Positions 1 to 64,000 of a DNA stretch of 64,000 nucleotides are shown one piece after another. Positions within the stretch are counted from its first letter, which is position 1; each line of letters begins with the position of its first letter. The notes beneath the pieces are model-generated. The model was given only the letters and a program-made list of their open reading frames with translations. It made no database searches and was not told the origin of the DNA. Source of the DNA: Cytophagales bacterium (GTDB lineage: Bacteria > Bacteroidota > Bacteroidia > Cytophagales > Cytophagaceae); the NCBI GenBank assembly GCA_004294225.1, contig REBA01000009.1, positions 1 through 64,000 of the forward strand, read 5' to 3'. Both the position numbers and the translations under genes were made by a program.

Positions 1-15
1 CGCTAAAAAGAAATC

Positions 16-357
16 TCACCATAAAAACACCAAAAAAATAAAAACAAGGGTATTTTCAAGTATCCAATTGGCTAAATCGCTAGTTCCAATAAGAGTTGAC
101 AACCAAAATACCATAAAAATAAGCGTGAATTTGATATAAAATTGAGCATCGAAATGAAATGTTCCATAATTGTAAACTCTATCTATTTGTAGGGTACTGT
201 CTTGAAACCATAAGGCACTATGCCCAAATCCACTATACAATTCATCACCTGGTCCTACCGTTACAAGGTATATTTTAGTGTTGGAGCTAAGCATCTTAGC
301 TGGCAAAGTGAGTACAATAAAATATAGGGTTAAGAATAGGTAGAATGTTTTTTTCAT
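16..357 (-). CDS. Truncated Lnb N-terminal/DUF4105-like protein, probably broken
   Basis: Residues 1-20 are a signal peptide. Residues about 27-75 match the start of the Bacteroidota DUF4105 (Lnb N-terminal periplasmic) family, with the conserved run VGPGDELYSGFGHSALW followed by RVYNYGTF. After FYIKFT the family match stops and the rest is a hydrophobic stretch rich in F, L and I ending at a stop near residue 113. Full family members are several hundred residues long, so most of the domain and the C-terminal membrane part are missing. The start overlaps the rsmI stop by 4 bp (ATGA), suggesting an old operon. I infer a deletion or frameshift, possibly continued beyond the window edge. It may be non-functional. 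Confidence 0.55.
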   Translation of the reverse strand: MKKTFYLFLTLYFIVLTLPAKMLSSNTKIYLVTVGPGDELYSGFGHSALWFQDSTLQIDRVYNYGTFHFDAQFYIKFTLIFMVFWLSTLIGTSDLANWILENTLVFIFLVFLW

Positions 358-1046
358 TTGGTTTTTCCTTCTATTACGATGACAATTTCTCCTTTTATGG
401 TTTTATTAGTAAAGTAGGCAAGCACTTCTGTTGTGGTTCCAGTAATGGTTTCTTCAAACATTTTGGTAAGTTCTCTGGATACTGATATTCTTCGTTCTTC
501 GCCACAAAATTCTATCATTTGTTCTAGTGCTTTGATAAGCCTGTGGGGTGATTCATACACTATTACTGTTCTGTTTTCTTCGGCAATATTCTTAAAAGCA
601 GTTTGTCGGCCTTTCTTTTGTGGAAGAAAACCTTCAAAAATAAAGCTATCGCAAGCAAAACCAGAATTTACTAAAGCAGGAATAAGAGCTGTAGCACCAG
701 GAAGGCACTCTACTTCGATTCCATTGGCTAAACAGGCACGAACCAATAAAAATCCAGGGTCAGAAATACCAGGTGTTCCGGCATCTGTGATTAAGGCAAG
801 TTTTTCCCCGTTTTTAAATCGTTCTATTAATCTTTCTAAGGATTTGTGCTCGTTGAAAGCATGATAAGCGTGAACTTTGTTTACTATTTGATGATGTTTT
901 AGAAGTACAGAGCTTGTCCGAGTGTCTTCTGCTAGAATTCCATCTACAGCCTTGAGTACTTTAATAGCTCTAAGGGTGATATCATCAAGATTGCCGATAG
1001 GGGTGGGTACAAGGTATAGCGAAATATGGTCTCTCAGTGTACTCAA
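354..1046 (-). CDS. rsmI: 16S rRNA (cytidine1402-2'-O)-methyltransferase
   Basis: RsmI uses S-adenosylmethionine to methylate the ribose of C1402 in the decoding centre of 16S rRNA, in the cytoplasm. The protein has 230 residues, close to the family size for Bacteroidota. The N-terminal signature LYLVPTPIGNLDDITLRA, then AEDTRTSSVLLKHH, the glycine-rich ITDAGTPGISDPG and the later FEGFLPQKKGRQ and YESPHRL motifs are all present in the tetrapyrrole-methylase fold order. It is the upstream partner of the broken DUF4105 gene (4 bp overlap) and follows the DUF4286 gene by 12 bp, so the three are probably cotranscribed. No SD precedes the ATG. Confidence 0.96.
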   Translation of the reverse strand: MSTLRDHISLYLVPTPIGNLDDITLRAIKVLKAVDGILAEDTRTSSVLLKHHQIVNKVHAYHAFNEHKSLERLIERFKNGEKLALITDAGTPGISDPGFLLVRACLANGIEVECLPGATALIPALVNSGFACDSFIFEGFLPQKKGRQTAFKNIAEENRTVIVYESPHRLIKALEQMIEFCGEERRISVSRELTKMFEETITGTTTEVLAYFTNKTIKGEIVIVIEGKTK

Positions 1047-1058
1047 GAAATTGATGGC

Positions 1059-1367
1059 TTATGGTTGAACAGACGCTAAGATACTTCTAAATTCTACAAA
1101 CTTACCTTGAAACTGGCTATATATTTGCTCTAATTGAGGATTGAACAATTCGTGTTCATAGGTTTCAAAATCTTTCATTGATTCAAAAAATAATTGCAAA
1201 CTATAGGTTTCGCCATTGCCTTCTGCTTCTGTAAGCAATCTATAGAATTTTTGATCTTTTACTAAATCAGATTTTAATAGATTTGGGATATATTTATTTT
1301 TCATAGCATCCATCCATTCTATAGAGATATCAGTGTCTATATTGACAGTCATGTTGTATAATATCAT
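1059..1367 (-). CDS. DUF4286 family protein
   Basis: A 102-residue cytosolic protein that matches the small DUF4286 family of Bacteroidota: it begins ILYNMTVNIDTDI, has a central region with KFYRLLTEAEGNGETYSLQLF and ends FEFRSILASVQ-like (seen here as VEFRSILASV). The family looks like a ferredoxin-like alpha/beta dimer, resembling antibiotic-biosynthesis monooxygenase folds, but no function is established. It sits 12 bp upstream of rsmI on the same strand. I name the family only; no role can be read from the sequence. Confidence 0.85.
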   Translation of the reverse strand: MILYNMTVNIDTDISIEWMDAMKNKYIPNLLKSDLVKDQKFYRLLTEAEGNGETYSLQLFFESMKDFETYEHELFNPQLEQIYSQFQGKFVEFRSILASVQP

Positions 1368-1436
1368 TGTGGTATAAATGCAATCTTGACGATTAGTTTA
1401 TTATGAAATTTAATTGATTTAAAATTGTAATTAAAT

Positions 1437-1465
1437 AAAAAGACGGAATCCGTTTCCGTCTTTTT
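1437..1465 (-). terminator. Intrinsic terminator of the 33-residue microprotein gene
   Basis: A perfect 12-bp inverted repeat (AAAAAGACGGAA / TTCCGTCTTTTT) with a 5-nt loop. On the minus strand the stem ends in a T run and lies 27 nt after the stop codon of the microprotein, so it closes that unit before the DUF4286 gene starts at 1367. Confidence 0.85.
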
Positions 1466-1491
1466 ATTGAGAACCATAAATAGAATAAACT

Positions 1492-1593
1492 CTATTTACC
1501 CGCTTTTTTAGCAGCTTTAGCAGCTCTTTTCTCTTTTAAGCTTTTAGTGGGCTCTTTTTTTGTTTCTTTTTTTGCGTCTTGTGATTTTGACAT
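1492..1593 (-). CDS. Lysine/alanine-rich 33-residue microprotein with a full Shine-Dalgarno
   Basis: Short reading frame of 34 codons starting ATG TCA AAA TCA and ending in TAG. The product begins MSKSQDAKKETKKEP and ends in a K/A/R helix-like tail (EKRAAKAAKKAGK); about 13 of 33 residues are Lys or Arg, and there is no hydrophobic segment, so it is probably a cytosolic nucleic-acid or ribosome-associated peptide (inference). Support for it being real: a 10-nt SD (AGAAAGGAGG, 1599-1608) 5 nt before the ATG, a candidate promoter at 1651-1680 and a terminator at 1437-1465, giving one compact transcription unit. I do not recognise a named family. It contrasts with every other gene here, none of which has such an SD. 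Confidence 0.75.
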   Translation of the reverse strand: MSKSQDAKKETKKEPTKSLKEKRAAKAAKKAGK

Positions 1594-1598
1594 ATTTT

Positions 1599-1608
1599 CC
1601 TCCTTTCT
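1599..1608 (-). promoter_or_regulatory. Exceptionally strong Shine-Dalgarno for the microprotein
   Basis: Minus-strand AGAAAGGAGG is complementary over 10 nt to the usual 3' end of Bacteroidota 16S rRNA (CCUCCUUUCU), with a 5-nt spacer to the ATG. Bacteroidota ribosomes normally hide the anti-SD, and the other starts in this window are A/T-rich without SD, so this site decides the start and may be regulatory. Confidence 0.85.
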
Positions 1609-1650
1609 TAAGGGTGTATTTAATTGTTCAATTATAATTATTTATTTCTT

Positions 1651-1680
1651 AAAATTTATAATTACTAATTGTTTTTTCAA
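1651..1680 (-). promoter_or_regulatory. Candidate promoter of the microprotein gene
   Basis: Minus strand TTG (1678-1680), 19-nt spacer, TAAATTTT (1651-1658): seven of eight positions of the Bacteroidota -7 element TAnnTTTG, with correct -33 spacing. It predicts a leader of about 50 nt that contains the SD. Confidence 0.55.
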
Positions 1681-1756
1681 AAACAAATTAAAGCATTTTT
1701 AATAATTCTTTGTGAAAGAGTTTTATTATGTAAATTAGAATTCTCTATTTTTGAAT

Positions 1757-2377
1757 ATGAATATAACCTTATTTTTGATTTTGGCTTCTGTGGGAGCTAG
1801 TTTTTACGCTTGGAATAACCCAACGGTATATGCTAATTGGATGCTTAATCCTTATTTGATTCAGAAAAAAAATCAATATTATCGTTTTCTTACTTCTGGG
1901 TTTATTCATGCAGATTATATGCATTTATTTTTTAACATGTTTTCTTTATATGCCATTGGAAGTACTTTAGAGACTTATTTTGACATGGCTTTTGGAGGAA
2001 CTTCTAATTATTATTTTTTAGGATTGTACCTTGGAGGAATGGTCTTGGCAGATTTGCCTACTTTTTTTAAAGAGAAGAAAAATTCAAGTTACAACTCTTT
2101 AGGAGCTTCTGGTGCTGTATCTGCAGTGATATTTTCTTTTATTATGATTGCTCCCACTCAGACTTTGAGCATTAATTTTATTCCTATGCCTGCATTTCTC
2201 TTTGGGGCATTGTATTTAGGAATCTCTTATTATCAGGCACAACGTTCTTTGGATAATATTAATCATGATGCCCATTTTTATGGTGCGATGTATGGAATAT
2301 TGTATAGTGCTTTATTGATACCTGGCTGCTTGGTTAATTTTATGAATGATTTGTTGAGCTGGAGATTGCCTTTTTAA
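1757..2377 (+). CDS. Rhomboid family intramembrane serine protease
   Basis: Polytopic membrane protein of 206 residues counted from the ATG at 1757 (a TTG two codons upstream is in frame but less likely). The rhomboid catalytic pair is visible: Ser118 in LGASGAVSA and His173 in NHDAHFYG. The first transmembrane segment is followed by the family-typical FLTSGFIHADYMHLFFNMFSL, where N and the HxxxN-like region line the oxyanion site. It is expected to cut transmembrane substrates within the inner membrane; the substrate is unknown. It converges on the T9SS type B gene, with 23 bp between the two stops and no terminator visible. Confidence 0.93.
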   Translation: MNITLFLILASVGASFYAWNNPTVYANWMLNPYLIQKKNQYYRFLTSGFIHADYMHLFFNMFSLYAIGSTLETYFDMAFGGTSNYYFLGLYLGGMVLADLPTFFKEKKNSSYNSLGASGAVSAVIFSFIMIAPTQTLSINFIPMPAFLFGALYLGISYYQAQRSLDNINHDAHFYGAMYGILYSALLIPGCLVNFMNDLLSWRLPF

Positions 2378-2400
2378 GAGGATTTAGTTTTTCTATTAAA

Positions 2401-5400
2401 TTATCTAATAAGATTAATACTTCCAGACAAGGATTGAAGTATTCCTTTTTCATTTTTGTATTTGATTTGCCAAGGATAAACTCCAGTAGGAATAATCTTC
2501 CCAAATGACGTTCCATCCCAAGCTTGGCTTGCATTATTGCTTTGAAATATAATTTCTCCCCAACGATTATAAATGCTTATTTCTTCAAGGTTAGTTTTGT
2601 TGAGCAAGATTTCAAAATAATCGTTTATCCCATCTTGATTTGGGGAAAAACTTTTTGGTACAAATATTCCAGAATTGCAATTATTCCTTAGGTTTAGGCT
2701 GTCTTTTGTTTCACACTTAGAGTTTCTGACGGTGATATAATAGGTGCCATATTCATTTACCTTGTTTTGAGGTATAGGTTTATTCTGAAACAATATTTTG
2801 TAGTCATTAGAACTAGTCAATATTAGAGTATCTAACATTAAACTATCTTGCTCAAAACATATATTTATTTCATTGGATTTGAATTTTAATGGAGTCTTTG
2901 GCCATATATATACATTATGTTCAGTTTCTACAAAACAGTTGTATTCATTGAATCCTTTTACATAGTAGATTTGATTTTGAGTTGGAAAATCTATAAAGAA
3001 ATCTTCTGTGCTTATATTGCCATTGTTCCAACTGTATTCTTTTGCTCCAATAGCACGAATTAGTAATTGTTCGCCTTCACATAAACTGTCTTCCCCTGTC
3101 AATGATAAAGATGGCTTGGGGAATACTTTGATTTGAATACTTTCTTCGTTTTTACAATTGTTTAAAAGCGATGTAAAGGTAATAATTTCGTCTTGGTTAG
3201 GTTTTAGAATCTGAAAACGGCTTGTACTGATATTATTGGGGGTTGAATGACTTGTCCATAAATAGGAATAGGACGGGTTTAGTGTGAAGATGATTGAATC
3301 GCCAAGACATAATGTTGTGTCAGAAGTTTGTTTCTTTGGTGCTTCTTTGATATTTATCATTAAGTTTTCTTCTTTTTGACATGGGTTGTTTTGTTCTGAA
3401 ATTTTTAGAATAAAGTACTGAGTTCTTAATCCAGGATATCCTTGTTTATACCATGTAGGAGAATTGTTGGGCTTGTCTAAGGCAAAAAAAGGTATCCATT
3501 GGTAGCGGTAGTTATCATTTGGAAGCTTTTCTGGTCCAATGAGGATTGAGTCGTTTTCGCAAAGGTTATAATTGTTTGGAAAAGGGTTTGTAATAATGGG
3601 TTTTCCGCTATTGATGAAAATAGTATCTATATAAATACAGCCGTTTATAGATGCTTCTACGATTATACTATCGTTTATTCCAGAGGAAATAGTTTGAGAA
3701 AAATTTTGAGGATTGGTAAATAAGTTACTTGGTTTCCAAGTATAATTAAAAGAGGGGTTAAGACTAATTTTGTAGGATGTTGTGGCACAGAATATAGTGT
3801 CTTTGCCTAATCCAAAAACAGGCAAAGGTAAAATTTTAATAAATATACTATCTTCTAACTTACATGGATTATTCGGAGCTGAAGTGGTTAGAACATAGGT
3901 GTTGTATTGTGTTTGTGCTTTGTATAATGGGCGGCTTATATTTTGGTTTGATATTCCTTGTGCAATATTCCAAGCATAGATATAATTTATATTGGGCTGT
4001 GGACCTATAGAAATGGTATCGTTTTCGCAGATGCTGAGTTTCTTCTGAAAGTCATTATTAATAATTTTTGTTCCGTACCGAATATTTATAGTGTCTGATG
4101 TCATACAAAAGTTGGCATCAATTGTTTCTACAATGTATGTCCCGGGATTTTCAGCTACTAGACTGGGCAGATTGATGTCTATATCATCGTTCCATCGATA
4201 ATAGATGTATTTTTGATTAAAGGCATTTAAGGTAAATGGAGTATATGCTTCGGCACAAATGGTGGTGTCATTACCAATCTTTGGTTTCACAGGTGGTTCA
4301 AACTTTACCCATACAGAATCGCTTGCAAAGCATTCTTCGGTTTGTTTTTGTACATAATACATTCCTGGCTTTTTAGCATAAATAAATACTTTATTACTGA
4401 TATTGATTTTACCTCCAATTCCATTTTCTTTGAATGACCATTGATAATCACTTCCTCCAGCACCTGCAAAGAGGTACACAGAATCTCCTCTGCAACCTAC
4501 ATTAGCCGTATCTGGAAGTTTTAGGTCTATAAAATTGGTAAAGTAGGCCAACTTACCTGTTTCGGGTGCTGATGATACCATGGCAGCGTGAAAGTTTTGA
4601 GCGTTGTTGATTTCAGCTTTAAAAAATATTAAAGAGGTATTATCACCGTAACCAGTTCCTAAAAGACTTTTTCTAAAATCTGCAAGGCTTGCCCCTGCGA
4701 AGGTATATGGTGTTATGTCAAAAAAGCCATATTTCCATTCACCACTAGTATTTGGTACGTCTTTGAAGTCGGTAGCTTTTATAGGGAATTGATAAGGGAG
4801 AAATGAATTTGAAGTGTATTGATTAAAATTATTCTCCCCACCTTTCTTTACGAATAGCATAAACCCATATTTGGATTTATAGAAATTGTGATTGGGCTTG
4901 TTAAGGATATCAGGAACTGTTACAGCATAGTCGGTGGGTAGAAATGTTCTGATACTTTTATTGCCATTGCAATTAATACTTGGTACCAAAGCACCACCTG
5001 GTTGATTGCCCATTCCGGATATTTGATAGACATAAACAGGATTGCTACATTTTACATATTCTGCATCTGTAGCATTTGGAAATATTCGATCATAGGATTG
5101 ACCCGCATTTAGGGTTGCAACAATAGTACCTCCAATATTAATTTCTGTATTGTCATAAACAGCGGTAATAAAATATCTATCTAAGGAGGTGTAGTTTCCC
5201 AAAGCATCTGTATCTCCATACCTTCCTCTTACTAAGATGTATTCACTCCCGATAACTTCTACAGGGATTAGTTGATCGCCGTTAAGGTCAGTAAGATTAT
5301 TGTCATACTTTACTTCATAATTAGTCATGGTTACTGCTATCGGTTTATTAGACTTAATTATTGTGCCAAATAACCTTTGATTTCTTAAGTAAGAGGCAGC

Positions 5401-6015
5401 ACTAACACGATAAGTTTGCCCTCTCGTCATTGAAACTGCGAAGGGCTTTCCAGCAGGGTTTCCATTTTTTAAATTATTAGAAGGGGTAATAATTACAGCA
5501 GTGTTGTTTTCTGTAGCGACAATATCTAATGTGGAACCTTCTCCACTAAGGTCATTGTCCCAAACATCCTGAAAAGGAACTACAAAGGTTGTTCCTAGTC
5601 CATTGAACCCTTTCATTGAGAAGATGTCTGAAGAAGATGGATTAGTTATTTCATAAAAGCAAGTTGATGGCTTAGATACTGTAAAGTTTACAGCCATGCG
5701 GCTAAGGTCTTTAAATTGATTGCGGTCAAAAAAAAGGCTATTAAAACTCCAACCATATTGAATTCCTTCCATTATCATTGCTCCCCAAGCTCTAATACCA
5801 TTTTTAACTTTTCCTTTATTATCGGTATAGAATCTTTGGTGGTAATAGCTCCCTGCTCCTGGATATGAAGAGCTTAGTTTGAAATGAGTAATATTATTAT
5901 TTGGTTTGCTGTATAGATCTGGTAGGGCTATCCAAAAAGCAGTATCTATCTGAGCTCTAGATTTGGTGTTTGCCAGAAGTATTACTAGAAAGAGATATAA
6001 GAATGCTTTTTTCAT
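2401..6015 (-). CDS. Large T9SS type B surface protein with IgGFc-binding-like N-terminal region
   Basis: Secreted protein of 1204 residues. Residues 1-22 are a signal peptide ending SRAQ. About residues 120-480 resemble the IgGFc_binding domain found in many Bacteroidota surface proteins (GTTFVVPFQDVWDND, DIVATENNTAVIITP, RGQTYRV). The middle is a series of Ig/PKD-like modules, each ending in short repeats such as CENDTISIGP and CENDSILIGP. Residues 1116-1204 are a gliding-motility-type CHU_C/type B sorting domain (VPKSFSPNQDGINDYFEI, YNRWGEIIF, AWDGT, GVYPWQI). It should cross the outer membrane through T9SS and stay at the surface or be shed; adhesion is a reasonable but unproved role. It is monocistronic and divergent from the MerR gene. 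Confidence 0.9.
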   Translation of the reverse strand: MKKAFLYLFLVILLANTKSRAQIDTAFWIALPDLYSKPNNNITHFKLSSSYPGAGSYYHQRFYTDNKGKVKNGIRAWGAMIMEGIQYGWSFNSLFFDRNQFKDLSRMAVNFTVSKPSTCFYEITNPSSSDIFSMKGFNGLGTTFVVPFQDVWDNDLSGEGSTLDIVATENNTAVIITPSNNLKNGNPAGKPFAVSMTRGQTYRVSAASYLRNQRLFGTIIKSNKPIAVTMTNYEVKYDNNLTDLNGDQLIPVEVIGSEYILVRGRYGDTDALGNYTSLDRYFITAVYDNTEINIGGTIVATLNAGQSYDRIFPNATDAEYVKCSNPVYVYQISGMGNQPGGALVPSINCNGNKSIRTFLPTDYAVTVPDILNKPNHNFYKSKYGFMLFVKKGGENNFNQYTSNSFLPYQFPIKATDFKDVPNTSGEWKYGFFDITPYTFAGASLADFRKSLLGTGYGDNTSLIFFKAEINNAQNFHAAMVSSAPETGKLAYFTNFIDLKLPDTANVGCRGDSVYLFAGAGGSDYQWSFKENGIGGKINISNKVFIYAKKPGMYYVQKQTEECFASDSVWVKFEPPVKPKIGNDTTICAEAYTPFTLNAFNQKYIYYRWNDDIDINLPSLVAENPGTYIVETIDANFCMTSDTINIRYGTKIINNDFQKKLSICENDTISIGPQPNINYIYAWNIAQGISNQNISRPLYKAQTQYNTYVLTTSAPNNPCKLEDSIFIKILPLPVFGLGKDTIFCATTSYKISLNPSFNYTWKPSNLFTNPQNFSQTISSGINDSIIVEASINGCIYIDTIFINSGKPIITNPFPNNYNLCENDSILIGPEKLPNDNYRYQWIPFFALDKPNNSPTWYKQGYPGLRTQYFILKISEQNNPCQKEENLMINIKEAPKKQTSDTTLCLGDSIIFTLNPSYSYLWTSHSTPNNISTSRFQILKPNQDEIITFTSLLNNCKNEESIQIKVFPKPSLSLTGEDSLCEGEQLLIRAIGAKEYSWNNGNISTEDFFIDFPTQNQIYYVKGFNEYNCFVETEHNVYIWPKTPLKFKSNEINICFEQDSLMLDTLILTSSNDYKILFQNKPIPQNKVNEYGTYYITVRNSKCETKDSLNLRNNCNSGIFVPKSFSPNQDGINDYFEILLNKTNLEEISIYNRWGEIIFQSNNASQAWDGTSFGKIIPTGVYPWQIKYKNEKGILQSLSGSINLIR

Positions 6016-6173
6016 TTTTGATTCTATTCTTTATTCCTAAAAAGCTATTTATGTAATATTTCTTGTGACTGTTTTTTATAAAGATGGTTTTTATTCATAA
6101 TGTGTCAAAGATTTGGGGAAAATCTTTTAATATCTTTTCAAATACATTATTTTGTGAATAAAATAAAATTCAA

Positions 6174-6533
6174 ATGAGCGAAACTTCGGATTCTAATTCA
6201 CTTTCTAAAAAGTATTATTCTATAGGCGAAGTGGCGGAGATGTTTAATGTAGCTACATCGCTTATTCGTTTTTGGCAATCGGAGTTTGAAATTATTAATC
6301 CTCAGAAAAGCAAAACAGGCTTGAGGCAATTTACGCCTGAAGATATAGAGAATATAAGATTAGTTTATCATCTGGTCAAAGAAAAAGGCTTTACATTGCA
6401 AGGTGCAAAAGATGCTTTGAAACAGAGTAAGAAGAAAGTAAAAACGCAAATGGAAATGCTTGAATCGCTCAAAAAAATAAGAAGCTTCTTGGTCGATATG
6501 CGAAATACCTTACCAACAGACCCAAGTTTGTAA
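6174..6533 (+). CDS. MerR family transcriptional regulator
   Basis: A 119-residue protein with an N-terminal MerR winged helix at about residues 13-80: KYYSIGEVAEMFNVATSLIRFWQSEF then GLRQFTPEDIENIRLVYHLVKEKGFTLQGAKDALK, followed by a short coiled dimerisation helix. No effector-binding domain or metal-binding cysteines follow, which fits the short Bacteroidota MerR group that lies beside housekeeping genes. It is divergent from the T9SS type B gene and 115 bp upstream of ppk1. Its targets cannot be read from the sequence. Confidence 0.92.
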   Translation: MSETSDSNSLSKKYYSIGEVAEMFNVATSLIRFWQSEFEIINPQKSKTGLRQFTPEDIENIRLVYHLVKEKGFTLQGAKDALKQSKKKVKTQMEMLESLKKIRSFLVDMRNTLPTDPSL

Positions 6534-6575
6534 TTTTTATAATTCCCTATTTTATCAAATTGTTAAGTTATTTTT

Positions 6576-6610
6576 TTGTTATTTAAGTAAGAAATTAAGT
6601 GATACTTTTG
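6576..6610 (+). promoter_or_regulatory. Candidate promoter of ppk1
   Basis: TTG (6576-6578) in a T-rich run, a 24-nt spacer that is slightly long, and a perfect -7 element TACTTTTG (6603-6610). The predicted leader to the GTG at 6648 is about 30 nt. Confidence 0.5.
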
Positions 6611-6647
6611 CAAATTGTATTGTTTAATAAAAACATAAATTGAATCA

Positions 6648-8813
6648 GTGTCAAATCATAACTTTATTACAAAATATATTTGGAAGCCAATAAAAGAGAT
6701 TTTAAGCCATAGAAATCTTCTTTCTCTGTTAAAAAAGAAAGATACTTTTATTGATTCTAGTAAATACATCAGTAGAGACCTTAGTTGGATGAAATTCAAC
6801 GAGAGGGTTTTAGACCAATCTTTCAATCCTCAAAGGACTTTATTAGAACGATTGAAGTTTTTGGCAATTACTGCGTCTAACTTAGATGAATTTTTTCAGA
6901 TTAGGGTAGGCAGTTTGTATAATTACATAGATTACGGTAAAGTAAGAATAGATTATACAGGGCTTAGAGAAGAGCCTTTTAGAAAAATCTTATTTACAGA
7001 AATCTCAGATTTTCACGAGCAGCAAGACGCACATTTCATGAATAATCTAAGACCATTGTTTGAGACGAATGGCTTTATGATTTCAAGTATTACTGCCCTA
7101 ACACCTAAAGAGCAAGATGTTTTGGATAAATATTTTCACAAAACTATATATCCTATGCTCACTCCAATGGTATATGATGGGCATCATTCATTTCCTATTT
7201 TATTAAATAAGGTGCTTATTTTTGGGGTGGTGAGCAATAATGTCAATCAGAAGCGGCTTTCCTTTGTGCAGATTCCTCAAAACCTACCAAGGTTCTTTGA
7301 AATTAAAAGAGAAGGTAGAATATTATTTATTCCAATTGAAGAAATTATCCGTTGGAAATTATTTACACTCTATAAAAACGTAGAAATCCAATCTATCAAT
7401 TTATTTAGAATTACTAGAAATGGCGATTTTTCTTTGGAAGAAAGTGATGATATGGAGTCTAGGTATATAGATGAAATCAAAAGGAAGTTAAAAACACGTC
7501 AGACGGGAAGGGTAGTAAGGATTGAAATAGAAAAAGGATATCCTCAATGGATGATGAATATTTTAGAAGAAAAGTTAGAGTTAGATAAGTTCAATGTATT
7601 CTCCACAGATTCTTTAATTGATTATACCTCTTTATGGCACATTGTAAAACATAAAGAATTAAACTTTAAAGAAGAGTCTTTTGAAGTAGTATCACCACTA
7701 AGTTACAGGCCTTCTTCACCGATACCTTTATTAGAATATTTAAAACAAAGAGATGTATTGTTGCATCATCCTTATAACTCTATCGAGCCTTTTATGGAAT
7801 TGATAGAACAGGCTGCCGACGACCCTTTTGTACTTTCTATTAAAATAACCATTTATAGGTTAGCCAAACAATCAAGAATTGCAGATGCACTGCTCAAAGC
7901 CGCTGAAAATGGCAAACACGTTTCTGTATTATTTGAAGTAAAAGCTAGGTTTGATGAAGAAAATAATATTAATCAAGCTCAGAGGCTACAAAAAGCAGGC
8001 TGTTTTGTAATTTATGGAGTGAGTAATTACAAGACCCATACCAAGCTATGCTTGATTGTACGTAAAGAAGATGATGATAAAGTGACTCGCTATGTTCATT
8101 TATCTAGTGGTAATTATAACGAGGTTACCTCTAAATTGTATACTGATATTAGTTTGCTGACCACACAAGAAAGTTATGCGAACGATGTGAGCGAGTTTTT
8201 TAATGCCATTACAGGGCATTCTAAGCCTCAAAAATACACTAATCTATTGACAGCTCCTGGTGATATGAGAGATGGTTTAATCCATTTGATTAATAAAGAA
8301 GCCGAGAATGCAATAAACAAACTGCCTTCTGGTATTGTGATTAAAATCAACTCTTTACAAGATTTAGAGGTGATTAATGCACTTTATAGAGCATCAAGTG
8401 CAGGCGTAAAAATAAAACTGATTGTAAGAGGAATGTGTTGCCTAAAGCCAGGCAAAAAAGGCTTAAGCGAAAATATTACTGTAAAATCTATAGTTGGAGA
8501 TTTCTTAGAACACTCTAGGGTTTATTATTTTCATAATCTGGGTAATCCACTTGTGTATGGAGGTAGTGCTGATGTAATGGTAAGAAGTCTAGATCGTAGG
8601 ATAGAATCTTTATATCTTATCATTGACCCATTCTTAAAGCAAGAAGCTATCAATATTTTATTCTATAATCTAAAAGACAATGCTAACTCCTATTATTTAC
8701 AAGAAGATAGTAGGTATACCAAAGATACAGTTTCAGAAAAAGATAATTTTAGTATTCACAAAGAATTTTTTAAAGTTTCTGAAGCCGATATTCAATTGGC
8801 CAAATTATTTTAA
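6648..8813 (+). CDS. ppk1: Polyphosphate kinase 1
   Basis: Transfers the gamma-phosphate of ATP to growing inorganic polyphosphate, reversibly; usually membrane-associated. The product has 721 residues, normal for the family. The N-terminal domain carries SRDLSWMKFNERVLDQS and LKFLAITASNLDEFFQIRVG. Of the catalytic histidines, His464 lies in KTHTKLCLI (phosphorylated residue in characterised enzymes) and His622 in EHSRVYYF. The HLSSGNYN and GSADVMVRSLDRRIE motifs are present. The start is GTG; no in-frame ATG is suitable and the leader has no SD. The nadR-like gene follows with a 2-bp gap, so the two are likely cotranscribed. Confidence 0.97.
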   Translation: MSNHNFITKYIWKPIKEILSHRNLLSLLKKKDTFIDSSKYISRDLSWMKFNERVLDQSFNPQRTLLERLKFLAITASNLDEFFQIRVGSLYNYIDYGKVRIDYTGLREEPFRKILFTEISDFHEQQDAHFMNNLRPLFETNGFMISSITALTPKEQDVLDKYFHKTIYPMLTPMVYDGHHSFPILLNKVLIFGVVSNNVNQKRLSFVQIPQNLPRFFEIKREGRILFIPIEEIIRWKLFTLYKNVEIQSINLFRITRNGDFSLEESDDMESRYIDEIKRKLKTRQTGRVVRIEIEKGYPQWMMNILEEKLELDKFNVFSTDSLIDYTSLWHIVKHKELNFKEESFEVVSPLSYRPSSPIPLLEYLKQRDVLLHHPYNSIEPFMELIEQAADDPFVLSIKITIYRLAKQSRIADALLKAAENGKHVSVLFEVKARFDEENNINQAQRLQKAGCFVIYGVSNYKTHTKLCLIVRKEDDDKVTRYVHLSSGNYNEVTSKLYTDISLLTTQESYANDVSEFFNAITGHSKPQKYTNLLTAPGDMRDGLIHLINKEAENAINKLPSGIVIKINSLQDLEVINALYRASSAGVKIKLIVRGMCCLKPGKKGLSENITVKSIVGDFLEHSRVYYFHNLGNPLVYGGSADVMVRSLDRRIESLYLIIDPFLKQEAINILFYNLKDNANSYYLQEDSRYTKDTVSEKDNFSIHKEFFKVSEADIQLAKLF

Positions 8814-8815
8814 AA

Positions 8816-9235
8816 GTGATAAAAAAAATAGTCCTTTTTGGCCCAGAATCAACAGGCAAAACAGTGCTAGCTCAAGAGTTATCTAAGCATTTTAATACAC
8901 TGTGGGTTCCTGAATTTGCTCGAGCTTATTTAGATATTAAAAAAGCTTATTATGATCCTTTCGGAAGAAAAGGCGAAGAATTATGCCAACCTCAAGATAT
9001 TCCACCTATAGTCATCGGGCAAATAGCACAAGAAGAGGCGATGGAGCAACAAATAAAGGGTGATTTTTTATTCTGTGATACTAATCCGCTTCAAACTAAA
9101 ATTTACAATAATTATTATTTCAACCGTAATGAAAATTGGCTTGATTACTTGGTCAATCAAAGAAAGTATGATTTATACTTGCTTACACAAGTGGATATTC
9201 CTTGGGTTGCTGACGAATTACGAGCAAAGAGTTAA
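8816..9235 (+). CDS. NadR-like ribosylnicotinamide kinase / AAA ATPase, truncated by an internal deletion
   Basis: The reading frame (139 residues, GTG start) has the P-loop VLFGPESTGKTVLAQELS, then WVPEFARAYL and YDLYLLTQVDIPWVADELR, all typical of the Bacteroidota NadR-type kinase that phosphorylates nicotinamide riboside in NAD salvage. Intact members go on for about 45 more residues after the PWV-DELR motif and end in a GNYEERLQKAI-like helix. Here the frame stops after DELRAKS. The missing end helix is found immediately afterwards in another frame (9216-9278). So about 30 codons plus the frame have been lost. The ATP site is intact but the C-terminal lid region is not; function is doubtful. 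Confidence 0.8.
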   Translation: MIKKIVLFGPESTGKTVLAQELSKHFNTLWVPEFARAYLDIKKAYYDPFGRKGEELCQPQDIPPIVIGQIAQEEAMEQQIKGDFLFCDTNPLQTKIYNNYYFNRNENWLDYLVNQRKYDLYLLTQVDIPWVADELRAKS

Positions 9236-9278
9236 GAAAGCTATTCAAATAATAGAAGAATGGAGTAAAAATCCATAG
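9216..9278 (+). pseudogene. Out-of-frame C-terminal remnant of the nadR-like gene
   Basis: Read one base later than the kinase frame, this stretch encodes NYEQRVKKAIQIIEEWSKNP and a stop, which matches the C-terminal helix of intact NadR-type kinases. The sequence GAATTACGAG at 9215-9224 serves as both DELR-E in one frame and G-NYE in the other, which points to recombination between two copies of that short repeat. Confidence 0.65.
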
Positions 9279-9413
9279 AATATTGATTTAAGGACAATTT
9301 ATTAGCGATATTGTTCAAATTTTTAATTTTACGGAGGTTTTCGCAATAAAAGAATAGTGATTTTTGATAAAGTTTGTAAATTGAGAAATAAAATATAATT
9401 TTTTTTAACAATA

Positions 9414-10334
9414 GTGATAGTTGAACCATTAGTATCCATTATTTCCATTAATTATAATCAGACAAAGGTTACTTGCGAAATGTTGGCTTCACTGAAAAAT
9501 TTAAACTATAAAAATTTTGAAGTCATCATAGTGGATAATGCTTCAAAAGAAGACCCTCAGCCAATAATAAACCTAGAATTCCCAGAGGTGATTGTAGTAA
9601 AAAGTGCTGAAAATTTAGGTTTTGCAGGAGGTAATAATTTAGGATTGGCTAAAGCCAAAGGAAAATATGTTTTCTATATCAATAATGATACAGAAGTAAC
9701 ACCAGAATTACTAAAGCCACTAGTAGATTTGTTTGAAAGTAATCCTAAAGTAGGGATGGCAACCCCAAAAATCAAATATTATGATACTCAATTGATTCAA
9801 TACGCAGGTTCAAATGCCATTAATAGTTTTACAGGCAGAGGGAGTAGCATTGGTTATCAAGAGTTGGATAATGGACAATATAATTATTTAAAAATTACGG
9901 ATTTGCCTCATGGTGCTGCCCTTATGGTACCTAGAGCAGTTATAGAAAATGTTTGCCTAATGCCCGAACTTTTTTTTCTATATTATGAAGAACATGATTG
10001 GGCAGAAAGCATTAAAAGAGCTGGATATCAAATTTATTATGTTGGCACTGCAGAGATATATCATAAAGAATCTATTTCCGTTGGAAAGCTAAACCCGATG
10101 AAGACTTATTTCATGACCAGAAATCGTTTGTTGTTTATGAAGAGAAATACATCAGGATTTCCTCAAATAATCGGTTTTCTTTTTTTTACTTGTTTTTCTA
10201 TTCCCAAAAATATTGTAAGTTACATTGTTAAAACAGATTGGAAGCATTTAATAGCTTTTTTAAAAGGAATTAAAGGATATTTTTTTATAAGAAAACCAAA
10301 CGAAAATATTTATTGGGCTAAACCAAAATTATAA
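9414..10334 (+). CDS. Family 2 glycosyltransferase
   Basis: A GT-A fold inverting glycosyltransferase of 306 residues, probably acting at the cytoplasmic face of the inner membrane on a lipid-linked glycan. Visible motifs are VSIISINYNQTKVTCEMLASL, VIIVDNASKEDP, ENLGFAGGNNLGLAKAKGKY and the metal-binding INNDTEV. A later LPHGAALMVPRAV plus FFLYYEEHDWAESIKRAGY resembles rhamnosyl- or WcaE-like transferases. The C-terminal region has one hydrophobic stretch (about residues 250-275) that may sit on the membrane. The start is GTG. It is the first gene of the polysaccharide region. Confidence 0.93.
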   Translation: MIVEPLVSIISINYNQTKVTCEMLASLKNLNYKNFEVIIVDNASKEDPQPIINLEFPEVIVVKSAENLGFAGGNNLGLAKAKGKYVFYINNDTEVTPELLKPLVDLFESNPKVGMATPKIKYYDTQLIQYAGSNAINSFTGRGSSIGYQELDNGQYNYLKITDLPHGAALMVPRAVIENVCLMPELFFLYYEEHDWAESIKRAGYQIYYVGTAEIYHKESISVGKLNPMKTYFMTRNRLLFMKRNTSGFPQIIGFLFFTCFSIPKNIVSYIVKTDWKHLIAFLKGIKGYFFIRKPNENIYWAKPKL

Positions 10335-10364
10335 ACTTATCAATTTTTATAAACGGCAATATTT

Positions 10365-10976
10365 TTGAATAAATTATTAATATATAACAGATTACAAGAA
10401 ATTAAGACTGAAAATCCCAAGGCTTCTGCATTTAGGTGTTATTTAATCCTGATTGTAGATATTTTAGTGGCAATCTATAGAATACTCCTTGGAAAATTTT
10501 TGTTTAGAAATATTAAACACTTAGGAAAAATGGTTTCTGTAAACGGCTTTCCTAAGTTAAATATCAGAGGGGAAACAATTATTGGCAATCATGTTAGAAT
10601 ATGGTCAGCAATTGAGAAATCCAAAATTTTTGTCAAAAGCGGAGCTAAGCTTAAAGTGGGTGATAATACTAGAATCAATGGAGCTCATATTTCTGTAAGT
10701 CAGGAAGTAATAATTGGAAATAACGTAAGAATATCTCCTTATGTACTTATTATGGATGATGATTTTCATGATATCAAACAACATTTCGCAGAAGGGAAGA
10801 AAGCTAAGATTGTAATAGAAGATAATGTATGGTTGGCATCTAAGTGTTCTGTATTAAAAGGAGTTACTATAGGTGAGGGAGCTGTAGTTGCTACTGGTGC
10901 AGTAGTAACAAAGGATGTTGCTCCATTTACTTTAGTAGCAGGTATTCCTGCTAAGATGATAAAAAAGATTTCTTAA
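10365..10976 (+). CDS. Left-handed beta-helix (hexapeptide) acyltransferase
   Basis: A 203-residue protein with an N-terminal hydrophobic helix (about 25-45) and then hexapeptide repeats (IGNHVRI, VGDNTRI, IGNNVRI, IEDNVWLASKCSVLKGVTIGEGAVVATGAVVTKDV, AGIPAKMI), the pattern of O-acetyltransferases that act on sugars. Characterised members use acetyl-CoA and work as trimers. The MDDDFHD segment matches the catalytic-histidine position in maltose/galactoside acetyltransferase relatives. The best start is TTG at 10365, as no ATG lies near. It follows the GT2 gene by 30 bp and probably modifies the same glycan. Confidence 0.9.
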   Translation: MNKLLIYNRLQEIKTENPKASAFRCYLILIVDILVAIYRILLGKFLFRNIKHLGKMVSVNGFPKLNIRGETIIGNHVRIWSAIEKSKIFVKSGAKLKVGDNTRINGAHISVSQEVIIGNNVRISPYVLIMDDDFHDIKQHFAEGKKAKIVIEDNVWLASKCSVLKGVTIGEGAVVATGAVVTKDVAPFTLVAGIPAKMIKKIS

Positions 10977-11059
10977 TATAGGTTTCTATCATTTTTTCTT
11001 TAAATTACCTTAATTTTATTCGTTTATTTTTATTTGTACCACAATAAATCACTTTTAAT

Positions 11060-12178
11060 ATGAAAAGAAAACTACTTTCACTTCATTGTTTGCTTATTGC
11101 AACACTATCTGCACTCAATTTCTCAAGTGCTTCTGCACAGACCAATCCTAAAGATAGGCAAGTGGTAAAAGAGTATATATCACAAAGGTATCTTTATGGA
11201 ACTTGTGATAATACTGGCTGTAAAAGCGATAAGTTAGGCTACAAGTTCCAGTATTGGGAGTACACCCCTAGCGACTATATTTCTAATACCACCAAAAAAT
11301 TCCCTTTAGTTATATTTCTGCATGGGGTAGGCGAAAAATCTAATGGCTCTCCTAATAGTATCAACTCGGTATTAGTTAATGGAATGCCCAAACTAATCAA
11401 CCAAAACAAAGCAAATTATCCATTTGTATGTATTAGCCCTCAAACTACTTGGCCAGTAGATTGGCAGCCAGAAATGGTGGATGAATTGATAGAGTTAGCT
11501 AAGTCTAGACTTAGAATTGATGAAGACATGGTGTATGTGACTGGACTAAGTATGGGTGGAGATGGAACCTATAGATATGCTGGGAATAATAATTATTATA
11601 AAAACTTGGCTGCAATAGTACCTTGTTCTGCTTTTATGAGCAGTACAGATCCTTGTCAAATAGCCAATATTCCAGTAAAAGCCTTTACAGGGAAAAATGA
11701 CTGGGTATTTGCTTCAAGCCAAAACGCTATTAATAGTATTAATAGTTGTACTCCTAAGCCAGATCCTTTGGCTACGCTTGTTTCTACAGTTGGTGGACAT
11801 GATGGTACTGCTTGGGATGCTATATATTCTATTGATAATAAAGAGCTTTGGGATTGGTTGCTATCAAAAAAAAGAAAAAGTGGAATTACTAATATTGTTC
11901 AAAATGCGGACATTTCTGATGGAAATGAAATGGAAATAAACCCTAATCCTGCTTCAGAAAAAGCTTACTTGAAGCTAACAGCAAATAGTTCTAAAGAAGT
12001 AAATATATTTTTGATTAACAGTCTTGGTGCAGAGTCTATGATTTATAACAAACTATCTTTAAATCAAGGGGTAAATACAATTGATTTAGAGCTAAATTCA
12101 AAAAATAAAGGCTTTTATATATTAAGAGTTGTGGGTAATGACGGAACTACAATGGAGAAGAAGTTAATTTTAGAATAG
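11060..12178 (+). CDS. Secreted alpha/beta-hydrolase esterase with T9SS type A sorting domain
   Basis: Residues 1-27 form a signal peptide (ending SASAQ). The body is an alpha/beta-hydrolase of the predicted-peptidase/PHB-depolymerase-like group (COG4099 type): LVIFLHGVGE (oxyanion region), nucleophile Ser164 in TGLSMGGDGT, and His247 in VGGHDGTAWD. Asp is likely in the AFTGKNDWV segment. Residues 291-372 are a type A sorting domain (EINPNPASEKAYL ... GFYILRVVGNDGTTMEKKLILE). It is expected to be exported by Sec then T9SS and to act on the cell surface. It lies among glycan genes, so a glycan acyl ester is a plausible substrate (inference). The hydrolase domain is paralogous to that of the 1700-residue protein at 13.6 kb. 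Confidence 0.9.
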   Translation: MKRKLLSLHCLLIATLSALNFSSASAQTNPKDRQVVKEYISQRYLYGTCDNTGCKSDKLGYKFQYWEYTPSDYISNTTKKFPLVIFLHGVGEKSNGSPNSINSVLVNGMPKLINQNKANYPFVCISPQTTWPVDWQPEMVDELIELAKSRLRIDEDMVYVTGLSMGGDGTYRYAGNNNYYKNLAAIVPCSAFMSSTDPCQIANIPVKAFTGKNDWVFASSQNAINSINSCTPKPDPLATLVSTVGGHDGTAWDAIYSIDNKELWDWLLSKKRKSGITNIVQNADISDGNEMEINPNPASEKAYLKLTANSSKEVNIFLINSLGAESMIYNKLSLNQGVNTIDLELNSKNKGFYILRVVGNDGTTMEKKLILE

Positions 12179-12227
12179 CTTAATCATTTTCTTTTGACCA
12201 GCTTTTTTTAACTATTAATTTTTATGA

Positions 12228-13451
12228 ATGATTGTAAATAATAAGAATCATATTAAAGAAATTTTTATTATCTTATTGATTAGTGCTATAATCCTTTATT
12301 TATCTAATATTCTAATAGATGGAAGATTGAATTCTATAGAAAATTTGACTATAGAACTAAGAAGTGCCCCAACAGAATTGCTCTATGATTGGAAAATGAG
12401 CGAAATAGCTCCATTCAAATACAGATTCTTATTTCCTTTTATTGTTAAAAAGACCTATCAAGCATTTTTTAGCCAACCAAATGTAGAAGGTTTTTACTAT
12501 GTTTATCTTTTTTATACCTACTTAAGCCTTTGTTTTGCAGGTGTTTCATTTTACTTTTTGTCGATATTAGTCTACGATAATACCGCTTTTGTAATACTTT
12601 CTATGTTCTTATTTTTCACCTCTTGCCCTATTTTATTTTCTCATATAGTCCCTGTTCATACTAGAGAAGATTTTTTAGCTTATGGTTTGCTCTGCATGGG
12701 TTTGATTTATATTATTAAAAATTACTGGATAGCATATTTATTAATATCAATTTTAGGAGTTTTGTGTAGGGAAACTTTGTTATTGCTTCCTTTTATATAT
12801 TTATTTTTCTCTAATAATCAGTTTCAAAAATTACCAATTAAGCTTATTCTAGCGGCTATTCCTTTTGTGGTATATTTTCTATTAAGATATATTTTAGGAA
12901 CAGAGCACTATGATTATTGGTTAGGGCTGAAGTGGAATATTAAGAGTCTAGAACAAGTAGTTCTTTTCTTTTTTCTTACATTTCATTTATTATGGTTTTT
13001 CTTTATTTTTGAACTGTTTAATCATTCAAAAAACAATAAAGAAAATAGCTCGGGGGGGCTATTGCTTCATCAATCAGCTTTGTCAGCTACTGGCTTGGTT
13101 TTGACCACCACTTTTCTTTTTGCAATATTTAACGAAATCAGAATTCTTTTTCTAATTTTTCCTTGGGTAATCTCATTATCTTCTAGATGGTTAATAAATA
13201 ATAAAGCAACAGTCTGTAGCTATTTTTTAAATAAAAAAAACACACTCTATTTTGTGCTCATTTCTTTGCTTTTTATTCTTCTTGTTTGTGCTTTTCTGAT
13301 GAATGTTAAAAAGCTGGCACAATTTGTCACTTATCCAGTTTTATTAAGTACTTGGATTCCTATTGCTCTGTTTTATATTTACTTATTGGGTTTATCTCTA
13401 CCGTTTATTGTAAAAATTATAAAAAATATAACTAAAGTTAAATTCACATAA
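12228..13451 (+). CDS. Polytopic membrane protein, GT-C-like
   Basis: A 407-residue integral membrane protein with about ten predicted helices and almost no soluble parts. I do not recognise a named family. An N-terminal loop after the first helix (about residues 35-70) contains RSAPTELLYDWKMSEIAPFKYRF, and the later VPVHTREDF is charged and lumenal in position, a layout seen in undecaprenyl-sugar-dependent GT-C transferases. The genomic position between glycosyltransferases and acyl-modifying genes supports a role in glycan assembly, but the sequence alone does not prove transferase activity. Confidence 0.7.
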   Translation: MIVNNKNHIKEIFIILLISAIILYLSNILIDGRLNSIENLTIELRSAPTELLYDWKMSEIAPFKYRFLFPFIVKKTYQAFFSQPNVEGFYYVYLFYTYLSLCFAGVSFYFLSILVYDNTAFVILSMFLFFTSCPILFSHIVPVHTREDFLAYGLLCMGLIYIIKNYWIAYLLISILGVLCRETLLLLPFIYLFFSNNQFQKLPIKLILAAIPFVVYFLLRYILGTEHYDYWLGLKWNIKSLEQVVLFFFLTFHLLWFFFIFELFNHSKNNKENSSGGLLLHQSALSATGLVLTTTFLFAIFNEIRILFLIFPWVISLSSRWLINNKATVCSYFLNKKNTLYFVLISLLFILLVCAFLMNVKKLAQFVTYPVLLSTWIPIALFYIYLLGLSLPFIVKIIKNITKVKFT

Positions 13452-13635
13452 TTTCTATATAGCTTTAAAGTTTTATTTTTTAATTGCATATTAATTATGT
13501 TTGTCGAATAGGTAAAATTTCTTAAAATTTCTCTTTTTTTTGTATTAAATTGTAAATGATTGTTTAACAGATTTATTAAATAGTTTGGAGTTTGTTGAAA
13601 AAGCCATTTGTTAAGAAATATTTTTTCTTTAAATA

Positions 13636-16600
13636 ATGCAAAACCCTATGAGACATCTTTTATTCTGGATTCTTTTTTTTCTTCTACTTGAAAGCAGCTT
13701 TTCGCAAACTGGTAACCCCAATCAGACTCCTTGTGTTGGAGATCAAACAATACCAAAAAATGGTACTCCTAATGCTGATGTTGTCGCTTCTGGTTGGTTT
13801 GATATGACCAGTTGGAATTCTGCCCCTTATCAATCATTTTCCTACAGAGAGCCTAGTTATGGTGGTATTATGCATTTTCGTTTAATGCCTCCGCCGAATT
13901 ATAACCCTTCCAAAAAATATCCATTAATTGTAATGCTTCATGGAAAAGGTGAGGCTGGAATAAAAGGTAGTTATCCTAACCCTTGTTCAACAGCATATCA
14001 AAATGGAGATAAAAGATTTCAAAGCAATGACCACCACTTAATTTGGGGTGGGAAGATGCACATGGATAGCAACAAAGTAGTCAATGGAAGAGATTATGAA
14101 GCTTTTGTGCTTTTTCCTCAAAGTGCAGATGGATTTTGGGGTGCAGCCCCTGGAAATTACAGTGGAATAGATGGGTATAAGCCTATTTCAGATCCTAATG
14201 CTTACAATATTAGAAGGGCATTGGCAATTATAGATTCTACCATTGCTAAATATAGTATTGATAAAAATAGGGTATATCTGCATGGTTTGTCTGGTGGTGG
14301 TGGCGGAACTTGGGAGCTTGCCTATAGAAGACCTGAACTGTTCGCAGCAGTTTTACCTATGTGTGCTGGGGGCTTATATACTGATTATTTAGGCAGAAGT
14401 ATCCCACAAATGCTTACGCATACCCCTGTATGGATTACTCAAGGTGGTGCTGACACGAATCCTGTTCCACTTGTGTCTAAGACTATGTTAGATTCTTTAA
14501 GAAATAAAGGCAATGACCCTAGATATAATGAGTGGGCGGGTATTGGTCACGTAGCTTGGCCCTTAACTTACGCACTTCCCAACTTTATTTCTTGGATTTA
14601 TAGTCAAAATCTATTGAAAATAAAAATTTTTGGACTTAGTGATACTATGCGAACGGCCACAAGTGCTCCTATTTGTCCTGGGCAGACAATTCGCTTAGGG
14701 GTTAATGCATTTTTTCAAGCCTATGAGTGGAGAAAAAATGGTATTTTGATACCAGGGCAAACTACCAACGATATTTTTGTAACCGAAACAGGAAATTATA
14801 CCGTAAGATTTAGAAGAGGTGCAACTGAATGGACAGATTGGTCTGCACCAGTTAATATTTTCAATAATCCTAATTCAACACCATTACCTGTTATTTCTTC
14901 CAATCGAAGTACAGCATTACTTATAGAAAACGCACCTTTCCCAAACTTTAATCAATTAGCAGGTTTAACAAGTGTTACTTTATCCGCACCTATTGGTATG
15001 GCTAAATACACATGGTCCAATGGAGCAACTACTAAAGACATTACAGTTAGCCAAGCCCAAGCAGGCAATTATTCAGTAATTACCCAAAAAACAGGATTCT
15101 GCACTAGTGCAGCTAGCTTACCTGTGATTATTACTAGAGGCGAAGACATCAATTTGCCCGCTCCCTCTAATGCTCAAGCAAGTAATATTACAAGCAATTC
15201 ATTTACCATTACTTGGACAGATAATTCCAGCAATGAACTAGGTTTTGACATTTTTAAACAACAATACCCTAATGGGCCCTATGATTTTATAGGTAAAGTA
15301 TCTACAAATGTTACGAGCTATGTGGTTACTGGTTTGAACCCAAATACTAATTATGGTGGGTATATTGTAAGGGCATACAGTGGTTTAGGTTATTCCAAGA
15401 ACAGTGGAGGCTATCCACCACTATTTGATTTTGTAAATGTTACTACACTCCCTTCTTCTGATAATGTACCCCCTTCCGTTCCTCAAGGCTTGATTGTTAC
15501 AGCTAAATCGCAGAACTCTATTACCATTTCTTGGTTGCCCTCTACTGATAATGTAGGAGTAACTGGTTATGAAGTTCGACTTAATGGTAATGTATTGAAC
15601 CCACCTACTTCTACTTCCCTAACAGTTTTTACTGCTACAGGGCTGAATACGAATACCAATTATACCTTTACAGTTGCAGCTAAAGATGCAGTTGGTAATA
15701 GTTCGGCACAAAGCAATGCTTTGGTTGCCAGTATTACTTTTGTAAATGGGGTAAATTATACCTATCATGAAGGAACATGGGAGCTTGTTCCTAATTTTTA
15801 TACAGAGCCTGTAGTAAAATCTGGTGTTCTTACTAATTTTTCACTTGCTCCTAGATTACAAAACGATTTCTTTGGTTTTAATTTTGAAACGTATATCAAT
15901 ATTACCACAGCAGGACTTTATCGATTCTATACTAATTCTGATGATGGTAGTAAATTGTTTATCAATAGTACACTTGTAGTAAATAATGATGGATTACACG
16001 GTGCACAAACTCTGTTAAAAAATGGTGCGTCAGGAACAATAAATTTGAATGCAGGCTATCATAAGATTCAAGTTCCATTTTTTGAGAACGGAGGAGGGGA
16101 AGCATTGGCTGTAGGGTATAAGCTAGATTCAAATCCAGCTGATGTTGTTCCTATACCCGATAACCAATTATTCATTTTAGGGGATGCTGTTGATAATACT
16201 CCCCCTTCTGCTCCAAGTGGCCTAGTTGCAGTTGCGAAAAGAAATTCCGCTCAACTATCTTGGAACGCTAGTACAGACAATGTAGGAGTTGTCGCCTATA
16301 AGGTGTATAGGAACAATACGCTTATTACTCAATTATTAGGATTGAATACTCAATTGTTAAATTTATCTGCCAACACTGCATATACTTATCAAGTAAGTGC
16401 CTTAGATTTGGCTGGAAATGAATCTACCAAAACTTCAATTACTTTTACTACCAATGCGAATACTGCACCTACTTTTACTCCTATAGCTGATTTTACAATT
16501 GCCGAAGAACAGTTGATGTATATTCCTGTAAACGTAAGCGATATTGATGGAGACAATGTTTCTATTAGTCTTTCTAATGCACCATCTTTTGTAAGTTTGA

Positions 16601-18738
16601 TTAATTCTGGAGCAGGGTCAGTGTTGATAAAAGTTGCTCCATTATTTAACGATCAAGGAACTTATAATGGCAACACCATTGTGTTGAATGACAATGCAGG
16701 AGGAGTAGTGAATTTTACTTTTAATTTTACAGTTAGCCCCAAACTCCCTCCAATTTATTGGGATGGAGGTGCAGGCACCAACGAGTGGAAAGATGCCAAT
16801 AACTGGCTAGGAAATTTGTTACCAGCAACACAACAAGAAGTAATACTAGACCACACTCATGTAAGTACCGCATATATAGTAAGAACTAATAATGCCAACT
16901 TGAATGTTAGAGCAATTAAAGTTGGACAAACGGGTTCTATAGTGCCTATAAAACTATTTATTGATGGAAGTACTACAGTTCAAATAGCCGATGGATTGTA
17001 TAACGACCTTAGCATCGTGGATTCAGGCAAAGTAATACTAAATACAGACGCTACTGTAGGCAATATCAATTTGAATAATAATATTCTTGATATAGGAAAC
17101 AAGAAAATAACATTGAACGGAACTGTTGAAGGGCTTGTCAATGCTATTAAATCTGGTCCAGAAGGTACGGTAATATATAATGCTTTACAGAATCAAAACA
17201 TCATTGCAGGAGATTATTCTAACTTGACCATTGATGGAGGAGCTACAAAAACTCCCCTTGCAAATATAAAAGTAAAGCGAGTGCTTAGGCTTGAGTCGGG
17301 CACATTAAATTTACCTTCTCCATCGCAAACGCTGACTATTGATTTATTAAGAGGGGCTATTCACCCAGCAGGCAACGGAGCTATAGTTGGAAATTTAATT
17401 GTAGAGAGAACCCTTAATGCAGGTTGGCATTATATTACCTCTCCATTAAGAAGTAGCCTGTTTGGAGATGTTTTGGGCAATAACAATATCTTTCTAAATA
17501 CTATTTGTACTTACAAAGAATCAGTTCCAGATACTAATTTGAGAGGTTGGATAGTTAGAAATGGGCTAAGCAATCTGACTCCTTTAGAGGGTCAGAAAGA
17601 TGTTGGTGGCCCTAGTGATATGATTGGCTATGCGTATAAGTTTAAAAATAACGGTAGCTTGTTTTGGTTGTCTGGAAGCTACACTCATGGTGCAGCAGTT
17701 TCCTACAATACAGGATTACTAACGCTAACCAATTCTGGAAAATCTAGTGCTGATGGATGGCATTTGGTTGGAAATCCATTCCCATCTCCAGTTAATTGGA
17801 ATGCACCATTAGGTATATTAAGAGAAAATCTTTCAAGCTCTATCACTTATTATAACTCAGCTTTAGGGATGAATGCAGTTTATACTTCTACTATTCCCGA
17901 TTCTACCAATGGTGCTTCTCGATACATTCCCGCTATGCAGGCTTTTTGGGTGCAAGCTACTTCAAATAATGCTAGATTAACGATAGACAATAGAGCAAGA
18001 CTAGTTAATCCCACCCTTGGAAGCGGAACCCCTAATTTCTACAGACAAAAAAGAAATCAAGATATACCAAGAATTAAACTTCAAGTAAATAATGGAAATT
18101 GTACCGATGAAGTGGTGGTAAGATTCTTAGATGATGCTACAGAACAAGTTGACAATGAATATGACGCCATTAAATTTTTAAATGACGACAAATGCCCATC
18201 TATATATACTAAGTATAATAATGAGATGTTTTCTATAAATAGTTTACCAATAAATTATAACAAGTTAATTCCATTATCGATTTCAGGAAATGCAAGCAAA
18301 TTTACCATTACCCTTAAAGAGGTTTCTGGATTTGATCATAATTCCAATATCTATTTAGAAGATCAAGCAATGAGTACCATTCAGGATTTATTGCAAGAGC
18401 CCACTTATGAGTTCACTACTGCTAAAGGCGATAATCCAGATCGCTTCGTGTTGTCATTTAATAGAGCCATTACAGACCTTGGTTTAGCTAAACACGAAGC
18501 AGGAGACATACACATCTATACTGAGTCGAAAACTATAAATATTGCTGCAATAGGAAAACTAAAAACTTCACAAGGACAGTTGTTTATCTACAATGCACTT
18601 GGGCAACCCGTAGAATCTGCTAAAACAATAGATTTTGCTTCAGGCACAATCCAACATACTTTGAGTGCTGATGGTATTTATTGGATAGAAGTATTAGTGA
18701 ATGGGAAAATATATACAAAGAAAATTATTACTTACTAG
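13636..18738 (+). CDS. Giant multidomain T9SS-exported esterase (1700 residues)
   Basis: Signal peptide 1-23. Residues about 70-330 are an alpha/beta-hydrolase: IVMLHGKGEAG, nucleophile Ser219 in HGLSGGGGGTWE, QGGADTNPVP, and His305 in IGHVAWPL. Then come Ig/PKD-like modules (about 335-505), a fibronectin III module (about 510-605), a second FN3 (about 613-700), a PA14-type module (about 705-850; YHEGTWELVPNF, FYTNSDDGSKLFINSTLV), a third FN3 (about 855-940), a cadherin-like module (about 945-1035), a region starting IYWDGGAGTNEWKDANNW with parallel beta-helix character, a T9SS-associated segment (GWHLVGNPFPSPVNW) and a type A sorting domain at the end. FN3 and PA14 modules usually bind carbohydrate, so this is probably a surface enzyme that acts on glycans. 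Confidence 0.88.
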   Translation: MQNPMRHLLFWILFFLLLESSFSQTGNPNQTPCVGDQTIPKNGTPNADVVASGWFDMTSWNSAPYQSFSYREPSYGGIMHFRLMPPPNYNPSKKYPLIVMLHGKGEAGIKGSYPNPCSTAYQNGDKRFQSNDHHLIWGGKMHMDSNKVVNGRDYEAFVLFPQSADGFWGAAPGNYSGIDGYKPISDPNAYNIRRALAIIDSTIAKYSIDKNRVYLHGLSGGGGGTWELAYRRPELFAAVLPMCAGGLYTDYLGRSIPQMLTHTPVWITQGGADTNPVPLVSKTMLDSLRNKGNDPRYNEWAGIGHVAWPLTYALPNFISWIYSQNLLKIKIFGLSDTMRTATSAPICPGQTIRLGVNAFFQAYEWRKNGILIPGQTTNDIFVTETGNYTVRFRRGATEWTDWSAPVNIFNNPNSTPLPVISSNRSTALLIENAPFPNFNQLAGLTSVTLSAPIGMAKYTWSNGATTKDITVSQAQAGNYSVITQKTGFCTSAASLPVIITRGEDINLPAPSNAQASNITSNSFTITWTDNSSNELGFDIFKQQYPNGPYDFIGKVSTNVTSYVVTGLNPNTNYGGYIVRAYSGLGYSKNSGGYPPLFDFVNVTTLPSSDNVPPSVPQGLIVTAKSQNSITISWLPSTDNVGVTGYEVRLNGNVLNPPTSTSLTVFTATGLNTNTNYTFTVAAKDAVGNSSAQSNALVASITFVNGVNYTYHEGTWELVPNFYTEPVVKSGVLTNFSLAPRLQNDFFGFNFETYINITTAGLYRFYTNSDDGSKLFINSTLVVNNDGLHGAQTLLKNGASGTINLNAGYHKIQVPFFENGGGEALAVGYKLDSNPADVVPIPDNQLFILGDAVDNTPPSAPSGLVAVAKRNSAQLSWNASTDNVGVVAYKVYRNNTLITQLLGLNTQLLNLSANTAYTYQVSALDLAGNESTKTSITFTTNANTAPTFTPIADFTIAEEQLMYIPVNVSDIDGDNVSISLSNAPSFVSLINSGAGSVLIKVAPLFNDQGTYNGNTIVLNDNAGGVVNFTFNFTVSPKLPPIYWDGGAGTNEWKDANNWLGNLLPATQQEVILDHTHVSTAYIVRTNNANLNVRAIKVGQTGSIVPIKLFIDGSTTVQIADGLYNDLSIVDSGKVILNTDATVGNINLNNNILDIGNKKITLNGTVEGLVNAIKSGPEGTVIYNALQNQNIIAGDYSNLTIDGGATKTPLANIKVKRVLRLESGTLNLPSPSQTLTIDLLRGAIHPAGNGAIVGNLIVERTLNAGWHYITSPLRSSLFGDVLGNNNIFLNTICTYKESVPDTNLRGWIVRNGLSNLTPLEGQKDVGGPSDMIGYAYKFKNNGSLFWLSGSYTHGAAVSYNTGLLTLTNSGKSSADGWHLVGNPFPSPVNWNAPLGILRENLSSSITYYNSALGMNAVYTSTIPDSTNGASRYIPAMQAFWVQATSNNARLTIDNRARLVNPTLGSGTPNFYRQKRNQDIPRIKLQVNNGNCTDEVVVRFLDDATEQVDNEYDAIKFLNDDKCPSIYTKYNNEMFSINSLPINYNKLIPLSISGNASKFTITLKEVSGFDHNSNIYLEDQAMSTIQDLLQEPTYEFTTAKGDNPDRFVLSFNRAITDLGLAKHEAGDIHIYTESKTINIAAIGKLKTSQGQLFIYNALGQPVESAKTIDFASGTIQHTLSADGIYWIEVLVNGKIYTKKIITY

Positions 18739-18812
18739 TATTGTTTTATTTATGCGGAAAAGAATTTAGCTTTACGATATAATTTTTTTATTTGGCTTAA
18801 ACTTTTCTGATT

Positions 18813-20378
18813 TTGAAAAATAAATCTTTGTACTTTTTTACATTTAATTTATTCAGTGTAACATTAATTTTGCTTTTTCAAGTACTAGTTTACTATAGCC
18901 ATCACCATCAATTTACCTATCCTTTAGATGATACCTATATTCATTTAGCCATAGCAAAGAATATATCAGAGCATGGGGTTTGGGGGCTCACTCCTTATGA
19001 GTTTTCTTCTGCTTCCTCCAGTATTTTATATACACTATTACTCTCCTTTATCATTCATTTTTTTGGGAATCATTTTTTAATTCCTTTGGTAATTAATTTT
19101 CTGTTTTTTATACTTTTAATTTTTTCTATTCACTATATTTCTAAGAAAGAACAATTTGATTTCAAAACTCAGAGTACCTTAAGTATTTTTATTTTTTTTT
19201 CGCCATTGCCAGCCCTAATCATAAGTGGTATGGAGCATATTACCCAGTTACTTATTGTAACGTGGCTTTTTTATATCTCTTCCAATTATCTTCAAAAGAA
19301 TGATATAGGATTAAAAAATCAATTCCTATGGTTTGTAATTATTGTATTGTCAGTAGCTATTAGGTATGAAAGCTTATTTGTAATTGCTGGAATTTTTATT
19401 ATACTATTTTTCAAGAAAAAATATTTTATTGCTATAAAGGTATTGTTGTCTGCTCTCATTCCAGTTATTTTATACGGCATTTATTCTATTCAACAAGGAG
19501 CCTATTTTTTGCCTAATTCTTTGTTGTTAAAGGGCGAAAGACCCAAACTTAGTTTATTGGGATTGTTTGAATATAGTCATTTATGGTTAGACAAATTGAT
19601 TCACACCCCTCATTTGATGGTACTTTTCATAGTGCTTAGTACTTTGATGATTTATGCTTTGGTAAAGAAAGAAACTAATTCGAGAAGATTTTATTTTCTT
19701 TCTTTATTGCTTATTGCTTTTACTATTCATATGGTTTTAGCAAGAGTAGGTTGGTTCTACAGATATGAAGCCTATCTTATCTTACTTTCTGGAATAGTAA
19801 TTACATTATATATTAAAGAGTTACATGCTTTTGTTGATTCCTTATTTAAAGGTAAGTTATTGAAGTTTTCTTTTTGGGTATTTCTGTTTATCATTTTTTA
19901 TCCATTAACTTGTAGAGCTATAGAAGCCATAAAGAACATATCCGTTTCCATGGCGAATATTAATGATCAGCAGATGCTTATGTCAGATTTTATATCAAAG
20001 TATTATGAAAATGAAACTATAGCTGCTAATGATATTGGGGCGATTAGTTATTATAACCCTATTTATCTAGTAGATATTTTTGGTTTAGCCAATCAAGATA
20101 TCATGAAATTAAGGGCGGCAAAGCAATACGATAGAAAACATATTCAAGAGTTATGTGAAAAAAGAAATGTTGCTATCGCAATTATTTATAAAGAATGGTT
20201 TTCAGATAAAATTCCAGAAAATTGGGTGTTGTGCGGTCAGTTCAGTATTGAGAATAATTATATTTGTGCTGAAAAGGAAGTATATTTTTATGCTGTTAGA
20301 CCTAATGAATCCAATTATTTGAGTGCCTCACTGAAAAGTTTTAGCCAGTCGCAGAAAGCGGTTTTTAAATTATATTAA
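18813..20378 (+). CDS. Polytopic membrane glycosyltransferase, GT-C/GT39-like
   Basis: A 521-residue protein with about 11 transmembrane helices and a soluble C-terminal domain of about 130 residues. The first external loop contains TYPLDDTYIHLAIAKNI, the Asp-Asp motif typical of the catalytic loop in GT-C transferases that use polyprenyl-phosphate sugars. The C-terminal region (IAANDIGAISYY, VDIFGLANQDIM) matches the tail of many bacterial GT39-like proteins. The start is TTG. It is followed 2 bp later by another GT-C-like gene, so they are probably translated from one mRNA. Confidence 0.82.
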   Translation: MKNKSLYFFTFNLFSVTLILLFQVLVYYSHHHQFTYPLDDTYIHLAIAKNISEHGVWGLTPYEFSSASSSILYTLLLSFIIHFFGNHFLIPLVINFLFFILLIFSIHYISKKEQFDFKTQSTLSIFIFFSPLPALIISGMEHITQLLIVTWLFYISSNYLQKNDIGLKNQFLWFVIIVLSVAIRYESLFVIAGIFIILFFKKKYFIAIKVLLSALIPVILYGIYSIQQGAYFLPNSLLLKGERPKLSLLGLFEYSHLWLDKLIHTPHLMVLFIVLSTLMIYALVKKETNSRRFYFLSLLLIAFTIHMVLARVGWFYRYEAYLILLSGIVITLYIKELHAFVDSLFKGKLLKFSFWVFLFIIFYPLTCRAIEAIKNISVSMANINDQQMLMSDFISKYYENETIAANDIGAISYYNPIYLVDIFGLANQDIMKLRAAKQYDRKHIQELCEKRNVAIAIIYKEWFSDKIPENWVLCGQFSIENNYICAEKEVYFYAVRPNESNYLSASLKSFSQSQKAVFKLY

Positions 20379-20380
20379 CA

Positions 20381-21964
20381 ATGTCAATAGCTGCTAAGTG
20401 GAATAATAGAGCGTTTTTCTTAAAAGTACTCATTGGCATTCTTTTGTTAGCGATTTCTTTTTTCCCTTTATTGATTAATTTCCCTTATAGAATTAATATT
20501 TTTTTAACTTGGGAAGGTGCCTATAGGTTGTATTTGGGGCAAATTCCATTTAAAGATTTCGGTTTACCAATGGGTTATGCTTATTGGATTATTCCAGCTA
20601 TCTTTTTTAAGTTATTTGGGCCGTATTTGTATAGCCTTGTTATTGCCCAATGTTTTATTAATCTTGCTGTTGGAATTGCATTTATTAAAATACTTAATTT
20701 ATTTAGAATTCATTTAGCAATACAATGTGTTGCGGTTTTGGTTTTTGGGCTTACCTATATTTTTCTCAATTATTGGCCTTGGTATAATCATACTGCTTTT
20801 GTATTTGGATTATGGGGCTTATCCTTTTTGTTAGAAATAGTATTAAGCAATTGTTCTAAGAGAGTATCAATAGGCTATTTGTTGATGGCTACTTTTTTTA
20901 TCTTTCTTTCATTTTTTACTAAGCAAGATTATGGTGCATTGTTTTGGATTTTTGGTTTAATACTTCTTGTATATATCTCGTGGTTAGAAAAGACTTATTC
21001 AATATTATTGATGTATATATTGGCAACAGCTTTTTGGTCATGTACATTCATTCTTCCTCTTTTGAAATATGATTTTGGTTATTGGTTTAATTATGGTCAG
21101 TTTCCGCATTCTGCAAGATTAAATTATGTCAATTTTCTCACCCGAATTTTAGGAGAATCTGAATGGGAAAAGTTTTATATATTATTTGTTTTTGGACTTT
21201 TTGTTAATAAATACCAATCAGATAAAAACATATTGACCAATAAAAAGGAAATATTATTTCTGCTTTTTACTTTAGGAATAATTGTATTGGTGCTAATCAC
21301 TAAGGTTACTAGCGTTCAAGCATTAGGAAATGAAACTTTCTTTTATGGTTTTGCTGTAGCTTATTTGCTTTATGCTTTGCCCTTACAATGGAATTGGGCT
21401 AGTAATAAACCACTGATAATTTGTTTTTTTGCAGTGACTTTTATTTTTTCTTCTTATTACTGGAAATACGTTACAATTGCCTTGAAATTACCTCCACCCA
21501 TTACTTTTAATAGAATTGCTGAGAAGCCCAAACCAGACTGGAAATTCACCAACTGGAGCGGTTTTAAAAAAGTATCCCTGCCTCCTTCTACAATAAAAGG
21601 CATCGACCGATTAATGAAAAGCCATGTAGTTCAAAAAAAAGATTTGAAAGTACTGAACATGACAGAGCTTACCCCATTAGCTTTAGAGTTAGGCTATGTG
21701 CCACTTAAAAATCAACCTCTTTGGTACCACATGAAAGTGGGCATGTTTGATAAAGAAGCTAAAACTTTTTGCAATAATATTTCTAATGGCTATTATGACT
21801 TGGTGCTTTTTGAAGGAATTCCTGCAATTAATAATTTCTTTCCTGCTCAGGTGCAAGAATGTTTGAAACAAAAGTATAAATTAGTAGATACTTTTGAAGC
21901 ACCAAGAAGATTAGAAGAAGGTTCTTATGTAGAAGTTTACATTCCAAAAAATGTTGAATATTAA
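20381..21964 (+). CDS. Polytopic membrane protein, GT-C-like
   Basis: A 527-residue protein with about 11 transmembrane segments and a C-terminal soluble portion (from about residue 375). The first loop has LTWEGAYRLYLGQIPFKDFGLPMGYAYW, a segment shared with many membrane glycosyltransferase-like proteins of Bacteroidota. The acidic residue expected of a catalytic loop is present as W-E-G. The C-terminal soluble part (LNMTELTPLALELG, YDLVLFEGIPAI) resembles that seen in oligosaccharyl or dolichyl-mannosyl transferase relatives. It begins 2 bp after the preceding gene and is followed by the MBOAT gene at 11 bp. Function inferred from fold and context only. Confidence 0.75.
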   Translation: MSIAAKWNNRAFFLKVLIGILLLAISFFPLLINFPYRINIFLTWEGAYRLYLGQIPFKDFGLPMGYAYWIIPAIFFKLFGPYLYSLVIAQCFINLAVGIAFIKILNLFRIHLAIQCVAVLVFGLTYIFLNYWPWYNHTAFVFGLWGLSFLLEIVLSNCSKRVSIGYLLMATFFIFLSFFTKQDYGALFWIFGLILLVYISWLEKTYSILLMYILATAFWSCTFILPLLKYDFGYWFNYGQFPHSARLNYVNFLTRILGESEWEKFYILFVFGLFVNKYQSDKNILTNKKEILFLLFTLGIIVLVLITKVTSVQALGNETFFYGFAVAYLLYALPLQWNWASNKPLIICFFAVTFIFSSYYWKYVTIALKLPPPITFNRIAEKPKPDWKFTNWSGFKKVSLPPSTIKGIDRLMKSHVVQKKDLKVLNMTELTPLALELGYVPLKNQPLWYHMKVGMFDKEAKTFCNNISNGYYDLVLFEGIPAINNFFPAQVQECLKQKYKLVDTFEAPRRLEEGSYVEVYIPKNVEY

Positions 21965-21975
21965 TTTTTTTACAA

Positions 21976-23412
21976 ATGCTGTTTAATTCATTTGAATTTT
22001 TAATTTTTTTTCCTCTCGTTATTGCCGTCTATTTTTTGCTACCACACCGATGGAGATGGTTAGAGCTGTTATTTGCTTCTTGTGTGTTTTACATGGCTTT
22101 TGTGCCAGAGTATATTCTTATTCTAGGGCTCACCATTGTTGTAGATTATTATGCGGGCATATGGATTGAAAATACTCAAGGAAAAACAAAGAAGCGGTAC
22201 CTTGTTATCAGTATAATTGTTACCTGTTTGATACTTTTTGTATTTAAGTATTTTTATTTTGTAAATGATAATTTATTGTTGATAGCTAATTTTTTTGGTC
22301 TTCATTATCCTACAAATTTTATAAAAATAATTTTACCTATAGGTTTGTCGTTCCATACTTTTCAGAGTTTGAGTTATGTGATTGAAGTGTATAGAGGCAA
22401 ACAAAAGGCGGAGAAGCACTTTGGGGTATATGCACTTTATGTCATGTATTTTCCTCAGTTAGTTGCAGGTCCTATTGAAAGGCCTCAAAATGTATTACAC
22501 CAGTTTTATATTCCCCAGTCATTTGATGTTCGAAGGATTTCTTCTGGTCTAAAACTCATGGCTTGGGGATTTTTTAAAAAGGTAGTGATTGCCGATCGCT
22601 TGTCTGTTTTTGTGAATTTGGTTTATAATGACATGGATCATTATACTGGTTGGTACATGATATTAGCCACTGTGTTTTTTGCTTTCCAGATTTATTGTGA
22701 TTTTTCGGGGTATTCAGATATTGCTATTGGTATTTCTAGAGTAATAGGCATAGACCTGATGAAAAATTTTGACCGACCTTATTTCTCTCAATCCATAAGT
22801 GAGTTTTGGAGGCGTTGGCATATTTCGCTTTCTACTTGGTTTAAAGATTATGTTTATATACCAATGGGAGGTAATAGGGTATCTTCCAGTCGTCAGTATT
22901 TGAATTTATTTACTACCTTTTCATTGAGCGGGATATGGCATGGAGCAAACTGGACCTATGTATTTTGGGGAAGTTTGAATGGTGTCTATTTAATCATTGC
23001 AATACTTATTAATAGATATGATAGTTTTTTCAAGACAAAATTTCAACTACCAACTTTTTTATTACAACTTTGGAATACTTTAAGCACATTCGTTTTAATT
23101 TGTTTAGCATGGGTGTTTTTTAGAGCTAATAATTTTGGAGATGCATTCCAGATTATTTATAAGATGAAATTTGCTTCTTTGGAACAACTTGGTGTTCCAC
23201 TATTTCCAGTTAATCAATATGATTTTAACTTGTCCATATTATTTATAGGTGTACTTATGGTTATTGAATATTTCCAAAAAGATAGAGCAATAGAAGAAAT
23301 GATAAATACAAAACCTCTATTCTGGAAATGGGCTGCTTATGTGGCTCTTATTCTGATTATATTGAATTTTGGGGTTTTTGAAAGTCAAGATTTTATTTAT
23401 TTTCAATTTTAG
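21976..23412 (+). CDS. MBOAT O-acyltransferase, AlgI/DltB-like (copy 1)
   Basis: An integral membrane acyltransferase of 478 residues that moves acyl groups across the inner membrane for glycan O-acylation. It starts LFNSFEFLIFFPLVIAVYF. Signatures are FPQLVAGPIERPQNVLHQF, IYCDFSGYSDIAIGISR, FWRRWHISLSTWFKDYVYIPMGGNRVS and the catalytic histidine in LSGIWHGANWTYVFWG. It is paired with an SGNH-like protein 9 bp downstream, as AlgI is with AlgJ/AlgX. A paralogue with the same partner arrangement lies at 42.6 kb on the other strand. Confidence 0.95.
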   Translation: MLFNSFEFLIFFPLVIAVYFLLPHRWRWLELLFASCVFYMAFVPEYILILGLTIVVDYYAGIWIENTQGKTKKRYLVISIIVTCLILFVFKYFYFVNDNLLLIANFFGLHYPTNFIKIILPIGLSFHTFQSLSYVIEVYRGKQKAEKHFGVYALYVMYFPQLVAGPIERPQNVLHQFYIPQSFDVRRISSGLKLMAWGFFKKVVIADRLSVFVNLVYNDMDHYTGWYMILATVFFAFQIYCDFSGYSDIAIGISRVIGIDLMKNFDRPYFSQSISEFWRRWHISLSTWFKDYVYIPMGGNRVSSSRQYLNLFTTFSLSGIWHGANWTYVFWGSLNGVYLIIAILINRYDSFFKTKFQLPTFLLQLWNTLSTFVLICLAWVFFRANNFGDAFQIIYKMKFASLEQLGVPLFPVNQYDFNLSILFIGVLMVIEYFQKDRAIEEMINTKPLFWKWAAYVALILIILNFGVFESQDFIYFQF

Positions 23413-23421
23413 ATACTTGAT

Positions 23422-24504
23422 ATGAATAAGAATGTGTTATATTTTTTTGCTAAATTATTTTTTCTAACACTGTTAGTATTATTAAGTAATTGGGGGATTA
23501 GGGCGATTATTGCTAACAAGTCTTATTGGGGCTTTGAGGAACTTGAAACTAAAAGACATGTTTTTGACCAGAAAATAAAAACATACAATAACCTCTTTAT
23601 AGGCTCAAGTAGATTTTACAGGCAAATTGACCCTATCACTTTTGATAAAAATATTGATTCAAGTTTTGGATTGCAATCTTTTAATTATGGTTTGCATTCG
23701 CTTTCACCACCACAAGTATATGATGTTTATGAAGAAATTCTTGCCAAAGATAGCCTTCAATTGAAATATGCCTTTCTTGAATTGATGAATGTCCCTCAAG
23801 TAGCAATAGTGAATCTAACCTCTGATAGAGTCATTTATTGGTACAATTGGCAAAGCTATTGGTTTGCAGTAAAAGCAATAAGTCAATCCAACAGAACCAT
23901 TGTTAGAAAAATTTATGGAATATTTTCTCATACATTTTGCTATTTTGAATATCTGCTCAATTTCAAAATGTGGTCAAAAGTAAATCAGCTAAAGACCAAG
24001 CAAGAGTCAGGTAATGCTGATTTAGAAATAGCAGGCAAGAACCTTAATGGTTTCTATAGCTATGATGAAGAAATGAATACAAGAAATAAAGCAAATTTTG
24101 ATTACAAAGGAATGCTCAAAGGATATAATGATTTTATGAACGACACTTCAAGTGTGAGCGATTATAAGGCATATAGTCAATTGGCATTTTCTAGTTCAAT
24201 AGATACAATCAACTACAATAAAATTCATTTACATAAAATTCAACAATTGATAGAGAAATCAAAACAAAAAGATATCCATTTGATAGTATTTCTTCCACCA
24301 AGATTAGTAGTAGAAGATTATGAAGAACTTATTCCTATTTTTGCTCAGATACCCAAAGATCATCGCATAGAGATTTCTAATAGCCATCTTTATCCAGAAC
24401 TTTATTTAGCAAAATATACTTTTGATTTTGGGCATCTAAACGAAGTTGGAGCTCAAATCTTTTCTAAAAAGATAGCACAAGAGTTTAATAAGTTGCAACA
24501 CTAA
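23422..24504 (+). CDS. SGNH/AlgJ-like partner protein of the MBOAT acyltransferase (copy 1)
   Basis: A 360-residue protein with one N-terminal membrane anchor (about residues 5-27) and a periplasmic domain. Block I is LFIGSSRFYRQIDP, giving a candidate Ser nucleophile, and the C-terminal block is FDFGHLNEVGAQIF, giving a D-x-x-H pair, the spacing expected of SGNH enzymes. AlgX/AlgJ-type partners take the acyl group delivered by the MBOAT protein and place it on the polymer. The family name is not certain, because overall similarity to characterised members cannot be measured here; gene order and motifs support the assignment. Confidence 0.75.
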   Translation: MNKNVLYFFAKLFFLTLLVLLSNWGIRAIIANKSYWGFEELETKRHVFDQKIKTYNNLFIGSSRFYRQIDPITFDKNIDSSFGLQSFNYGLHSLSPPQVYDVYEEILAKDSLQLKYAFLELMNVPQVAIVNLTSDRVIYWYNWQSYWFAVKAISQSNRTIVRKIYGIFSHTFCYFEYLLNFKMWSKVNQLKTKQESGNADLEIAGKNLNGFYSYDEEMNTRNKANFDYKGMLKGYNDFMNDTSSVSDYKAYSQLAFSSSIDTINYNKIHLHKIQQLIEKSKQKDIHLIVFLPPRLVVEDYEELIPIFAQIPKDHRIEISNSHLYPELYLAKYTFDFGHLNEVGAQIFSKKIAQEFNKLQH

Positions 24505-24515
24505 ATTTTCTTCAA

Positions 24516-25640
24516 ATGAGAATAGGAATAGAAGCCCAAAGAATATTTAGAGCTAAAAAGCACGGAATGGATGTAGTAGCACTCGAAACACTTTTGAGCC
24601 TACAACAACTTGATAAAAAAAATGAATACTTTGTATTTGTAAAGCCAGATGAAGATAATCAATGTATTCTTCCCTCCGAAAATATGCATATTATCCCTAT
24701 CTCTGGTATTTCTTATCCAGATTGGGAACAAATTCAATTGCCTAGAACAGCAAAAAAATATAATCTAGACTTGCTTCATTGCACATCTAATACAGCACCG
24801 CTATATACCAATATTCCCACATTAATTACTCTGCACGATATAATATATCTTGAACAGCTTAATTTTGGCGGCACAGCGTATCAAAACTTTGGAAATCTAT
24901 ATCGCAGATTTGTAGTTCCTAAGGTAGTAAAAAATGCCAAAGCTATTATTACTGTATCAGAATTTGAGAAGCAACAGATTTTAAATGGTCTAGAGATTGA
25001 TCAGAAAAAAATTGAAGTTATCTATAATGCCATTAATAATAAGTTTCATTGCAATTATTCTTCAGATGAGCTAAAAAGAGTAAGAATTCAATATAAGTTA
25101 CCCAATGAATTCATTCTTTTTTTGGGCAATAAAGCCCCGAAGAAAAATACAGAAAATGTTGTGAAAGCTTACATAAAATATTTGTTATCAAGCCCTAATG
25201 TCTTGCCATTAGTTATCTTAGATTATGAAAAACACCTAGTAGAGGCTATATTAAAAACCATTAATTCTGAAAGATATATAGACTCTTTTTGTTTCCCAGG
25301 TTATATCTCCTCTGCTGAAATACCTAAACTATACAATCTTGCAAAATTATTTTTATATCCCTCATTAAGAGAAAGCTTTGGTCTTCCAATTATTGAAGCC
25401 ATGGCATGTGGAACCCCAGTACTTACTTCAGATACCAGCTCCATGCCCGAAATTGCAGGAAATGCAGCGGTGCTAGTAAACCCGTATGATATTAAAGATA
25501 TGGCTCAGAAAATCTCAGGAATACTTTCTGATGAGGAACAAATTAGTGTCAAAATTCAGAGCGGATTAACTAGAGCAAGCTATTTTAGCTGGGAAAATAC
25601 TGCAAGAAAAGTATTAAATATGTATAAATCATTGATTTAA
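24516..25640 (+). CDS. Family 4 glycosyltransferase
   Basis: A GT-B fold retaining transferase of 374 residues. The N-terminal domain begins RIGIEAQRIFRAKKHGMDV and contains DLLHCTSNTAPL and LITLHDIIYLE. The C-terminal donor domain has FILFLGNKAPKKNTENVVKAY and the EX7E-type signature in SLRESFGLPIIEAMACGTPVLTSDTSSMPEIAGNAAVLVNP. It is cytoplasmic, membrane-associated and uses an activated nucleotide sugar. The gene follows the SGNH partner by 11 bp and is the last glycan gene of this block. Confidence 0.94.
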   Translation: MRIGIEAQRIFRAKKHGMDVVALETLLSLQQLDKKNEYFVFVKPDEDNQCILPSENMHIIPISGISYPDWEQIQLPRTAKKYNLDLLHCTSNTAPLYTNIPTLITLHDIIYLEQLNFGGTAYQNFGNLYRRFVVPKVVKNAKAIITVSEFEKQQILNGLEIDQKKIEVIYNAINNKFHCNYSSDELKRVRIQYKLPNEFILFLGNKAPKKNTENVVKAYIKYLLSSPNVLPLVILDYEKHLVEAILKTINSERYIDSFCFPGYISSAEIPKLYNLAKLFLYPSLRESFGLPIIEAMACGTPVLTSDTSSMPEIAGNAAVLVNPYDIKDMAQKISGILSDEEQISVKIQSGLTRASYFSWENTARKVLNMYKSLI

Positions 25641-25754
25641 ATATATAAAATAATTATATTTAACTGAAAGAATAGTATTACCTTTTGAAAGTATAGTGCA
25701 ATTATTTAAAAAAATATTTCTATAAATTGCGGTCACACTAAACCCTAATTTATA

Positions 25755-26975
25755 ATGAAAAAACTTATATCACTTATTATGATTGGTCTTGTAACATGGA
25801 CCAGCATAAATGCACAAACAGCAAAGAACTTGTATGAATCACTGGCATTTAGACAAGAGCTACCTGATAAATCTTATACAGATTGTGAAACAGGTGTAAC
25901 CAAATCCATTCATGGAACTTTAAATCAAGGCAAAGTAATTATTGTAACCAAGGCACCTACATGGTGTCCATATTGTAAGGTAAATATTAAAGCTGCTTTT
26001 GGAGGGCTTAAAGTTGCTGAAATTTTAAAAAAACATCAAGGAAAAATTGAGGTATGGGCTGGCTGGGATGGTCCAACCAATTGTAATGGAGCTATAAATG
26101 TGAGGAACAATGAAGTGAGCCAAGATAAATTTACCTTTACATTTGTGGATAACAATGGGGAAGACGCCTATTTTCCTGAACAATGGTGTTCTGGAGGGTG
26201 TGTAGTATTGGATCCTAAAACAAAAAAATGTGTTTGGGCGAATAGAAACGATGGCACTCCTGAATTTGGAATGCAGGGAGCAATTACTGCAGCAGAGCAA
26301 ATAGTAAATGGCACTTTTGTTTATCCAGATCAACAAAAGAATGTTGCTTTGTATAAACCTTTAGTAAATAATCCAGCTGTTGAAGATCAAAAATTTAAAA
26401 AAATAGGTAATTTCAATGATGGTGTAGAGTTTACTTATGCTAAGTTTAAAGGAGTACCTGAAGTAATTGTAGATTTAGGTAAATCTTATAATGTAACAGG
26501 ATTCTTTTTAAGCGTGTATTGGCAGCCTTTAGGATATATAGTTTCTGTTAGTGAAAATACTACAGGACCATGGACTACAATTGGAAATACTAATGGGTTT
26601 GGAGATAGAAATTGGGGTACAGTAAATGGAACTGGAAAAGGTAGATATGCAAGACTGAGTGGTAAATCAATTCAGGATGTTGGAGAGTTAAAAATATTTT
26701 CTGATGATGTTACTGCTAATGAAGAAGTGGTAGCTAATAATCAAATGTTTAATGTTTTTCCTAATCCTTCTTTTGGTGAAGTTAATTTAAATTTACCAAC
26801 GGATGAATTTTATCAAATCAGTGTTGAAGACATATCAGGAAGAAATGTTTATAAGAGTACTGAACTGTATAAGTCAGGTCAATCTATTAATTTGACTCAC
26901 TTAGATAAAGGTGTTTATATTATCAATGCTCAAACAAACAGCAATAAACTTAAAACCAAACTTGTTTTAGAATAA
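25755..26975 (+). CDS. T9SS-exported thioredoxin-fold protein with discoidin-like domain
   Basis: Residues 1-20 are a signal peptide ending INAQ. About residues 35-190 form a thioredoxin-like fold with APTWCPYCKVN, so a CxxC pair like that of thiol oxidoreductases; extra cysteines occur in WCSGGC and the CNGA segment. About 195-315 looks like an F5/8-type (discoidin-like) module (IVDLGKSYNVTGFFLSVYW). The last 80 residues are a type A sorting domain (VFPNPSFGEVNLNLP ... GVYIINAQTNSNKLKTKLVLE). So it is a redox protein placed at the cell surface or outside. Its target is unknown. It is monocistronic, closed by the strong palindromic terminator 19 bp downstream. Confidence 0.85.
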   Translation: MKKLISLIMIGLVTWTSINAQTAKNLYESLAFRQELPDKSYTDCETGVTKSIHGTLNQGKVIIVTKAPTWCPYCKVNIKAAFGGLKVAEILKKHQGKIEVWAGWDGPTNCNGAINVRNNEVSQDKFTFTFVDNNGEDAYFPEQWCSGGCVVLDPKTKKCVWANRNDGTPEFGMQGAITAAEQIVNGTFVYPDQQKNVALYKPLVNNPAVEDQKFKKIGNFNDGVEFTYAKFKGVPEVIVDLGKSYNVTGFFLSVYWQPLGYIVSVSENTTGPWTTIGNTNGFGDRNWGTVNGTGKGRYARLSGKSIQDVGELKIFSDDVTANEEVVANNQMFNVFPNPSFGEVNLNLPTDEFYQISVEDISGRNVYKSTELYKSGQSINLTHLDKGVYIINAQTNSNKLKTKLVLE

Positions 26976-26993
26976 CTCAATCTTAAGAAATGA

Positions 26994-27034
26994 CAATAAA
27001 AAAACCTTGAGATTATCTCAAGGTTTTTTTATTG
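26994..27034. terminator. Strong bidirectional intrinsic terminator
   Basis: A perfect 19-bp inverted repeat with a 3-nt loop, containing CCTTGAG/CTCAAGG flanked by A and T runs on both sides. It closes the T9SS thioredoxin-fold gene, and in the other direction the tRNA-like RNA gene at 27042-27187, whose 3' end lies 8 bp away. The rest of the intergenic stretch 26976-27317 is accounted for by that RNA and its promoter; the final 85 bp before the Lrp gene are A/T rich with no motif I can defend. Confidence 0.9.
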
Positions 27035-27041
27035 TTATTAG

Positions 27042-27187
27042 CTGAAGGGAGGGGATTCGAACCACCTACGGAGCGATTAGCTATAGCTCATAAATTAATT
27101 TTGTGGTCAACCCATTAAGCTACGTTTGTTTCGAACTCTCCACCCCCGAGACAGGAGGGCATGTCTGCCAATTTCAACACCCTTCAG
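27042..27187 (-). ncRNA. tRNA-like RNA with a very long variable arm
   Basis: A 146-nt minus-strand RNA. Its ends pair over 8 bp (CTGAAGGG / CCCTTCAG). In order from the 5' end: U8-G9-type linker; a D arm matching type II (Leu-like) tRNAs, TGTTGAAATTGGCAGACATG, with the GG pair in the loop; an anticodon-like arm CCCTC-CTGTCTC-GGGGG, whose middle triplet reads GTC; a variable region of about 75 nt closed by TGGAG / CTCCG; and a canonical T loop TTCGAAT with a one-mismatch T stem. No CCA is encoded. Inside the variable region TAGCT can pair with either of two AGCTA copies. A perfect promoter lies 14 nt upstream. The D- and T-loop signatures argue for a true tRNA fold, but it may be a tRNA-derived RNA rather than a decoding tRNA; an ordinary tRNA gene with an insertion is the main alternative. 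Confidence 0.6.
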
Positions 27188-27201
27188 TGAAGTAATTGAT
27201 A

Positions 27202-27231
27202 CAAACCTAATATAAATACTTTTTATTTCAA
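27202..27231 (-). promoter_or_regulatory. Consensus promoter of the tRNA-like RNA
   Basis: Minus strand TTG (27229-27231), 19-nt spacer, TAGGTTTG (27202-27209): a perfect TAnnTTTG element with ideal spacing. The predicted start is about 7 nt upstream of the base-paired 5' end, the distance expected for a stable-RNA gene. Confidence 0.7.
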
Positions 27232-27317
27232 AATTTTATATTAAAATCTTTAAATAATTATGATATTTTTAATATATTGGTATTTTAATTAAAAATTTTA
27301 TATTTAAAGCTTCGATT

Positions 27318-27779
27318 ATGGACAAAGAATATCAAATTGATAATACCGATAGAAAAATATTATCCCTACTTATGGAAAATGCAACTATGCCTTATACAGA
27401 TGTTGCCAAATTAGTCAATGTTTCTGGAGGAACAGTTCATGTTAGAATGAAGAAAATGGAAGAAATGGGAATAATCAAAGGCACTCAATTAACTATAGAT
27501 TATTCCAAACTTGGTTACGATATTACTGCATTCTTAGGAGTTTATCTCGAAAGAAGTTCCTTTTATGATGAGGCCTTAAGTGGATTGAATGACATTGATG
27601 AAGTGGTAGATGTAAATTATACCACAGGCAATTATAGTATGTTTGTAAAATTAATATGCAAAGATACACAACATTTAAGGCAAGTATTACATGATAAAAT
27701 TCAAAAAGTGGTAGGCATCCAAAGAACAGAAACCTTTATTTCTTTAGAACAATCTATAGTTAGAAATATTAAATTTTAA
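27318..27779 (+). CDS. Lrp/AsnC family transcriptional regulator
   Basis: A 153-residue DNA-binding protein with an N-terminal winged helix-turn-helix (about residues 8-65: DRKILSLLMENATMPYTDVAKLVNVSGGTVHVRMKKMEEMGII) and a C-terminal RAM ligand-binding and oligomerisation domain (about 70-150: AFLGVYLERSSFYDEAL, VVDVNYTTGNYSMFVKLICKD). Such proteins sense amino acids. It sits alone upstream of the small lipoprotein and the suf operon; its targets cannot be determined here. Confidence 0.93.
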   Translation: MDKEYQIDNTDRKILSLLMENATMPYTDVAKLVNVSGGTVHVRMKKMEEMGIIKGTQLTIDYSKLGYDITAFLGVYLERSSFYDEALSGLNDIDEVVDVNYTTGNYSMFVKLICKDTQHLRQVLHDKIQKVVGIQRTETFISLEQSIVRNIKF

Positions 27780-27780
27780 T

Positions 27781-27788
27781 TAATTTTG
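27781..27788 (+). promoter_or_regulatory. Candidate -7 element for the small lipoprotein gene
   Basis: TAATTTTG matches TAnnTTTG exactly, 31 nt before the ATG at 27820 and directly after the Lrp stop codon. No clear -33 TTG is present at the right distance, so support is partial. Confidence 0.3.
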
Positions 27789-27819
27789 AATATCTTATTC
27801 TATTTAATTGAGGTAAATC

Positions 27820-28020
27820 ATGTACAAATTCTTTTTTCTAATTCTTGCAACTCTATTTTTGTTAATCATCGGTACTTCTTGTAAAAAAGATTATACCTGT
27901 ACCTGTACTTATGGTACCGTAACCAACAAACATGCTATATACGACACTAAATCAAACGCTGAAGAAAAATGTGATAATCTTGAAGGTGGAGGAGGAGGAG
28001 TGGGTTGTAAATTAGATTAA
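27820..28020 (+). CDS. Small cysteine-rich lipoprotein
   Basis: A 66-residue protein with a lipoprotein signal peptide (hydrophobic stretch, then lipobox IIGTSC, Cys21). The mature part starts CKKDYTCTCTYG and holds further cysteines before and after a GGGGGVGCKLD tail. This looks like one of the small Cys-containing lipoproteins common in Bacteroidota, with no established function. It lies between the Lrp gene and the suf promoter. Paired cysteines (CTCTC, EEKCDN, GCK) suggest disulfides, or possibly metal binding; neither can be shown. Confidence 0.7.
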   Translation: MYKFFFLILATLFLLIIGTSCKKDYTCTCTYGTVTNKHAIYDTKSNAEEKCDNLEGGGGGVGCKLD

Positions 28021-28134
28021 AATTAAGCGATTTTTGAAAATGTTTTGCCTAGAAACTATTTGATTTTTAGAAATAATCACTAAATTAAATTTATACAATC
28101 AGATTAAATCGAATTTAAAAATTAGAAAATACGA

Positions 28135-28163
28135 TTGTAACAAACATTTTTTATTTAAATTTG
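28135..28163 (+). promoter_or_regulatory. Promoter of the suf operon
   Basis: TTG (28135-28137), 18-nt spacer, TAAATTTG (28156-28163), a perfect Bacteroidota-type promoter. It places transcription start near 28170 and so confirms the ATG at 28197, not the upstream in-frame TTG at 28161, as the sufB start. No IscR/SufR-like operator is recognisable. Confidence 0.7.
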
Positions 28164-28196
28164 TTTATAATTAGAATTAGTCTAGATAAATATATT

Positions 28197-29642
28197 ATGA
28201 GTGAAAATATAAAAGTATTAGAAGAAATCACCTCCTCTGAATATAAATATGGCTTTGTAACCAATATAGAATCAGATGCAGCTCCAATGGGTCTAAACGA
28301 AGACACCATTCGTTTTATATCTGCAAAGAAAAATGAGCCAGAATGGCTTTTAGAATGGAGGTTAAAGGCTTATAGACATTGGTTAACATTAGAGCAGCCT
28401 ACTTGGCAGAATCTTAAAATTCCAGAAATTAATTTTCAAAATATTATTTATTATTCTGCTCCTAAAAAAAAGCCTCAATACAATAGTTTAGATGAAATAG
28501 ATCCTGAACTTAGAGATACATTTAATAAATTAGGAATTTCGCTTACTGAGCAAAAAAGACTTTCTGGGGTAGCAGTAGATGCTGTTATAGACAGCGTTTC
28601 AGTTACAACTACCTATAAAGAAAAGTTAGGAGAGTTGGGTATAGTCTTTTGTGCATTGAGTGAAGCAGTTCACACCCATCCTGATTTAGTAAAAAAATAT
28701 TTAGGTGCCGTAGTTCCTATGACAGACAATTTCTATACCTGTTTGAATTCGGCAGTATTTAGCGATGGCTCTTTTGTATACATTCCCAAAGGAGTTCGCT
28801 GTCCGATGGAACTTTCTACTTATTTCAGAATTAATGCTGAAAATACAGGTCAATTTGAAAGAACGCTGATAATTGCTGATGAAGAGGCTTATGTAAGCTA
28901 TTTGGAAGGTTGCACAGCACCGATGAGAGACGAGAACCAATTACATGCAGCAGTAGTTGAACTCATTGCATTAGATAAATCTGAAATTAAATATTCTACC
29001 GTACAAAATTGGTACCCAGGGGATAAAGAAGGGAAAGGCGGTATTTATAATTTTGTAACCAAAAGAGGAATCTGTTCTGGAGTAAAGTCTAAAATTTCTT
29101 GGACTCAAGTAGAAACAGGCTCAGCCATTACATGGAAATATCCAAGTGTTATTCTCAAAGGAGATGATTCAATTGGAGAATTTTACTCTGTAGCAGTCAC
29201 TAATAATTACCAACAAGCCGATACAGGCACAAAAATGATACATATTGGTAAAAACACAAAAAGTAGAATCGTGTCAAAAGGAATCTCTGCTGGTCGTTCG
29301 CACAATAGTTACAGAGGCTTGGTAGAAATAATGAAAAGAGCAGATAACGCTAGAAATTTTTCTCAATGTGATTCTTTGTTGTTAGGAGATAGATGCGGTG
29401 CTCATACATTCCCATATGTTGAAGTTAGAAACAATACTGGCAAAGTAGAACATGAAGCCACTACCTCTAAAATAGGAGAGGATATAATATTTTACTGCAA
29501 CCAAAGAGGAATAGCCACTGAAGAAGCAGTTGCCCTTATTGTGAATGGTTATTGCAAAGAAGTATTGAACCAATTGCCAATGGAATTTGCTGTTGAAGCA
29601 CAAAAATTATTAGCGATTAGCTTAGAGGGAAGTGTAGGCTAA
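28197..29642 (+). CDS. sufB: Fe-S cluster assembly scaffold SufB
   Basis: SufB forms the SufBC2D scaffold complex in the cytosol, on which Fe-S clusters are built from sulfide delivered by SufS/SufE. The product has 481 residues from ATG 28197. It contains the family regions [76 protein letters not shown], the conserved Cys in [22 protein letters not shown], and [22 protein letters not shown]. Promoter at 28135-28163. The first gene of a colinear sufBCDSE-T operon. Confidence 0.98.
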
Positions 29643-29673
29643 CTATTACTAATTTAAATTTGAGATAAAAACT

Positions 29674-30426
29674 ATGTTGAAGATAAATAATTTACACGCA
29701 AAAGTTGAGAGTAAAGATATCCTAAAGGGAATTAATTTAGAAGTAAATCCTGGAGAAGTTCATGCTATTATGGGACCAAATGGTTCAGGTAAAAGTACAC
29801 TAGCTTCGGTTTTAGCTGGAAGAGCAGATTATGAAGTTACAGAAGGCTCAGTAGAATTCATGGGGAAAGAATTGCTTGAAATGTCTCCAGAAGACAGAGC
29901 TAGAGAGGGTATTTTCTTAGCATTTCAATACCCAGTAGAAATACCAGGTGTTAGCACGACTAACTTTTTAAAAACAGCTCTTAATGAAGTGAGAAAATAC
30001 CGTGGTCAAGACCCAATTGATGCTGTGTCTTTTCTAAATCTTGTTAAAGAGAAAAGTAAACTTGTAGAAATAGATCCAAGTTTGTTAAAACGTTCTTTAA
30101 ACGAAGGTTTTTCTGGTGGCGAGAAAAAAAGAAACGAAGTATTCCAAATGGCTATGCTAGAACCTAAACTTGCTCTTTTAGACGAAACAGATTCTGGACT
30201 TGACATAGATGCATTAAGAATTGTTGCCAATGGGGTAAATAAATTGAAGAATAAAGACAATGCAGTAATAGTAGTTACCCATTATCAAAGATTGCTTGAT
30301 TACATAGTCCCAGATTTTGTTCATGTACTGTATAATGGTAAGATTGTAAAATCTGGTACAAAAGAACTTGCACTTGAGCTAGAAGAAAAAGGATATGATT
30401 GGATTAAAAATCCAGTAAGTGCATAA
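29674..30426 (+). CDS. sufC: Fe-S assembly ATPase SufC
   Basis: ABC-type ATPase of the SufBC2D complex, 250 residues. Walker A GPNGSGKST (near residue 35), Q-loop region FLAFQYPVEIPGV, signature FSGGEKKRNEVFQMAMLEP, Walker B LALLDETDSGLDIDAL, and the switch histidine in VVTHYQRLL. It begins 31 bp after sufB and is followed by sufD after 35 bp. ATP hydrolysis drives conformational change of SufB/SufD during cluster assembly. Confidence 0.98.
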   Translation: MLKINNLHAKVESKDILKGINLEVNPGEVHAIMGPNGSGKSTLASVLAGRADYEVTEGSVEFMGKELLEMSPEDRAREGIFLAFQYPVEIPGVSTTNFLKTALNEVRKYRGQDPIDAVSFLNLVKEKSKLVEIDPSLLKRSLNEGFSGGEKKRNEVFQMAMLEPKLALLDETDSGLDIDALRIVANGVNKLKNKDNAVIVVTHYQRLLDYIVPDFVHVLYNGKIVKSGTKELALELEEKGYDWIKNPVSA

Positions 30427-30461
30427 TTAATAATTAACATTGAGAAATCAACCCATTAAAG

Positions 30462-31760
30462 ATGGAAAGCTTGGTTGGAAACATTGACTTGAAAGAAAGT
30501 CTTAAACAGCATTTAGAACAACAACTCTCAAATGCTAGCAGTTATTTGAAAGAAATTAGCATTAACTCATTTGATAAATTCGAAAAATTAGGTTTCCCTA
30601 CAATTAAAAATGAAGATTGGAAATACACTAATTTTTCTACTGTTCTGAAAAATAATTTTCAGTTGAGTAATGAAAATAGCCTAACATATGAACAGCTTAG
30701 TAAGCTATTGTTTTCCAAATTACAGGGCAATATATTGGTTGTTGTAAATGGTATTTATAGACCAGAGTTTTCAACTATTCTTGAAAAAGAAAACACACTT
30801 CAGGTTAGAAAAATAAACAATCTATCTAAAGAGTTTATTGAACAGCATCTTTCAAAGACGTTAGCTGTATCTGATGCTATGACTTCCTTAAATACTGCAT
30901 TTGCATCGCAGGCTTTAATATTGCAGATACCTAAAGGTAAAGTAGTTGAACATCCAGTATATCTGTATTTCATTGCTTCTTCTGACAGCAATATCTTTTT
31001 TCATCCAAGGACAATAGTTGTTGCGGAAGAAAATTCACAGATAAAACTTGCTGAAATACATCAGAAGCAAGGCAATCATATTTCTTTTTCTAATGCATTT
31101 ACAGATATCTATTTGGATAAAGATGCCAATGTAGAATATTATAAAATACAACCTGATCAAGAAGAACACTACCATGTTGGCACTACTCAAGTAGTTCATA
31201 AGGAGAAAAGTTGCTTCTGTGGAACAACCATTACTTTAGGAGGCACCATAGTGAGGAACAATATGAATTTGATTCTTAATTCCAATCATTGTGATTCCAC
31301 TATTAATGGATTATATGTAGGTAATAACAATCAACATATTGATAACCATTCCTTAGTAGACCATGCAATGCCCAATTGTTTAAGCAATGAGCTTTACAAA
31401 GGAGTATTAAATGGGAAGTCTACAGGAGTGTTCAACGGGAAAATATTTGTTCGTCAAGATGCACAGAAAACCAATGCATTTCAGTCAAATAAAACTATTT
31501 TATTAAGCAAGGATGCTACCATGAATACCAAACCGCAACTTGAAATATTTGCAGATGATGTTAAATGTTCGCATGGAGCTACTATAGGGCAACTTGATGA
31601 TGAACCTATGTTTTATTTAAGATCTAGAGGCTTGTCTGAGTCATCAGCAAGAATGATGTTAGTTTCAGCGTTTGCACAAGATATTATAGAACATATCAAA
31701 TTAGAGCCATTAAAAGAATTGATGGTTACTATGCTTGAAGAAACATTAATTCAAAATTAA
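30462..31760 (+). CDS. sufD: Fe-S cluster assembly protein SufD
   Basis: The SufB paralogue of the SufBC2D complex, 432 residues. C-terminal core shows NMNLILNSNHCDSTINGLYVG, DNHSLVDHAMPNCLSNELYKGVLNGKSTGVFNGKI and KTNAFQSNKTILLSKDATMNTKPQLEIFADDVKCSHGATIG, in the order expected of SufD. N-terminal half is divergent, as is usual. It sits between sufC and sufS, with 94 bp before sufS. Confidence 0.97.
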   Translation: MESLVGNIDLKESLKQHLEQQLSNASSYLKEISINSFDKFEKLGFPTIKNEDWKYTNFSTVLKNNFQLSNENSLTYEQLSKLLFSKLQGNILVVVNGIYRPEFSTILEKENTLQVRKINNLSKEFIEQHLSKTLAVSDAMTSLNTAFASQALILQIPKGKVVEHPVYLYFIASSDSNIFFHPRTIVVAEENSQIKLAEIHQKQGNHISFSNAFTDIYLDKDANVEYYKIQPDQEEHYHVGTTQVVHKEKSCFCGTTITLGGTIVRNNMNLILNSNHCDSTINGLYVGNNNQHIDNHSLVDHAMPNCLSNELYKGVLNGKSTGVFNGKIFVRQDAQKTNAFQSNKTILLSKDATMNTKPQLEIFADDVKCSHGATIGQLDDEPMFYLRSRGLSESSARMMLVSAFAQDIIEHIKLEPLKELMVTMLEETLIQN

Positions 31761-31854
31761 TGTTCAAGTAAATGTATTTAGTGTTGCTAAATTTCACTAA
31801 AGTAATGATTATTATTATTTATCCTTAAATCAATAATCAACCACAGCAAATTCT

Positions 31855-33117
31855 ATGAATAGCACAGCGGAAATATCACCCTATGTAGATCATAATGGAA
31901 ATTTGGTTGTTGAAAGAATAAGAAAAGACTTTCCTATTCTAAATCAGCGAATCAATGATAAGCCATTAGTTTATTTTGACAATGCAGCCTCTACTCAAAA
32001 ACCTAAAGTTGTAATAGATAGCATTTCAAATTACTATCAAACGATGAACGCCAATATTCATAGAGGAATTCATACGTTAGCAGAAAGAGCAACTGTAGCT
32101 TATGAAGATACTAGAATATCATTGCAAAAATTTATTAATGCTTCATCTTCTGAACAAATTATCTTTACAAGAGGAGCTACAGAAGCAATAAATTTAATTG
32201 CTTCAACATATGGAGTTCAGAATATTGCTCAGGGAGATTGCATTCTTGTTTCTGCTATGGAGCATCATTCTAACATAGTGCCTTGGCAAATCTTAGCAGC
32301 AAGAGTTGGTGCACAAGTAAAAATTATACCAATCAATGATTCTGGGGAATTAATTCTCGAGGCTTACCAAGCACTACTTAATGAGAAAGTAAAGCTTGTG
32401 GCAGTAAATCACGTATCAAATACACTAGGAACAATAAATCCTATTGAGACAATTACTGAATTAGCACATAAAGTAGGTGCGGTAGTAGTGATAGATGGTG
32501 CTCAATCGGTATCTCATCTAGATATTGACGTTCAAGCTTTAGATATTGATTTCTTTGTGTTGTCTTCACATAAATTCTACGGCCCAACAGGCATAGGAGC
32601 ACTGTATGGAAAAAAACATCTATTAGAGCAAATGCCACCTTATCATGGTGGTGGTGAAATGATAAAGGAAGTTACCTATGAAGGATTTTCTATCAATGAA
32701 CTTCCTTACAAATTCGAAGCTGGTACGCCTAATATAGCTGATACTGTAGCATTAAAATCTGCAATCGATTATATTAATTTCTTATCAAAAGATAAAATTA
32801 GAACACACGAAAACCATCTTTTAAACTATGCAACTTCTTTGCTTACTGCAATAGATGGATTGAAAATTATAGGAACAGCAAAAGAAAAGGTAAGTGTAAT
32901 ATCATTCGTTATAGAAGGAGTGCATCATCAAGATATAGGAATATTATTAGATCAAAAAGGGATTGCACTTCGTACCGGTCATCACTGCACACAACCTCTT
33001 ATGGGTAGATTCGGGATTTCTGGAACTTCTAGAGCTTCTTTTGCAGTATACAATACTATTGAAGAAATTGATATTATGGTTGATGCTTTAAAAAATGCGA
33101 TTAAGATGCTACGATAG
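31855..33117 (+). CDS. sufS: Cysteine desulfurase SufS
   Basis: PLP-dependent class V aminotransferase-fold enzyme that removes sulfur from cysteine and holds it as a persulfide for SufE. Of 420 residues, the PLP lysine is Lys240 in SSHKFYGPTGIGALYG and the catalytic cysteine is Cys378 in RTGHHCTQPLMGRFG, in the short loop typical of SufS rather than IscS. N-terminal PVYFDNAASTQKP-like segment is seen as LVYFDNAASTQKP. It lies after sufD and before sufE. Confidence 0.97.
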   Translation: MNSTAEISPYVDHNGNLVVERIRKDFPILNQRINDKPLVYFDNAASTQKPKVVIDSISNYYQTMNANIHRGIHTLAERATVAYEDTRISLQKFINASSSEQIIFTRGATEAINLIASTYGVQNIAQGDCILVSAMEHHSNIVPWQILAARVGAQVKIIPINDSGELILEAYQALLNEKVKLVAVNHVSNTLGTINPIETITELAHKVGAVVVIDGAQSVSHLDIDVQALDIDFFVLSSHKFYGPTGIGALYGKKHLLEQMPPYHGGGEMIKEVTYEGFSINELPYKFEAGTPNIADTVALKSAIDYINFLSKDKIRTHENHLLNYATSLLTAIDGLKIIGTAKEKVSVISFVIEGVHHQDIGILLDQKGIALRTGHHCTQPLMGRFGISGTSRASFAVYNTIEEIDIMVDALKNAIKMLR

Positions 33118-33153
33118 TTTGATACTGTAGCTTTAAAAAATAATTTTACCAGA

Positions 33154-33570
33154 ATGAATGCAATAGAAACTATACAAGACCAAGTGATTAGCGAATTTGA
33201 GCTGTTTGATGAGTGGGACGAAAAATATGGTTATATCATAGAAATAGGTAAAAAGCTCACACCAATGCCAGATCAATATAAAGTTCAAGAAAATATTATT
33301 AGAGGTTGTCAATCTACAGTTTGGTTAGCTTCAGAGTATAAGAATGGGCTTGTTACATATTATGCAGAGAGTGATGCTATTATTGTTAAAGGCTTAGTGA
33401 GTTTACTCATCAAAGTATATTCTAATCAAGAACCTAAGGACATAATAAGTACCGAGCCATATTTTATAGAAAGTATAGGTATGAAGCAACATTTATCAAT
33501 GACTCGCTCTAATGGGTTAAGTGCTATGGTAAAGCAAATGAAAATAGAAGCATTGGCTTATATGAATTAA
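33154..33570 (+). CDS. sufE: Sulfur acceptor SufE
   Basis: Accepts the persulfide from SufS through Cys52 in RGCQSTVWLAS and passes it to SufB. The product has 138 residues, standard length. WDEKYGYIIEIGKKLTPMPDQYKV precedes the Cys loop, and IESIGMKQHLSMTRSNGLSAMVKQMK closes the protein. It is 36 bp downstream of sufS and 19 bp upstream of sufT. Confidence 0.97.
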   Translation: MNAIETIQDQVISEFELFDEWDEKYGYIIEIGKKLTPMPDQYKVQENIIRGCQSTVWLASEYKNGLVTYYAESDAIIVKGLVSLLIKVYSNQEPKDIISTEPYFIESIGMKQHLSMTRSNGLSAMVKQMKIEALAYMN

Positions 33571-33589
33571 TAGATTTAATTGAGCAAAT

Positions 33590-33922
33590 ATGAATCAAGT
33601 AAATAATAGTATTAGTGAAGATGAGTTGAAAATGAAAGTAATCGACGCCATCAAAACAGTTTATGACCCTGAGATACCTGTCAATGTATTTGACCTAGGT
33701 TTAATTTATGACATTAATATATTTCCAGTAAATAATGTTTTTGTATTGATGACTTTGACATCTCCTTCATGTCCATCTGCAGGTGAGATACCTGGGAGTA
33801 TAGAGAAGGCGATAAGAGGAGTTGCTGAAATTAATGATGTGAGTGTAGAATTAACATTTGATCCACCATATACGCAAGATATGATGACAGATGAAGCAAA
33901 ATTTGAGCTTGGTTTTTTGTAA
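33590..33922 (+). CDS. sufT: MIP18/DUF59 Fe-S assembly factor, SufT-like
   Basis: A 110-residue protein of the MIP18 (DUF59) family: AIKTVYDPEIPVNVFDLGLIYDI is the diagnostic motif, and TSPSCPSAGEIPGS carries the conserved cysteine. In Suf operons this protein helps mature or transfer Fe-S clusters. Symbol assigned by operon position, since several related proteins exist. It lies 36 bp upstream of the bacilliredoxin gene. Confidence 0.9.
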   Translation: MNQVNNSISEDELKMKVIDAIKTVYDPEIPVNVFDLGLIYDINIFPVNNVFVLMTLTSPSCPSAGEIPGSIEKAIRGVAEINDVSVELTFDPPYTQDMMTDEAKFELGFL

Positions 33923-33958
33923 AATATGTTAAACACAATTTAAATAAATATAATTCGT

Positions 33959-34381
33959 ATGTATCCAGAAGAGTTAGTAGCACCGATGAGAAAAGATCTT
34001 ACGGTAGCAGGATTTAAGGAGCTAAAGACAGCTCAAGAAGTAGAAAATGTATTAAACGTAGATAATGGTACCACACTTTTGGTAATCAACTCTGTATGTG
34101 GATGTGCTGCAGGAGCTGCTAGACCAGGTGTAAAATTGGCTTTAGAGAAAAGCGATAATAAACCAGATCAATTGGTTACAGTTTTTGCAGGTGTAGATAA
34201 AGAAGCTGTTGCAAAAGCTAGAGAGTTTACAATGCCTTTCCCACCTTCTTCGCCTTCTATGGCGATATTTAAAGATGGTGAGCTAGTGCATGTTATAGAA
34301 CGCCATCATATTGAGGGAAGAAATGCACAAATGATTGCTGAGCATTTAACTTTGGCTTTTGAGGAGTTTTGTAAAAAATAG
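33959..34381 (+). CDS. Bacilliredoxin, BrxA/BrxB family
   Basis: A 140-residue cytosolic thioredoxin-fold protein with the CGC active-site motif in [16 protein letters not shown], then [28 protein letters not shown]. In Firmicutes these remove bacillithiol from proteins after oxidative stress. Its place directly after the suf genes links it to thiol redox control of Fe-S or sulfur metabolism (inference). A strong bidirectional terminator follows its stop. Confidence 0.93.
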
Positions 34382-34387
34382 TTAGTC

Positions 34388-34447
34388 AACTTATCCATAA
34401 AAAAGGGATTCATATTATTACATGAATCCCTTTTTTATGGATAAGTT
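34388..34447. terminator. Long bidirectional terminator between bacilliredoxin and ppiD genes
   Basis: A perfect 26-bp inverted repeat (34388-34413 with 34422-34447) with an 8-nt loop, containing AAAAAAGGGATTCAT and its complement. A/T runs are on both sides, so it can stop transcription from both convergent operons. It starts 7 bp after the bacilliredoxin stop and ends 5 bp before the ppiD stop. Confidence 0.92.
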
Positions 34448-34451
34448 TTTA

Positions 34452-36557
34452 TTAGAAAAACTTATATCTGTTGTCCTCTATATTTGCTTGTTTTTTTAAT
34501 ATATTATCTACCACATAGTCTTCTTTTCCTGTCCTCAGTTGCTTTAACTGAGTTTTATAACTGGTGTAGTCGGCAACTTCCGCAGCTTTGTTTACATTAG
34601 CTACTTCGATAATTCCTACGCCATTTTCTCCAATAAATGGGGAAGAGCGTTTTCCTTTGGCTATTCCAAAGGCAACCCCAACAGCAACTGGGTCATAACC
34701 TAGCCCAGTAATTGAACCAGCAGAGAAGTTAATATCACTTGCAATGTTACTGATAGCTTCTTTTCCATATTTTGAAGCTATATTTTCAAGAGTACCTGTT
34801 TGTGCCTTAAGTTTGGTAATAATTACTTGAGCTTTCTTTTCATTTCTAATTTTAGCTGAAACTTCATTTCTTACACTTTCTACATCTGCAACTCCTTTGT
34901 CTCTTGAACCTTTAAGAGCAACAACATAATATTGATTTTCAGCAATAAATACTTTTGATACTTGTCCTACTTTTGCATCGTTGTATGCCCAACGAATCAT
35001 TTCTCTTGGGTTATTAATAGAACTAACGTAACTGTCAGTTTTCTTAAAGTTATCTGCAGACTGTTTCATTAAAGAAGGGTCTTTTGCAAGAGCTGCATAA
35101 AAACTAGCTGTATCTTTGTTTTGTGCAGCGAAATCGTCTGCTTTCTTAAATATAGCATCTTTGGTTTCTTCAGAAGCAGTTATGTCTCTTTCTACAAGTC
35201 CAATTTGGTATTTTAAGTTAGTTTTTGGGGCAGTAATTTTGATGATGTGATATCCAAAATCAGTAGCTACTATCGTAGGCAGTAAACCTGCAGATTTAGC
35301 ATTTAGCACTGCATCGTTAAATGGTTTCACCATTTGTCCTTCACTAAACCATCCTAGGTCACCACCTCTAGAGGCGGTACCATCTGTACCGTGAATACGA
35401 GCCATTTCCTCAAAGGAAGCACCTGATTTTATTTTTGCTAAAATCTCATTAGCACGTTTAGCGGCATCAGCTTTTCCATCGCCATCTATTCCTGGTGTAG
35501 CTTTGAATAAGATGTGTGAAGCCCTCATAGAATAAGTGCTGTCGGCTTTTGTTTTTGTAATTTTGTATAAAGAATATTTACCAGATTGAAGGTATGGCCC
35601 ATATACAGAATCGGTAGTTAATCTGCTTGTTTTTAATTCTTCAGGCAACTCGCCTATGCTTTTGTAGGACAATTGCGAAGGGTTATCTGAATTATTAGCT
35701 ATAAATAAGGAATCATTGTCTGTTGATTTGAATTCAGAAGTCAAATTTCCTAATTCTTCTATGACAATTGCACTATCTTTTGCGGAAGGAAGTATATTGA
35801 ATGATACAAAATCTATAGAGCGTCCTTCCTCTACTTCGTATTGATTTTTATGGTTGTTGATGTATTGTTTTATTTCATCATCGCTTATTTGTATAGAGGA
35901 ATCGGGAAGAGCAGAATAATTAACATATACAAATTTAATATCTAATTTATCATTCTGATTGGCATATTCTCTTTTTGATTCTTCTTTGGTAACGTAGTTG
36001 GTCATCTTTAATAGATTAAGGTATTTGTTTCTTAATCTTTCAATGGGTAGACTACTTTCTATATTGGTCCATAATTGTTGATTTCTTGGTTCTTGTTTAT
36101 CAAAGTTCTGCAAAAAGTTTGTTAAAAAGGATTTGTCAAACTGCTGAGTTTGGGGGTTGGTGAATAGTTGCTTTACTGTTGCATGAATATTTTTGCCTTG
36201 AACCATATCAACTAATTCTTCTTTGGAAACGCCAAGACCTAATTTGTCATATTGTGGCTCAACCACATATTTAGAAATTAATTGGTTCCAAGCCATTTCT
36301 TGTATTGAAGCTCTTTCGCTTTCACCTACTGATTTACCAGTACGAATTTGGTAATCTAATTCTGATTGAGATAGTTTTTGTCTATACTCGTCAAGGTCTA
36401 TATTGGTTCCAGCTATCTCACCGACGTTATTTTTGCTTCGTGAAAAGATAGAGTTTTGTCCAAAAAACTCATTTCCTAAGATGAAGAATAATAAACCTAC
36501 ACCAATGATGATGCCTACTACTTTTGAATGTTTATTGATTTCGTTAAATATTGCCAT
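34452..36557 (-). CDS. PpiD-type SurA N-terminal periplasmic peptidyl-prolyl isomerase
   Basis: A 701-residue inner-membrane-anchored chaperone. One membrane segment (VVGIIIGVGLLFFILGNEF, about residues 13-31) is followed by a SurA-like chaperone domain (about 40-230), a parvulin PPIC-type domain (about 340-440: MRASHILFKATPG, GASFEEMARIHGTDGTASRGGDLGWFSEGQMVKPF, FGYHIIKI) and a C-terminal extension with a second rotamase-like region. It assists folding of proteins crossing the periplasm. It is last in a minus-strand set running coaX, barrel, lptC, small protein, ppiD. Confidence 0.93.
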   Translation of the reverse strand: MAIFNEINKHSKVVGIIIGVGLLFFILGNEFFGQNSIFSRSKNNVGEIAGTNIDLDEYRQKLSQSELDYQIRTGKSVGESERASIQEMAWNQLISKYVVEPQYDKLGLGVSKEELVDMVQGKNIHATVKQLFTNPQTQQFDKSFLTNFLQNFDKQEPRNQQLWTNIESSLPIERLRNKYLNLLKMTNYVTKEESKREYANQNDKLDIKFVYVNYSALPDSSIQISDDEIKQYINNHKNQYEVEEGRSIDFVSFNILPSAKDSAIVIEELGNLTSEFKSTDNDSLFIANNSDNPSQLSYKSIGELPEELKTSRLTTDSVYGPYLQSGKYSLYKITKTKADSTYSMRASHILFKATPGIDGDGKADAAKRANEILAKIKSGASFEEMARIHGTDGTASRGGDLGWFSEGQMVKPFNDAVLNAKSAGLLPTIVATDFGYHIIKITAPKTNLKYQIGLVERDITASEETKDAIFKKADDFAAQNKDTASFYAALAKDPSLMKQSADNFKKTDSYVSSINNPREMIRWAYNDAKVGQVSKVFIAENQYYVVALKGSRDKGVADVESVRNEVSAKIRNEKKAQVIITKLKAQTGTLENIASKYGKEAISNIASDINFSAGSITGLGYDPVAVGVAFGIAKGKRSSPFIGENGVGIIEVANVNKAAEVADYTSYKTQLKQLRTGKEDYVVDNILKKQANIEDNRYKFF

Positions 36558-36651
36558 TTTATTCGTTTTTAAAGGTTCGCAATTTAGTTATAAATAATAT
36601 TAATTTACAAACATTAATGGGTGTAATGTGGTTTTGTTTTTAAAATAAAGA

Positions 36652-36873
36652 TTACTTTTTGCTTTTTTTATTAGAGATAGGTGTATTTCCATTTTGTGTA
36701 CTGTTTTTTTCCTTTAATTTATTAGCTCGCAATTGGTAAATCATCATGATTAAAAATGTAAGCATGAATATCCAATAGCTCTCTGCAAAACCATGTTGCA
36801 TACTTTGATGGACTGCTATCAAAAGGCTTGATACCATTAAGGCAAATAGAATAGTATTGATTGTCTTTTGCAT
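36652..36873 (-). CDS. Small two-helix membrane protein
   Basis: A 73-residue protein with two hydrophobic segments (about residues 6-22 and 32-48) and a hydrophilic basic C-terminus (LKEKNSTQNGNTPISNKKSKK). No family is recognised. It starts 2 bp after the lptC stop and lies before ppiD, an order in which Bacteroidota often carry a CNNM/CorC transporter; that gene is absent here. Function unknown. Confidence 0.7.
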   Translation of the reverse strand: MQKTINTILFALMVSSLLIAVHQSMQHGFAESYWIFMLTFLIMMIYQLRANKLKEKNSTQNGNTPISNKKSKK

Positions 36874-36875
36874 CG

Positions 36876-37418
36876 TTATTGCATTGGAAATATTCCAGAT
36901 ACTTTCAGTATTTTATAGCTACTAAAGTCTTCATTAGATTCCAAACCTGTGCCGGTAAGAAGTTCTTCAGGGGTTTGTATTTTTACAAATTTGTCTGTAA
37001 ATATTTTATGGTTCAAAGGATCCCAATGCAGTACTTCTGTTTCAAGCTTTTTCTTTTCTACATAATTTTGTATTACTACATTCTCAGTTACTGTATATAG
37101 GTTTTTCTTCTTGTCGTATTTACATCTTTTTGCAGTCAGTTCGGATGGTTTTTTTGTAGTATCAGGATCGTAAAAATCTATTTTTATTCCTTTGTAAAAG
37201 TATCTGTTTCCAGATTCAAACTCTTGTTGTTCGGGGGCTGTCATTAGTATTTGGGGTTTGCCAGAGTCAGAAACTAAGGCTTGTATGTGGTTGATGACCA
37301 TCATAGGTCCTTTATATGGTTTCTCATATTGATGTACTTCTTTATTCTGACAAGCATATGCAAATAACAGGAATAAGAAAGTAACAACAGGTCTTTGATA
37401 TAATAAATATCTTAGCAT
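36876..37418 (-). CDS. lptC: LPS export protein LptC
   Basis: Bitopic or lipid-anchored component of the Lpt machine that takes lipopolysaccharide from LptB2FG across the periplasm. From the ATG at 37418 (180 residues) the protein begins with a hydrophobic segment ending in FAYAC, compatible with a lipobox, and continues to a beta-jellyroll: GPMMVINHIQALVSDSGKPQ, YFYKGIKIDFYDPD, LTAKRCKYDKKKNLYTVTENVVIQNY, LHWDPLNHKIFTDKFVKI and TGTGLESNEDFSSYKI. The later start avoids a 50-bp overlap with the upstream gene. Confidence 0.93.
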   Translation of the reverse strand: MLRYLLYQRPVVTFLFLLFAYACQNKEVHQYEKPYKGPMMVINHIQALVSDSGKPQILMTAPEQQEFESGNRYFYKGIKIDFYDPDTTKKPSELTAKRCKYDKKKNLYTVTENVVIQNYVEKKKLETEVLHWDPLNHKIFTDKFVKIQTPEELLTGTGLESNEDFSSYKILKVSGIFPMQ

Positions 37419-37446
37419 ATTTATATAGATTGAATTGTAGGTTTTT

Positions 37447-38814
37447 TTAGTTGATTTTCCAACGTTGAAACCATTTGTCTTGAATCGAAATACCAAAATA
37501 TAATTTGAAGTAATTTTCTAACACAAGATTATTAGCACTTGAACCTCTTGAGCCCATTACTAGTGCAAGGTTAATCTTATTCAATGGTTTTGATTTAAAT
37601 CTGCTGTCTTTTCTACCTACAGGTATGGTGCTTCCTAATGAGAATGAAATATCATTCAATTGATAATTATCGATAGTAATTGGAGATTTTGTGTAATTCA
37701 AACCCATTCGATATTCTTTAGAAGTAAGAGTTAAGTTTTTTGCAGGTTTCCATTCTCCTCCTAAAGAAATACTGTAACTATTTCTCATAAATGATTGCCC
37801 ATAGATGTCTTTATAAACAGACCAGTTGGTATAGCTGAAATCTGCAGCTATTGACCATTTCCCTGGTTGATCAAAGCTTATTCCTCCGCTTATAGATTGA
37901 GGGAGGTTTAGTGAACTGTATCGTGTTTTTATGAGATTGCTATCGAGGATAATTTTTCCGTCATTGGCGTTGATGAATACAAGTTCTGAGGTTCTTTTAG
38001 ATTTTCCATTGAGAAGTAGATTGTAAGTCAATCCAAAGTTGAAGTATATTCTTTCGCTTTTACCAGAAGAGTCTTTCAAAATAGCTCTGTAGGCAATACC
38101 TGGTTTTATTTCAAAAGCAGTATTGAATTCTTTGTAGTTTGCACCTATTCGATTGGGATTGAAAGGCGATAAATTATTGGGGAAGTTCGCAGTATTTCGG
38201 TGTGAAGTACTTCCAAAAATATATCCTAGGTGAAGCCCAAGGCTGATGTTTTTGGTAATATCAAAGCCATTGTCAAAGCTTACTATGTTAAGAGCACCTT
38301 GTGAAAAATATTCTAATTGTTTGCTAGTACTATCGTTGATGGCGAATGTGTTCTGGTATTTGTTATAAGTGCTAGATAGTGGTCTTAGACCAACCATTGT
38401 GCTCCAATTGTTACTAAGAGGGAAAAGGAAATTAAAGTAAGCAAGGTTAATTCCTCCATTCCATTGGTTTTGGTCTTTTTGATTTAGATTTCTGACAATA
38501 CTAATCAAACCAAAGTCAAGCATTGTATATTTTACGGTAGAGTCTTTATTCAGTCCTTTGTTAGCTGATAGTAAAGCGGAATTTTGAACATTGATAAATT
38601 CTGTGTTTGAACTTCCAACTCCAGTATTTCCCATACCTATATTTCTAATTTGACCAACTGGGCTTATATCCCCAATTCCATAAGTGGAGTAGGGGGAGTT
38701 ACCTAAGTTTTGAGCATATATAGTTGAATGAATAAAGCTCAAAAGAATTAATGATAGCTTGACGAATAAATTGCTAAAAATAGATTCTTTAAATTTGAAT
38801 ATTAAATTGAACAT
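37447..38814 (-). CDS. Outer-membrane beta-barrel protein next to lptC, FadL/OmpP1-like
   Basis: Signal peptide (about residues 1-34, ending HSTIYAQ) and then a chain of alternating amphipathic strands ending in a near C-terminal aromatic (FQRWKIN), consistent with a porin-like barrel. Start taken as ATG 38814 (the ATG three codons upstream is also possible). Motifs NLGNSPYSTYGIGDISP and IRNIGMGNTGVGSS are those seen in Bacteroidota barrel proteins adjoining coaX and lptC. A transport or biogenesis role in lipid or LPS handling is suggested by position only. Confidence 0.8.
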   Translation of the reverse strand: MFNLIFKFKESIFSNLFVKLSLILLSFIHSTIYAQNLGNSPYSTYGIGDISPVGQIRNIGMGNTGVGSSNTEFINVQNSALLSANKGLNKDSTVKYTMLDFGLISIVRNLNQKDQNQWNGGINLAYFNFLFPLSNNWSTMVGLRPLSSTYNKYQNTFAINDSTSKQLEYFSQGALNIVSFDNGFDITKNISLGLHLGYIFGSTSHRNTANFPNNLSPFNPNRIGANYKEFNTAFEIKPGIAYRAILKDSSGKSERIYFNFGLTYNLLLNGKSKRTSELVFINANDGKIILDSNLIKTRYSSLNLPQSISGGISFDQPGKWSIAADFSYTNWSVYKDIYGQSFMRNSYSISLGGEWKPAKNLTLTSKEYRMGLNYTKSPITIDNYQLNDISFSLGSTIPVGRKDSRFKSKPLNKINLALVMGSRGSSANNLVLENYFKLYFGISIQDKWFQRWKIN

Positions 38815-38928
38815 TGAACACATTGCTTTTGCACCAGCATTTTAATTTTTAGTTTCTTTGCAAGGGAGTAAAAATAGTGATTTAAAATATATATTTATCT
38901 CTTATAGGTATTTTTTCTGTTTTCTCTT

Positions 38929-39675
38929 TTAATTAATGGAATTGAGGTGTTGAAGAATTTTCTTTAGTCCGATATGAATAAGGTCTTTTTCAATAATGAA
39001 ATTTTCAACATGTTTATTTTCCTTAATTTGATGATATATAAATTCAGCATCTCCACCACAAATAATTGTTTTTAGCTGGCTATATTGTTTGTTATAGATG
39101 TCACAAATGCCGTTTATTTCAGCAACAACACCATTAACTACTCCACTTTGAATGGCATCAAGAGTATTGTTACCTATAATTTTTGTTGAACTGATAATAT
39201 TTAATAGAGGAAGCTTATCGGTATATTGATGAAGTGCTTTGTACCTAAGCATGAAACCAGGGGAAATGCTACCACCTATATATTCGTTCTGATGATTTAC
39301 AAAATCGTAAGTGATGCACGTGCCTGCATCGATTATAAGTACTGGGCGGCTTGGAAAGATACTTGTAGCTCCTATAGCTCCAGCTAACCTATCTAAACCA
39401 AGTGTTTTCGGGGTTTTATATTGGTTATTGATTGGTATTGGTGTAGAACTATTGAATAGATAATGCTGATGTGTTGATTTTTCTGCTTTTATTTTTGAAT
39501 AAAAATCTTCTGGGAATGTTTTTACACTACACCATATTACCTCAGAAGGCTCTAATTCGTTGATAAGCCTCCATACTTCATCAAGATGATTTAGAGCTGT
39601 TTTTTTTATAATTCGCTCTCTCTCAAACTGAGCAATTTTGATTTGAGTGTTGCCAATATCTACGGTAATAATCAT
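38929..39675 (-). CDS. coaX: Type III pantothenate kinase
   Basis: Catalyses ATP-dependent phosphorylation of pantothenate, the first committed step of coenzyme A synthesis. Of 248 residues the ASKHA-fold motifs are present: TVDIGNTQIKIAQFE (phosphate 1), IDAGTCITYDFV (phosphate 2) and GGSISPGFMLRYKALHQYTDKLP. First gene of the minus-strand set reaching ppiD. The region upstream carries a palindromic element at 39690-39718. Confidence 0.97.
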   Translation of the reverse strand: MIITVDIGNTQIKIAQFERERIIKKTALNHLDEVWRLINELEPSEVIWCSVKTFPEDFYSKIKAEKSTHQHYLFNSSTPIPINNQYKTPKTLGLDRLAGAIGATSIFPSRPVLIIDAGTCITYDFVNHQNEYIGGSISPGFMLRYKALHQYTDKLPLLNIISSTKIIGNNTLDAIQSGVVNGVVAEINGICDIYNKQYSQLKTIICGGDAEFIYHQIKENKHVENFIIEKDLIHIGLKKILQHLNSIN

Positions 39676-39689
39676 TTTTATAATTAATC

Positions 39690-39718
39690 TAATATAAATT
39701 TGAATCGAATTTATATTA
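39690..39718. promoter_or_regulatory. Palindrome in the coaX / SGNH-hydrolase divergent intergenic region
   Basis: A perfect 11-bp inverted repeat, TAATATAAATT-N7-AATTTATATTA. Plus-strand TAAATTTG (39695-39702) fits the -7 consensus; the minus-strand reading is TAAATTCG (one mismatch). It lies 15 bp from the coaX start and 105 bp from the hydrolase start, so it could be an overlapping divergent promoter or operator. No -33 TTG was seen at a good distance. Confidence 0.35.
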
Positions 39719-39822
39719 TTGTATTTTTACTATAATTCTAACAAGTATTTCTATTTATAGAAAATTTTATAAATAATAAATACTCCTCTATAATTTAAAT
39801 TGTTCAATTTAATAACCCCTTT

Positions 39823-41616
39823 ATGATGAAAATTAACACTACTTTATCCATTTCCAAATTTATTTGGAGTATTTTTCTCTTATTGATTTTTCTATCGGAT
39901 GTATTTGCTCAATACCCTGTTCCAGCTACTGAGGATACTACTGGTTTTGGCAGAGGTATTCAGCGTACAATGAAATTATTAGCCACAAGTACACCACAAA
40001 AAAGAAATACAGTAAAAATTCTTGTCTATGGTCAGTCGATTAGCCATGGAACTTGGTGGCTAAATGTGAAAGAAGATTTACAAAAACGATTTCCTAATGC
40101 TAATCTTATAATGGAAAACAAAGCTATTGGAGGGTTTTCTTCTAAAGAATTGTTTAGACCATTTATTAACGATGTGTTGCCATATAATTATGATTTAGTC
40201 TTATTCCATGTCTACGGTAGTCAATGGACTTATGACTCTATAGTAAGAAATATAAGATCATTTACTACAGCAGAAATGGCACTACAAAACGATCATGGAA
40301 GCAAAGGAAGCGATAGCTGGGCAGACCAAATGTCATACACTATTTTACCAGCCTTTGCTCAAAAGTATAAATTGGAGATGATGGACATAAGGACGCCTTG
40401 GACTAAGTATATGAGTGATAATAAATTTACCATGTCTGATTTGACAAATGATGGCATACACTTAAATGATAGAGGTAATTATTTAATTGGTACACTTATT
40501 AGTCGTCATTTAGCATATAAGCCCAAATTCCAAAGTGACCCTTATGAACTATTGAAAGTATATGAAGTGGGCAAAGATGTATTTTTCTCTAATTCAAAAT
40601 TAGAACTAGATTTTGAGGGTACACGAGTAGAATTTGTTAGTGAAGAGAATAACCCAGCACCTGCTCAGGTTCGTGTCATGATTGATGGTAAAAAACCAAC
40701 AGATTTTATCGGCTGCTCATTCCACTTGAGGGCGAATGATAGTACAGAAGTTCCAAAATATTATGAAAATCATCCTCAAAATAAAGCCAAAAGAATAGAT
40801 TGGCCATGGAATGTTGGAACATTGCTCAGAGTAAGAAGAGGTGTACCTTTGGTGAATGAAGAGTGGACTGTAACAATAAATAAGCTTACCAAAACTAGTA
40901 CTACTTGTTCTTTTGATTTTACATTAGTAGGCTCTGTAACTGGAAATGATGGAACTGGTACAGTAAGAATGGCAAAAAGGTCTACTTCCCCTGATTCTTC
41001 TCTTTATGGATGGGTAGGAATAAGTCCTGCATTTGTCTCTAATTCTAAGAGGGTAGTTATTAGTTCTAATGATTGGTATATTCCTGTTGCTTTAGAAAAT
41101 AATCAACCTAAAGTATCTCCAATTGTAGACGGTTATCAAATTAAATGGCAATCAAAAGTAGAAGCTACCTCTTTATATGTCGCACCTCCTGTTAAAGATC
41201 CTACAATTGAAACTACAAAGGTAATTGCCCATGGTTTACCTAAGGGAAGTCATACGATGGAACTTTCTGTAGTTGGTGGTGGTGGACATGGAATAAAATA
41301 TATAAAAATTTATAATCCCTATTTTGATAGACCACTTCCAACTTCTGTCAATAAATCTGCTTCTCCTGAAGCTGTAATTAGTCTTTTTCCTAATCCTGCT
41401 ACGAATCAAATCAACATAGACTTAGAACAGTTTACTTCAAGTGAAGTGAAGATAGATGTTTATACCCTTTTGGGTAGCTTTGTTGATAGCTTTAAAGGTG
41501 CAGGAAGTTCAAAATTAACCTTTGATACCTCAGATCTTATGGCTGGTATGTACCAAATGAATATCACTTTGGCAAACGGTAATGTTATTAATAAGAAATT
41601 TAATGTAATTAAATAA
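39823..41616 (+). CDS. T9SS-exported SGNH hydrolase
   Basis: Residues 1-29 are a signal peptide (ending DVFAQ). SGNH block I is VYGQSISHGTWW with Ser72, in place of the more common GDS; block II is ENKAIGGFSSKE; block V is DLTNDGIHLNDRGN with Asp210 and His213. A central beta domain (about residues 245-500) has EFVSEENNPAPAQVRVM and VVGGGGHGIKYIKIYN. The last ~80 residues are a type A sorting domain (SLFPNPATNQINIDL ... MYQMNITLANGNVINKKFNVIK). It is likely a surface carbohydrate esterase. Followed by a terminator and a convergent MBOAT pair. Confidence 0.88.
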   Translation: MMKINTTLSISKFIWSIFLLLIFLSDVFAQYPVPATEDTTGFGRGIQRTMKLLATSTPQKRNTVKILVYGQSISHGTWWLNVKEDLQKRFPNANLIMENKAIGGFSSKELFRPFINDVLPYNYDLVLFHVYGSQWTYDSIVRNIRSFTTAEMALQNDHGSKGSDSWADQMSYTILPAFAQKYKLEMMDIRTPWTKYMSDNKFTMSDLTNDGIHLNDRGNYLIGTLISRHLAYKPKFQSDPYELLKVYEVGKDVFFSNSKLELDFEGTRVEFVSEENNPAPAQVRVMIDGKKPTDFIGCSFHLRANDSTEVPKYYENHPQNKAKRIDWPWNVGTLLRVRRGVPLVNEEWTVTINKLTKTSTTCSFDFTLVGSVTGNDGTGTVRMAKRSTSPDSSLYGWVGISPAFVSNSKRVVISSNDWYIPVALENNQPKVSPIVDGYQIKWQSKVEATSLYVAPPVKDPTIETTKVIAHGLPKGSHTMELSVVGGGGHGIKYIKIYNPYFDRPLPTSVNKSASPEAVISLFPNPATNQINIDLEQFTSSEVKIDVYTLLGSFVDSFKGAGSSKLTFDTSDLMAGMYQMNITLANGNVINKKFNVIK

Positions 41617-41638
41617 AAGTATATCCTACTTTTAAAAA

Positions 41639-41681
41639 ACAAATTGGGCTAAAGAAGTTTATATTCTTTAGCCCAATTTGT
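41639..41681. terminator. Bidirectional intrinsic terminator
   Basis: An 18-bp inverted repeat around AAATTGGGCTAAAGAA with a 7-nt loop and flanking A/T runs. It lies 22 bp after the SGNH-hydrolase stop and 34 bp before the stop of the convergent partner gene at 41716. Confidence 0.88.
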
Positions 41682-41715
41682 ATAAAAGGTCTTTAATATT
41701 GAATGTTAGAAAAGA

Positions 41716-42636
41716 CTATTTTTGATGTGTTGAAATTAGTAATTTTCTAAATTCCTCTGTATAAAGTGGAACTCCAAATTTATTAAGGTGGTCTTCATCC
41801 ACAAAAAGATTATATTTTTGAACGTACAAATCGCCGTGATTGAAATAGGGAATACCTTTAGCATTCATTAATGTTTTAAAGTCATTAACACTTTTGTAAT
41901 ATCCTGAGGTATTGTTGAGAATACATAGTGGTGCAGTAAAGATATAAAGTTCTATTTTTTCTTTTTTACAAAGCTGAATGATAGCATCAAGGTATTTCAT
42001 CTTTTCTTTAGTATTGAACTCAAAAGTCTGCAATTCATTAGGGCCGTGGTAAGAGGTGGTTTTGTAAATTTTTGTTCCTACTTCGTCATAATCTGGTTTT
42101 TTAAAATGAAATATTGAGTTGGCAAACTGGTGTATGCCCCAAGCTGTATTGAACTCTGCATATCTTAGAAATGGAATATAGCGATAAGCATACCACTTTA
42201 ATCCATATACTTTGTAATGATTGAATACTATACTGTCTTTTAAATAAGGAAAAAAGTGAGGGTAAGTAAAATTGCCAACGATTTCTGTCCCAGCTTCCCA
42301 ATTGTCTATATTTAAATATATTTTTTTTGTAGTATTTCCATTGGCAAGAAACATTTTTAGCATTAAATAATAGGTAGGGGTAACAGCACCATCTAGAGAT
42401 AGATTTAGCCCTTTTAAACCTGTAGATTTGTTTAGAGATGCTACATCAAGGCAGGTATATGGTCTTGAACTTCCATGAATGATATAGTCAAAATTTTGAT
42501 TTTTTATATGACCAATCCATTGTGTTTTGTAGTATTTGCCATTCTGATATACGCTCGTAAATATGTATTCTAGAATCATAAATACTAGAGCAGATAAGAG
42601 TGTGAATTTTAGTAATTGTATAAAAAAATGCTTCAT
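41716..42636 (-). CDS. SGNH/AlgJ-like partner of the MBOAT acyltransferase (copy 2)
   Basis: A 306-residue protein with an N-terminal membrane anchor (about residues 9-27) and a periplasmic domain. Block I is YIIHGSSRPYTCLDV and the C-terminal block is FVDEDHLNKFGVPLY, so the candidate Ser and D-x-x-H elements match those of the copy-1 partner at 23.4 kb. It starts 5 bp downstream of the MBOAT gene stop (minus strand), the same gene order as copy 1, and is probably coexpressed with it. Confidence 0.72.
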   Translation of the reverse strand: MKHFFIQLLKFTLLSALVFMILEYIFTSVYQNGKYYKTQWIGHIKNQNFDYIIHGSSRPYTCLDVASLNKSTGLKGLNLSLDGAVTPTYYLMLKMFLANGNTTKKIYLNIDNWEAGTEIVGNFTYPHFFPYLKDSIVFNHYKVYGLKWYAYRYIPFLRYAEFNTAWGIHQFANSIFHFKKPDYDEVGTKIYKTTSYHGPNELQTFEFNTKEKMKYLDAIIQLCKKEKIELYIFTAPLCILNNTSGYYKSVNDFKTLMNAKGIPYFNHGDLYVQKYNLFVDEDHLNKFGVPLYTEEFRKLLISTHQK

Positions 42637-42641
42637 AAAAA

Positions 42642-44066
42642 TTAGAACTGAAAATAAATAAAATCACTTTGCTCTACAAATACGCCAAACACAGCTATCA
42701 ATAAGCATAAACATAGGTAAGACGACCATCTGAGGTATCTATTTTGCTCAAACCATACTTTATACTTTGGGTTCTGCATCCAAGACTCTATAGTGAGTAA
42801 TATGATGATGATAGGAAAGCCAATTGCTAAGTTATATAGTTGTGTCATCTCTAGAGATTTTATTTGAGCAATAAATGGGGTTGAAAAATTTACACTATGT
42901 TTTATTAAAGTAATAGCATCCCCCAGAGAATTGGCCCTGAAAAATATCCAAGCAAAAGCTACAATAGAAAATGTGCTTATTTGAGCGATGATTTTTGGTG
43001 GATTTAATTTTATCCATCCCACTTTATCATTAAGGGCTTCAACAGCATTTACAAATCCGTGTATTCCTCCCCAGATAATAAAAGTCCAGTTTGCACCATG
43101 CCATATTCCAGACAATAAAAAAGTCAAAAATAAATTAAAAGCCCATCTTGGTAAACTCACTCTATTTCCACCTATTTGGATATAGAAATAATCTCTGAAC
43201 CATGTAGAAAGCGAAATATGCCATCTGCTCCAAAATTCTTTTATGGATTTTGCAAAATATGGAGTATTGAAATTTTTCATGAGTTCTATTCCCATCATTT
43301 TCGCTGTGCCAAGAGCAATATCTGAATACCCAGAGAAGTCGCAATAAATTTGAAAGCTAAAAAAAATGGTAGCTATAATTACTGACAAGCCATAGTAATG
43401 ACTTGGGTCGTTGAAAACAGTATTGGCAAAATAGCAAAGACGATCAGCAACAACAACTTTCTTAAACAGACCCCATAAAATTAATCTTAATCCTAGAACT
43501 GCGTGGTTATAATTAAATCCTTGTAAGTTTCTTAGTTGTGGTAATAGGTTTTGTGGGCGTTCTATGGGGCCAGCGATAAGCTGTGGGAAATAAGAACAGA
43601 ATACGGCAAACATTCCAAAGTTTCTTTCTGGGGAGAATCTTTTATAGTAAATCTCTATTAAGTAGGCTAATTTCTGAAATACAAAAAATGAAATTCCAAG
43701 TGGTAAGATAATGTTCAAGCTAGGTGTAGGGATAGTGAACCCCAAAAGATTTACTGTTTTGGAAACAGAAGAAAGAAAAAAATTGAAATATTTGAAATAA
43801 AATAATATTCCTACATTGATAAAAACGCTTATAATTAGCCAGTATTTTCTTGTTTTAGCTGTTTGGGCTTTGTCTAAATAAAGTGCTAAAAAATAATTAA
43901 TTACTGTTAATCCTAATAACAAGGATACATATTGCCATTTCCAAGTCATATAAAAATAATAACTAAAGACAAGCAACAACATCCACTTCCATTTAGAAGG
44001 AATACTAAAAAATAGAATTAGGTAAGTAATAAAAAAAAGAATAAAATGAAGTGAGTTAAAAAGCAT
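42642..44066 (-). CDS. MBOAT O-acyltransferase, AlgI/DltB-like (copy 2)
   Basis: A 474-residue membrane acyltransferase with the same signatures as copy 1: LFNSLHFILFF start, FPQLIAGPIERPQNLLPQL, IYCDFSGYSDIALGTAKMMG, FWSRWHISLSTWFRDYFYIQIGGNRVS and catalytic histidine in LSGIWHGANWTFIIWGG. Overall it is a clear paralogue of the protein at 22 kb (roughly 40-45 percent identical by eye, not computed). Divergent from the flippase operon; gap 44067-44177. Confidence 0.94.
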   Translation of the reverse strand: MLFNSLHFILFFITYLILFFSIPSKWKWMLLLVFSYYFYMTWKWQYVSLLLGLTVINYFLALYLDKAQTAKTRKYWLIISVFINVGILFYFKYFNFFLSSVSKTVNLLGFTIPTPSLNIILPLGISFFVFQKLAYLIEIYYKRFSPERNFGMFAVFCSYFPQLIAGPIERPQNLLPQLRNLQGFNYNHAVLGLRLILWGLFKKVVVADRLCYFANTVFNDPSHYYGLSVIIATIFFSFQIYCDFSGYSDIALGTAKMMGIELMKNFNTPYFAKSIKEFWSRWHISLSTWFRDYFYIQIGGNRVSLPRWAFNLFLTFLLSGIWHGANWTFIIWGGIHGFVNAVEALNDKVGWIKLNPPKIIAQISTFSIVAFAWIFFRANSLGDAITLIKHSVNFSTPFIAQIKSLEMTQLYNLAIGFPIIIILLTIESWMQNPKYKVWFEQNRYLRWSSYLCLCLLIAVFGVFVEQSDFIYFQF

Positions 44067-44138
44067 GAAATAAAAATCAGTATTATGAAGCTAACGTTTT
44101 TAATTCTTTAAAATAATACATACATTTTGATTTTAAAA

Positions 44139-44162
44139 CTTATCAATCTTAATATTGATAAG
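44139..44162 (+). promoter_or_regulatory. Leader hairpin upstream of the flippase gene
   Basis: CTTATCAAT, 6-nt loop, ATTGATAAG: a perfect 9-bp inverted repeat 16 bp before the ATG at 44178. It may be a repressor site or an RNA hairpin near the start. No further support. Confidence 0.3.
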
Positions 44163-44177
44163 CTAACTATTATTTTT

Positions 44178-45509
44178 ATGAAAGGACAAGGTTCCTATTG
44201 GATTAAATCAGGTTTATTTACTATTCTTCAAAGATTCAGTCTTTTGATATTTGGTTTTGGTAGTTTTTTTATTTTAATCAAAATACTTTCAAAAGACGAT
44301 TTTGGGTCGTGGTCACTTTTTCTTAGTATCACTTCTTTGATAGAAGTAGCAAGAAGTGGTTTGGTGAAAAATGCTTTGGTAAAACACCTCACTACGGCTG
44401 AAAGTAAAGAGCATGCAAAGATTATTACTGCTTCTTTAGGTCTAAATGTAATACTTACTTTTTGTAGTATTTTTTTACTATTTATAGGGGCAAATTTTTT
44501 GAGTAGTAATTGGAATACCCCAGAGCTAGAGCCAATGTTCTACATCTATATGATTACTACATTACTCTTGATTCCTTTTTTTCAATTCGAGTTTATTCAA
44601 CAAGCCAATCTTGATTTTCAAGGAATATTTTTTAGCAACTTTGTAAGACAAGGATTGTTCTTTCTTGCAATTATTTTGTCTTACTTTTTTGATTATAAAT
44701 TAGCATTGTTTGACTTAGCCAAACTGCAAATAGTCACTGCACTTTCAGGGATTTTCGTTTCCTATTTTTTTGTAAGAAAATATATTGTACTTACCAAATC
44801 TATAGATTGGGTCTGGGTAAAGAAATTATTTAATTTTGGTAAATACACCTTTGGAACTAACGTGAGCCACATGATTTTTAGTAGCGTAGATCAATTTTTA
44901 TTAGGTTCTTTAATCTCCAAATCTGCTGTAGCTAGTTATAACGTTGCCCTTCGGGTAACTAACTTAGTAGAAGTTCCTACGATTTCAATAGCGGAAATAG
45001 TTTTTCCTCAAAGTGCCAAACGTATGGAAAGTCAAGGAAAAGAAGGAGTAAAATACCTCTATGAAAAGTCGGTAGGGGTTATTATGGCTATTGTACTTCC
45101 AGCATTAGTTGTGGTAATGGTGTTGCCGAAATTTATTATTACCATCATTGCCGATGAGAGATATTTAAGTACTGTGCCTTTGCTCCAGATTACGGTACTT
45201 TACACTATATTTGTTCCATTTGCAAGACAATTTGGGACAGTGCTAGACTCTATGGGAAAACCTCAGATTAATTTTTATTTTGTAGTCATAGGTGCTATCA
45301 TTAATGCTACTCTAAATTATTTCTTTATTAAGAACTTTGGAATCATTGGAGCTGCTTATGGTACATTACTTTCTTTCACTATTAATTTTATTTTAAATCA
45401 AATTGTCTTGAAAAAAATATTAAATGTAGAAGTGTTGAAAGTATTTTATTACATGATAGAATTTTACAAAGAATATTGGTCGAAAGGATTGAAATACATT
45501 AAACATTAA
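44178..45509 (+). CDS. Polysaccharide flippase, Wzx/MATE-like
   Basis: A 443-residue protein counted from ATG 44178 (an in-frame TTG at 44127 would add 17 residues). It has about 12 membrane helices and the oligosaccharide-flippase layout: YWIKSGLFTILQRFSLLIFGFGSFFILIKILSKDDFGSWSLF, VKKLFNFGKYTFGTNVSHMIFSSVDQFLLGSLISKSAVASYNVALRV. It moves lipid-linked oligosaccharide across the inner membrane. It heads the second glycan operon, followed by a GT, a microprotein and the O-antigen ligase. Confidence 0.92.
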   Translation: MKGQGSYWIKSGLFTILQRFSLLIFGFGSFFILIKILSKDDFGSWSLFLSITSLIEVARSGLVKNALVKHLTTAESKEHAKIITASLGLNVILTFCSIFLLFIGANFLSSNWNTPELEPMFYIYMITTLLLIPFFQFEFIQQANLDFQGIFFSNFVRQGLFFLAIILSYFFDYKLALFDLAKLQIVTALSGIFVSYFFVRKYIVLTKSIDWVWVKKLFNFGKYTFGTNVSHMIFSSVDQFLLGSLISKSAVASYNVALRVTNLVEVPTISIAEIVFPQSAKRMESQGKEGVKYLYEKSVGVIMAIVLPALVVVMVLPKFIITIIADERYLSTVPLLQITVLYTIFVPFARQFGTVLDSMGKPQINFYFVVIGAIINATLNYFFIKNFGIIGAAYGTLLSFTINFILNQIVLKKILNVEVLKVFYYMIEFYKEYWSKGLKYIKH

Positions 45510-45521
45510 CAGTTCAAGAAT

Positions 45522-46742
45522 ATGAACCAAACCCAAGATTACGATATCATTATTTTTACCTTGTCAAGATGGGATTCCCCAATATCTTCGCCTTCATTAT
45601 CATTGGCCAAAGAATTTGCTAAGCATAATAGAGTGTTTTATATAGATCACCCTTATTCTTTCAAAGATTTCCTCAAAGAAAGGAATCAGGCAGAGGTAAA
45701 ACAAAGAACGAAGGCATTGCTGTTGGGCAAGGATGCTTATAAGACCCTTCATCAATTTTCTTCCAATTTAATAGCGGTAACTACTCAGCTTACATTGCCT
45801 GTGAATTTTCTACCCAAAGGTAGCTTATACAACACACTATCTAGATATAATGACAACATAGTGTTTAAAGCAATAAGAAATATTATTAAAGATTTTTCTG
45901 TAAAGAAATTTATTTTCATCAATGCTTTTGACCCATACTTTTGTCGCCAATTTCCAGAGGATATTCAACCCTTTCGTACAGTTTACCAATCTATGGACGA
46001 CTTATCTCAAGTGACATATACTGCAAAACATGGTATAGCATTAGAAGCGGATATTATTAAAAAATATGATATTACCCTTACCACTTCTAAAGAGCTTACA
46101 AGATTAAAGTTGCAACACTCACCAAGTGTCTATTATCATCCTAATGCTGCGGATATTAGTATTTTTGGCAAAACTATATCAGAAAAATTTGAAAGACCCA
46201 AAGAATTGATTGGTTTTGAAGATAAGAAAATCATTGGTTATACTGGAAATATAGAATCAAGGATAGATTATCAATTACTACAAAAAGTGATAGAAACTCA
46301 CCAAGACAAATTAATTTGCATGGTTGGCCCTATAACGACTGATGAACATGAATCCATTGGTTTAAAAAAATATAAGAACGTTATTTTGATTGGCCCAAAA
46401 AAGATTACTGAATTACCCCAATATCTTCAATATTTTGATTGCACCTTAATTCCTTTTAAAAAGAATATACTCACTAAAAGTATTTATCCATTAAAAATAA
46501 ATGAATACCTTTCTGCTGGAAAAGCAGTAGTAGCTACAAATTTTTCAGAAGATATAGAAGGATTTGGTAATGTAATATACATTGGAAAAGATACAGATGA
46601 GTTTGTAGATAAAATTGCTATTGCTATCAATAGCAATCGACAAGAGCAGGTATCTCAACGAGTAGCTTTTGCTCAGACAAACACTTGGACTGCCAGAGTG
46701 GAATCATTTTGGGAAATAATTCATGAAAGCACAAAAAAATAA
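45522..46742 (+). CDS. GT-B glycosyltransferase
   Basis: A 406-residue cytosolic enzyme. The N-terminal domain begins DYDIIIFTLSRWDSPISSPS and carries DHPYSFKDFL and RTVYQSMDDLSQ; the C-terminal domain shows IIGYTGNIESRIDYQLL, NVILIGPKK and YPLKINEYLSAGKAVVATNFSEDIEGF, a GT4-like donor-site pattern. It resembles TuaH/GT4 enzymes. It begins 12 bp after the flippase stop; its 3' end overlaps the following microprotein start by 20 bp. Confidence 0.87.
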   Translation: MNQTQDYDIIIFTLSRWDSPISSPSLSLAKEFAKHNRVFYIDHPYSFKDFLKERNQAEVKQRTKALLLGKDAYKTLHQFSSNLIAVTTQLTLPVNFLPKGSLYNTLSRYNDNIVFKAIRNIIKDFSVKKFIFINAFDPYFCRQFPEDIQPFRTVYQSMDDLSQVTYTAKHGIALEADIIKKYDITLTTSKELTRLKLQHSPSVYYHPNAADISIFGKTISEKFERPKELIGFEDKKIIGYTGNIESRIDYQLLQKVIETHQDKLICMVGPITTDEHESIGLKKYKNVILIGPKKITELPQYLQYFDCTLIPFKKNILTKSIYPLKINEYLSAGKAVVATNFSEDIEGFGNVIYIGKDTDEFVDKIAIAINSNRQEQVSQRVAFAQTNTWTARVESFWEIIHESTKK

Positions 46743-46839
46743 AATATTATCCACGAAAGAGAAAATTTTGAAATACTTTCTCATTAGCTCTATTTATGGG
46801 CTATTGGGTTATTTCTTCGTAAAAATAATTTTTCTATGA
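46723..46839 (+). CDS. Translationally coupled 38-residue membrane microprotein
   Basis: A 38-residue reading frame that starts with ATG inside the last codons of the GT gene (20 bp overlap) and ends with a TGA that overlaps the O-antigen ligase ATG by 4 bp (ATGA). The product has a basic N-terminus (MKAQKNKILSTKEKILK) and a single hydrophobic helix (YFLISSIYGLLGYFFVKIIFL), so a single-pass inner-membrane peptide with cytosolic N-terminus is likely. Position in both overlaps argues that it is translated. Function is unknown; it may modulate the ligase. It is too short for routine annotation. Confidence 0.6.
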   Translation: MKAQKNKILSTKEKILKYFLISSIYGLLGYFFVKIIFL

Positions 46840-48272
46840 TTTCAAGGGTCTTACGACATCATTTGTTTCAAATACTCCTATTTATGGGAGCAGCACTCGT
46901 TGTTAGTTTATTGGTAGCTATGACTGGCATGATGGGGAGTGTATTTTTGCTTTCGTTGATTATTGGAACAGCTGTTCTCTGGTTATCCTTAAAATATCTA
47001 GAGGTCGGTGTGTTGTTGATAGTGTTTTTGGGTTTTTTTTTAAATATTATCAAAATCTTTACACTCACTGAAGTTCCTTTGGGAACTGCAATAGACATAC
47101 TACTTATTCTTTTATTTATTAGCATATGGTACAAATCTCATGTAGAAAATAAAAATATTTTATCAAAAGGAGTATTTACAAGTATTCTACTAGTTTATTT
47201 TGCCTATCAGATATTTGAGGTGCTGAATCCTATTGCTTACTCTAAAGCAGCATGGTTATTTGCCTTTAGACAGATGTTCAGTGTTTATATGATTTTTTTT
47301 ATCTTCTCTTATGCATTTCAAAATATAGCATTCGTAACTAAATTTTTGAAGATATGGATTGTACTATCACTTTTTGCAGCACTTTATGGGCTATCACAAG
47401 AATTTTTTGGATTCAGAGATTTTGAAATGAGGTGGCTAAATGCAAATCCAGAAGTTGCAATACGATATTTTACTTTTGGTAAATGGAGGAGGTTCTCCAT
47501 TTTTACTGGCCCTATGGATTTTGGTATCATGATGGCTTTTACAAGTGTAATTTGTATTGCTTTGTATTTTGGTCCCTTTCAGTATTGGAAACGAATATTT
47601 CTTGGAATATCAGCATTTGTGATGCTTTGGGCGATGATGTACACAGGTACTCGAACGGCTTATATATTGTTTCCAGCTGGTTTTGTATTTTATGCAATTC
47701 TAACCTTTAAAAAACAAATATTATTGGTACTAGCTTTATTCTTAGTGGCAGGAACAATAGTAATTATGAGGCCAGCAACTAACCAGACTGTTTTTGTGCT
47801 TCAAACAGCCTTTATGGGGAAAAAAGATGCATCTTATATGGTGAGGGAGAAGAACAAAGAATTTATTCGACCTTTTCTTAAAAGCAATCCACTAGGTGGT
47901 GGCATAGGGAGTTGCGGAATGGTTGGAAAGCGTTATTCACCAGGTTCTTTCTTGGCAGGTTTTCCACCTGATAGTGAGTTTGTGAAGGTAGCAATAGAGC
48001 AGGGGTGGATTGGTTTATTACTATTCTGTTTATTGTTTGCAACTGCTATGCACTTAGGTATCAACAATTATTTTCAAGTCGAAAATCCTCGAATAAAAGC
48101 TTATTATGCTGCTATTTTATCTGCATTGTTTATGATTATCGTTGGTAGCTATCCTCAGGAGGCACTTCAGCTTACTATTAATATTTTTGTGGGTGCCTCT
48201 TTTGCACTTTTAGTAAGGATGAAAGATTTAGACTCAATTGCTGATTCTTACACAACTATTGAGAAAACTTAA
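46836..48272 (+). CDS. O-antigen ligase/polymerase family membrane protein
   Basis: A 478-residue protein with about 12 membrane helices. The typical long periplasmic loop occurs late (about residues 335-395) and contains NPLGGGIGSCGMVGKRYSPGSFLAGFPPDSEFVKVAIEQGW, corresponding to the family's catalytic loop (H/D-x-x-G pattern). It may act as a ligase or a polymerase; the sequence does not decide. It starts by ATGA overlap with the microprotein. Its 3' end overlaps the convergent MbnP gene by 17 bp. Confidence 0.9.
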   Translation: MISRVLRHHLFQILLFMGAALVVSLLVAMTGMMGSVFLLSLIIGTAVLWLSLKYLEVGVLLIVFLGFFLNIIKIFTLTEVPLGTAIDILLILLFISIWYKSHVENKNILSKGVFTSILLVYFAYQIFEVLNPIAYSKAAWLFAFRQMFSVYMIFFIFSYAFQNIAFVTKFLKIWIVLSLFAALYGLSQEFFGFRDFEMRWLNANPEVAIRYFTFGKWRRFSIFTGPMDFGIMMAFTSVICIALYFGPFQYWKRIFLGISAFVMLWAMMYTGTRTAYILFPAGFVFYAILTFKKQILLVLALFLVAGTIVIMRPATNQTVFVLQTAFMGKKDASYMVREKNKEFIRPFLKSNPLGGGIGSCGMVGKRYSPGSFLAGFPPDSEFVKVAIEQGWIGLLLFCLLFATAMHLGINNYFQVENPRIKAYYAAILSALFMIIVGSYPQEALQLTINIFVGASFALLVRMKDLDSIADSYTTIEKT

Positions 48273-49026
48273 ACATATTTGGAATATTTTTAGCAACTTT
48301 TTTAGAAACATTATCTGTTGCACTAGAATGTGTGAAGTTTTCTGTTTTTAAATCAATCCCATCAAAAAATAGTGTTAAATCTACTTCTATATTAATTTCC
48401 TTTGACTCGTCAAATAACAATGTTTTGGGTAAGGATAAACTAACATTTTTATAGAGCCAGTCGTTGCCAATATGGAATAGATACTCACCCTTAAATCGCC
48501 CCATTATTGGGGAATCAGACTGAGCAATTGTAGTATCACAACTCCCTTCAAATGATAGAAATATATAGCCAGATTTCCATGTCCAATACATATTGGGTGT
48601 TTGCATAGCTAAGGGACTTTCTTTTTTATGTACAGTAGGGTCTGAATGGTTAGTAATTGAGTCTATCCCTACCCCAAACTTTATTCCAATATATTCCCCT
48701 TTAGGTACATCTTTTATTGAGTATTGCGACTTATCAGGATTAATTAGTAAATAACTGTTTTTTAGTGGAACTTCTTCTCCACTTTTTTGGATAAGTACAA
48801 AATTAGAAAGATAATATCTTAAAATATCTACAGTAAATTTGGTTCCACTGTTGGTGGTAAATATGCTATTATGATCTAGTGCTTTATTATTGATGAAGTG
48901 GCTAAAATTTAATTTTAATTCTAAGCTTGGAGTTTCTGGTTTTATGATTTCTTCTTTTTTATCAGGCTTACAGCTTACTATAATTAATAATAATAAGCTA
49001 ATAAAAAGTTGGGCTATAGATTTCAT
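48256..49026 (-). CDS. MbnP family lipoprotein (copy 1)
   Basis: A 256-residue lipoprotein with a signal ending LLLLIIVSCKPDKKEE (Cys at about 19). The MbnP domain follows (about 35-240): LNFSHFINNKALDHNS, TVDILRYYLSNFVLI, GVGIDSITNHSDP, and the tryptophan-rich PNMYWTWKSGYIFLSFEG. In methanotrophs, the partner MbnP carries a tryptophan oxidised to kynurenine by MbnH, which creates a Cu(I) site. It follows a MauG-like gene and faces a second MbnP gene upstream. Its 3' end overlaps the O-antigen ligase 3' end. Confidence 0.87.
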   Translation of the reverse strand: MKSIAQLFISLLLLIIVSCKPDKKEEIIKPETPSLELKLNFSHFINNKALDHNSIFTTNSGTKFTVDILRYYLSNFVLIQKSGEEVPLKNSYLLINPDKSQYSIKDVPKGEYIGIKFGVGIDSITNHSDPTVHKKESPLAMQTPNMYWTWKSGYIFLSFEGSCDTTIAQSDSPIMGRFKGEYLFHIGNDWLYKNVSLSLPKTLLFDESKEINIEVDLTLFFDGIDLKTENFTHSSATDNVSKKVAKNIPNMFKFSQ

Positions 49027-49045
49027 AGATATTATGATTACGTTA

Positions 49046-50071
49046 TTAATGTTTTTTAAAGGCTGAATTATTGATGAATTCTTTATCAGTAAGGGTTTTT
49101 AGGAATGCGATTAAGTCTGATTTTTGAGTTTCTGAAAGATTCAGCTGCATCACATTTTTTGATTGATTAACGTGGTTCTTACCACCGTTGTTGTAATGCT
49201 CTATTACTTCTTCTAGAGTATTCATACTTCCGTCGTGCATATAAGGTGCTGTTAATTCAATATTTCTAAGACTTGGAACTTTGAATTTTCCTACATCTTT
49301 GAAATGAGTTGTAATTCTAAATCTTCCCATATCGAAATATTTCTCATATATACCATTATTTTCAAAAAGGTTATTGGTGAAATTAAAACCAGAGTGGCAG
49401 TTTGAGCATTGACCTTCATTGAAAAAAATATTCATTCCTTTAAGTTCAGAGCTAGACAATATTTCTTTATTGTTTTGAAAAGCATATTGGTCGTACTTGC
49501 TATTTCCGCTGAGTAGAGTTCTTTCAAAGCTAGCTATTGCTCTGGTAAGTGAAAATAAATCAGGGTTTCTTTTGAAGGCTTTTTGAAATAGGTTGATATA
49601 TTTCTGGTTTCTATTAAGCCTTTTTACAGCTATGTTTGGGTCTAGATTCATTTCTATGGGATTTTCAATTGGGGATAATACTTGTTGTTCCATCGAAAAA
49701 ACACCTCCATCTCTAAAGAAGAAAGATTGATAGGCTAGATTGAAAAGAGGTGGAGCATTCCTTACTCCTGTGCAATCATTAACACCAACACTAAGTTTTC
49801 TTGGATCTGCAAATGATTTTGCTTGAAGGTGGCATGAACTGCAAGATATTGTGGAGTCTAAAGATAAAATTGGGTCAAAGAAAAGCATTTTTCCCAACTC
49901 AATCTTTTCTTTTGTGACTGGATTATCTGAAGGAATATCCATAGTTGGAAACCCTACTGGTACATTTATTGAGTAGGGTATTTCTGGATCAGGTAATTTT
50001 TCTTTCTCTTTTTTTTCTGTACAAGAGAGAAAGGTAAATGCAATTAGAAAAATACAGATTGTTTTTTTCAT
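49046..50071 (-). CDS. Diheme MauG/MbnH-like cytochrome c peroxidase family lipoprotein
   Basis: A 341-residue protein from ATG 50071 with lipoprotein signal MKKTICIFLIAFTFLSC. Two c-heme sites are present: ISCSSCHLQAKSFADP (CxxCH, about residues 77-81) and GQCSNCHSGFNF (second CxxCH). The body shows ELGKMLFFDPILSLD, VGVNDCTGVRNAPPLFNLAYQSFFFRDGG, and FKVPSLRNIELTAPYMHDGSM, the MauG/CCP fold in order. MbnH of this family modifies a tryptophan of MbnP. The start at 50098 is rejected because a palindrome overlaps that 5' end. The gene sits between two MbnP genes. Confidence 0.9.
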   Translation of the reverse strand: MKKTICIFLIAFTFLSCTEKKEKEKLPDPEIPYSINVPVGFPTMDIPSDNPVTKEKIELGKMLFFDPILSLDSTISCSSCHLQAKSFADPRKLSVGVNDCTGVRNAPPLFNLAYQSFFFRDGGVFSMEQQVLSPIENPIEMNLDPNIAVKRLNRNQKYINLFQKAFKRNPDLFSLTRAIASFERTLLSGNSKYDQYAFQNNKEILSSSELKGMNIFFNEGQCSNCHSGFNFTNNLFENNGIYEKYFDMGRFRITTHFKDVGKFKVPSLRNIELTAPYMHDGSMNTLEEVIEHYNNGGKNHVNQSKNVMQLNLSETQKSDLIAFLKTLTDKEFINNSAFKKH

Positions 50072-50087
50072 TGGAAGTGGAATAATG

Positions 50088-50129
50088 ATATTAGGCAAAC
50101 TCTTTAAAAACGCTGAGTTTGCCTAATAT
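50088..50129 (-). promoter_or_regulatory. Long hairpin between choice-of-anchor V and MauG-like genes
   Basis: A perfect 15-bp inverted repeat (ATATTAGGCAAACTC / GAGTTTGCCTAATAT) with a 12-nt loop in the 65-bp gap between the two genes. On the minus strand no T run follows, so it is unlikely to be an ordinary terminator; RNA stability, attenuation or processing are options. Confidence 0.5.
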
Positions 50130-50136
50130 TCAATAC

Positions 50137-51045
50137 TTATTTCTTGATAAACTTGAAAGTTTCTATTGCTTTTTGATGCTCAATTTTTAGGAAGTATATT
50201 CCATTATTTAGATTTTTTACATCTATAGAACTACTTGTGTTTTCAGGAGTATTATTGAGATTATGGTCAGCTATTAAATTTCCATTTTGGCTATATATCT
50301 TTGCACTGCTTGAGCCAGGGAGGGAAGATTTAGCAGTTATATTGATAAAGTCTTCTGTTGCGTGAGGGAATACATGAAAACTATTATTCCTTTTCTCGAC
50401 ACTGTTAGTAGATAATGGCAATGAAGAACTATTTGCAGACTTTTCTATTCTGTATACATAGTCTCCAGTAACCCCACCGTTGCCATTAGCAGCTAGAAAT
50501 GTTCCGTAGAAAACTACTTCTTGAGACTTGTTGCTTGGTGCAGTCCAATGGATAGTCCACTCATGAGAACTTGTTCCTTTATCTCCATAAATAGTAGCAC
50601 TTTGGTGAGTTGCATATTCATTAGTATCAACAATTACTCCTTTCACGGTTTTTAGAACTGAAGAACGAATTACTGCATTATCTCCTTCTTCTTTGACAAG
50701 TTTGCCTACTGAAGCAGAGTCTTCCGAACCCCAAGCCATTATTTGGAAGCCAAAAACATCTCTATCAGGGAAATTTACTTTTCCTTTAATTTGATAAGTT
50801 ACTCCTGGCTCCCAACCTGTGGTAGGAATATTGGTAATGATATCTGCACTTCCTAAGCTAGAATTCAATGGTTTTCCTCCGTGGCAAGATGGAGATCTAC
50901 AAGTGGTGTAGGCTGCAAATACCATGTTTTTATTAGGTGCACCTGTACTGTCTCCAAATCCCATAGATGGAAATGTGTTGGCTTCGAAAATCACAAAAGC
51001 GAGTGAGCATGAAGCAGCGAATAACGTGAATAGTTTTAGTTTCAT
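50137..51045 (-). CDS. Choice-of-anchor V (Reeler-like) protein with T9SS type A sorting domain
   Basis: A 302-residue secreted protein. Signal peptide 1-22 or so. The region YTTCRSPSCHGGKPLNSS is the N-terminal heme-like motif of choice-of-anchor V proteins, but here with C-x4-CH instead of CxxCH, so heme attachment is uncertain. The domain continues with GWEPGVTYQIKGKVNFPDRDVFGFQIMAWG and HEWTIHWTAPSNKSQEVVFYGTFLAANGNG. The last ~80 residues form a type A sorting domain (VFPHATEDFINI ... NGIYFLKIEHQKAIETFKFIKK). It lies between an MbnP gene and the MauG-like gene, suggesting joint action at the cell surface. Confidence 0.85.
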   Translation of the reverse strand: MKLKLFTLFAASCSLAFVIFEANTFPSMGFGDSTGAPNKNMVFAAYTTCRSPSCHGGKPLNSSLGSADIITNIPTTGWEPGVTYQIKGKVNFPDRDVFGFQIMAWGSEDSASVGKLVKEEGDNAVIRSSVLKTVKGVIVDTNEYATHQSATIYGDKGTSSHEWTIHWTAPSNKSQEVVFYGTFLAANGNGGVTGDYVYRIEKSANSSSLPLSTNSVEKRNNSFHVFPHATEDFINITAKSSLPGSSSAKIYSQNGNLIADHNLNNTPENTSSSIDVKNLNNGIYFLKIEHQKAIETFKFIKK

Positions 51046-51054
51046 GATTCAATA

Positions 51055-51921
51055 CTATTTAGTAGAAAAACCAACCATTTCCATGCATTGCTGAGTATTT
51101 GCTCTGAGGATATTGCTATAGAAACCTCCATGTACTTGTGCAGGATTCATTGCATCGCTAACGCCTACAGGTGGTTTTAGAGAATATGCACTTCCATCTG
51201 TATTTTGAAATATCTGACTTATATCAAAATTAAATTTTATGGTAGTTGTTTTCCCTTCTGATACGATTATTTTTTCTCTGCTAGGGGCGAGTATTAAGCT
51301 TTTAAATAGATAAGAAACAGATTTATCTAAACCTAATGAAAGGTGAAATGCCTTACTGCCACCAATCACGTTGCTGGTTCCGTTGACTACCATGAATTTG
51401 AAGCCAGAATTCCAGCTCCAGTACATTCCATTCTTTGCTTGAACGGGGTATGGATTTTTGGTGATATCAGCAAAATTAAGCTCACGAGGTACAATCATGT
51501 CAAACCTTAAATCTGCATACTCACCTTCTTTAGCTTTAATTTGAATTTTATAACTATTTGTTCCGCCACCATTACCTGCATCAAAGTTGGGTTTTACAAA
51601 GTTTACTAAGTAAACTCCACTTTGTGCCGAATCTCCGGGATAGGGATAAGACTTGCTTTCTGAAGCATCTAGATTCACTAAACCTATATTGCTTAGAAAA
51701 AATTTTAAATCATTAATTTTTATTTCTTCCTTGGCAACTGTTGTATAAGTATCACCTATTTTAAAGTTTTTATCTTCAAATTTAGGCTCAATGATAATCT
51801 CTACAGTGCCCATTTTGTCTTGAACTGGAGTAGGTATTGGTTCTTGCTCTTTGTCTGGTTTACATGATAATGTTATATAACAAAGGGCTAGACCTAATAT
51901 GGTTTTGTTTGAAAATTTCAT
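51055..51921 (-). CDS. MbnP family lipoprotein (copy 2)
   Basis: A 288-residue lipoprotein with signal ending LCYITLSCKPDKEQE (Cys near 20). The MbnP domain shows IIIEPKFEDKNFKIGDTYTT, IKINDLKFFLSNIGLVNLD, and KNGMYWSWNSGFKFMVVNGTSNV, the aromatic block of the family. C-terminal region has AMNPAQVHGGFYSNILRANTQQCMEMVG, with His and Met residues that could bind metal (not shown). It is transcribed 9 bp upstream of the choice-of-anchor V gene, as the first member of a probable three- or four-gene operon. Confidence 0.87.
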   Translation of the reverse strand: MKFSNKTILGLALCYITLSCKPDKEQEPIPTPVQDKMGTVEIIIEPKFEDKNFKIGDTYTTVAKEEIKINDLKFFLSNIGLVNLDASESKSYPYPGDSAQSGVYLVNFVKPNFDAGNGGGTNSYKIQIKAKEGEYADLRFDMIVPRELNFADITKNPYPVQAKNGMYWSWNSGFKFMVVNGTSNVIGGSKAFHLSLGLDKSVSYLFKSLILAPSREKIIVSEGKTTTIKFNFDISQIFQNTDGSAYSLKPPVGVSDAMNPAQVHGGFYSNILRANTQQCMEMVGFSTK

Positions 51922-52042
51922 AACGATTTTAATTAATAGTTTAAATATTGATAAATACCCTGATTAGAATAAATCTTAGGAATTAATGAGAATTATTAAA
52001 TAATTCGAAGGAAAAGCAGGGTGAGACAATAATTTTATCTGA

Positions 52043-52085
52043 CCTTATAAGTATATATAGCATAAAGCAAAAAATACTTATAAGG
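52043..52085. promoter_or_regulatory. Inverted repeat of CTTATAAG half-sites upstream of the MbnP cluster
   Basis: CCTTATAAGTAT (52043-52054) and ATACTTATAAGG (52074-52085) form a perfect 12-bp inverted repeat 19 nt apart, each containing the 8-bp palindrome CTTATAAG. It lies 122 bp before the copy-2 MbnP start and just after the stop of the Cys-motif gene. It could be an operator or a hairpin; no T run supports a terminator. Confidence 0.4.
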
Positions 52086-52110
52086 GATAATAATTATTGA
52101 AATTTTGCTT

Positions 52111-52497
52111 TTAAGCTTTGATGAGCTGTGGGGGCTGAAAAATATTTCGTGTAGGCGAAGTGTAATGTCTATTTAACCAATTACTGTTAAAAATTTTTAT
52201 AACTATACTCAATTTATTTTTGTTGAGTTCCGGAACAACAGGAACGATAAAGTTGATGTTAAATTTAATAGTGTTGTTGTGCGAATTTTTAGTACTGTTA
52301 GATTGATCTTGCTTTTTTAATTTTTTAGCAAGTGCACATTTTCCGTTACAGTTCATTTGTGGCTTTACTTTGTTTTCACAAAGAACTGTTGTATAATATT
52401 CTGTATTCAAGTGATAATGAATAATCATTTGAAGGCTATTGAAGTAATAACTCAATAAGCAGAATAATAAAAAAAAGCATGTTCCTTTTTTTAGCAT
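52111..52497 (-). CDS. Small secreted protein with CxxxxxPxxxCNGKC motif
   Basis: A 128-residue protein with an N-terminal hydrophobic signal (about residues 5-24) and the core HLNTEYYTTVLCENKVKPQMNCNGKCALAKKLKKQ. The three cysteines in C-x8-C-x3-C arrangement match a small Bacteroidota group that I recall next to metal-related genes; no function is assigned. The C-terminal ends in PTRNIFQPPQLIKA. It precedes the MbnP cluster on the same strand. Copper handling is a guess based on neighbours and the cysteine motif. Confidence 0.6.
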   Translation of the reverse strand: MLKKGTCFFLLFCLLSYYFNSLQMIIHYHLNTEYYTTVLCENKVKPQMNCNGKCALAKKLKKQDQSNSTKNSHNNTIKFNINFIVPVVPELNKNKLSIVIKIFNSNWLNRHYTSPTRNIFQPPQLIKA

Positions 52498-52542
52498 TTA
52501 CAAATTTAGTCAAAAAAATAAATATTCTTTATACTAATCTTT

Positions 52543-53304
52543 TTACTGGTTTTCAGATTTTTCCCAATCTTTATAAGCTTTATGGAGTACATCAAGAAAT
52601 TGTCGGCTAGGTTGAGCTCCAGAAATACTATATTTTTTATTGATTAAGAAATAGGGGACTCCTGTTATTTTTAGTTTTATTGCTTGATTGAAATCATTGA
52701 TTACTTCGTCATGATAGGCATTTTTAGAAAATAGATTCTGAAGCTCAGCGTTGCTTATTCCAATTTCTTTCCCAATTTCTTTTAATGTTTCTGAGTTACC
52801 CAAATCTTTACCTTCAATAAAATAAGCCTTAAATAGCAGTTCTTCGGCTTCATTCCCTAATTTAAAATGTTTGGCAAGCTGTATTAGTCGATGAGCATCG
52901 AAGGAATTAACTATTTTGGCTTTCTCATAATGATAATTTAAACCAACTTCTTTTGCCATGGCTATTACATAATCATGCAGTTCTTTGGATTGCTGAACGC
53001 TTATTCCTTTTCGCTCAGCAAGGTATTCGTAAGGGTTTAATGAACTTGTTTGCTGAGGAAGATTAGGGTCTAATTGAAAACTATGCCACACTAACTCTAC
53101 GTTATTTTGATGCTCAAATTTTGCCAATGCATTTTCTAAATTTCTTTTTCCTATGTAGCAAAATGGGCACATAATATCTGACCATATATCTATGGTCATT
53201 TTTTCAGTTTTTTTCATTGAAGATATTTGATTAGAATTTTTTGTTTGGCAATACCCAAATTCAAGGCTGAACAATAGTAATATTAATATTTTAAAATATT
53301 TCAT
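52543..53304 (-). CDS. DsbA/FrnE-like thiol oxidoreductase with N-terminal export signal
   Basis: A 253-residue protein. The FrnE-type domain (about residues 37-245) begins MTIDIWSDIMCPFCYIGKRNLENAL with CPFC at the active site, then ELVWHSFQLDPNLP, SFDAHRLIQLAKHFK and ITGVPYFLINKKYSISGAQPSRQF (cis-Pro loop VPYF). Unlike usual cytosolic FrnE proteins it has an N-terminal hydrophobic stretch (LILLLFSLEFGYCQ), which suggests export. If the ATG coding Met36 were the start, it would be cytosolic. It lies 45 bp upstream of the Cys-motif gene. Confidence 0.85.
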   Translation of the reverse strand: MKYFKILILLLFSLEFGYCQTKNSNQISSMKKTEKMTIDIWSDIMCPFCYIGKRNLENALAKFEHQNNVELVWHSFQLDPNLPQQTSSLNPYEYLAERKGISVQQSKELHDYVIAMAKEVGLNYHYEKAKIVNSFDAHRLIQLAKHFKLGNEAEELLFKAYFIEGKDLGNSETLKEIGKEIGISNAELQNLFSKNAYHDEVINDFNQAIKLKITGVPYFLINKKYSISGAQPSRQFLDVLHKAYKDWEKSENQ

Positions 53305-53371
53305 AAGAACAAAATTGCACTTTTATTGAAATAAAATAATTCAGCACTATGACAAAGATTGTTCTGCATTA

Positions 53372-53914
53372 TTATTTAGAAGGTCTGAAAGCATTGATGT
53401 ATTTGGGATTACATTCTAGATAAGAAGCACCTATTAGATCCAGACAATAAGGTACAGCTGGAAAGATTGCTTCAAGACATTGTTTTATTGATGCGGGTTT
53501 TCCTGGCAGATTGATAATTAAAGTTTTGTTTCTGATTCCAGCAGTTTGCCTAGAAAGAATAGCTGTGGGTACATATTGAAGACTTACTTGTCTCATTTGT
53601 TCACCGAAGCCAGGTAGCATCTTGTCGCATACTTCTTCTGTTGCTTCTGGAGTAACGTCTCTTAATGCTGGGCCAGTTCCTCCAGTAGTAATTATTAGGC
53701 TACAACGATGTTTGTCGGCTAAAGAGATAAGCGTTTTTGAGATTAACTTTTTTTCATCAGGAATGACCAAGTATTCGTATTCCCATTTGCTACTGATGTA
53801 TTGATTGAGCAGTTCTATGATAGCTTTTCCAGATAAATCTTCGTAGATGCCAGCACTTGCTCTATCAGATATTGCAAGTACTCCAATCTTACTTAATGGT
53901 ATTTCCTCTTTCAT
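53372..53914 (-). CDS. mogA: Molybdopterin adenylyltransferase MogA/MoaB family
   Basis: A 180-residue cytosolic enzyme that adenylates molybdopterin in molybdenum-cofactor synthesis. Motifs are IGVLAISDRASAGIYEDLSGKAI, LIITTGGTGPALRDVTPEATEEV and LIINLPGKPASIKQCLEAIFPAVPYCLDL, the MoCF_biosynth pattern of MogA. Other moco genes are absent from the window. It follows nuoL on the minus strand with 139 bp between, so cotranscription is uncertain. Confidence 0.93.
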   Translation of the reverse strand: MKEEIPLSKIGVLAISDRASAGIYEDLSGKAIIELLNQYISSKWEYEYLVIPDEKKLISKTLISLADKHRCSLIITTGGTGPALRDVTPEATEEVCDKMLPGFGEQMRQVSLQYVPTAILSRQTAGIRNKTLIINLPGKPASIKQCLEAIFPAVPYCLDLIGASYLECNPKYINAFRPSK

Positions 53915-54053
53915 TGTCTAGTCAATTAGGTATTTGTGATTTTTCTCAAAATTATAGCCAATTCAGATTTACCAAAATACTATTAAATTGTAATCAAATT
54001 AAGATTATAGTGGAAAAATCGACAAAATCTATTTGTCAATTCTAGTAAGATTT

Positions 54054-56126
54054 CTAGGCTTCACTAGAGTAATATATGATGATAAATATTAAGGCAATGA
54101 AAGCAAATAGAAAAACGATATAATTTTGAAGTTTTCCCGATTGAATTGAACGAGCAATATAACCCGTTAACTTGGTTACACGAATGATTAAATTCAATAT
54201 TCCATCAATGATATAACGGTCTATCCAATGAAGTAAATGTGCAAAAATTACATTCACCACCGCAATAAAATTAATTAATCGATCTAAAATTCGGGAATCA
54301 ATTTTCGATATCCAATGAGATACAGTGAATCCACTCTTTACTAGGGTATGGTAGTATAGGGCATCCATGTTCCAGTCATTTCTTATAGATTTAATAAAAT
54401 TAGGAGTATTAGAATTTTTATGAATTTTAAAATATTCTAGATTGTTCAGTAATGCTTTTTTCCTATAAAGGGCAATTAATACACCAGATACAATTAATAA
54501 TAAAGGTATAATACTAAAATGAGTTGCCAATTGTCCGTTTCCTATCCATTGTAATAGCCATCCTTTACTTGCGTCTAAAGGGTTATAAGAATATACAATG
54601 AAGGAAGAAAATAGCGTAAGTAAAAGAAGTGGAATGTTGATTAACCAATGGTTTTCTTTAAGCTTGTTGAATATATTTTCTGCCTTGGGATCTATTTCTG
54701 CAAGACGGAATTTATTAAAGAAAATCAAAAATATTTGTCTAAACATATAGACTGTAGTAATCAGCAAAGTACTGTAGGCCAAAATGGGTATCATATAAAA
54801 AAATATTGCTCCATTTTTTGCATTAGCCTGAGCCCATTGCAAGGAAGTTTCTAATAAAATTTCTTTTGACAAAGCTCCAGAAAAAAGGGGAATTCCGATC
54901 AGTGCAAATGAAGAAAAAATAAATGCTATAAATGCTATAGGCATTTTTTTATAAAACCCTCCCATATACCTCATGTCTTGAGCATCAAAATCGTAGTAGT
55001 CGCCACTTAAAAAAAGGTCATGTTTGATATGATGCATTGCATGAATGATTGCTCCAACCGAAAGAAATAAGCATGCTTTGAAAAAAGCATGGGTAATAAG
55101 GTGAAAGAATGAAGGTAAATAGCTCTCGAATCCTATGCCCATAACCATGTACCCTAATTGAGAAATGGTAGAGTAGGCGAGTACTTTCTTAATATCATTT
55201 TGAAACAATGCTGGTACAGCTCCTATGAATGCAGTTGTGGCTCCTGTAAAAGCAATAAATATTTTTACTTCAGGGCTAAGTAGGAAATTAACTTTTATCA
55301 TTAAATATACGCCTGCTGCCACCATTGTAGCTGCGTGTATTAGGGCTGATACAGGGGTGGGACCTTCCATAGCATCTGGTAACCATATTTGTAAAGGGAA
55401 TTGAGCTGATTTCCCTACGCAAGCCGCAAAGAAACCTAATCCCGCTAAGCTAATCCATAGAGGGAGGGCATGATTTTGAAAACTGAGTGAAAAACCTTTT
55501 TTTATTTCTTCTATTTCAAAACTATGAAAGTTGATATAAATGATGAGTAGTGCAAGAAGAAATCCTATATCGCCTATTCTATTAAATAAAAAGGCTTTTT
55601 TACTCGCTTTTACAGCTGCTTCTTTGTCAAACCAGAATCCTATAAGCAAATAAGAAGAAAAGCCTACGAGCTCCCAGAACATGAAGGTGAGTAGTAGGTT
55701 ATTGCTAAGCACTATACCTATCATAGCAAAAGTAAAAATACCTAGATATGGAAAATACCTTTCATAATTGCGTTTCCCTTTCATGTATTCTATGGAATAT
55801 AAATGCACCAAAAAGGAGATGGTATTTACCATGATAAGCATCAAAATAGAAATATTATTGATTAAGAAGCTAATTCGAAAGCTATTGCTACCTAAGGAAA
55901 ACCAATCCATAGGAAATAGAAATTGTTGATTGGTTATAGAACTGAATTTTAAATCAAGCAATAGAATAACAGACAATAGAACATTGATTCCTAGGAATGC
56001 TGTGCCTAACCAATCTCCCTTTCTTGCAATTTTTTTTGCAAAAAATATTAAAATAAAAAATGAAATTAGTGGTAACACTAAATTCAAAGTAGCAATTATA
56101 AAAATGGTGTGATTCGATAAATTCAA
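54054..56126 (-). CDS. nuoL: NADH-quinone oxidoreductase subunit L
   Basis: Antiporter-like membrane subunit of complex I, 690 residues. Typical blocks are LYSIEYMKGKRNYERYFPYLGIFTFAMIGIVLSNNLLLTFMFWELVGFSSYLLIGFW, PLQIWLPDAMEGPTPVSALIHAATMVAAGVYLMIKV (the Lys and the His/Glu proton-path motif) and SHWISKIDSRILDRL near the long C-terminal lateral helix. It is the last gene of a five-gene nuo block (H, I, J, K, L). Confidence 0.97.
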   Translation of the reverse strand: MNLSNHTIFIIATLNLVLPLISFFILIFFAKKIARKGDWLGTAFLGINVLLSVILLLDLKFSSITNQQFLFPMDWFSLGSNSFRISFLINNISILMLIMVNTISFLVHLYSIEYMKGKRNYERYFPYLGIFTFAMIGIVLSNNLLLTFMFWELVGFSSYLLIGFWFDKEAAVKASKKAFLFNRIGDIGFLLALLIIYINFHSFEIEEIKKGFSLSFQNHALPLWISLAGLGFFAACVGKSAQFPLQIWLPDAMEGPTPVSALIHAATMVAAGVYLMIKVNFLLSPEVKIFIAFTGATTAFIGAVPALFQNDIKKVLAYSTISQLGYMVMGIGFESYLPSFFHLITHAFFKACLFLSVGAIIHAMHHIKHDLFLSGDYYDFDAQDMRYMGGFYKKMPIAFIAFIFSSFALIGIPLFSGALSKEILLETSLQWAQANAKNGAIFFYMIPILAYSTLLITTVYMFRQIFLIFFNKFRLAEIDPKAENIFNKLKENHWLINIPLLLLTLFSSFIVYSYNPLDASKGWLLQWIGNGQLATHFSIIPLLLIVSGVLIALYRKKALLNNLEYFKIHKNSNTPNFIKSIRNDWNMDALYYHTLVKSGFTVSHWISKIDSRILDRLINFIAVVNVIFAHLLHWIDRYIIDGILNLIIRVTKLTGYIARSIQSGKLQNYIVFLFAFIALIFIIIYYSSEA

Positions 56127-56158
56127 AATACTAATTCGGGTTTACTTAGGGTAGGTGT

Positions 56159-56470
56159 TTAGTTTTTATATTTATTTAGTTCATCTAGTTCTAAGGTATT
56201 AAAATGCTTGTAAATCAATACTACAAGGGCAAGAGCAATGGAGGCTTCAATTGCAGCTATTATCAGCACAAATAATGCTAATAGCTGACCTTGAATCATG
56301 CTAGTGTCTGACCTAGAAAATACCACTAAATTAATGTTACCTGCATTGAGCATTAGCTCTATTCCCATCAGTATTAGAATAATATTTTTTTTAGAAATCA
56401 CAATTGCCAGACCAATTGAAAACAAGAATGCTGCTAAAAATAGAAAATAGGTAGTAGGTATTTCATTCAT
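56159..56470 (-). CDS. nuoK: NADH-quinone oxidoreductase subunit K
   Basis: Complex I membrane subunit, 103 residues from ATG 56470, matching the family size; upstream ATGs at 56485 and 56515 would overlap nuoJ more deeply. Conserved Glu residues for proton transfer lie in LMGIELMLNAGNINLVVF and LIIAAIEASIALALVVLIY. Overlaps nuoJ by 8 bp. Confidence 0.96.
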   Translation of the reverse strand: MNEIPTTYFLFLAAFLFSIGLAIVISKKNIILILMGIELMLNAGNINLVVFSRSDTSMIQGQLLALFVLIIAAIEASIALALVVLIYKHFNTLELDELNKYKN

Positions 56471-56996
56471 GACTAGAATTTGCATGTATTGGTTTGTCTT
56501 GAAATTGAGCCGCAATCATAGCAGCTCCCATGAGAGCTACCATAAGTAATATTCCAATTAGTTCGAAAGCAATTAAATTTTGTGTCATTAGCAAGAAACC
56601 AATTTGGGAAATACTGCTGGAGGCAATAAGTTCTTGACGTTGGTTAATCAAAGATTCCGAATCGAGTTTAAATATTATTGTGATGAGCATAGTGAACACT
56701 AGCCCTATTATCAGTATTGAAGTAATACTTGTTCGGAAATTACTTATTGGCACTTGGTTAATATTGTTTCTTTGGGTCAGCATTATTCCAAAAAGGATTA
56801 GGATTAATATACCTCCTATGTATATCATGATTTGGGCAATTGCCAAAAAATCTGCACCAGCAAGGATAAATATACCAGATATAGAAAGCATGGTAATCAT
56901 TAATAAGAATGCACAATGAACTATGTTTTTCACAAAAAGTATTGCTCCTGAACTGGCTACGATGAAGAATGAAAATAGATAAAATAGTAGAATCAA
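56463..56996 (-). CDS. nuoJ: NADH-quinone oxidoreductase subunit J
   Basis: Complex I membrane subunit, 177 residues. Has five hydrophobic segments: first ILLFYLFSFFIVASSGAILF, then VHCAFLLMITMLSISGIFILAGADFLAIAQIMIYIGGILILILFGIMLT, the diagnostic region of NuoJ. Overlaps nuoK at its 3' end and starts 11 bp after nuoI. Confidence 0.96.
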   Translation of the reverse strand: MILLFYLFSFFIVASSGAILFVKNIVHCAFLLMITMLSISGIFILAGADFLAIAQIMIYIGGILILILFGIMLTQRNNINQVPISNFRTSITSILIIGLVFTMLITIIFKLDSESLINQRQELIASSSISQIGFLLMTQNLIAFELIGILLMVALMGAAMIAAQFQDKPIHANSSHE

Positions 56997-57007
56997 TGAA
57001 TTTAATT

Positions 57008-57943
57008 TTAATTGTTAATATTATCAGTACTGTTGCCTGTGTCTTTTCTTGGCAAAGGAGGTTTTATAATGGGTTTGAATATAGGCTTAGGTTTTGGAAT
57101 GTTATCTTCCTTAGGACTATCTTTTTGTTCTTTAGAGTTAGATTCAAGATTTGTGTTTTTTATCGAGAGAATATCGTTTTGCTGTATAGGCTCAGTTGTA
57201 GGCTGAGCGTTTGGTATTGTATTATTTTCAGAAATAGAACTATTGGTATTTTGCAAACCATCTGACTTAGGTTGTTGTGTACTATTATCTTTCTTTATAA
57301 TTGGTTTAAATGAAATCTTAGGTGTTGAGATATTATTAGAAGTTGTAGGTTCTGATTTTTCACTTTGTTGTTTGGCTTTAGATTCGGCTTTTAGTCTTTG
57401 GGCTTCTTCATAAATTTTTCTTTTCTCTTCCGCTTGAGCAGGTGATAAATCTGTAAAGTTGTAGATCATGTTTTTTATATCAAATTCGCTATAATCGAAT
57501 GCATTAGTCATTGTTAGGCATTCGGTAGGGCAAACAGTAGTGCATAAGCCGCAATAGCAACATTTAGCCATGTCTATATCAAAACGGGCTGCATAGATTC
57601 TTTTGGAAGAACCATCTGAGGTTTTTCCTATTTCTTCCGTAGATTTTATAGGCTCTATCTCTATGCAGTCTACTGGGCATATTTTAGCACACAAATCACA
57701 TACTATGCAATCTTCTATTTCATTGTGCAACCTATTTCTTCCATTATCTGGAATTGGGATAGCTTCGTGCGGATATTGAGTAGTGAATATGCCTGTGTTT
57801 TGTTTAAAATAATCTGGATGTTCTATACCCAAAGGGATTCTTTGCTTTTTTGCTTGAAAAAAGTGTCGATTGGTTAGTCTTATGCCAGTCCACAGAGATT
57901 TTGCGGTTTCAACAATGGTAGTATAGAAATTGGCAATACTCAT
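57008..57943 (-). CDS. nuoI: NADH-quinone oxidoreductase subunit I with long disordered tail
   Basis: Complex I peripheral-arm subunit with two [4Fe-4S] ferredoxin motifs: CIVCDLCAKICPVDCIEI and CCYCGLCTTVCPTECLTM, both complete. The core (about 1-190) has normal length. Residues about 190-311 are an extra Pro/Ser/Asn/Gln/Lys-rich low-complexity tail with repeats of the kind SFKPIIKKD and IFKPIIKPPLP, probably unstructured. Tail function unknown; it may aid assembly or anchoring. Confidence 0.95.
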   Translation of the reverse strand: MSIANFYTTIVETAKSLWTGIRLTNRHFFQAKKQRIPLGIEHPDYFKQNTGIFTTQYPHEAIPIPDNGRNRLHNEIEDCIVCDLCAKICPVDCIEIEPIKSTEEIGKTSDGSSKRIYAARFDIDMAKCCYCGLCTTVCPTECLTMTNAFDYSEFDIKNMIYNFTDLSPAQAEEKRKIYEEAQRLKAESKAKQQSEKSEPTTSNNISTPKISFKPIIKKDNSTQQPKSDGLQNTNSSISENNTIPNAQPTTEPIQQNDILSIKNTNLESNSKEQKDSPKEDNIPKPKPIFKPIIKPPLPRKDTGNSTDNINN

Positions 57944-57960
57944 TTTCTTAATTCAATAAT

Positions 57961-59064
57961 TTAAATCATCATTAATCTCCATATTGATGCAATAAAAACA
58001 ATACCCAGTGCTATTGGAGTTAATATCTTCCAGCATAGATGCATCAATTGATCCACCCTTAATCTAGGGTATGTCCACCTAATCAGCATTTGTAAATAAA
58101 CTATTAAAAGAGTCTTAATCAACAACCAAGAAAACCCAACTATATTACCTAGAAATGTGCCAGGGCTTCCCGAGGTCCAATTGGCAAGGGCTAAAGAACC
58201 TATGTTTGGAAATGGTGTGTTCCAGCTTCCTAGAAATAATATTGCTCCCATAAATGCTACCAAAAGCATCATGGCATATTCTGCTAACATAAATAAACCC
58301 CACCTAAAACCTGAATATTCGGTATGGTACCCACCTACTAGTTCTGATTCGGCTTCAGGCAAATCAAAAGGTGCTCTATTGGCTTCTGCTAATGAAGCTA
58401 TGAAAAAAATAATAAATGACACCATAAGCAGAGGAAATCTGAAAATGTTCCAAGTAAATATGCCTCCTATTTGAGTTGTATCTATATTCAAAGCTTTAAT
58501 TCCGAACAGATAATTAGCCTCTAGATTTGATGTAGCATTCCAGTTAATCCATATCCCTTGTTGATAACTAATTTCTTGTAAATCTAAGGTCTGACATATC
58601 ATTACTACACTTAATACTGATAATGTGAGTGGAATTTCGTAGGAAATGATTTGTGCTACTGCTCTTATTGCTCCTATAATTGCAAATTTGTTGTTAGAGC
58701 CCCAGCCTGCCATAAGCAAACCCACTACATCTAAGGAAATAATGGTAAGCATATAAAAAACTCCTACTTTGGCAGAACTGCCAATAATATCAGGACTTAT
58801 AGGTAATACTGCATATCCAGCAAATATTGAGGTGAATATTATAATTGGAGCAATTAAAAAAAGTGGCTTATCTGCTTTAGTAGGTAAAATGTCTTCTTTC
58901 TGAAGCATTTTTAATAAATCTGCAATAGTTTGAAAAATTCCATAATACCCAATTTCCATAGGTCCATAACGGTCTTGTACAAAAGCTGAAATTTTTCGTT
59001 CTGCCCATACCCCAATCACCACAAATAATAAAATAGATGGTAGGATTATTAGTAATGCAATCAT
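57961..59064 (-). CDS. nuoH: NADH-quinone oxidoreductase subunit H
   Basis: Complex I subunit that joins the peripheral and membrane arms and forms the quinone chamber. Of 367 residues, the signatures are GVWAERKISAFVQDRYGPME, LFLIAPIIIFTSIFAGYAVLPI, and EANRAPFDLPEAESELVGGYHTEYSGFRWGLFMLAEY. First gene of this nuo block; 172 bp of apparent regulatory DNA precede it, with a palindrome at 59131-59155. nuoA-G are not adjacent here. Confidence 0.97.
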   Translation of the reverse strand: MIALLIILPSILLFVVIGVWAERKISAFVQDRYGPMEIGYYGIFQTIADLLKMLQKEDILPTKADKPLFLIAPIIIFTSIFAGYAVLPISPDIIGSSAKVGVFYMLTIISLDVVGLLMAGWGSNNKFAIIGAIRAVAQIISYEIPLTLSVLSVVMICQTLDLQEISYQQGIWINWNATSNLEANYLFGIKALNIDTTQIGGIFTWNIFRFPLLMVSFIIFFIASLAEANRAPFDLPEAESELVGGYHTEYSGFRWGLFMLAEYAMMLLVAFMGAILFLGSWNTPFPNIGSLALANWTSGSPGTFLGNIVGFSWLLIKTLLIVYLQMLIRWTYPRLRVDQLMHLCWKILTPIALGIVFIASIWRLMMI

Positions 59065-59130
59065 TTAAAATACCCAATAAGTACTCTAAATTACAACAAT
59101 CTTTTTATTTAAACACTACATTCTTTTACC

Positions 59131-59155
59131 ATTTGCATATAGAGTATATGCGAAT
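59131..59155. promoter_or_regulatory. Palindrome upstream of nuoH
   Basis: ATTTGCATATA-GAG-TATATGCGAAT: 11-bp arms with one T:G wobble and a 3-nt loop, 67 bp before the nuoH ATG. Likely an operator or a leader hairpin. No -7/-33 promoter pair is clear. Confidence 0.4.
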
Positions 59156-59236
59156 GAAGCTTTGTAATGAAAGTGTTTTATAAGATAAGGTAGAGGTAAT
59201 TGAAAAAAATATAATAATAAATAACCTATTAACTAT

Positions 59237-59464
59237 TTATATTTTTTGAGTTTTTAAAATCCTACTTCTGATTTTTTTTGGTACAAACTTTCTAATTATT
59301 TTATAGTGAATACTACTATAAGTAGATGCACACCAGTCAATTAATATAAATCTTTTATGAGGTAGTAGAGATTGAAGTGCTTTGAAAAGTTCTTTTTCAA
59401 ATATCTCTTGATTAAAACTTACTTTTGTAAGTATTAATTTGTTGTATTCTAAAGAATCTGTCAT
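59237..59464 (-). CDS. Conserved small hypothetical protein
   Basis: A 75-residue cytosolic protein from ATG 59464 (the ATG at 59488 is also possible). Core: LTKVSFNQEIFEKELFKALQSLLPHKRFILIDWC. The pattern V-S-F-x3-L/I-F-x-K-E-L-x-K-A occurs in a small Bacteroidota group that I recall without a function. It lies divergent-like upstream of the nuo block with no clear operon partner. Confidence 0.55.
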   Translation of the reverse strand: MTDSLEYNKLILTKVSFNQEIFEKELFKALQSLLPHKRFILIDWCASTYSSIHYKIIRKFVPKKIRSRILKTQKI

Positions 59465-59728
59465 TTTATAAATTTTAAAGTTTAACAAAATTTCATCAGA
59501 ATTGTTTTATAAATTTTTTTAATAATAAAAAGATTATGATGATATTAAAAGTAACAGTTTCTTCATGTGATTGATTTATTTAAATTTAATATAAATAACA
59601 AATATTGAAATAACAAAATTAATTAGTGAAATTTTTATATTGTGAATAAATATTTTTCTTTTAAGCTTTTTATTGGTATTAAAGATAATGAAGTGCTTTA
59701 TCAGAGTAGGATTAACGCTAACTGATGC

Positions 59729-59755
59729 AAAAAATTGTTTGCTTAGCAAGGCAAA
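59729..59755 (-). terminator. Weak candidate terminator after the MmcQ/YjbR gene
   Basis: On the minus strand, TTTGC-N8-GCAAA is followed by CAATTTTTT, directly after the MmcQ/YjbR stop at 59760. The stem has only 5 bp. The rest of the 59489-59759 stretch shows no gene or motif I can support. Confidence 0.3.
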
Positions 59756-59759
59756 TGGC

Positions 59760-60110
59760 TTAGGAGCTTATGGTTTGTTGTTCTTTTTTAGTAAGACTTT
59801 TAAAAACTAATTCATAGGAATGATCAATTAGTTGATAAATGAGTGCATTGTTGACATCTTGGTGCAGATATATTGTATTCCAATGCTTTTTGTTCATATG
59901 ATATCCTGGTTTTACAGCATTAAAAGTATTTCTGAGTTCTATTGCTTTTTCAGGATCGCATTTTAGGTTGATAAAATCAAAACTATCAATTCCTGAGAGG
60001 GAAAATACTTTAGTGCCTACTTTAAATACTAGAGTATCATCACCAAATGGCAAAGATTCGGTTACTCCTTTTTTAGACAAACAATATTTTCTGTAGGATT
60101 CTATATCCAT
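59760..60110 (-). CDS. MmcQ/YjbR family protein
   Basis: A 116-residue protein of the MmcQ/YjbR family: MDIESYRKYCLSKKGVTESLPFGDDTLVFKVGTKVF, then FINLKCDPEKAIELRNTF and PGYHMNKKHWNTIYL. Some members bind DNA, but the role is not settled. It is 10 bp downstream of the DUF6728 gene, so the two are likely cotranscribed. Confidence 0.92.
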   Translation of the reverse strand: MDIESYRKYCLSKKGVTESLPFGDDTLVFKVGTKVFSLSGIDSFDFINLKCDPEKAIELRNTFNAVKPGYHMNKKHWNTIYLHQDVNNALIYQLIDHSYELVFKSLTKKEQQTISS

Positions 60111-60120
60111 AGGAAAATAA

Positions 60121-60297
60121 TTATCTAAATATTGCCCTGAAAATCATTACAGATAAGCAAAAAAGAAACATCAGTATGGATATTTTATTTACCCCATGCA
60201 TCATTTTTAGGTTGATATTAGTAGGTCTGTTAGGATCTTTTTTTCGGAAGTAATAGGTCAATACTTCTTTGAAGTTAAAATATTCTTTTACTTGCAT
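60121..60297 (-). CDS. DUF6728 family small membrane protein
   Basis: A 58-residue reading frame. The N-terminal half is MQVKEYFNFKEVLTYYFRKK followed by DPNRPTNINLKMMHG, and the C-terminal half is a single membrane helix (NKISILMFLFCLSVMIFRAI) ending in Arg. The whole sequence matches my memory of DUF6728 of Bacteroidota. Function unknown. It lies between the MmcQ/YjbR gene (10 bp) and the 169-residue gene (42 bp) on the same strand, and is short enough to be missed by routine calling. Confidence 0.75.
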   Translation of the reverse strand: MQVKEYFNFKEVLTYYFRKKDPNRPTNINLKMMHGVNKISILMFLFCLSVMIFRAIFR

Positions 60298-60339
60298 ATT
60301 TTTATCTTTTAATAAAGAACCAATTTATTCTAATAATGT

Positions 60340-60849
60340 TCAAAAATCAAAATACTGAGGCTTAAAAAATTTAGTTTTATTCAATAAAGCTTCTACTTTT
60401 TGTTGATAATCAAATTGAAGGTCTTCGTGAAGTTTTAAAATAGTGGTATTTATTTTTTTGAATTGGTTATCTATAATATTATTGATAACAGCACTTTTAT
60501 TGAGGTTTAGGCCTGAATCATGGGCTGCTTCTATAAAGTGCAGAAGCAATTCGATTTCCACTGTAGGTTTTTCTGCAAACCGGATTAATTTTCTTGTTTC
60601 TTTTAGTGTTTTTCTGAGCGTTTTTTTTGCTAGATATTGATTGATAGAGATTTCTCTTAGAGAAGATTCAATGGTAGATTTCGAATTCTCTACAAATAAA
60701 TTGATGTTATTGATATCGAATAAAAGAAATGACAACAGTTCTTTGTTGTTCTTGTTGTTCTTTGTCAATTTAAGGCAAAGTTCAATAATCTCTGATTTTT
60801 CTTTGTTTTGGAGCTCTGTTTTTAGTTCTTTTAAAGAATTCGCTTTCAC
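60340..60849 (-). CDS. Helical cytosolic protein next to clpX
   Basis: A 169-residue protein without signal or membrane segment, rich in predicted helix and Lys/Glu. It begins MKANSLKELKTELQNKEKSEIIELCLKLTKNNKNNKELLSFLLF and later has KLIRFAEKPTVEIELLLHFIEAAHDSGL. No family is identified. It starts 4 bp downstream of the clpX stop and is probably cotranscribed with clpX, suggesting a link to proteostasis (inference only). Confidence 0.75.
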   Translation of the reverse strand: MKANSLKELKTELQNKEKSEIIELCLKLTKNNKNNKELLSFLLFDINNINLFVENSKSTIESSLREISINQYLAKKTLRKTLKETRKLIRFAEKPTVEIELLLHFIEAAHDSGLNLNKSAVINNIIDNQFKKINTTILKLHEDLQFDYQQKVEALLNKTKFFKPQYFDF

Positions 60850-60853
60850 TGTA

Positions 60854-62086
60854 TCATGCTACTTTTAGTTTATTGTATTTTGAGCGTTCTATTTTCTCTT
60901 CGGCATATTCTTTTGTAACAATAAATTCATTAGTATCACTTGAAGAGGGCAGCTCAAACATTGCATCTGTCATAATAGCTTCACATATTGAACGTAGTCC
61001 TCTAGCACCTAATTTGTAGGTATTTGCTTTACTTACAATGTAATCTAGAGCATCATCTTCAAATTCTAACTCAATACCTTCCATTTTGAAAAGTTTTTTG
61101 TATTGTTTTATGATGGCATTTTTAGGTGTTTGTAGGATTGATTTTAGCGTTTCTAAGGTAAGTGGTTCTAAATAGGTTACAACAGGAAGTCTGCCTATTA
61201 ACTCTGGAATAAGACCAAAGCTTTTTAAATCTTGAGAACCTACATATTGAAGTAAATTGTCGCTTTGAATGTCAAATTTCTCAACATCATTGCTTGAAAA
61301 TCCTAATGGCTGCTTGTTCAAACGGCTAGCAATATTCCTAGATATTCCATCAAATGCACCACCACAGATGAATAATATATTCTCTGTGTTTAGGGCAATC
61401 ATTTTTTGATCAGGGTGTTTCCTTCCACCTTGAGGTGGCACATTGGCTACCGAACCTTCGAGTAGTTTCAATAAAGCTTGTTGAACACCTTCTCCGCTAA
61501 CATCTCTTGTAATTGATGGATTATCGCTTTTTCTTGCTATTTTATCAATTTCGTCAATATATACTATGCCTCTCTCAGCAGCTTCTACATCATAGTTGGC
61601 AGCCTGCAAGAGGCGTGATAAAATGCTTTCAACATCTTCGCCAACGTATCCAGCTTCTGTAAGCACAGTGGCATCTGCAATACAGAAGGGTACTTGAAGT
61701 ATTTTTGCTAAGGTTCTTGCAAGATAGGTTTTCCCTGTTCCTGTTTCCCCAACCATTATTATGTTAGATTTTTCTATTGTTACTTCGCTATCTATTTCTT
61801 TTTGAGATAGTCTTTTGTAATGGTTATATACTGCTACAGACAGCACTTTTTTGGCATCGTCTTGTCCTACCACATATTGATCTAAGTGTTTTTTTATTTC
61901 TATCGGTTTAATAAGATTAAATTTAGCACTAAGTTTCTTTTTCAGTGCTAATTTTAAATTCTCTTCGTTTAATATACCATACGATTGCTCAATACAATAA
62001 TTGCAAATATGGGCATTGATACCAGATATCATTAATGAAACCTCTTTCTTTGATCTATTGCAAAAAGAACAGTGGATTAGTGCCAT
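60854..62086 (-). CDS. clpX: ATP-dependent Clp protease ATPase subunit ClpX
   Basis: AAA+ unfoldase that feeds substrates to ClpP. Of 410 residues: N-terminal zinc-binding domain with [11 protein letters not shown] and AHICNYC; Walker [18 protein letters not shown]; pore region [30 protein letters not shown]; Walker [12 protein letters not shown]; and [28 protein letters not shown]. clpP is not in the window. Upstream of the helical protein gene; 126 bp from ilvE. Confidence 0.97.
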
Positions 62087-62212
62087 GATTTATAAAGTTA
62101 ATATTTTCTTTTTGTGAAAGAAGAGTATAAGGGTGAATTGAATTAATTAATAGCATACATAAATTTAGTATTGAATATGCTAATGAATAGGAACTAATTG
62201 GTGAGGTAGAAA

Positions 62213-63271
62213 TTAAAGTTGGATTTTATACACCCAATTAAATCTATCTTCTGTTTTACCCAACCTAATATCAGAAAGCTCTTGAGCAATTTTGGTAGAG
62301 AGCGTTCTAGTAGAAATTTCAGGAAGAGCGATTTCATTACCGTTATAACTTATTGCTGAAATATGGGTAATAGTTGCAGCAGTACCAGTACCGAAAGCAT
62401 CTTTTAAACTACCATTGTTATGGGCTTCAATGATTTCATCTATACTGATCTTTCTTTCTTCTACTTTTACGCCCCATTCTTTAGCAATTGTAATGATAGA
62501 ATCTCTAGTAACTCCAGATAGGATAGAACTACTCAATGCAGGAGTAACTAATGTATCGTTAATTAAAAACATAGCATTCATTGTTCCTGATTCTTCAATG
62601 TACTTGTGCTCTTTGGCATCTGTCCATAAAATTTGTTGATACCCTTTCTCAGCTGCCAACTTAGCTGGAAGAAGAGATGCAGCATAGTTTCCTCCTGCTT
62701 TTGCAAATCCTATTCCTCCATCGGCAGCTCTTACATATTTGTTTTCTACTATTACTTTTACTGTTCCAGAGTAATATTTAGCTACAGGCGAGGTAAAGAT
62801 GATAAATTTATAGTTGCTAGAGGGTTTTACTCTAATAAACTCATCAGAGGCATATAACATAGGACGTATGTATAAGGAACAACCTTCCATATCTGGCACC
62901 CATTGATGATCTATTGAAATGAGTTGATGCAAACCCTCCATAAATAACTCTTCGCTAATTTGAGGCATACATAACCTTTCTGCAGATTTATTCATCCTGC
63001 GACAATGGGCTTGAGGGCGAAATACAAGAATTTCATTATTATTTCCTCTAAAGGCTTTTAAACCTTCAAATATTGTTTGTCCATAATGTAAGGCAGCCGT
63101 AGCAGGACTCATAGATAAGTTCTGAAATGGCAAAATAAGTGGATTTTTCCATTCCTCATCTTTGAAATCGACTGTGAACATATGATCGGAGTAGACCGCA
63201 CCAAATTCAAGGTGCTCAAAGTCTGTGCTAGCTAATCTTGATGATTTGCTTTTTTCGATTTCAATCTTCAT
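62213..63271 (-). CDS. ilvE: Branched-chain amino acid aminotransferase
   Basis: PLP enzyme that moves amino groups between glutamate and leucine, isoleucine or valine. Of 352 residues counted from ATG 63271, the signatures are LHYGQTIFEGLKAFRG, FRPQAHCRRMNKSAERLCMP, and the lysine region FAKAGGNYAASLLPAKLAAEKGYQQILWTDAKEHKYIEESGTMN. It is of the class IV long-chain type. It is monocistronic, with clpX downstream on the same strand. Confidence 0.96.
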   Translation of the reverse strand: MKIEIEKSKSSRLASTDFEHLEFGAVYSDHMFTVDFKDEEWKNPLILPFQNLSMSPATAALHYGQTIFEGLKAFRGNNNEILVFRPQAHCRRMNKSAERLCMPQISEELFMEGLHQLISIDHQWVPDMEGCSLYIRPMLYASDEFIRVKPSSNYKFIIFTSPVAKYYSGTVKVIVENKYVRAADGGIGFAKAGGNYAASLLPAKLAAEKGYQQILWTDAKEHKYIEESGTMNAMFLINDTLVTPALSSSILSGVTRDSIITIAKEWGVKVEERKISIDEIIEAHNNGSLKDAFGTGTAATITHISAISYNGNEIALPEISTRTLSTKIAQELSDIRLGKTEDRFNWVYKIQL

Positions 63272-63480
63272 AGTGCTACTTATCATAATCGGGATAGTTT
63301 AGAAGAGTAAAATTACTTAATAGATTTTATCATTTCAAATACATTTTAGATTTAAAACGATTATGAACAATTGAATGTTTATAATTCTGTTAAAATAAAT
63401 ATTCATCTTAATTGATGTTTAAACATTTATTCCTTATTTTTATTTAAAATATAATATTTAATCATGTAATCTTTATAAAA

Positions 63481-64000
63481 ATGTATCTATTCAATAAAAA
63501 AACTGTTTTGACTTTATCTCTTTTACTTGGTTTTGGTTCATTTTATGTCGCCTTGTCACATAAAGATAAGCCTGATGATTCTGCTACTGGTGCACCAGGT
63601 GAAATTACCTGTAATAATTGTCATACTGGTGCAAAGGTAAATGAAGGAACTGGAAGCATAGCTATAAATATAGATAATGGAATAACTGGATACGAATTAG
63701 GTAAGACATATACAGTGAGTGTAACTGTAGCACAAGCTAGCTTGAGCACTTTTGGTTTTGAGATTGTAGCTTTACAAAAAAGCTCTGGAAAAAATGCTGG
63801 AAACTTTACCCTTAAAGACACAAAAAACTCACAGCGATTTACCGCAGCTGTATCTGGTCAAAATAGGGTATATGTTGGTCATACTTTATCTGGTATAAAG
63901 TCTGATAATGTGGGAAGTCGTGTTTGGGAAATTGATTGGACAGCTCCAAGTGAGGATATGGGAGAAGTAACTTTCTACACTGCTGGAATTGCTGCAAATG
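63481..64000 (+). CDS. Choice-of-anchor V domain protein, cut by the window end
   Basis: The first 173 codons of a secreted protein. Signal peptide about 1-27. EITCNNCHTGAKVNEG carries a canonical CxxCH motif, unlike the paralogue at 50.1 kb that has C-x4-CH. The domain continues with TYTVSVTVAQASLSTFGFEIVAL and GSRVWEIDWTAPSEDMGEVTFYTAGIAANG, closely matching the 50.1 kb protein. A T9SS sorting domain probably lies beyond the window. The gene is divergent from ilvE. Confidence 0.82.
   Translation, partial: MYLFNKKTVLTLSLLLGFGSFYVALSHKDKPDDSATGAPGEITCNNCHTGAKVNEGTGSIAINIDNGITGYELGKTYTVSVTVAQASLSTFGFEIVALQKSSGKNAGNFTLKDTKNSQRFTAAVSGQNRVYVGHTLSGIKSDNVGSRVWEIDWTAPSEDMGEVTFYTAGIAAN

Follow-up and report, generated by a model that had tools for sequence, protein, structure and literature searches.

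In the Bacteroidia, where Shine-Dalgarno (SD) sequences are depleted, ribosomes lacking bS21 favor strong or extended SDs, and rpsU typically carries one, with 9–13 bp of pairing to the anti-SD (ASD) and energies below -13 kcal/mol (PMC9976891). Depletion of bS21 raises the output of strong-SD reporters only, and wild-type F. johnsoniae ribosomes bind the extended rpsU SD in complexes of unusual stability, while the same ribosomes give low protein production from a strong-SD template (PMC9976891). SDs on single genes of SD-poor Bacteroidia genomes have likewise been described for rpsR and rplE, with published values of about -7 to -14 kcal/mol (PMC9976891). Initiation without an SD has its own determinants in the Bacteroidota, where A residues at positions -3, -12, and -13 are sufficient (PMC6847099).

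The window, the 64,000-nucleotide stretch of Cytophagales DNA analyzed here, resembles the rpsU autoregulation of F. johnsoniae and other Bacteroidota in presenting an exceptional SD on one gene for a small basic protein, in an SD-depleted genome that encodes a bS21 with Tyr54, but the gene is not rpsU, the local rpsU lacks an SD, and the strong SD is limited to a single genus. The frame at 1593..1492 of the minus strand (gene 1492..1593) encodes MSKSQDAKKETKKEPTKSLKEKRAAKAAKKAGK, a microprotein of 33 aa with a pI of 10.3 and 12 Lys. The extended SD AGAAAGGAGG (1599..1608, minus strand) stands upstream of the ATG at 1593..1591 with a 5-nt spacer, and its predicted pairing with the ASD tail ACCUCCUUUCU amounts to -16.3 kcal/mol over 10 bp, as computed with an ASD from a family member and an energy program other than that of PMC9976891. 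The ASD is that of G016 (GGATCACCTCCTTTCT), whose genome belongs to the same family, because a search for the 16S 3' end in the metagenome-assembled genome (MAG) of the window species returned nothing. This strength falls within the range of rpsU-type extended SDs and, unlike the published values for rpsR and rplE, belongs to a non-ribosomal gene. The 10-mer occurs a single time in 928,000 strand-bases of the genome, at the microprotein gene, and the strongest of 333 other gene starts sampled over 464 kb reaches -11.4 kcal/mol. The 10-nt SD described in the initial annotation is hence real.

Pairing statistics were obtained on 464 kb, comprising the window and 400 kb of additional stretches, together with a scan of the whole genome for the 7-nt AAGGAGG. 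Gene starts pair with the ASD more weakly (mean -0.55) than mock sites do (-1.48), and AAGGAGG-N3-9-ATG occurs 35 times genome-wide against 56 for the reversed control, so that the description of this genome as SD-less holds. Most of these matches precede no gene; the clear exceptions are the microprotein gene and gltD, both common to the congener, and two further matches precede plausible starts. The gltD gene (glutamate synthase small subunit, identified by eye) carries AAGGAGGTATTRATACATG in both genus genomes (L201, G000:C22:900-2400; L151, G014:C1), at -12.5 kcal/mol. The top of the 333-gene sample is a start resembling rplE by eye, with MANPRLKDKYLKEVAPALVAKFQYKSS (L186, minus strand, base 13248 of the reverse complement; -11.4 kcal/mol), which parallels the SD reported for rplE in other Bacteroidia. 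SD-like sites also precede ATG frames at window positions 49693 (minus strand) and 57069 (plus strand), with -13.8 and -13.1 kcal/mol, and mark candidate starts. In the congener, two related secreted-looking proteins (L161, G014:C33; L167, G014:C59) share the SD-like leader AAAGCCAAAGGAGGTGTAAAATG.

The residue of bS21 that redirects the 16S tail, Tyr54, is conserved in the window species, and its retention, together with the general depletion of SDs, implies that the 16S tail is likely sequestered. The rpsU gene is located elsewhere (G000:C23) and shows no SD in either the window species (-0.3 kcal/mol) or the congener (+1.6 kcal/mol), and most sister genera likewise lack a strong rpsU SD. 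For rpsR, the window species shows no SD (-2.5 kcal/mol), and that of the congener is weak (-6.3 kcal/mol). Since rpsU is devoid of an SD in both genus genomes, the bS21 autoregulatory circuit is apparently missing from this lineage.

Several lines of comparative evidence indicate that the 33-residue frame, as the initial annotation proposed, is a genuine stand-alone gene. The window protein conforms in length and conserved residues to a family of basic microproteins of 31–40 aa (alignments A1 and A3), with consensus MSKxxDxKKExKKxPTKTLKEKRAEKxAKK. Across 30 aligned members, M1, K3, K9, K13, K20-E21-K22, A24, and K26 are invariant, and D6, P15, K17, and K29 nearly so. Because composition alone might produce matches between lysine-rich peptides, seven distant homologs were shuffled 5,000 times each; the true scores were 60–77 bits, against 37.5 for the best shuffle. 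Furthermore, 15 of the 34 codons differ synonymously between the window gene and its congener, and only 3 non-synonymously. Of the 19 genomes from its own family, 13 have a match, with close relatives reaching 83% identity; matches also occur in 138/291 genomes of the order, 37/295 of the class, and 42/274 of the class to which the Xanthomonas genome belongs. Relatives in named genomes include several Xanthomonas species, Pseudoxanthomonas, Arcobacter/Aliarcobacter, Sulfurimonas, Marinicella, Winogradskyella, and Chryseosolibacter, among which isolate labels (Xanthomonas, Arcobacter) are less error-prone than those of MAGs; relatives also appear in MAGs labeled Victivallis/Lentisphaerae, Parachlamydiales (Chlamydiota), Acidobacteria, Desulfobulbaceae, and Dehalococcoidia, labels that can be wrong. 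An Aliarcobacter MAG contains two near-identical copies of the gene (L070, L077), through either duplication or strain mixture. An apparent fusion to a larger protein (locus L252) was rejected, the long frame being a stop-free stretch in GC-rich DNA.

None of the families in Pfam, NCBIfam, and PHROGs was matched by the 30 members at E-values up to 0.1, and a literature search for the peptide motif found no paper. A tblastn search against phage and plasmid sequences gave no match, with a low-complexity filter that may hide a lysine-rich query, and the pattern matches in a scan of viral contigs included no confirmed relative. The family is, by these searches, very widespread, unnamed, and overlooked by the annotation libraries. 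No structure of, or experiment on, any member was found. The predicted structure of the window product consists of two helices (3–12 and 19–32) around the conserved proline (mean pLDDT 73, pTM 0.28), and it most likely corresponds to a flexible N-terminal arm and, after the proline, a basic C-terminal helix expected to bind RNA, probably at or near the ribosome. Our best guess for a putative function is thus binding to RNA or to ribosomes, as suggested by the charge pattern and a few RNA-related neighboring genes. Small basic ribosomal or ribosome-associated proteins include bTHX and SRA, which the microprotein resembles in being very short, lysine-rich, and encoded by a stand-alone gene. Unlike proteins of that type, it has no match among PDB chains in a single-sequence search at E-values up to 10, and its sole match in a PDB profile search spans 10 residues and is attributable to chance. 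The chains of solved ribosomes likewise yielded no sequence match, a result compatible with an unmodeled ribosome-bound peptide.

The initial annotation had assigned the gene a -33/-7 promoter pair, of which the -7 half stands: a -7-like element, TATAATTG (1629..1636, minus strand), is TATCATTG in the congener and lies inside a AAATAAATAATTAT block identical in both. The -33 partner is not convincing, with no TTTG seen at that position, and promoter-like matches in this region are no more frequent than expected by chance (16 vs. 17.9). The 12-bp terminator reported earlier is present as an intrinsic-terminator-like hairpin (1436..1466, minus strand) with a 12-bp stem (1436–1447 with 1455–1466), a 7-nt loop, and a T-run; the congener shares the core AGACGGA..TCCGTCT. 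A leader hairpin that could mask the SD was discarded, amounting to a weak 4-bp stem in the window species (z -1.57) and missing from the congener. Downstream lie genes for a DUF4286 protein (PF14114; 1059..1367, minus strand) and, further on, RsmI, the 16S rRNA (cytidine1402-2'-O)-methyltransferase (TIGR00096; 354..1046, minus strand), but the linkage suggested between these genes and the microprotein gene is seen only in the window genus. No neighborhood is conserved across genera, and none gives a consistent functional clue; a few loci adjoin genes for DEAD-box helicase, S4/pseudouridine synthase, PurT, or RF-1-domain proteins, too few for a conclusion. An Rfam scan of the window returned nothing. 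Elsewhere in the window, positions 2401–6015 of the minus strand encode a secreted-looking protein of 1204 aa, with a C-terminus similar by eye to the C-terminal domains of gliding motility and type IX secretion.

The history of the SD differs from that of the protein. Within the genus, compared here through two genomes, the congener keeps AAAGGAGG at the same distance from the start, with -12.8 kcal/mol over 9 bp, a value borderline for an rpsU-type SD. The SD core is identical at 8 of 8 positions, vs. 10 of 24 in the stretch of leader that separates the SD from the -7-like element, which points to selective retention of the extended SD within the genus. Among Bacteroidota homologs of other genera, none of 64 reaches -6 kcal/mol, a level attained by 29 of 30 homologs outside the Bacteroidota, counts that include close relatives and are not all independent; 20 more order-level loci, some overlapping the 64, agree with the absence of the SD. 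In contrast to an rpsU-type system, the strong SD is thus not retained across related genera. Its absence from the 64 homologs indicates that the protein is in general independent of it: by these comparisons, a widespread protein contrasts with an SD specific to the window genus, where the SD would have been gained or, conceivably, imported. The initial annotation had staked its proposal on conservation of frame and SD among relatives; the frame proved to be conserved more widely than expected, and the SD only in the congener.

We tentatively favor an interpretation in which the SD acquired by this genus on the gene of a widespread basic microprotein makes initiation conditional on 30S subunits with a free 16S tail. 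On this view, translation of the gene proceeds without an SD in the remaining Bacteroidota analyzed, and the window genus has acquired an SD of 9–10 nt that complements the 16S tail. Since the ribosomes of Bacteroidia normally hide this tail, the SD most likely renders initiation conditional, favoring 30S subunits whose tail is free because they are poor in bS21 or newly made. The gene could respond to such ribosomes because the strength of its SD is that of an rpsU-type target, and we infer both that SD-ASD pairing is actually used and that tail-free ribosomes are preferred. The interpretation is weakened by the small number of genomes for the genus, two, by neighborhoods without a consistent functional clue, and by the SD-less rpsU, which leaves control of SDs by bS21 hypothetical in this lineage. 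A further argument against a conditional role of the SD is that A occupies -3, -12, and -13 of this start, which could suffice for SD-independent initiation.

Somewhat unlikely, though deserving serious consideration, is that the SD only boosts constitutive translation, with the 10-bp helix pulling the 16S tail from its pocket on ordinary ribosomes and no regulation involved. The stability of wild-type F. johnsoniae ribosomes on the extended rpsU SD (PMC9976891) is consistent with such a process, and the SDs of rplE and gltD suggest that SDs may occasionally be used here, but the low protein yield of wild-type F. johnsoniae ribosomes on a strong-SD template and the depletion of SDs at gene starts of the window genome argue against it. 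Horizontal transfer from an SD-using bacterium, with the donor SD retained and now idle, appears improbable. The SDs of homologs in other phyla and the different positions of the gene between genera would fit a transfer, and 33 residues are too few to resolve ancestry; the SD core, however, is kept in both congeners despite a diverged leader and 15/34 synonymous codon differences, close relatives in the same family carry the gene, and the -7-like element resembles the Bacteroidota type.

The initial annotation had proposed that the gene may be translated mainly by ribosomes lacking bS21 or with a free ASD, as a sensor or product of that state; read strictly, a dedicated sensor or effector would replace the rpsU circuit in this genus. 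Part of this proposal is supported: the predicted pairing passes the -13 kcal/mol threshold of rpsU-type SDs (PMC9976891), bS21 retains Tyr54, the mechanism has been published, the product is basic, and rpsU itself lacks an SD. The same absence on rpsU tells against bS21 control as such, however, as do the SDs of gltD and rplE and the SD-less homologs, and the congener's value is borderline and contact between the protein and the ribosome only conjectural. With all 64 other-genus Bacteroidota homologs devoid of the SD, the general role of this protein cannot lie in sensing a free ASD, and the model is a testable minority reading to which we assign little probability. Equally doubtful is a rewiring in which the extended-SD channel of bS21-less ribosomes would have passed from rpsU to a microprotein of wide distribution with affinity for 30S subunits that are immature or poor in bS21, turning a sensor of ribosome state to a new output. 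Lastly, that a lysine-rich frame lies by chance behind a fortuitous purine-rich leader, as its shortness and low complexity might suggest, is already refuted by the comparative data, given a family conserved across several phyla, shuffles that never come near the true scores, and the synonymous bias relative to the congener.

Conditional initiation on tail-free 30S subunits, our preferred interpretation, bears on a gene whose family the annotation libraries searched here miss in spite of its very broad distribution. The strongest predicted ribosome-binding site found in the genus is on this microprotein gene, not on rpsU, its usual owner. The family hence provides a natural experiment: its gene is preceded by an SD in phyla that use SDs and lacks one in most Bacteroidota, but has a near-maximal SD in a single Bacteroidota genus with an SD-less rpsU. 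The microprotein gene makes it testable whether bS21 autoregulation is the sole use of SD-ASD pairing in the Bacteroidota, as has been put forward for the Flavobacteriales.

Follow-up and report, generated by a model that had tools for sequence, protein, structure and literature searches.

What does an RNA do that has the body of a tRNA, the anticodon of tRNA-Asp, and a variable region of 76 nt? Such an RNA is encoded on the minus strand of the 64,000-nt stretch of Cytophagales DNA analyzed here (hereafter the window), where its mature part runs from position -1 (27187) to an encoded C74 (27041) and scores 151 bits against R1, a covariance model of the family. The acceptor 5′ strand TGAAGGG (27180 to 27186; U1 at 27186, G2 at 27185) pairs with CCCTTCA (27049-27043), which together with the discriminator base G73 (27042) and C74 forms the 3′ end (27041 to 27049). 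Between the acceptor strands lie U8, G9, the D arm (TTG/CAT, loop AAATTGGCAGA, A at 20a), and G26 (27160 to 27179), an anticodon arm (27143 to 27159) with a 5-bp stem, CCCTC/GGGGG, and the loop CTGTCTC (27154-27148), the giant variable region (27067 to 27142), and a T arm (27050 to 27066) composed of GGTGG, TTCGAAT, and CCCCT. In the anticodon loop, G34, U35, and C36 occupy 27152-27150, followed by U37 (27149) and C38 (27148). The variable arm is closed by an outer stem of GGAG (27138 to 27141) and CTCC (27070 to 27073). Inside it, a second stem, CGA (27133-27131) with TCG (27076-27074), leads into an internal loop with RAYAAA on its 5′ side (27130-27125; stem strand and loop side together 27125 to 27133) and CTAA on its 3′ side (27080-27077; together 27074 to 27081), and an apical motif, GGGTTGACCAC, lies at 27103 to 27113.

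The RNA has the hallmarks of a tRNA, including a 7-bp acceptor, D, anticodon, and T arms, G18 G19, a TTC T loop, and a discriminator base; the CCA tail is only partly encoded, as the window copy has C74 and not the full CCA. The acceptor/T branch was 7/5 in parsed copies. The D arm and body resemble the type II tRNA-Leu, from which the RNA differs in having G73 instead of A73, a GUC loop, and a variable arm several times longer. It was not called by ARAGORN, nor did Rfam 15 give a match in the window at gathering score, with tRNA families unmatched even at E 10. A putative promoter of the Bacteroidota type, from which the RNA would be transcribed, lies upstream (27202 to 27231, minus strand; TTG at 27231-27229, N19, and TAGGTTTG at 27209-27202) and ends 14 nt before C-1; it belongs to the class TTG-N19-TAnnTTTG, and TAnnTTTG was found upstream of 58% of cellular copies versus 6% in shuffles. 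Downstream of the RNA, inspection of the sequence showed a hairpin resembling a terminator, CCTTGAGATTATCTCAAGG, at 27005 to 27023, with a T run after it on either strand. The preliminary description of this DNA had named a Leu-like D arm, an anticodon-like arm with GTC, a TTCGAAT T loop, a huge variable region closed by this outer stem, and an own promoter, and all of these are present, on the minus strand. It had also proposed an 8-bp terminal pairing, of which 7 bp were kept; the eighth pair, C-1/G73, is not conserved, position -1 being C, A, or T in relatives, so that G73 is the discriminator base of a normal 7-bp stem. Elsewhere in the family, a boxA-like GTTCTTTAA was seen upstream of several copies (L036, L059, and L064), as in rRNA leaders, GTTCTT occurred in 10% of cellular copies versus 1% of shuffled ones, and GGTTATTTTGGGTTTATTGTTAATTGACTAA was conserved just downstream of one of two RNA copies in a Cyclobacteriaceae-like lineage (L041, L054, and L150).

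BLAST of 59 related genomes returned matches in 39, including tandem arrays of up to six copies. In a 25-copy alignment, 96.9% of structure cells were paired, compared with 48 to 56% when partners were slid. Compensatory change in related genomes, which the preliminary description had named as a check on its reading, was found in the form of two-sided changes in 15 pairs versus at most 5 in the slid controls, those of the outer and second stems of the variable arm included; with pairing and two-sided changes so far above the controls, a chance cloverleaf is excluded. The outer stem alone occurred as GGAG/CTCC, GAAG/CTTC, GAGG/CCTC, GGGG/CCCC, and GGTG/CACC. When R1 was run over 297 genomes of the phylum, the RNA was present in 32, with members scoring 70 to 155 bits and ordinary tRNA-Leu at most about 62 bits. 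A pattern scan of GTDB species gave at least 118 stretches, and among the matches listed all titles were Bacteroidota (Algoriphagus, Cyclobacterium, Dyadobacter, Spirosoma, Flammeovirga, Saprospiraceae, and others); since this pattern fixes the loop, its copies are no evidence for loop conservation. PLSDB and INPHARED gave no match, and a plasmid or cultured-phage origin was accordingly rejected. Overall, 195 distinct cellular and 98 distinct phage copies were collected, and this is a real and conserved RNA family. It is undescribed in the open-access full texts searched, a scope outside which most subscription papers lie.

Bacterial aspartate identity resides in G73, G34, U35, C36, and C38, with G2-C71 as a minor determinant, while U1-A72 makes Asp-tRNA a substrate for amidation by GatCAB and G1-C72 and U20a act as antideterminants (PMC9976931). 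Across the 293 distinct copies, U35, C36, C38, G73, and G2-C71 were invariant and G34 was present in 290, the exceptions being three cellular copies with A34 or C34. Because the copy finder demanded U35, C36, C38, and G73, the unbiased tests of the loop are the BLAST and covariance-model samples and a viral scan in which the loop was left free; among the matches listed in that scan, G34, U35, C36, and C38 occurred in 120 of 120 loops while positions 32, 33, and 37 varied. G73 and C74 were found in every copy reaching that far, U1-A72 in 291 of 293 (two phage copies have A1-U72), and C20 A20a in all 293, replacing the U20a antideterminant. Hence the RNA carries the complete AspRS identity set (G34, U35, C36, C38, and G73, plus G2-C71) and, through U1-A72 and A20a, unites it with the pair read by GatCAB. 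In the source genome, tRNA-Asp is normal, with G1-C72; tRNA-Asn also has U1-A72, so that a mischarged tRNA-Asn could be amidated by GatCAB.

In decoding tRNAs, position 33 is U and position 37 a purine. The RNA does not keep this pattern, as any of the four bases (U, C, A, or G) occurs at position 33 and U or C at position 37, where a purine was seen in just 2 of the 293 distinct copies; on these two positions a decoding tRNA was rejected. Given that the AspRS bases are kept while 33 and 37 drift, the loop looks preserved for AspRS and not for the ribosome, which, together with the enrichment of TAnnTTTG upstream, lends good support to the earlier view of a tRNA-derived nonribosomal RNA with its own promoter. 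Compared with tRNA-Asp (GUC), the RNA shares G34, U35, C36, C38, G73, and G2-C71, but it has U1-A72 for G1-C72, A20a, a type II Leu-like body, a variable region of 39 to 130 nt, no maintained U33, and a pyrimidine at 37. A tmRNA was rejected because the RNA has an anticodon arm and a separate tmRNA is encoded elsewhere in the genome. SerRS, for its part, would not require the anticodon-loop bases of AspRS. A SerRS-charged allo-tRNA was also rejected, since the loop retains exactly the AspRS bases and the fold is 7/5 with Asp identity, unlike allo-tRNAs, which have an 8/4 or 9/3 acceptor branch and serine identity and are type II tRNAs with unexpected anticodons, GUC included (PMC7609411).

We consider it likely that the RNA serves tRNA-dependent asparagine synthesis as a dedicated carrier that takes no part in decoding. 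As read from sequence, AspRS would load aspartate onto the 3′ end of the RNA by way of the aspartate identity set, GatCAB would read U1-A72 and convert Asp-RNA to Asn-RNA, and asparagine would then be freed from the RNA for AsnRS and metabolism. Once charged with Asn, the RNA should leave Asp codons unread, because it has not maintained U33 or a purine at 37.

The gene neighborhood points to asparagine as well. Divergent from the RNA, a gene on the plus strand (27318 to 27779) encodes an AsnC-type (Lrp/AsnC) regulator that is 45% identical to E. coli AsnC, also its best solved-structure match, and has the Pfam domains HTH_AsnC-type and AsnC_trans_reg; its sole NCBIfam match, AsnC NF008384, reached 179 bits against a cut-off of 227, so the protein is AsnC-type and not AsnC by the NCBI rule. 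A divergent AsnC-type gene was found at 26 of 30 BLAST loci from many families. Among 114 named loci, the regulator was adjacent in 52, always divergent and 122 to 271 bp away, and in other lineages it was separated from the RNA. AsnC orthologues (>165 bits) occurred in 34 of 297 genomes, comprising all 32 with the RNA plus two without it (G060 and G177). In E. coli, asnC and asnA are likewise divergent, 151 bp apart, and asnA is activated by AsnC in the absence of asparagine (PMC4482635). In the RNA-less genome G110, an AsnC homolog is divergent from asnB at a distance of 118 bp. The RNA thus occupies a slot held elsewhere by an asparagine synthetase gene, and the divergent regulator probably controls it as E. 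coli AsnC controls asnA. No conserved partner enzyme other than AsnC was found beside the cellular RNA at the 30 BLAST loci. SufBCD-SufS genes follow the asnC gene in the window (28161-33117), and SufB was near in 14 of the 30 loci, making RNA-asnC-suf a partly conserved order.

A carrier of this kind predicts that genomes with the RNA have GatCAB and lack a dedicated asparagine synthetase, and we tested this on 80 Bacteroidota genomes, judging GatCAB presence by GatB. gatB was present in all 35 RNA-positive genomes, and AsnRS was above cut-off in all 80 genomes except G063. Where GlnRS and AsnRS are both present, GatCAB is left without its textbook substrate; among such genomes, ordinary gatB was found in 27 of 27 with the RNA versus 1 of 30 without (Fisher 2e-15, relatedness ignored), the latter count rising to 3 of 30 when two divergent fused forms are included. 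Because the general AsnB model TIGR01536 is too broad to separate the routes, we used NF006949, which describes the E. coli type: this AsnB was absent from all 35 RNA-positive genomes and present in 23 of 45 RNA-negative ones. G060 and G177 have kept asnC and encode asnB, but neither the RNA nor gatB is present in them, in contrast to five genomes of their family in which the two occur; both are also missing from several further lineages. Five genomes (G205, G322, G046, G028, and G023) have the RNA, GatB, and AsnRS, yet lack AsnA, and no asparagine synthetase in them exceeds the cut-off. G205, listed as 100% complete, also has GlnRS, and asparagine synthetase was absent by three models.

Nearly all genomes with GatB and without the RNA lacked GlnRS, and GatCAB is therefore needed there for Gln-tRNA. 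A divergent form of the RNA was sought in the GatB-positive, RNA-negative genomes of the order, and ordinary tRNA-Leu alone was found; these genomes, too, lack GlnRS. The source genome itself has no GlnRS above cut-off, so its GatCAB may serve Gln-tRNA. Exceptions to the pattern were G071, in which GlnRS and GatB were present and the RNA was not seen, and G075, G103, G170, and G031, in which none of the tested routes was found. AsnA occurred in four RNA-positive genomes, and AsnB-family paralogs of 600 to 670 aa exceeded the TIGR01536 cut-off in many, the source genome included, and might make asparagine.

Neither AsnA nor E. coli-type AsnB is present in two RNA-less genomes, G255 and G209, in which gatB is part of a fused reading frame. 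The full operon was read for G255 and consists of gatC, gatA, and a gatB-AspRS fusion encoding a GatB-AspRS protein of 1116 aa (L411:1122-6176); a like gatB fusion is present in G209 (L412). No RNA was found beside the GatB-AspRS fusion. The G255 operon would constitute a built-in aspartate-to-asparagine machine and is an independent sign that AspRS and GatCAB can replace asparagine synthetase in this phylum.

The RNA is also carried by phages. We found 100 IMG/VR stretches encoding it, and at least 120 in a looser scan, with ordinary phage genes nearby, such as terminase, portal, PhoH, and ThyX. In five phages (L233, L257, L267, L246, and L273), it lies within arrays of 13 to about 25 tRNAs, two of them with tmRNA, and all five arrays already contain tRNA-Asp. 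In several arrays, the first base of tRNA-Asn is G (G1-C72 by inspection), which would make this tRNA unsuited to GatCAB; in L233, L257, and L267, tRNA-Asn has an unusual T arm and 3′ end. That phages replacing host tRNAs also bring the RNA would fit a role in meeting some demand of protein synthesis, for example that for asparagine. Perfect palindromes of at least 8 nt were found at the arm apex in 67% of phage copies versus 8% when shuffled, and in 13% of cellular copies versus 7%. About 35 different phage palindromes (e.g., GCCGGCCGGC, GCTTGCAAGC, and GCGCGC) follow GACCA (L223-L342), suggesting that phage copies may form kissing-loop dimers. About a third of distinct phage copies have an extra D-loop hairpin, the loop being 9 to 23 nt longer (L228, L230, L233, L257, and L267). 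GOLLD and ROOL are large structured RNAs that also occur near phage tRNA arrays and form intermolecular kissing loops (PMC12286853); their structure is unrelated, and they differ from the present RNA, which has a recognizable tRNA body and a cellular version.

In nearly all relatives, the variable region measures 39 to 130 nt. From the outside inwards, it comprises a stem of 4 bp, a further stem of 3 bp, the conserved 6x4 internal loop (RAYAAA/CUAA), and an inner part that is specific to the lineage. CTAA was present in 192 of 195 cellular copies, the apical motif GGGTTGACCAC in 94 of 195 cellular and 93 of 98 phage copies, and minimal members consist of the stems, the internal loop, and one hairpin, nothing more. 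The giant arm with its RAYAAA/CUAA loop is probably a dock for a partner protein, be it AspRS, GatCAB, or a releasing factor. In the G030 lineage (L212; G030:C23:55337-55414), the arm has been lost (V = 7 nt) together with G34, the loop reading CTATCTC, and its relative G047 has the loop CTCTCTC; both genomes encode AsnA, as if constraint on the RNA had been relaxed. A switching stem, which the preliminary description had read from alternate AGCTA pairings, was rejected, because comparison of relatives showed a variable inner stem and no conserved alternative pairing.

Could the arm and the AsnC neighbor instead mark a regulator? As a tRNA mimic to which AspRS and/or GatCAB bind, the RNA could sense Asp/Asn or glutamine status and control AsnC or the amidotransferase, with no bulk asparagine synthesis. 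The conserved divergent position of AsnC speaks for it, as do an internal loop and an apical motif conserved beyond what charging needs. We nevertheless regard it as unlikely, since phages carry the RNA without AsnC, up to six tandem copies and a kept 3′ end (G73, C74) fit a substrate, and a pure sensor explains neither the joint loss with GatCAB nor the synthetase-less genomes. The regulatory role proposed at the outset is thus unsupported, the data favoring a metabolic carrier, and the interpretation given in the preliminary description is partly supported.

A full charging identity set on a non-decoding loop would equally suit an Asp- or Asn-charged donor for another nonribosomal acceptor, such as the cell wall, a lipid, or a protein tail, much as staphylococcal tRNA-Gly serves peptidoglycan. 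No conserved transferase gene accompanies the RNA, however, and a donor leaves AsnC and the missing E. coli-type AsnB of RNA-positive genomes unexplained, making this quite improbable. Slightly less probable again is a specialized decoding isoacceptor of tRNA-Asp (or Asn) with a giant variable arm: the anticodon GUC, canonical T and D loops, and occurrence in phage tRNA arrays are what such a tRNA would show, but position 33 varies (U/C/A/G), 37 is U or C in nearly all copies, and a normal tRNA-Asp is already present in the source genome and several phages. Finally, a decayed tRNA gene or chance cloverleaf, with which the missed calls by tRNA finders and Rfam and the losses of arm and G34 in the G030 lineage might agree, has negligible probability, because helices covary (nearly every variable one does) and loop and acceptor are conserved over many families and phages, the loop order-wide, which also rules out the decay scenario raised in the preliminary description.

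The carrier we favor has a known counterpart. In Bdellovibrio, Deinococcus, and Thermus, AspRS and GatCAB act on tRNA-Asn (the transamidosome), a route kept beside AsnRS and GlnRS, often without AsnA/B (PMC4206432). The two are alike in Asp-specific charging and in U1-A72 for GatCAB. In the transamidosome, however, the carrier is a decoding tRNA-Asn charged by a non-discriminating AspRS, whereas here we propose a separate, tRNA-like carrier that has an Asp anticodon and could be charged by an ordinary AspRS, with a non-decoding loop and a giant arm; the system would be a variant of the AspRS-GatCAB route with a separate carrier.

In a survey of 547 bacterial genera, 67 had AsnRS, GlnRS, and GatCAB, of which 18, Bacteroidetes included, lacked asparagine synthetase, and the retention of GatCAB was left open or blamed on mischarged tRNA-Asn (PMC4206432). 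A dedicated carrier, if true, would answer this question for a large part of the Bacteroidota and add a family of RNAs overlooked by tRNA finders. It would also mean that tRNA-dependent amino acid synthesis has been split from decoding, a new job for RNA, and its presence in phage tRNA arrays suggests that protein synthesis depends on the RNA once host tRNAs fail. There is perhaps an even chance that the full picture holds, in which the only job of the RNA would be that of a cofactor for making a free amino acid, the sole source of asparagine in some Bacteroidota and essential to the point that phages whose own tRNA sets are nearly complete still carry a dimer-forming version of it.
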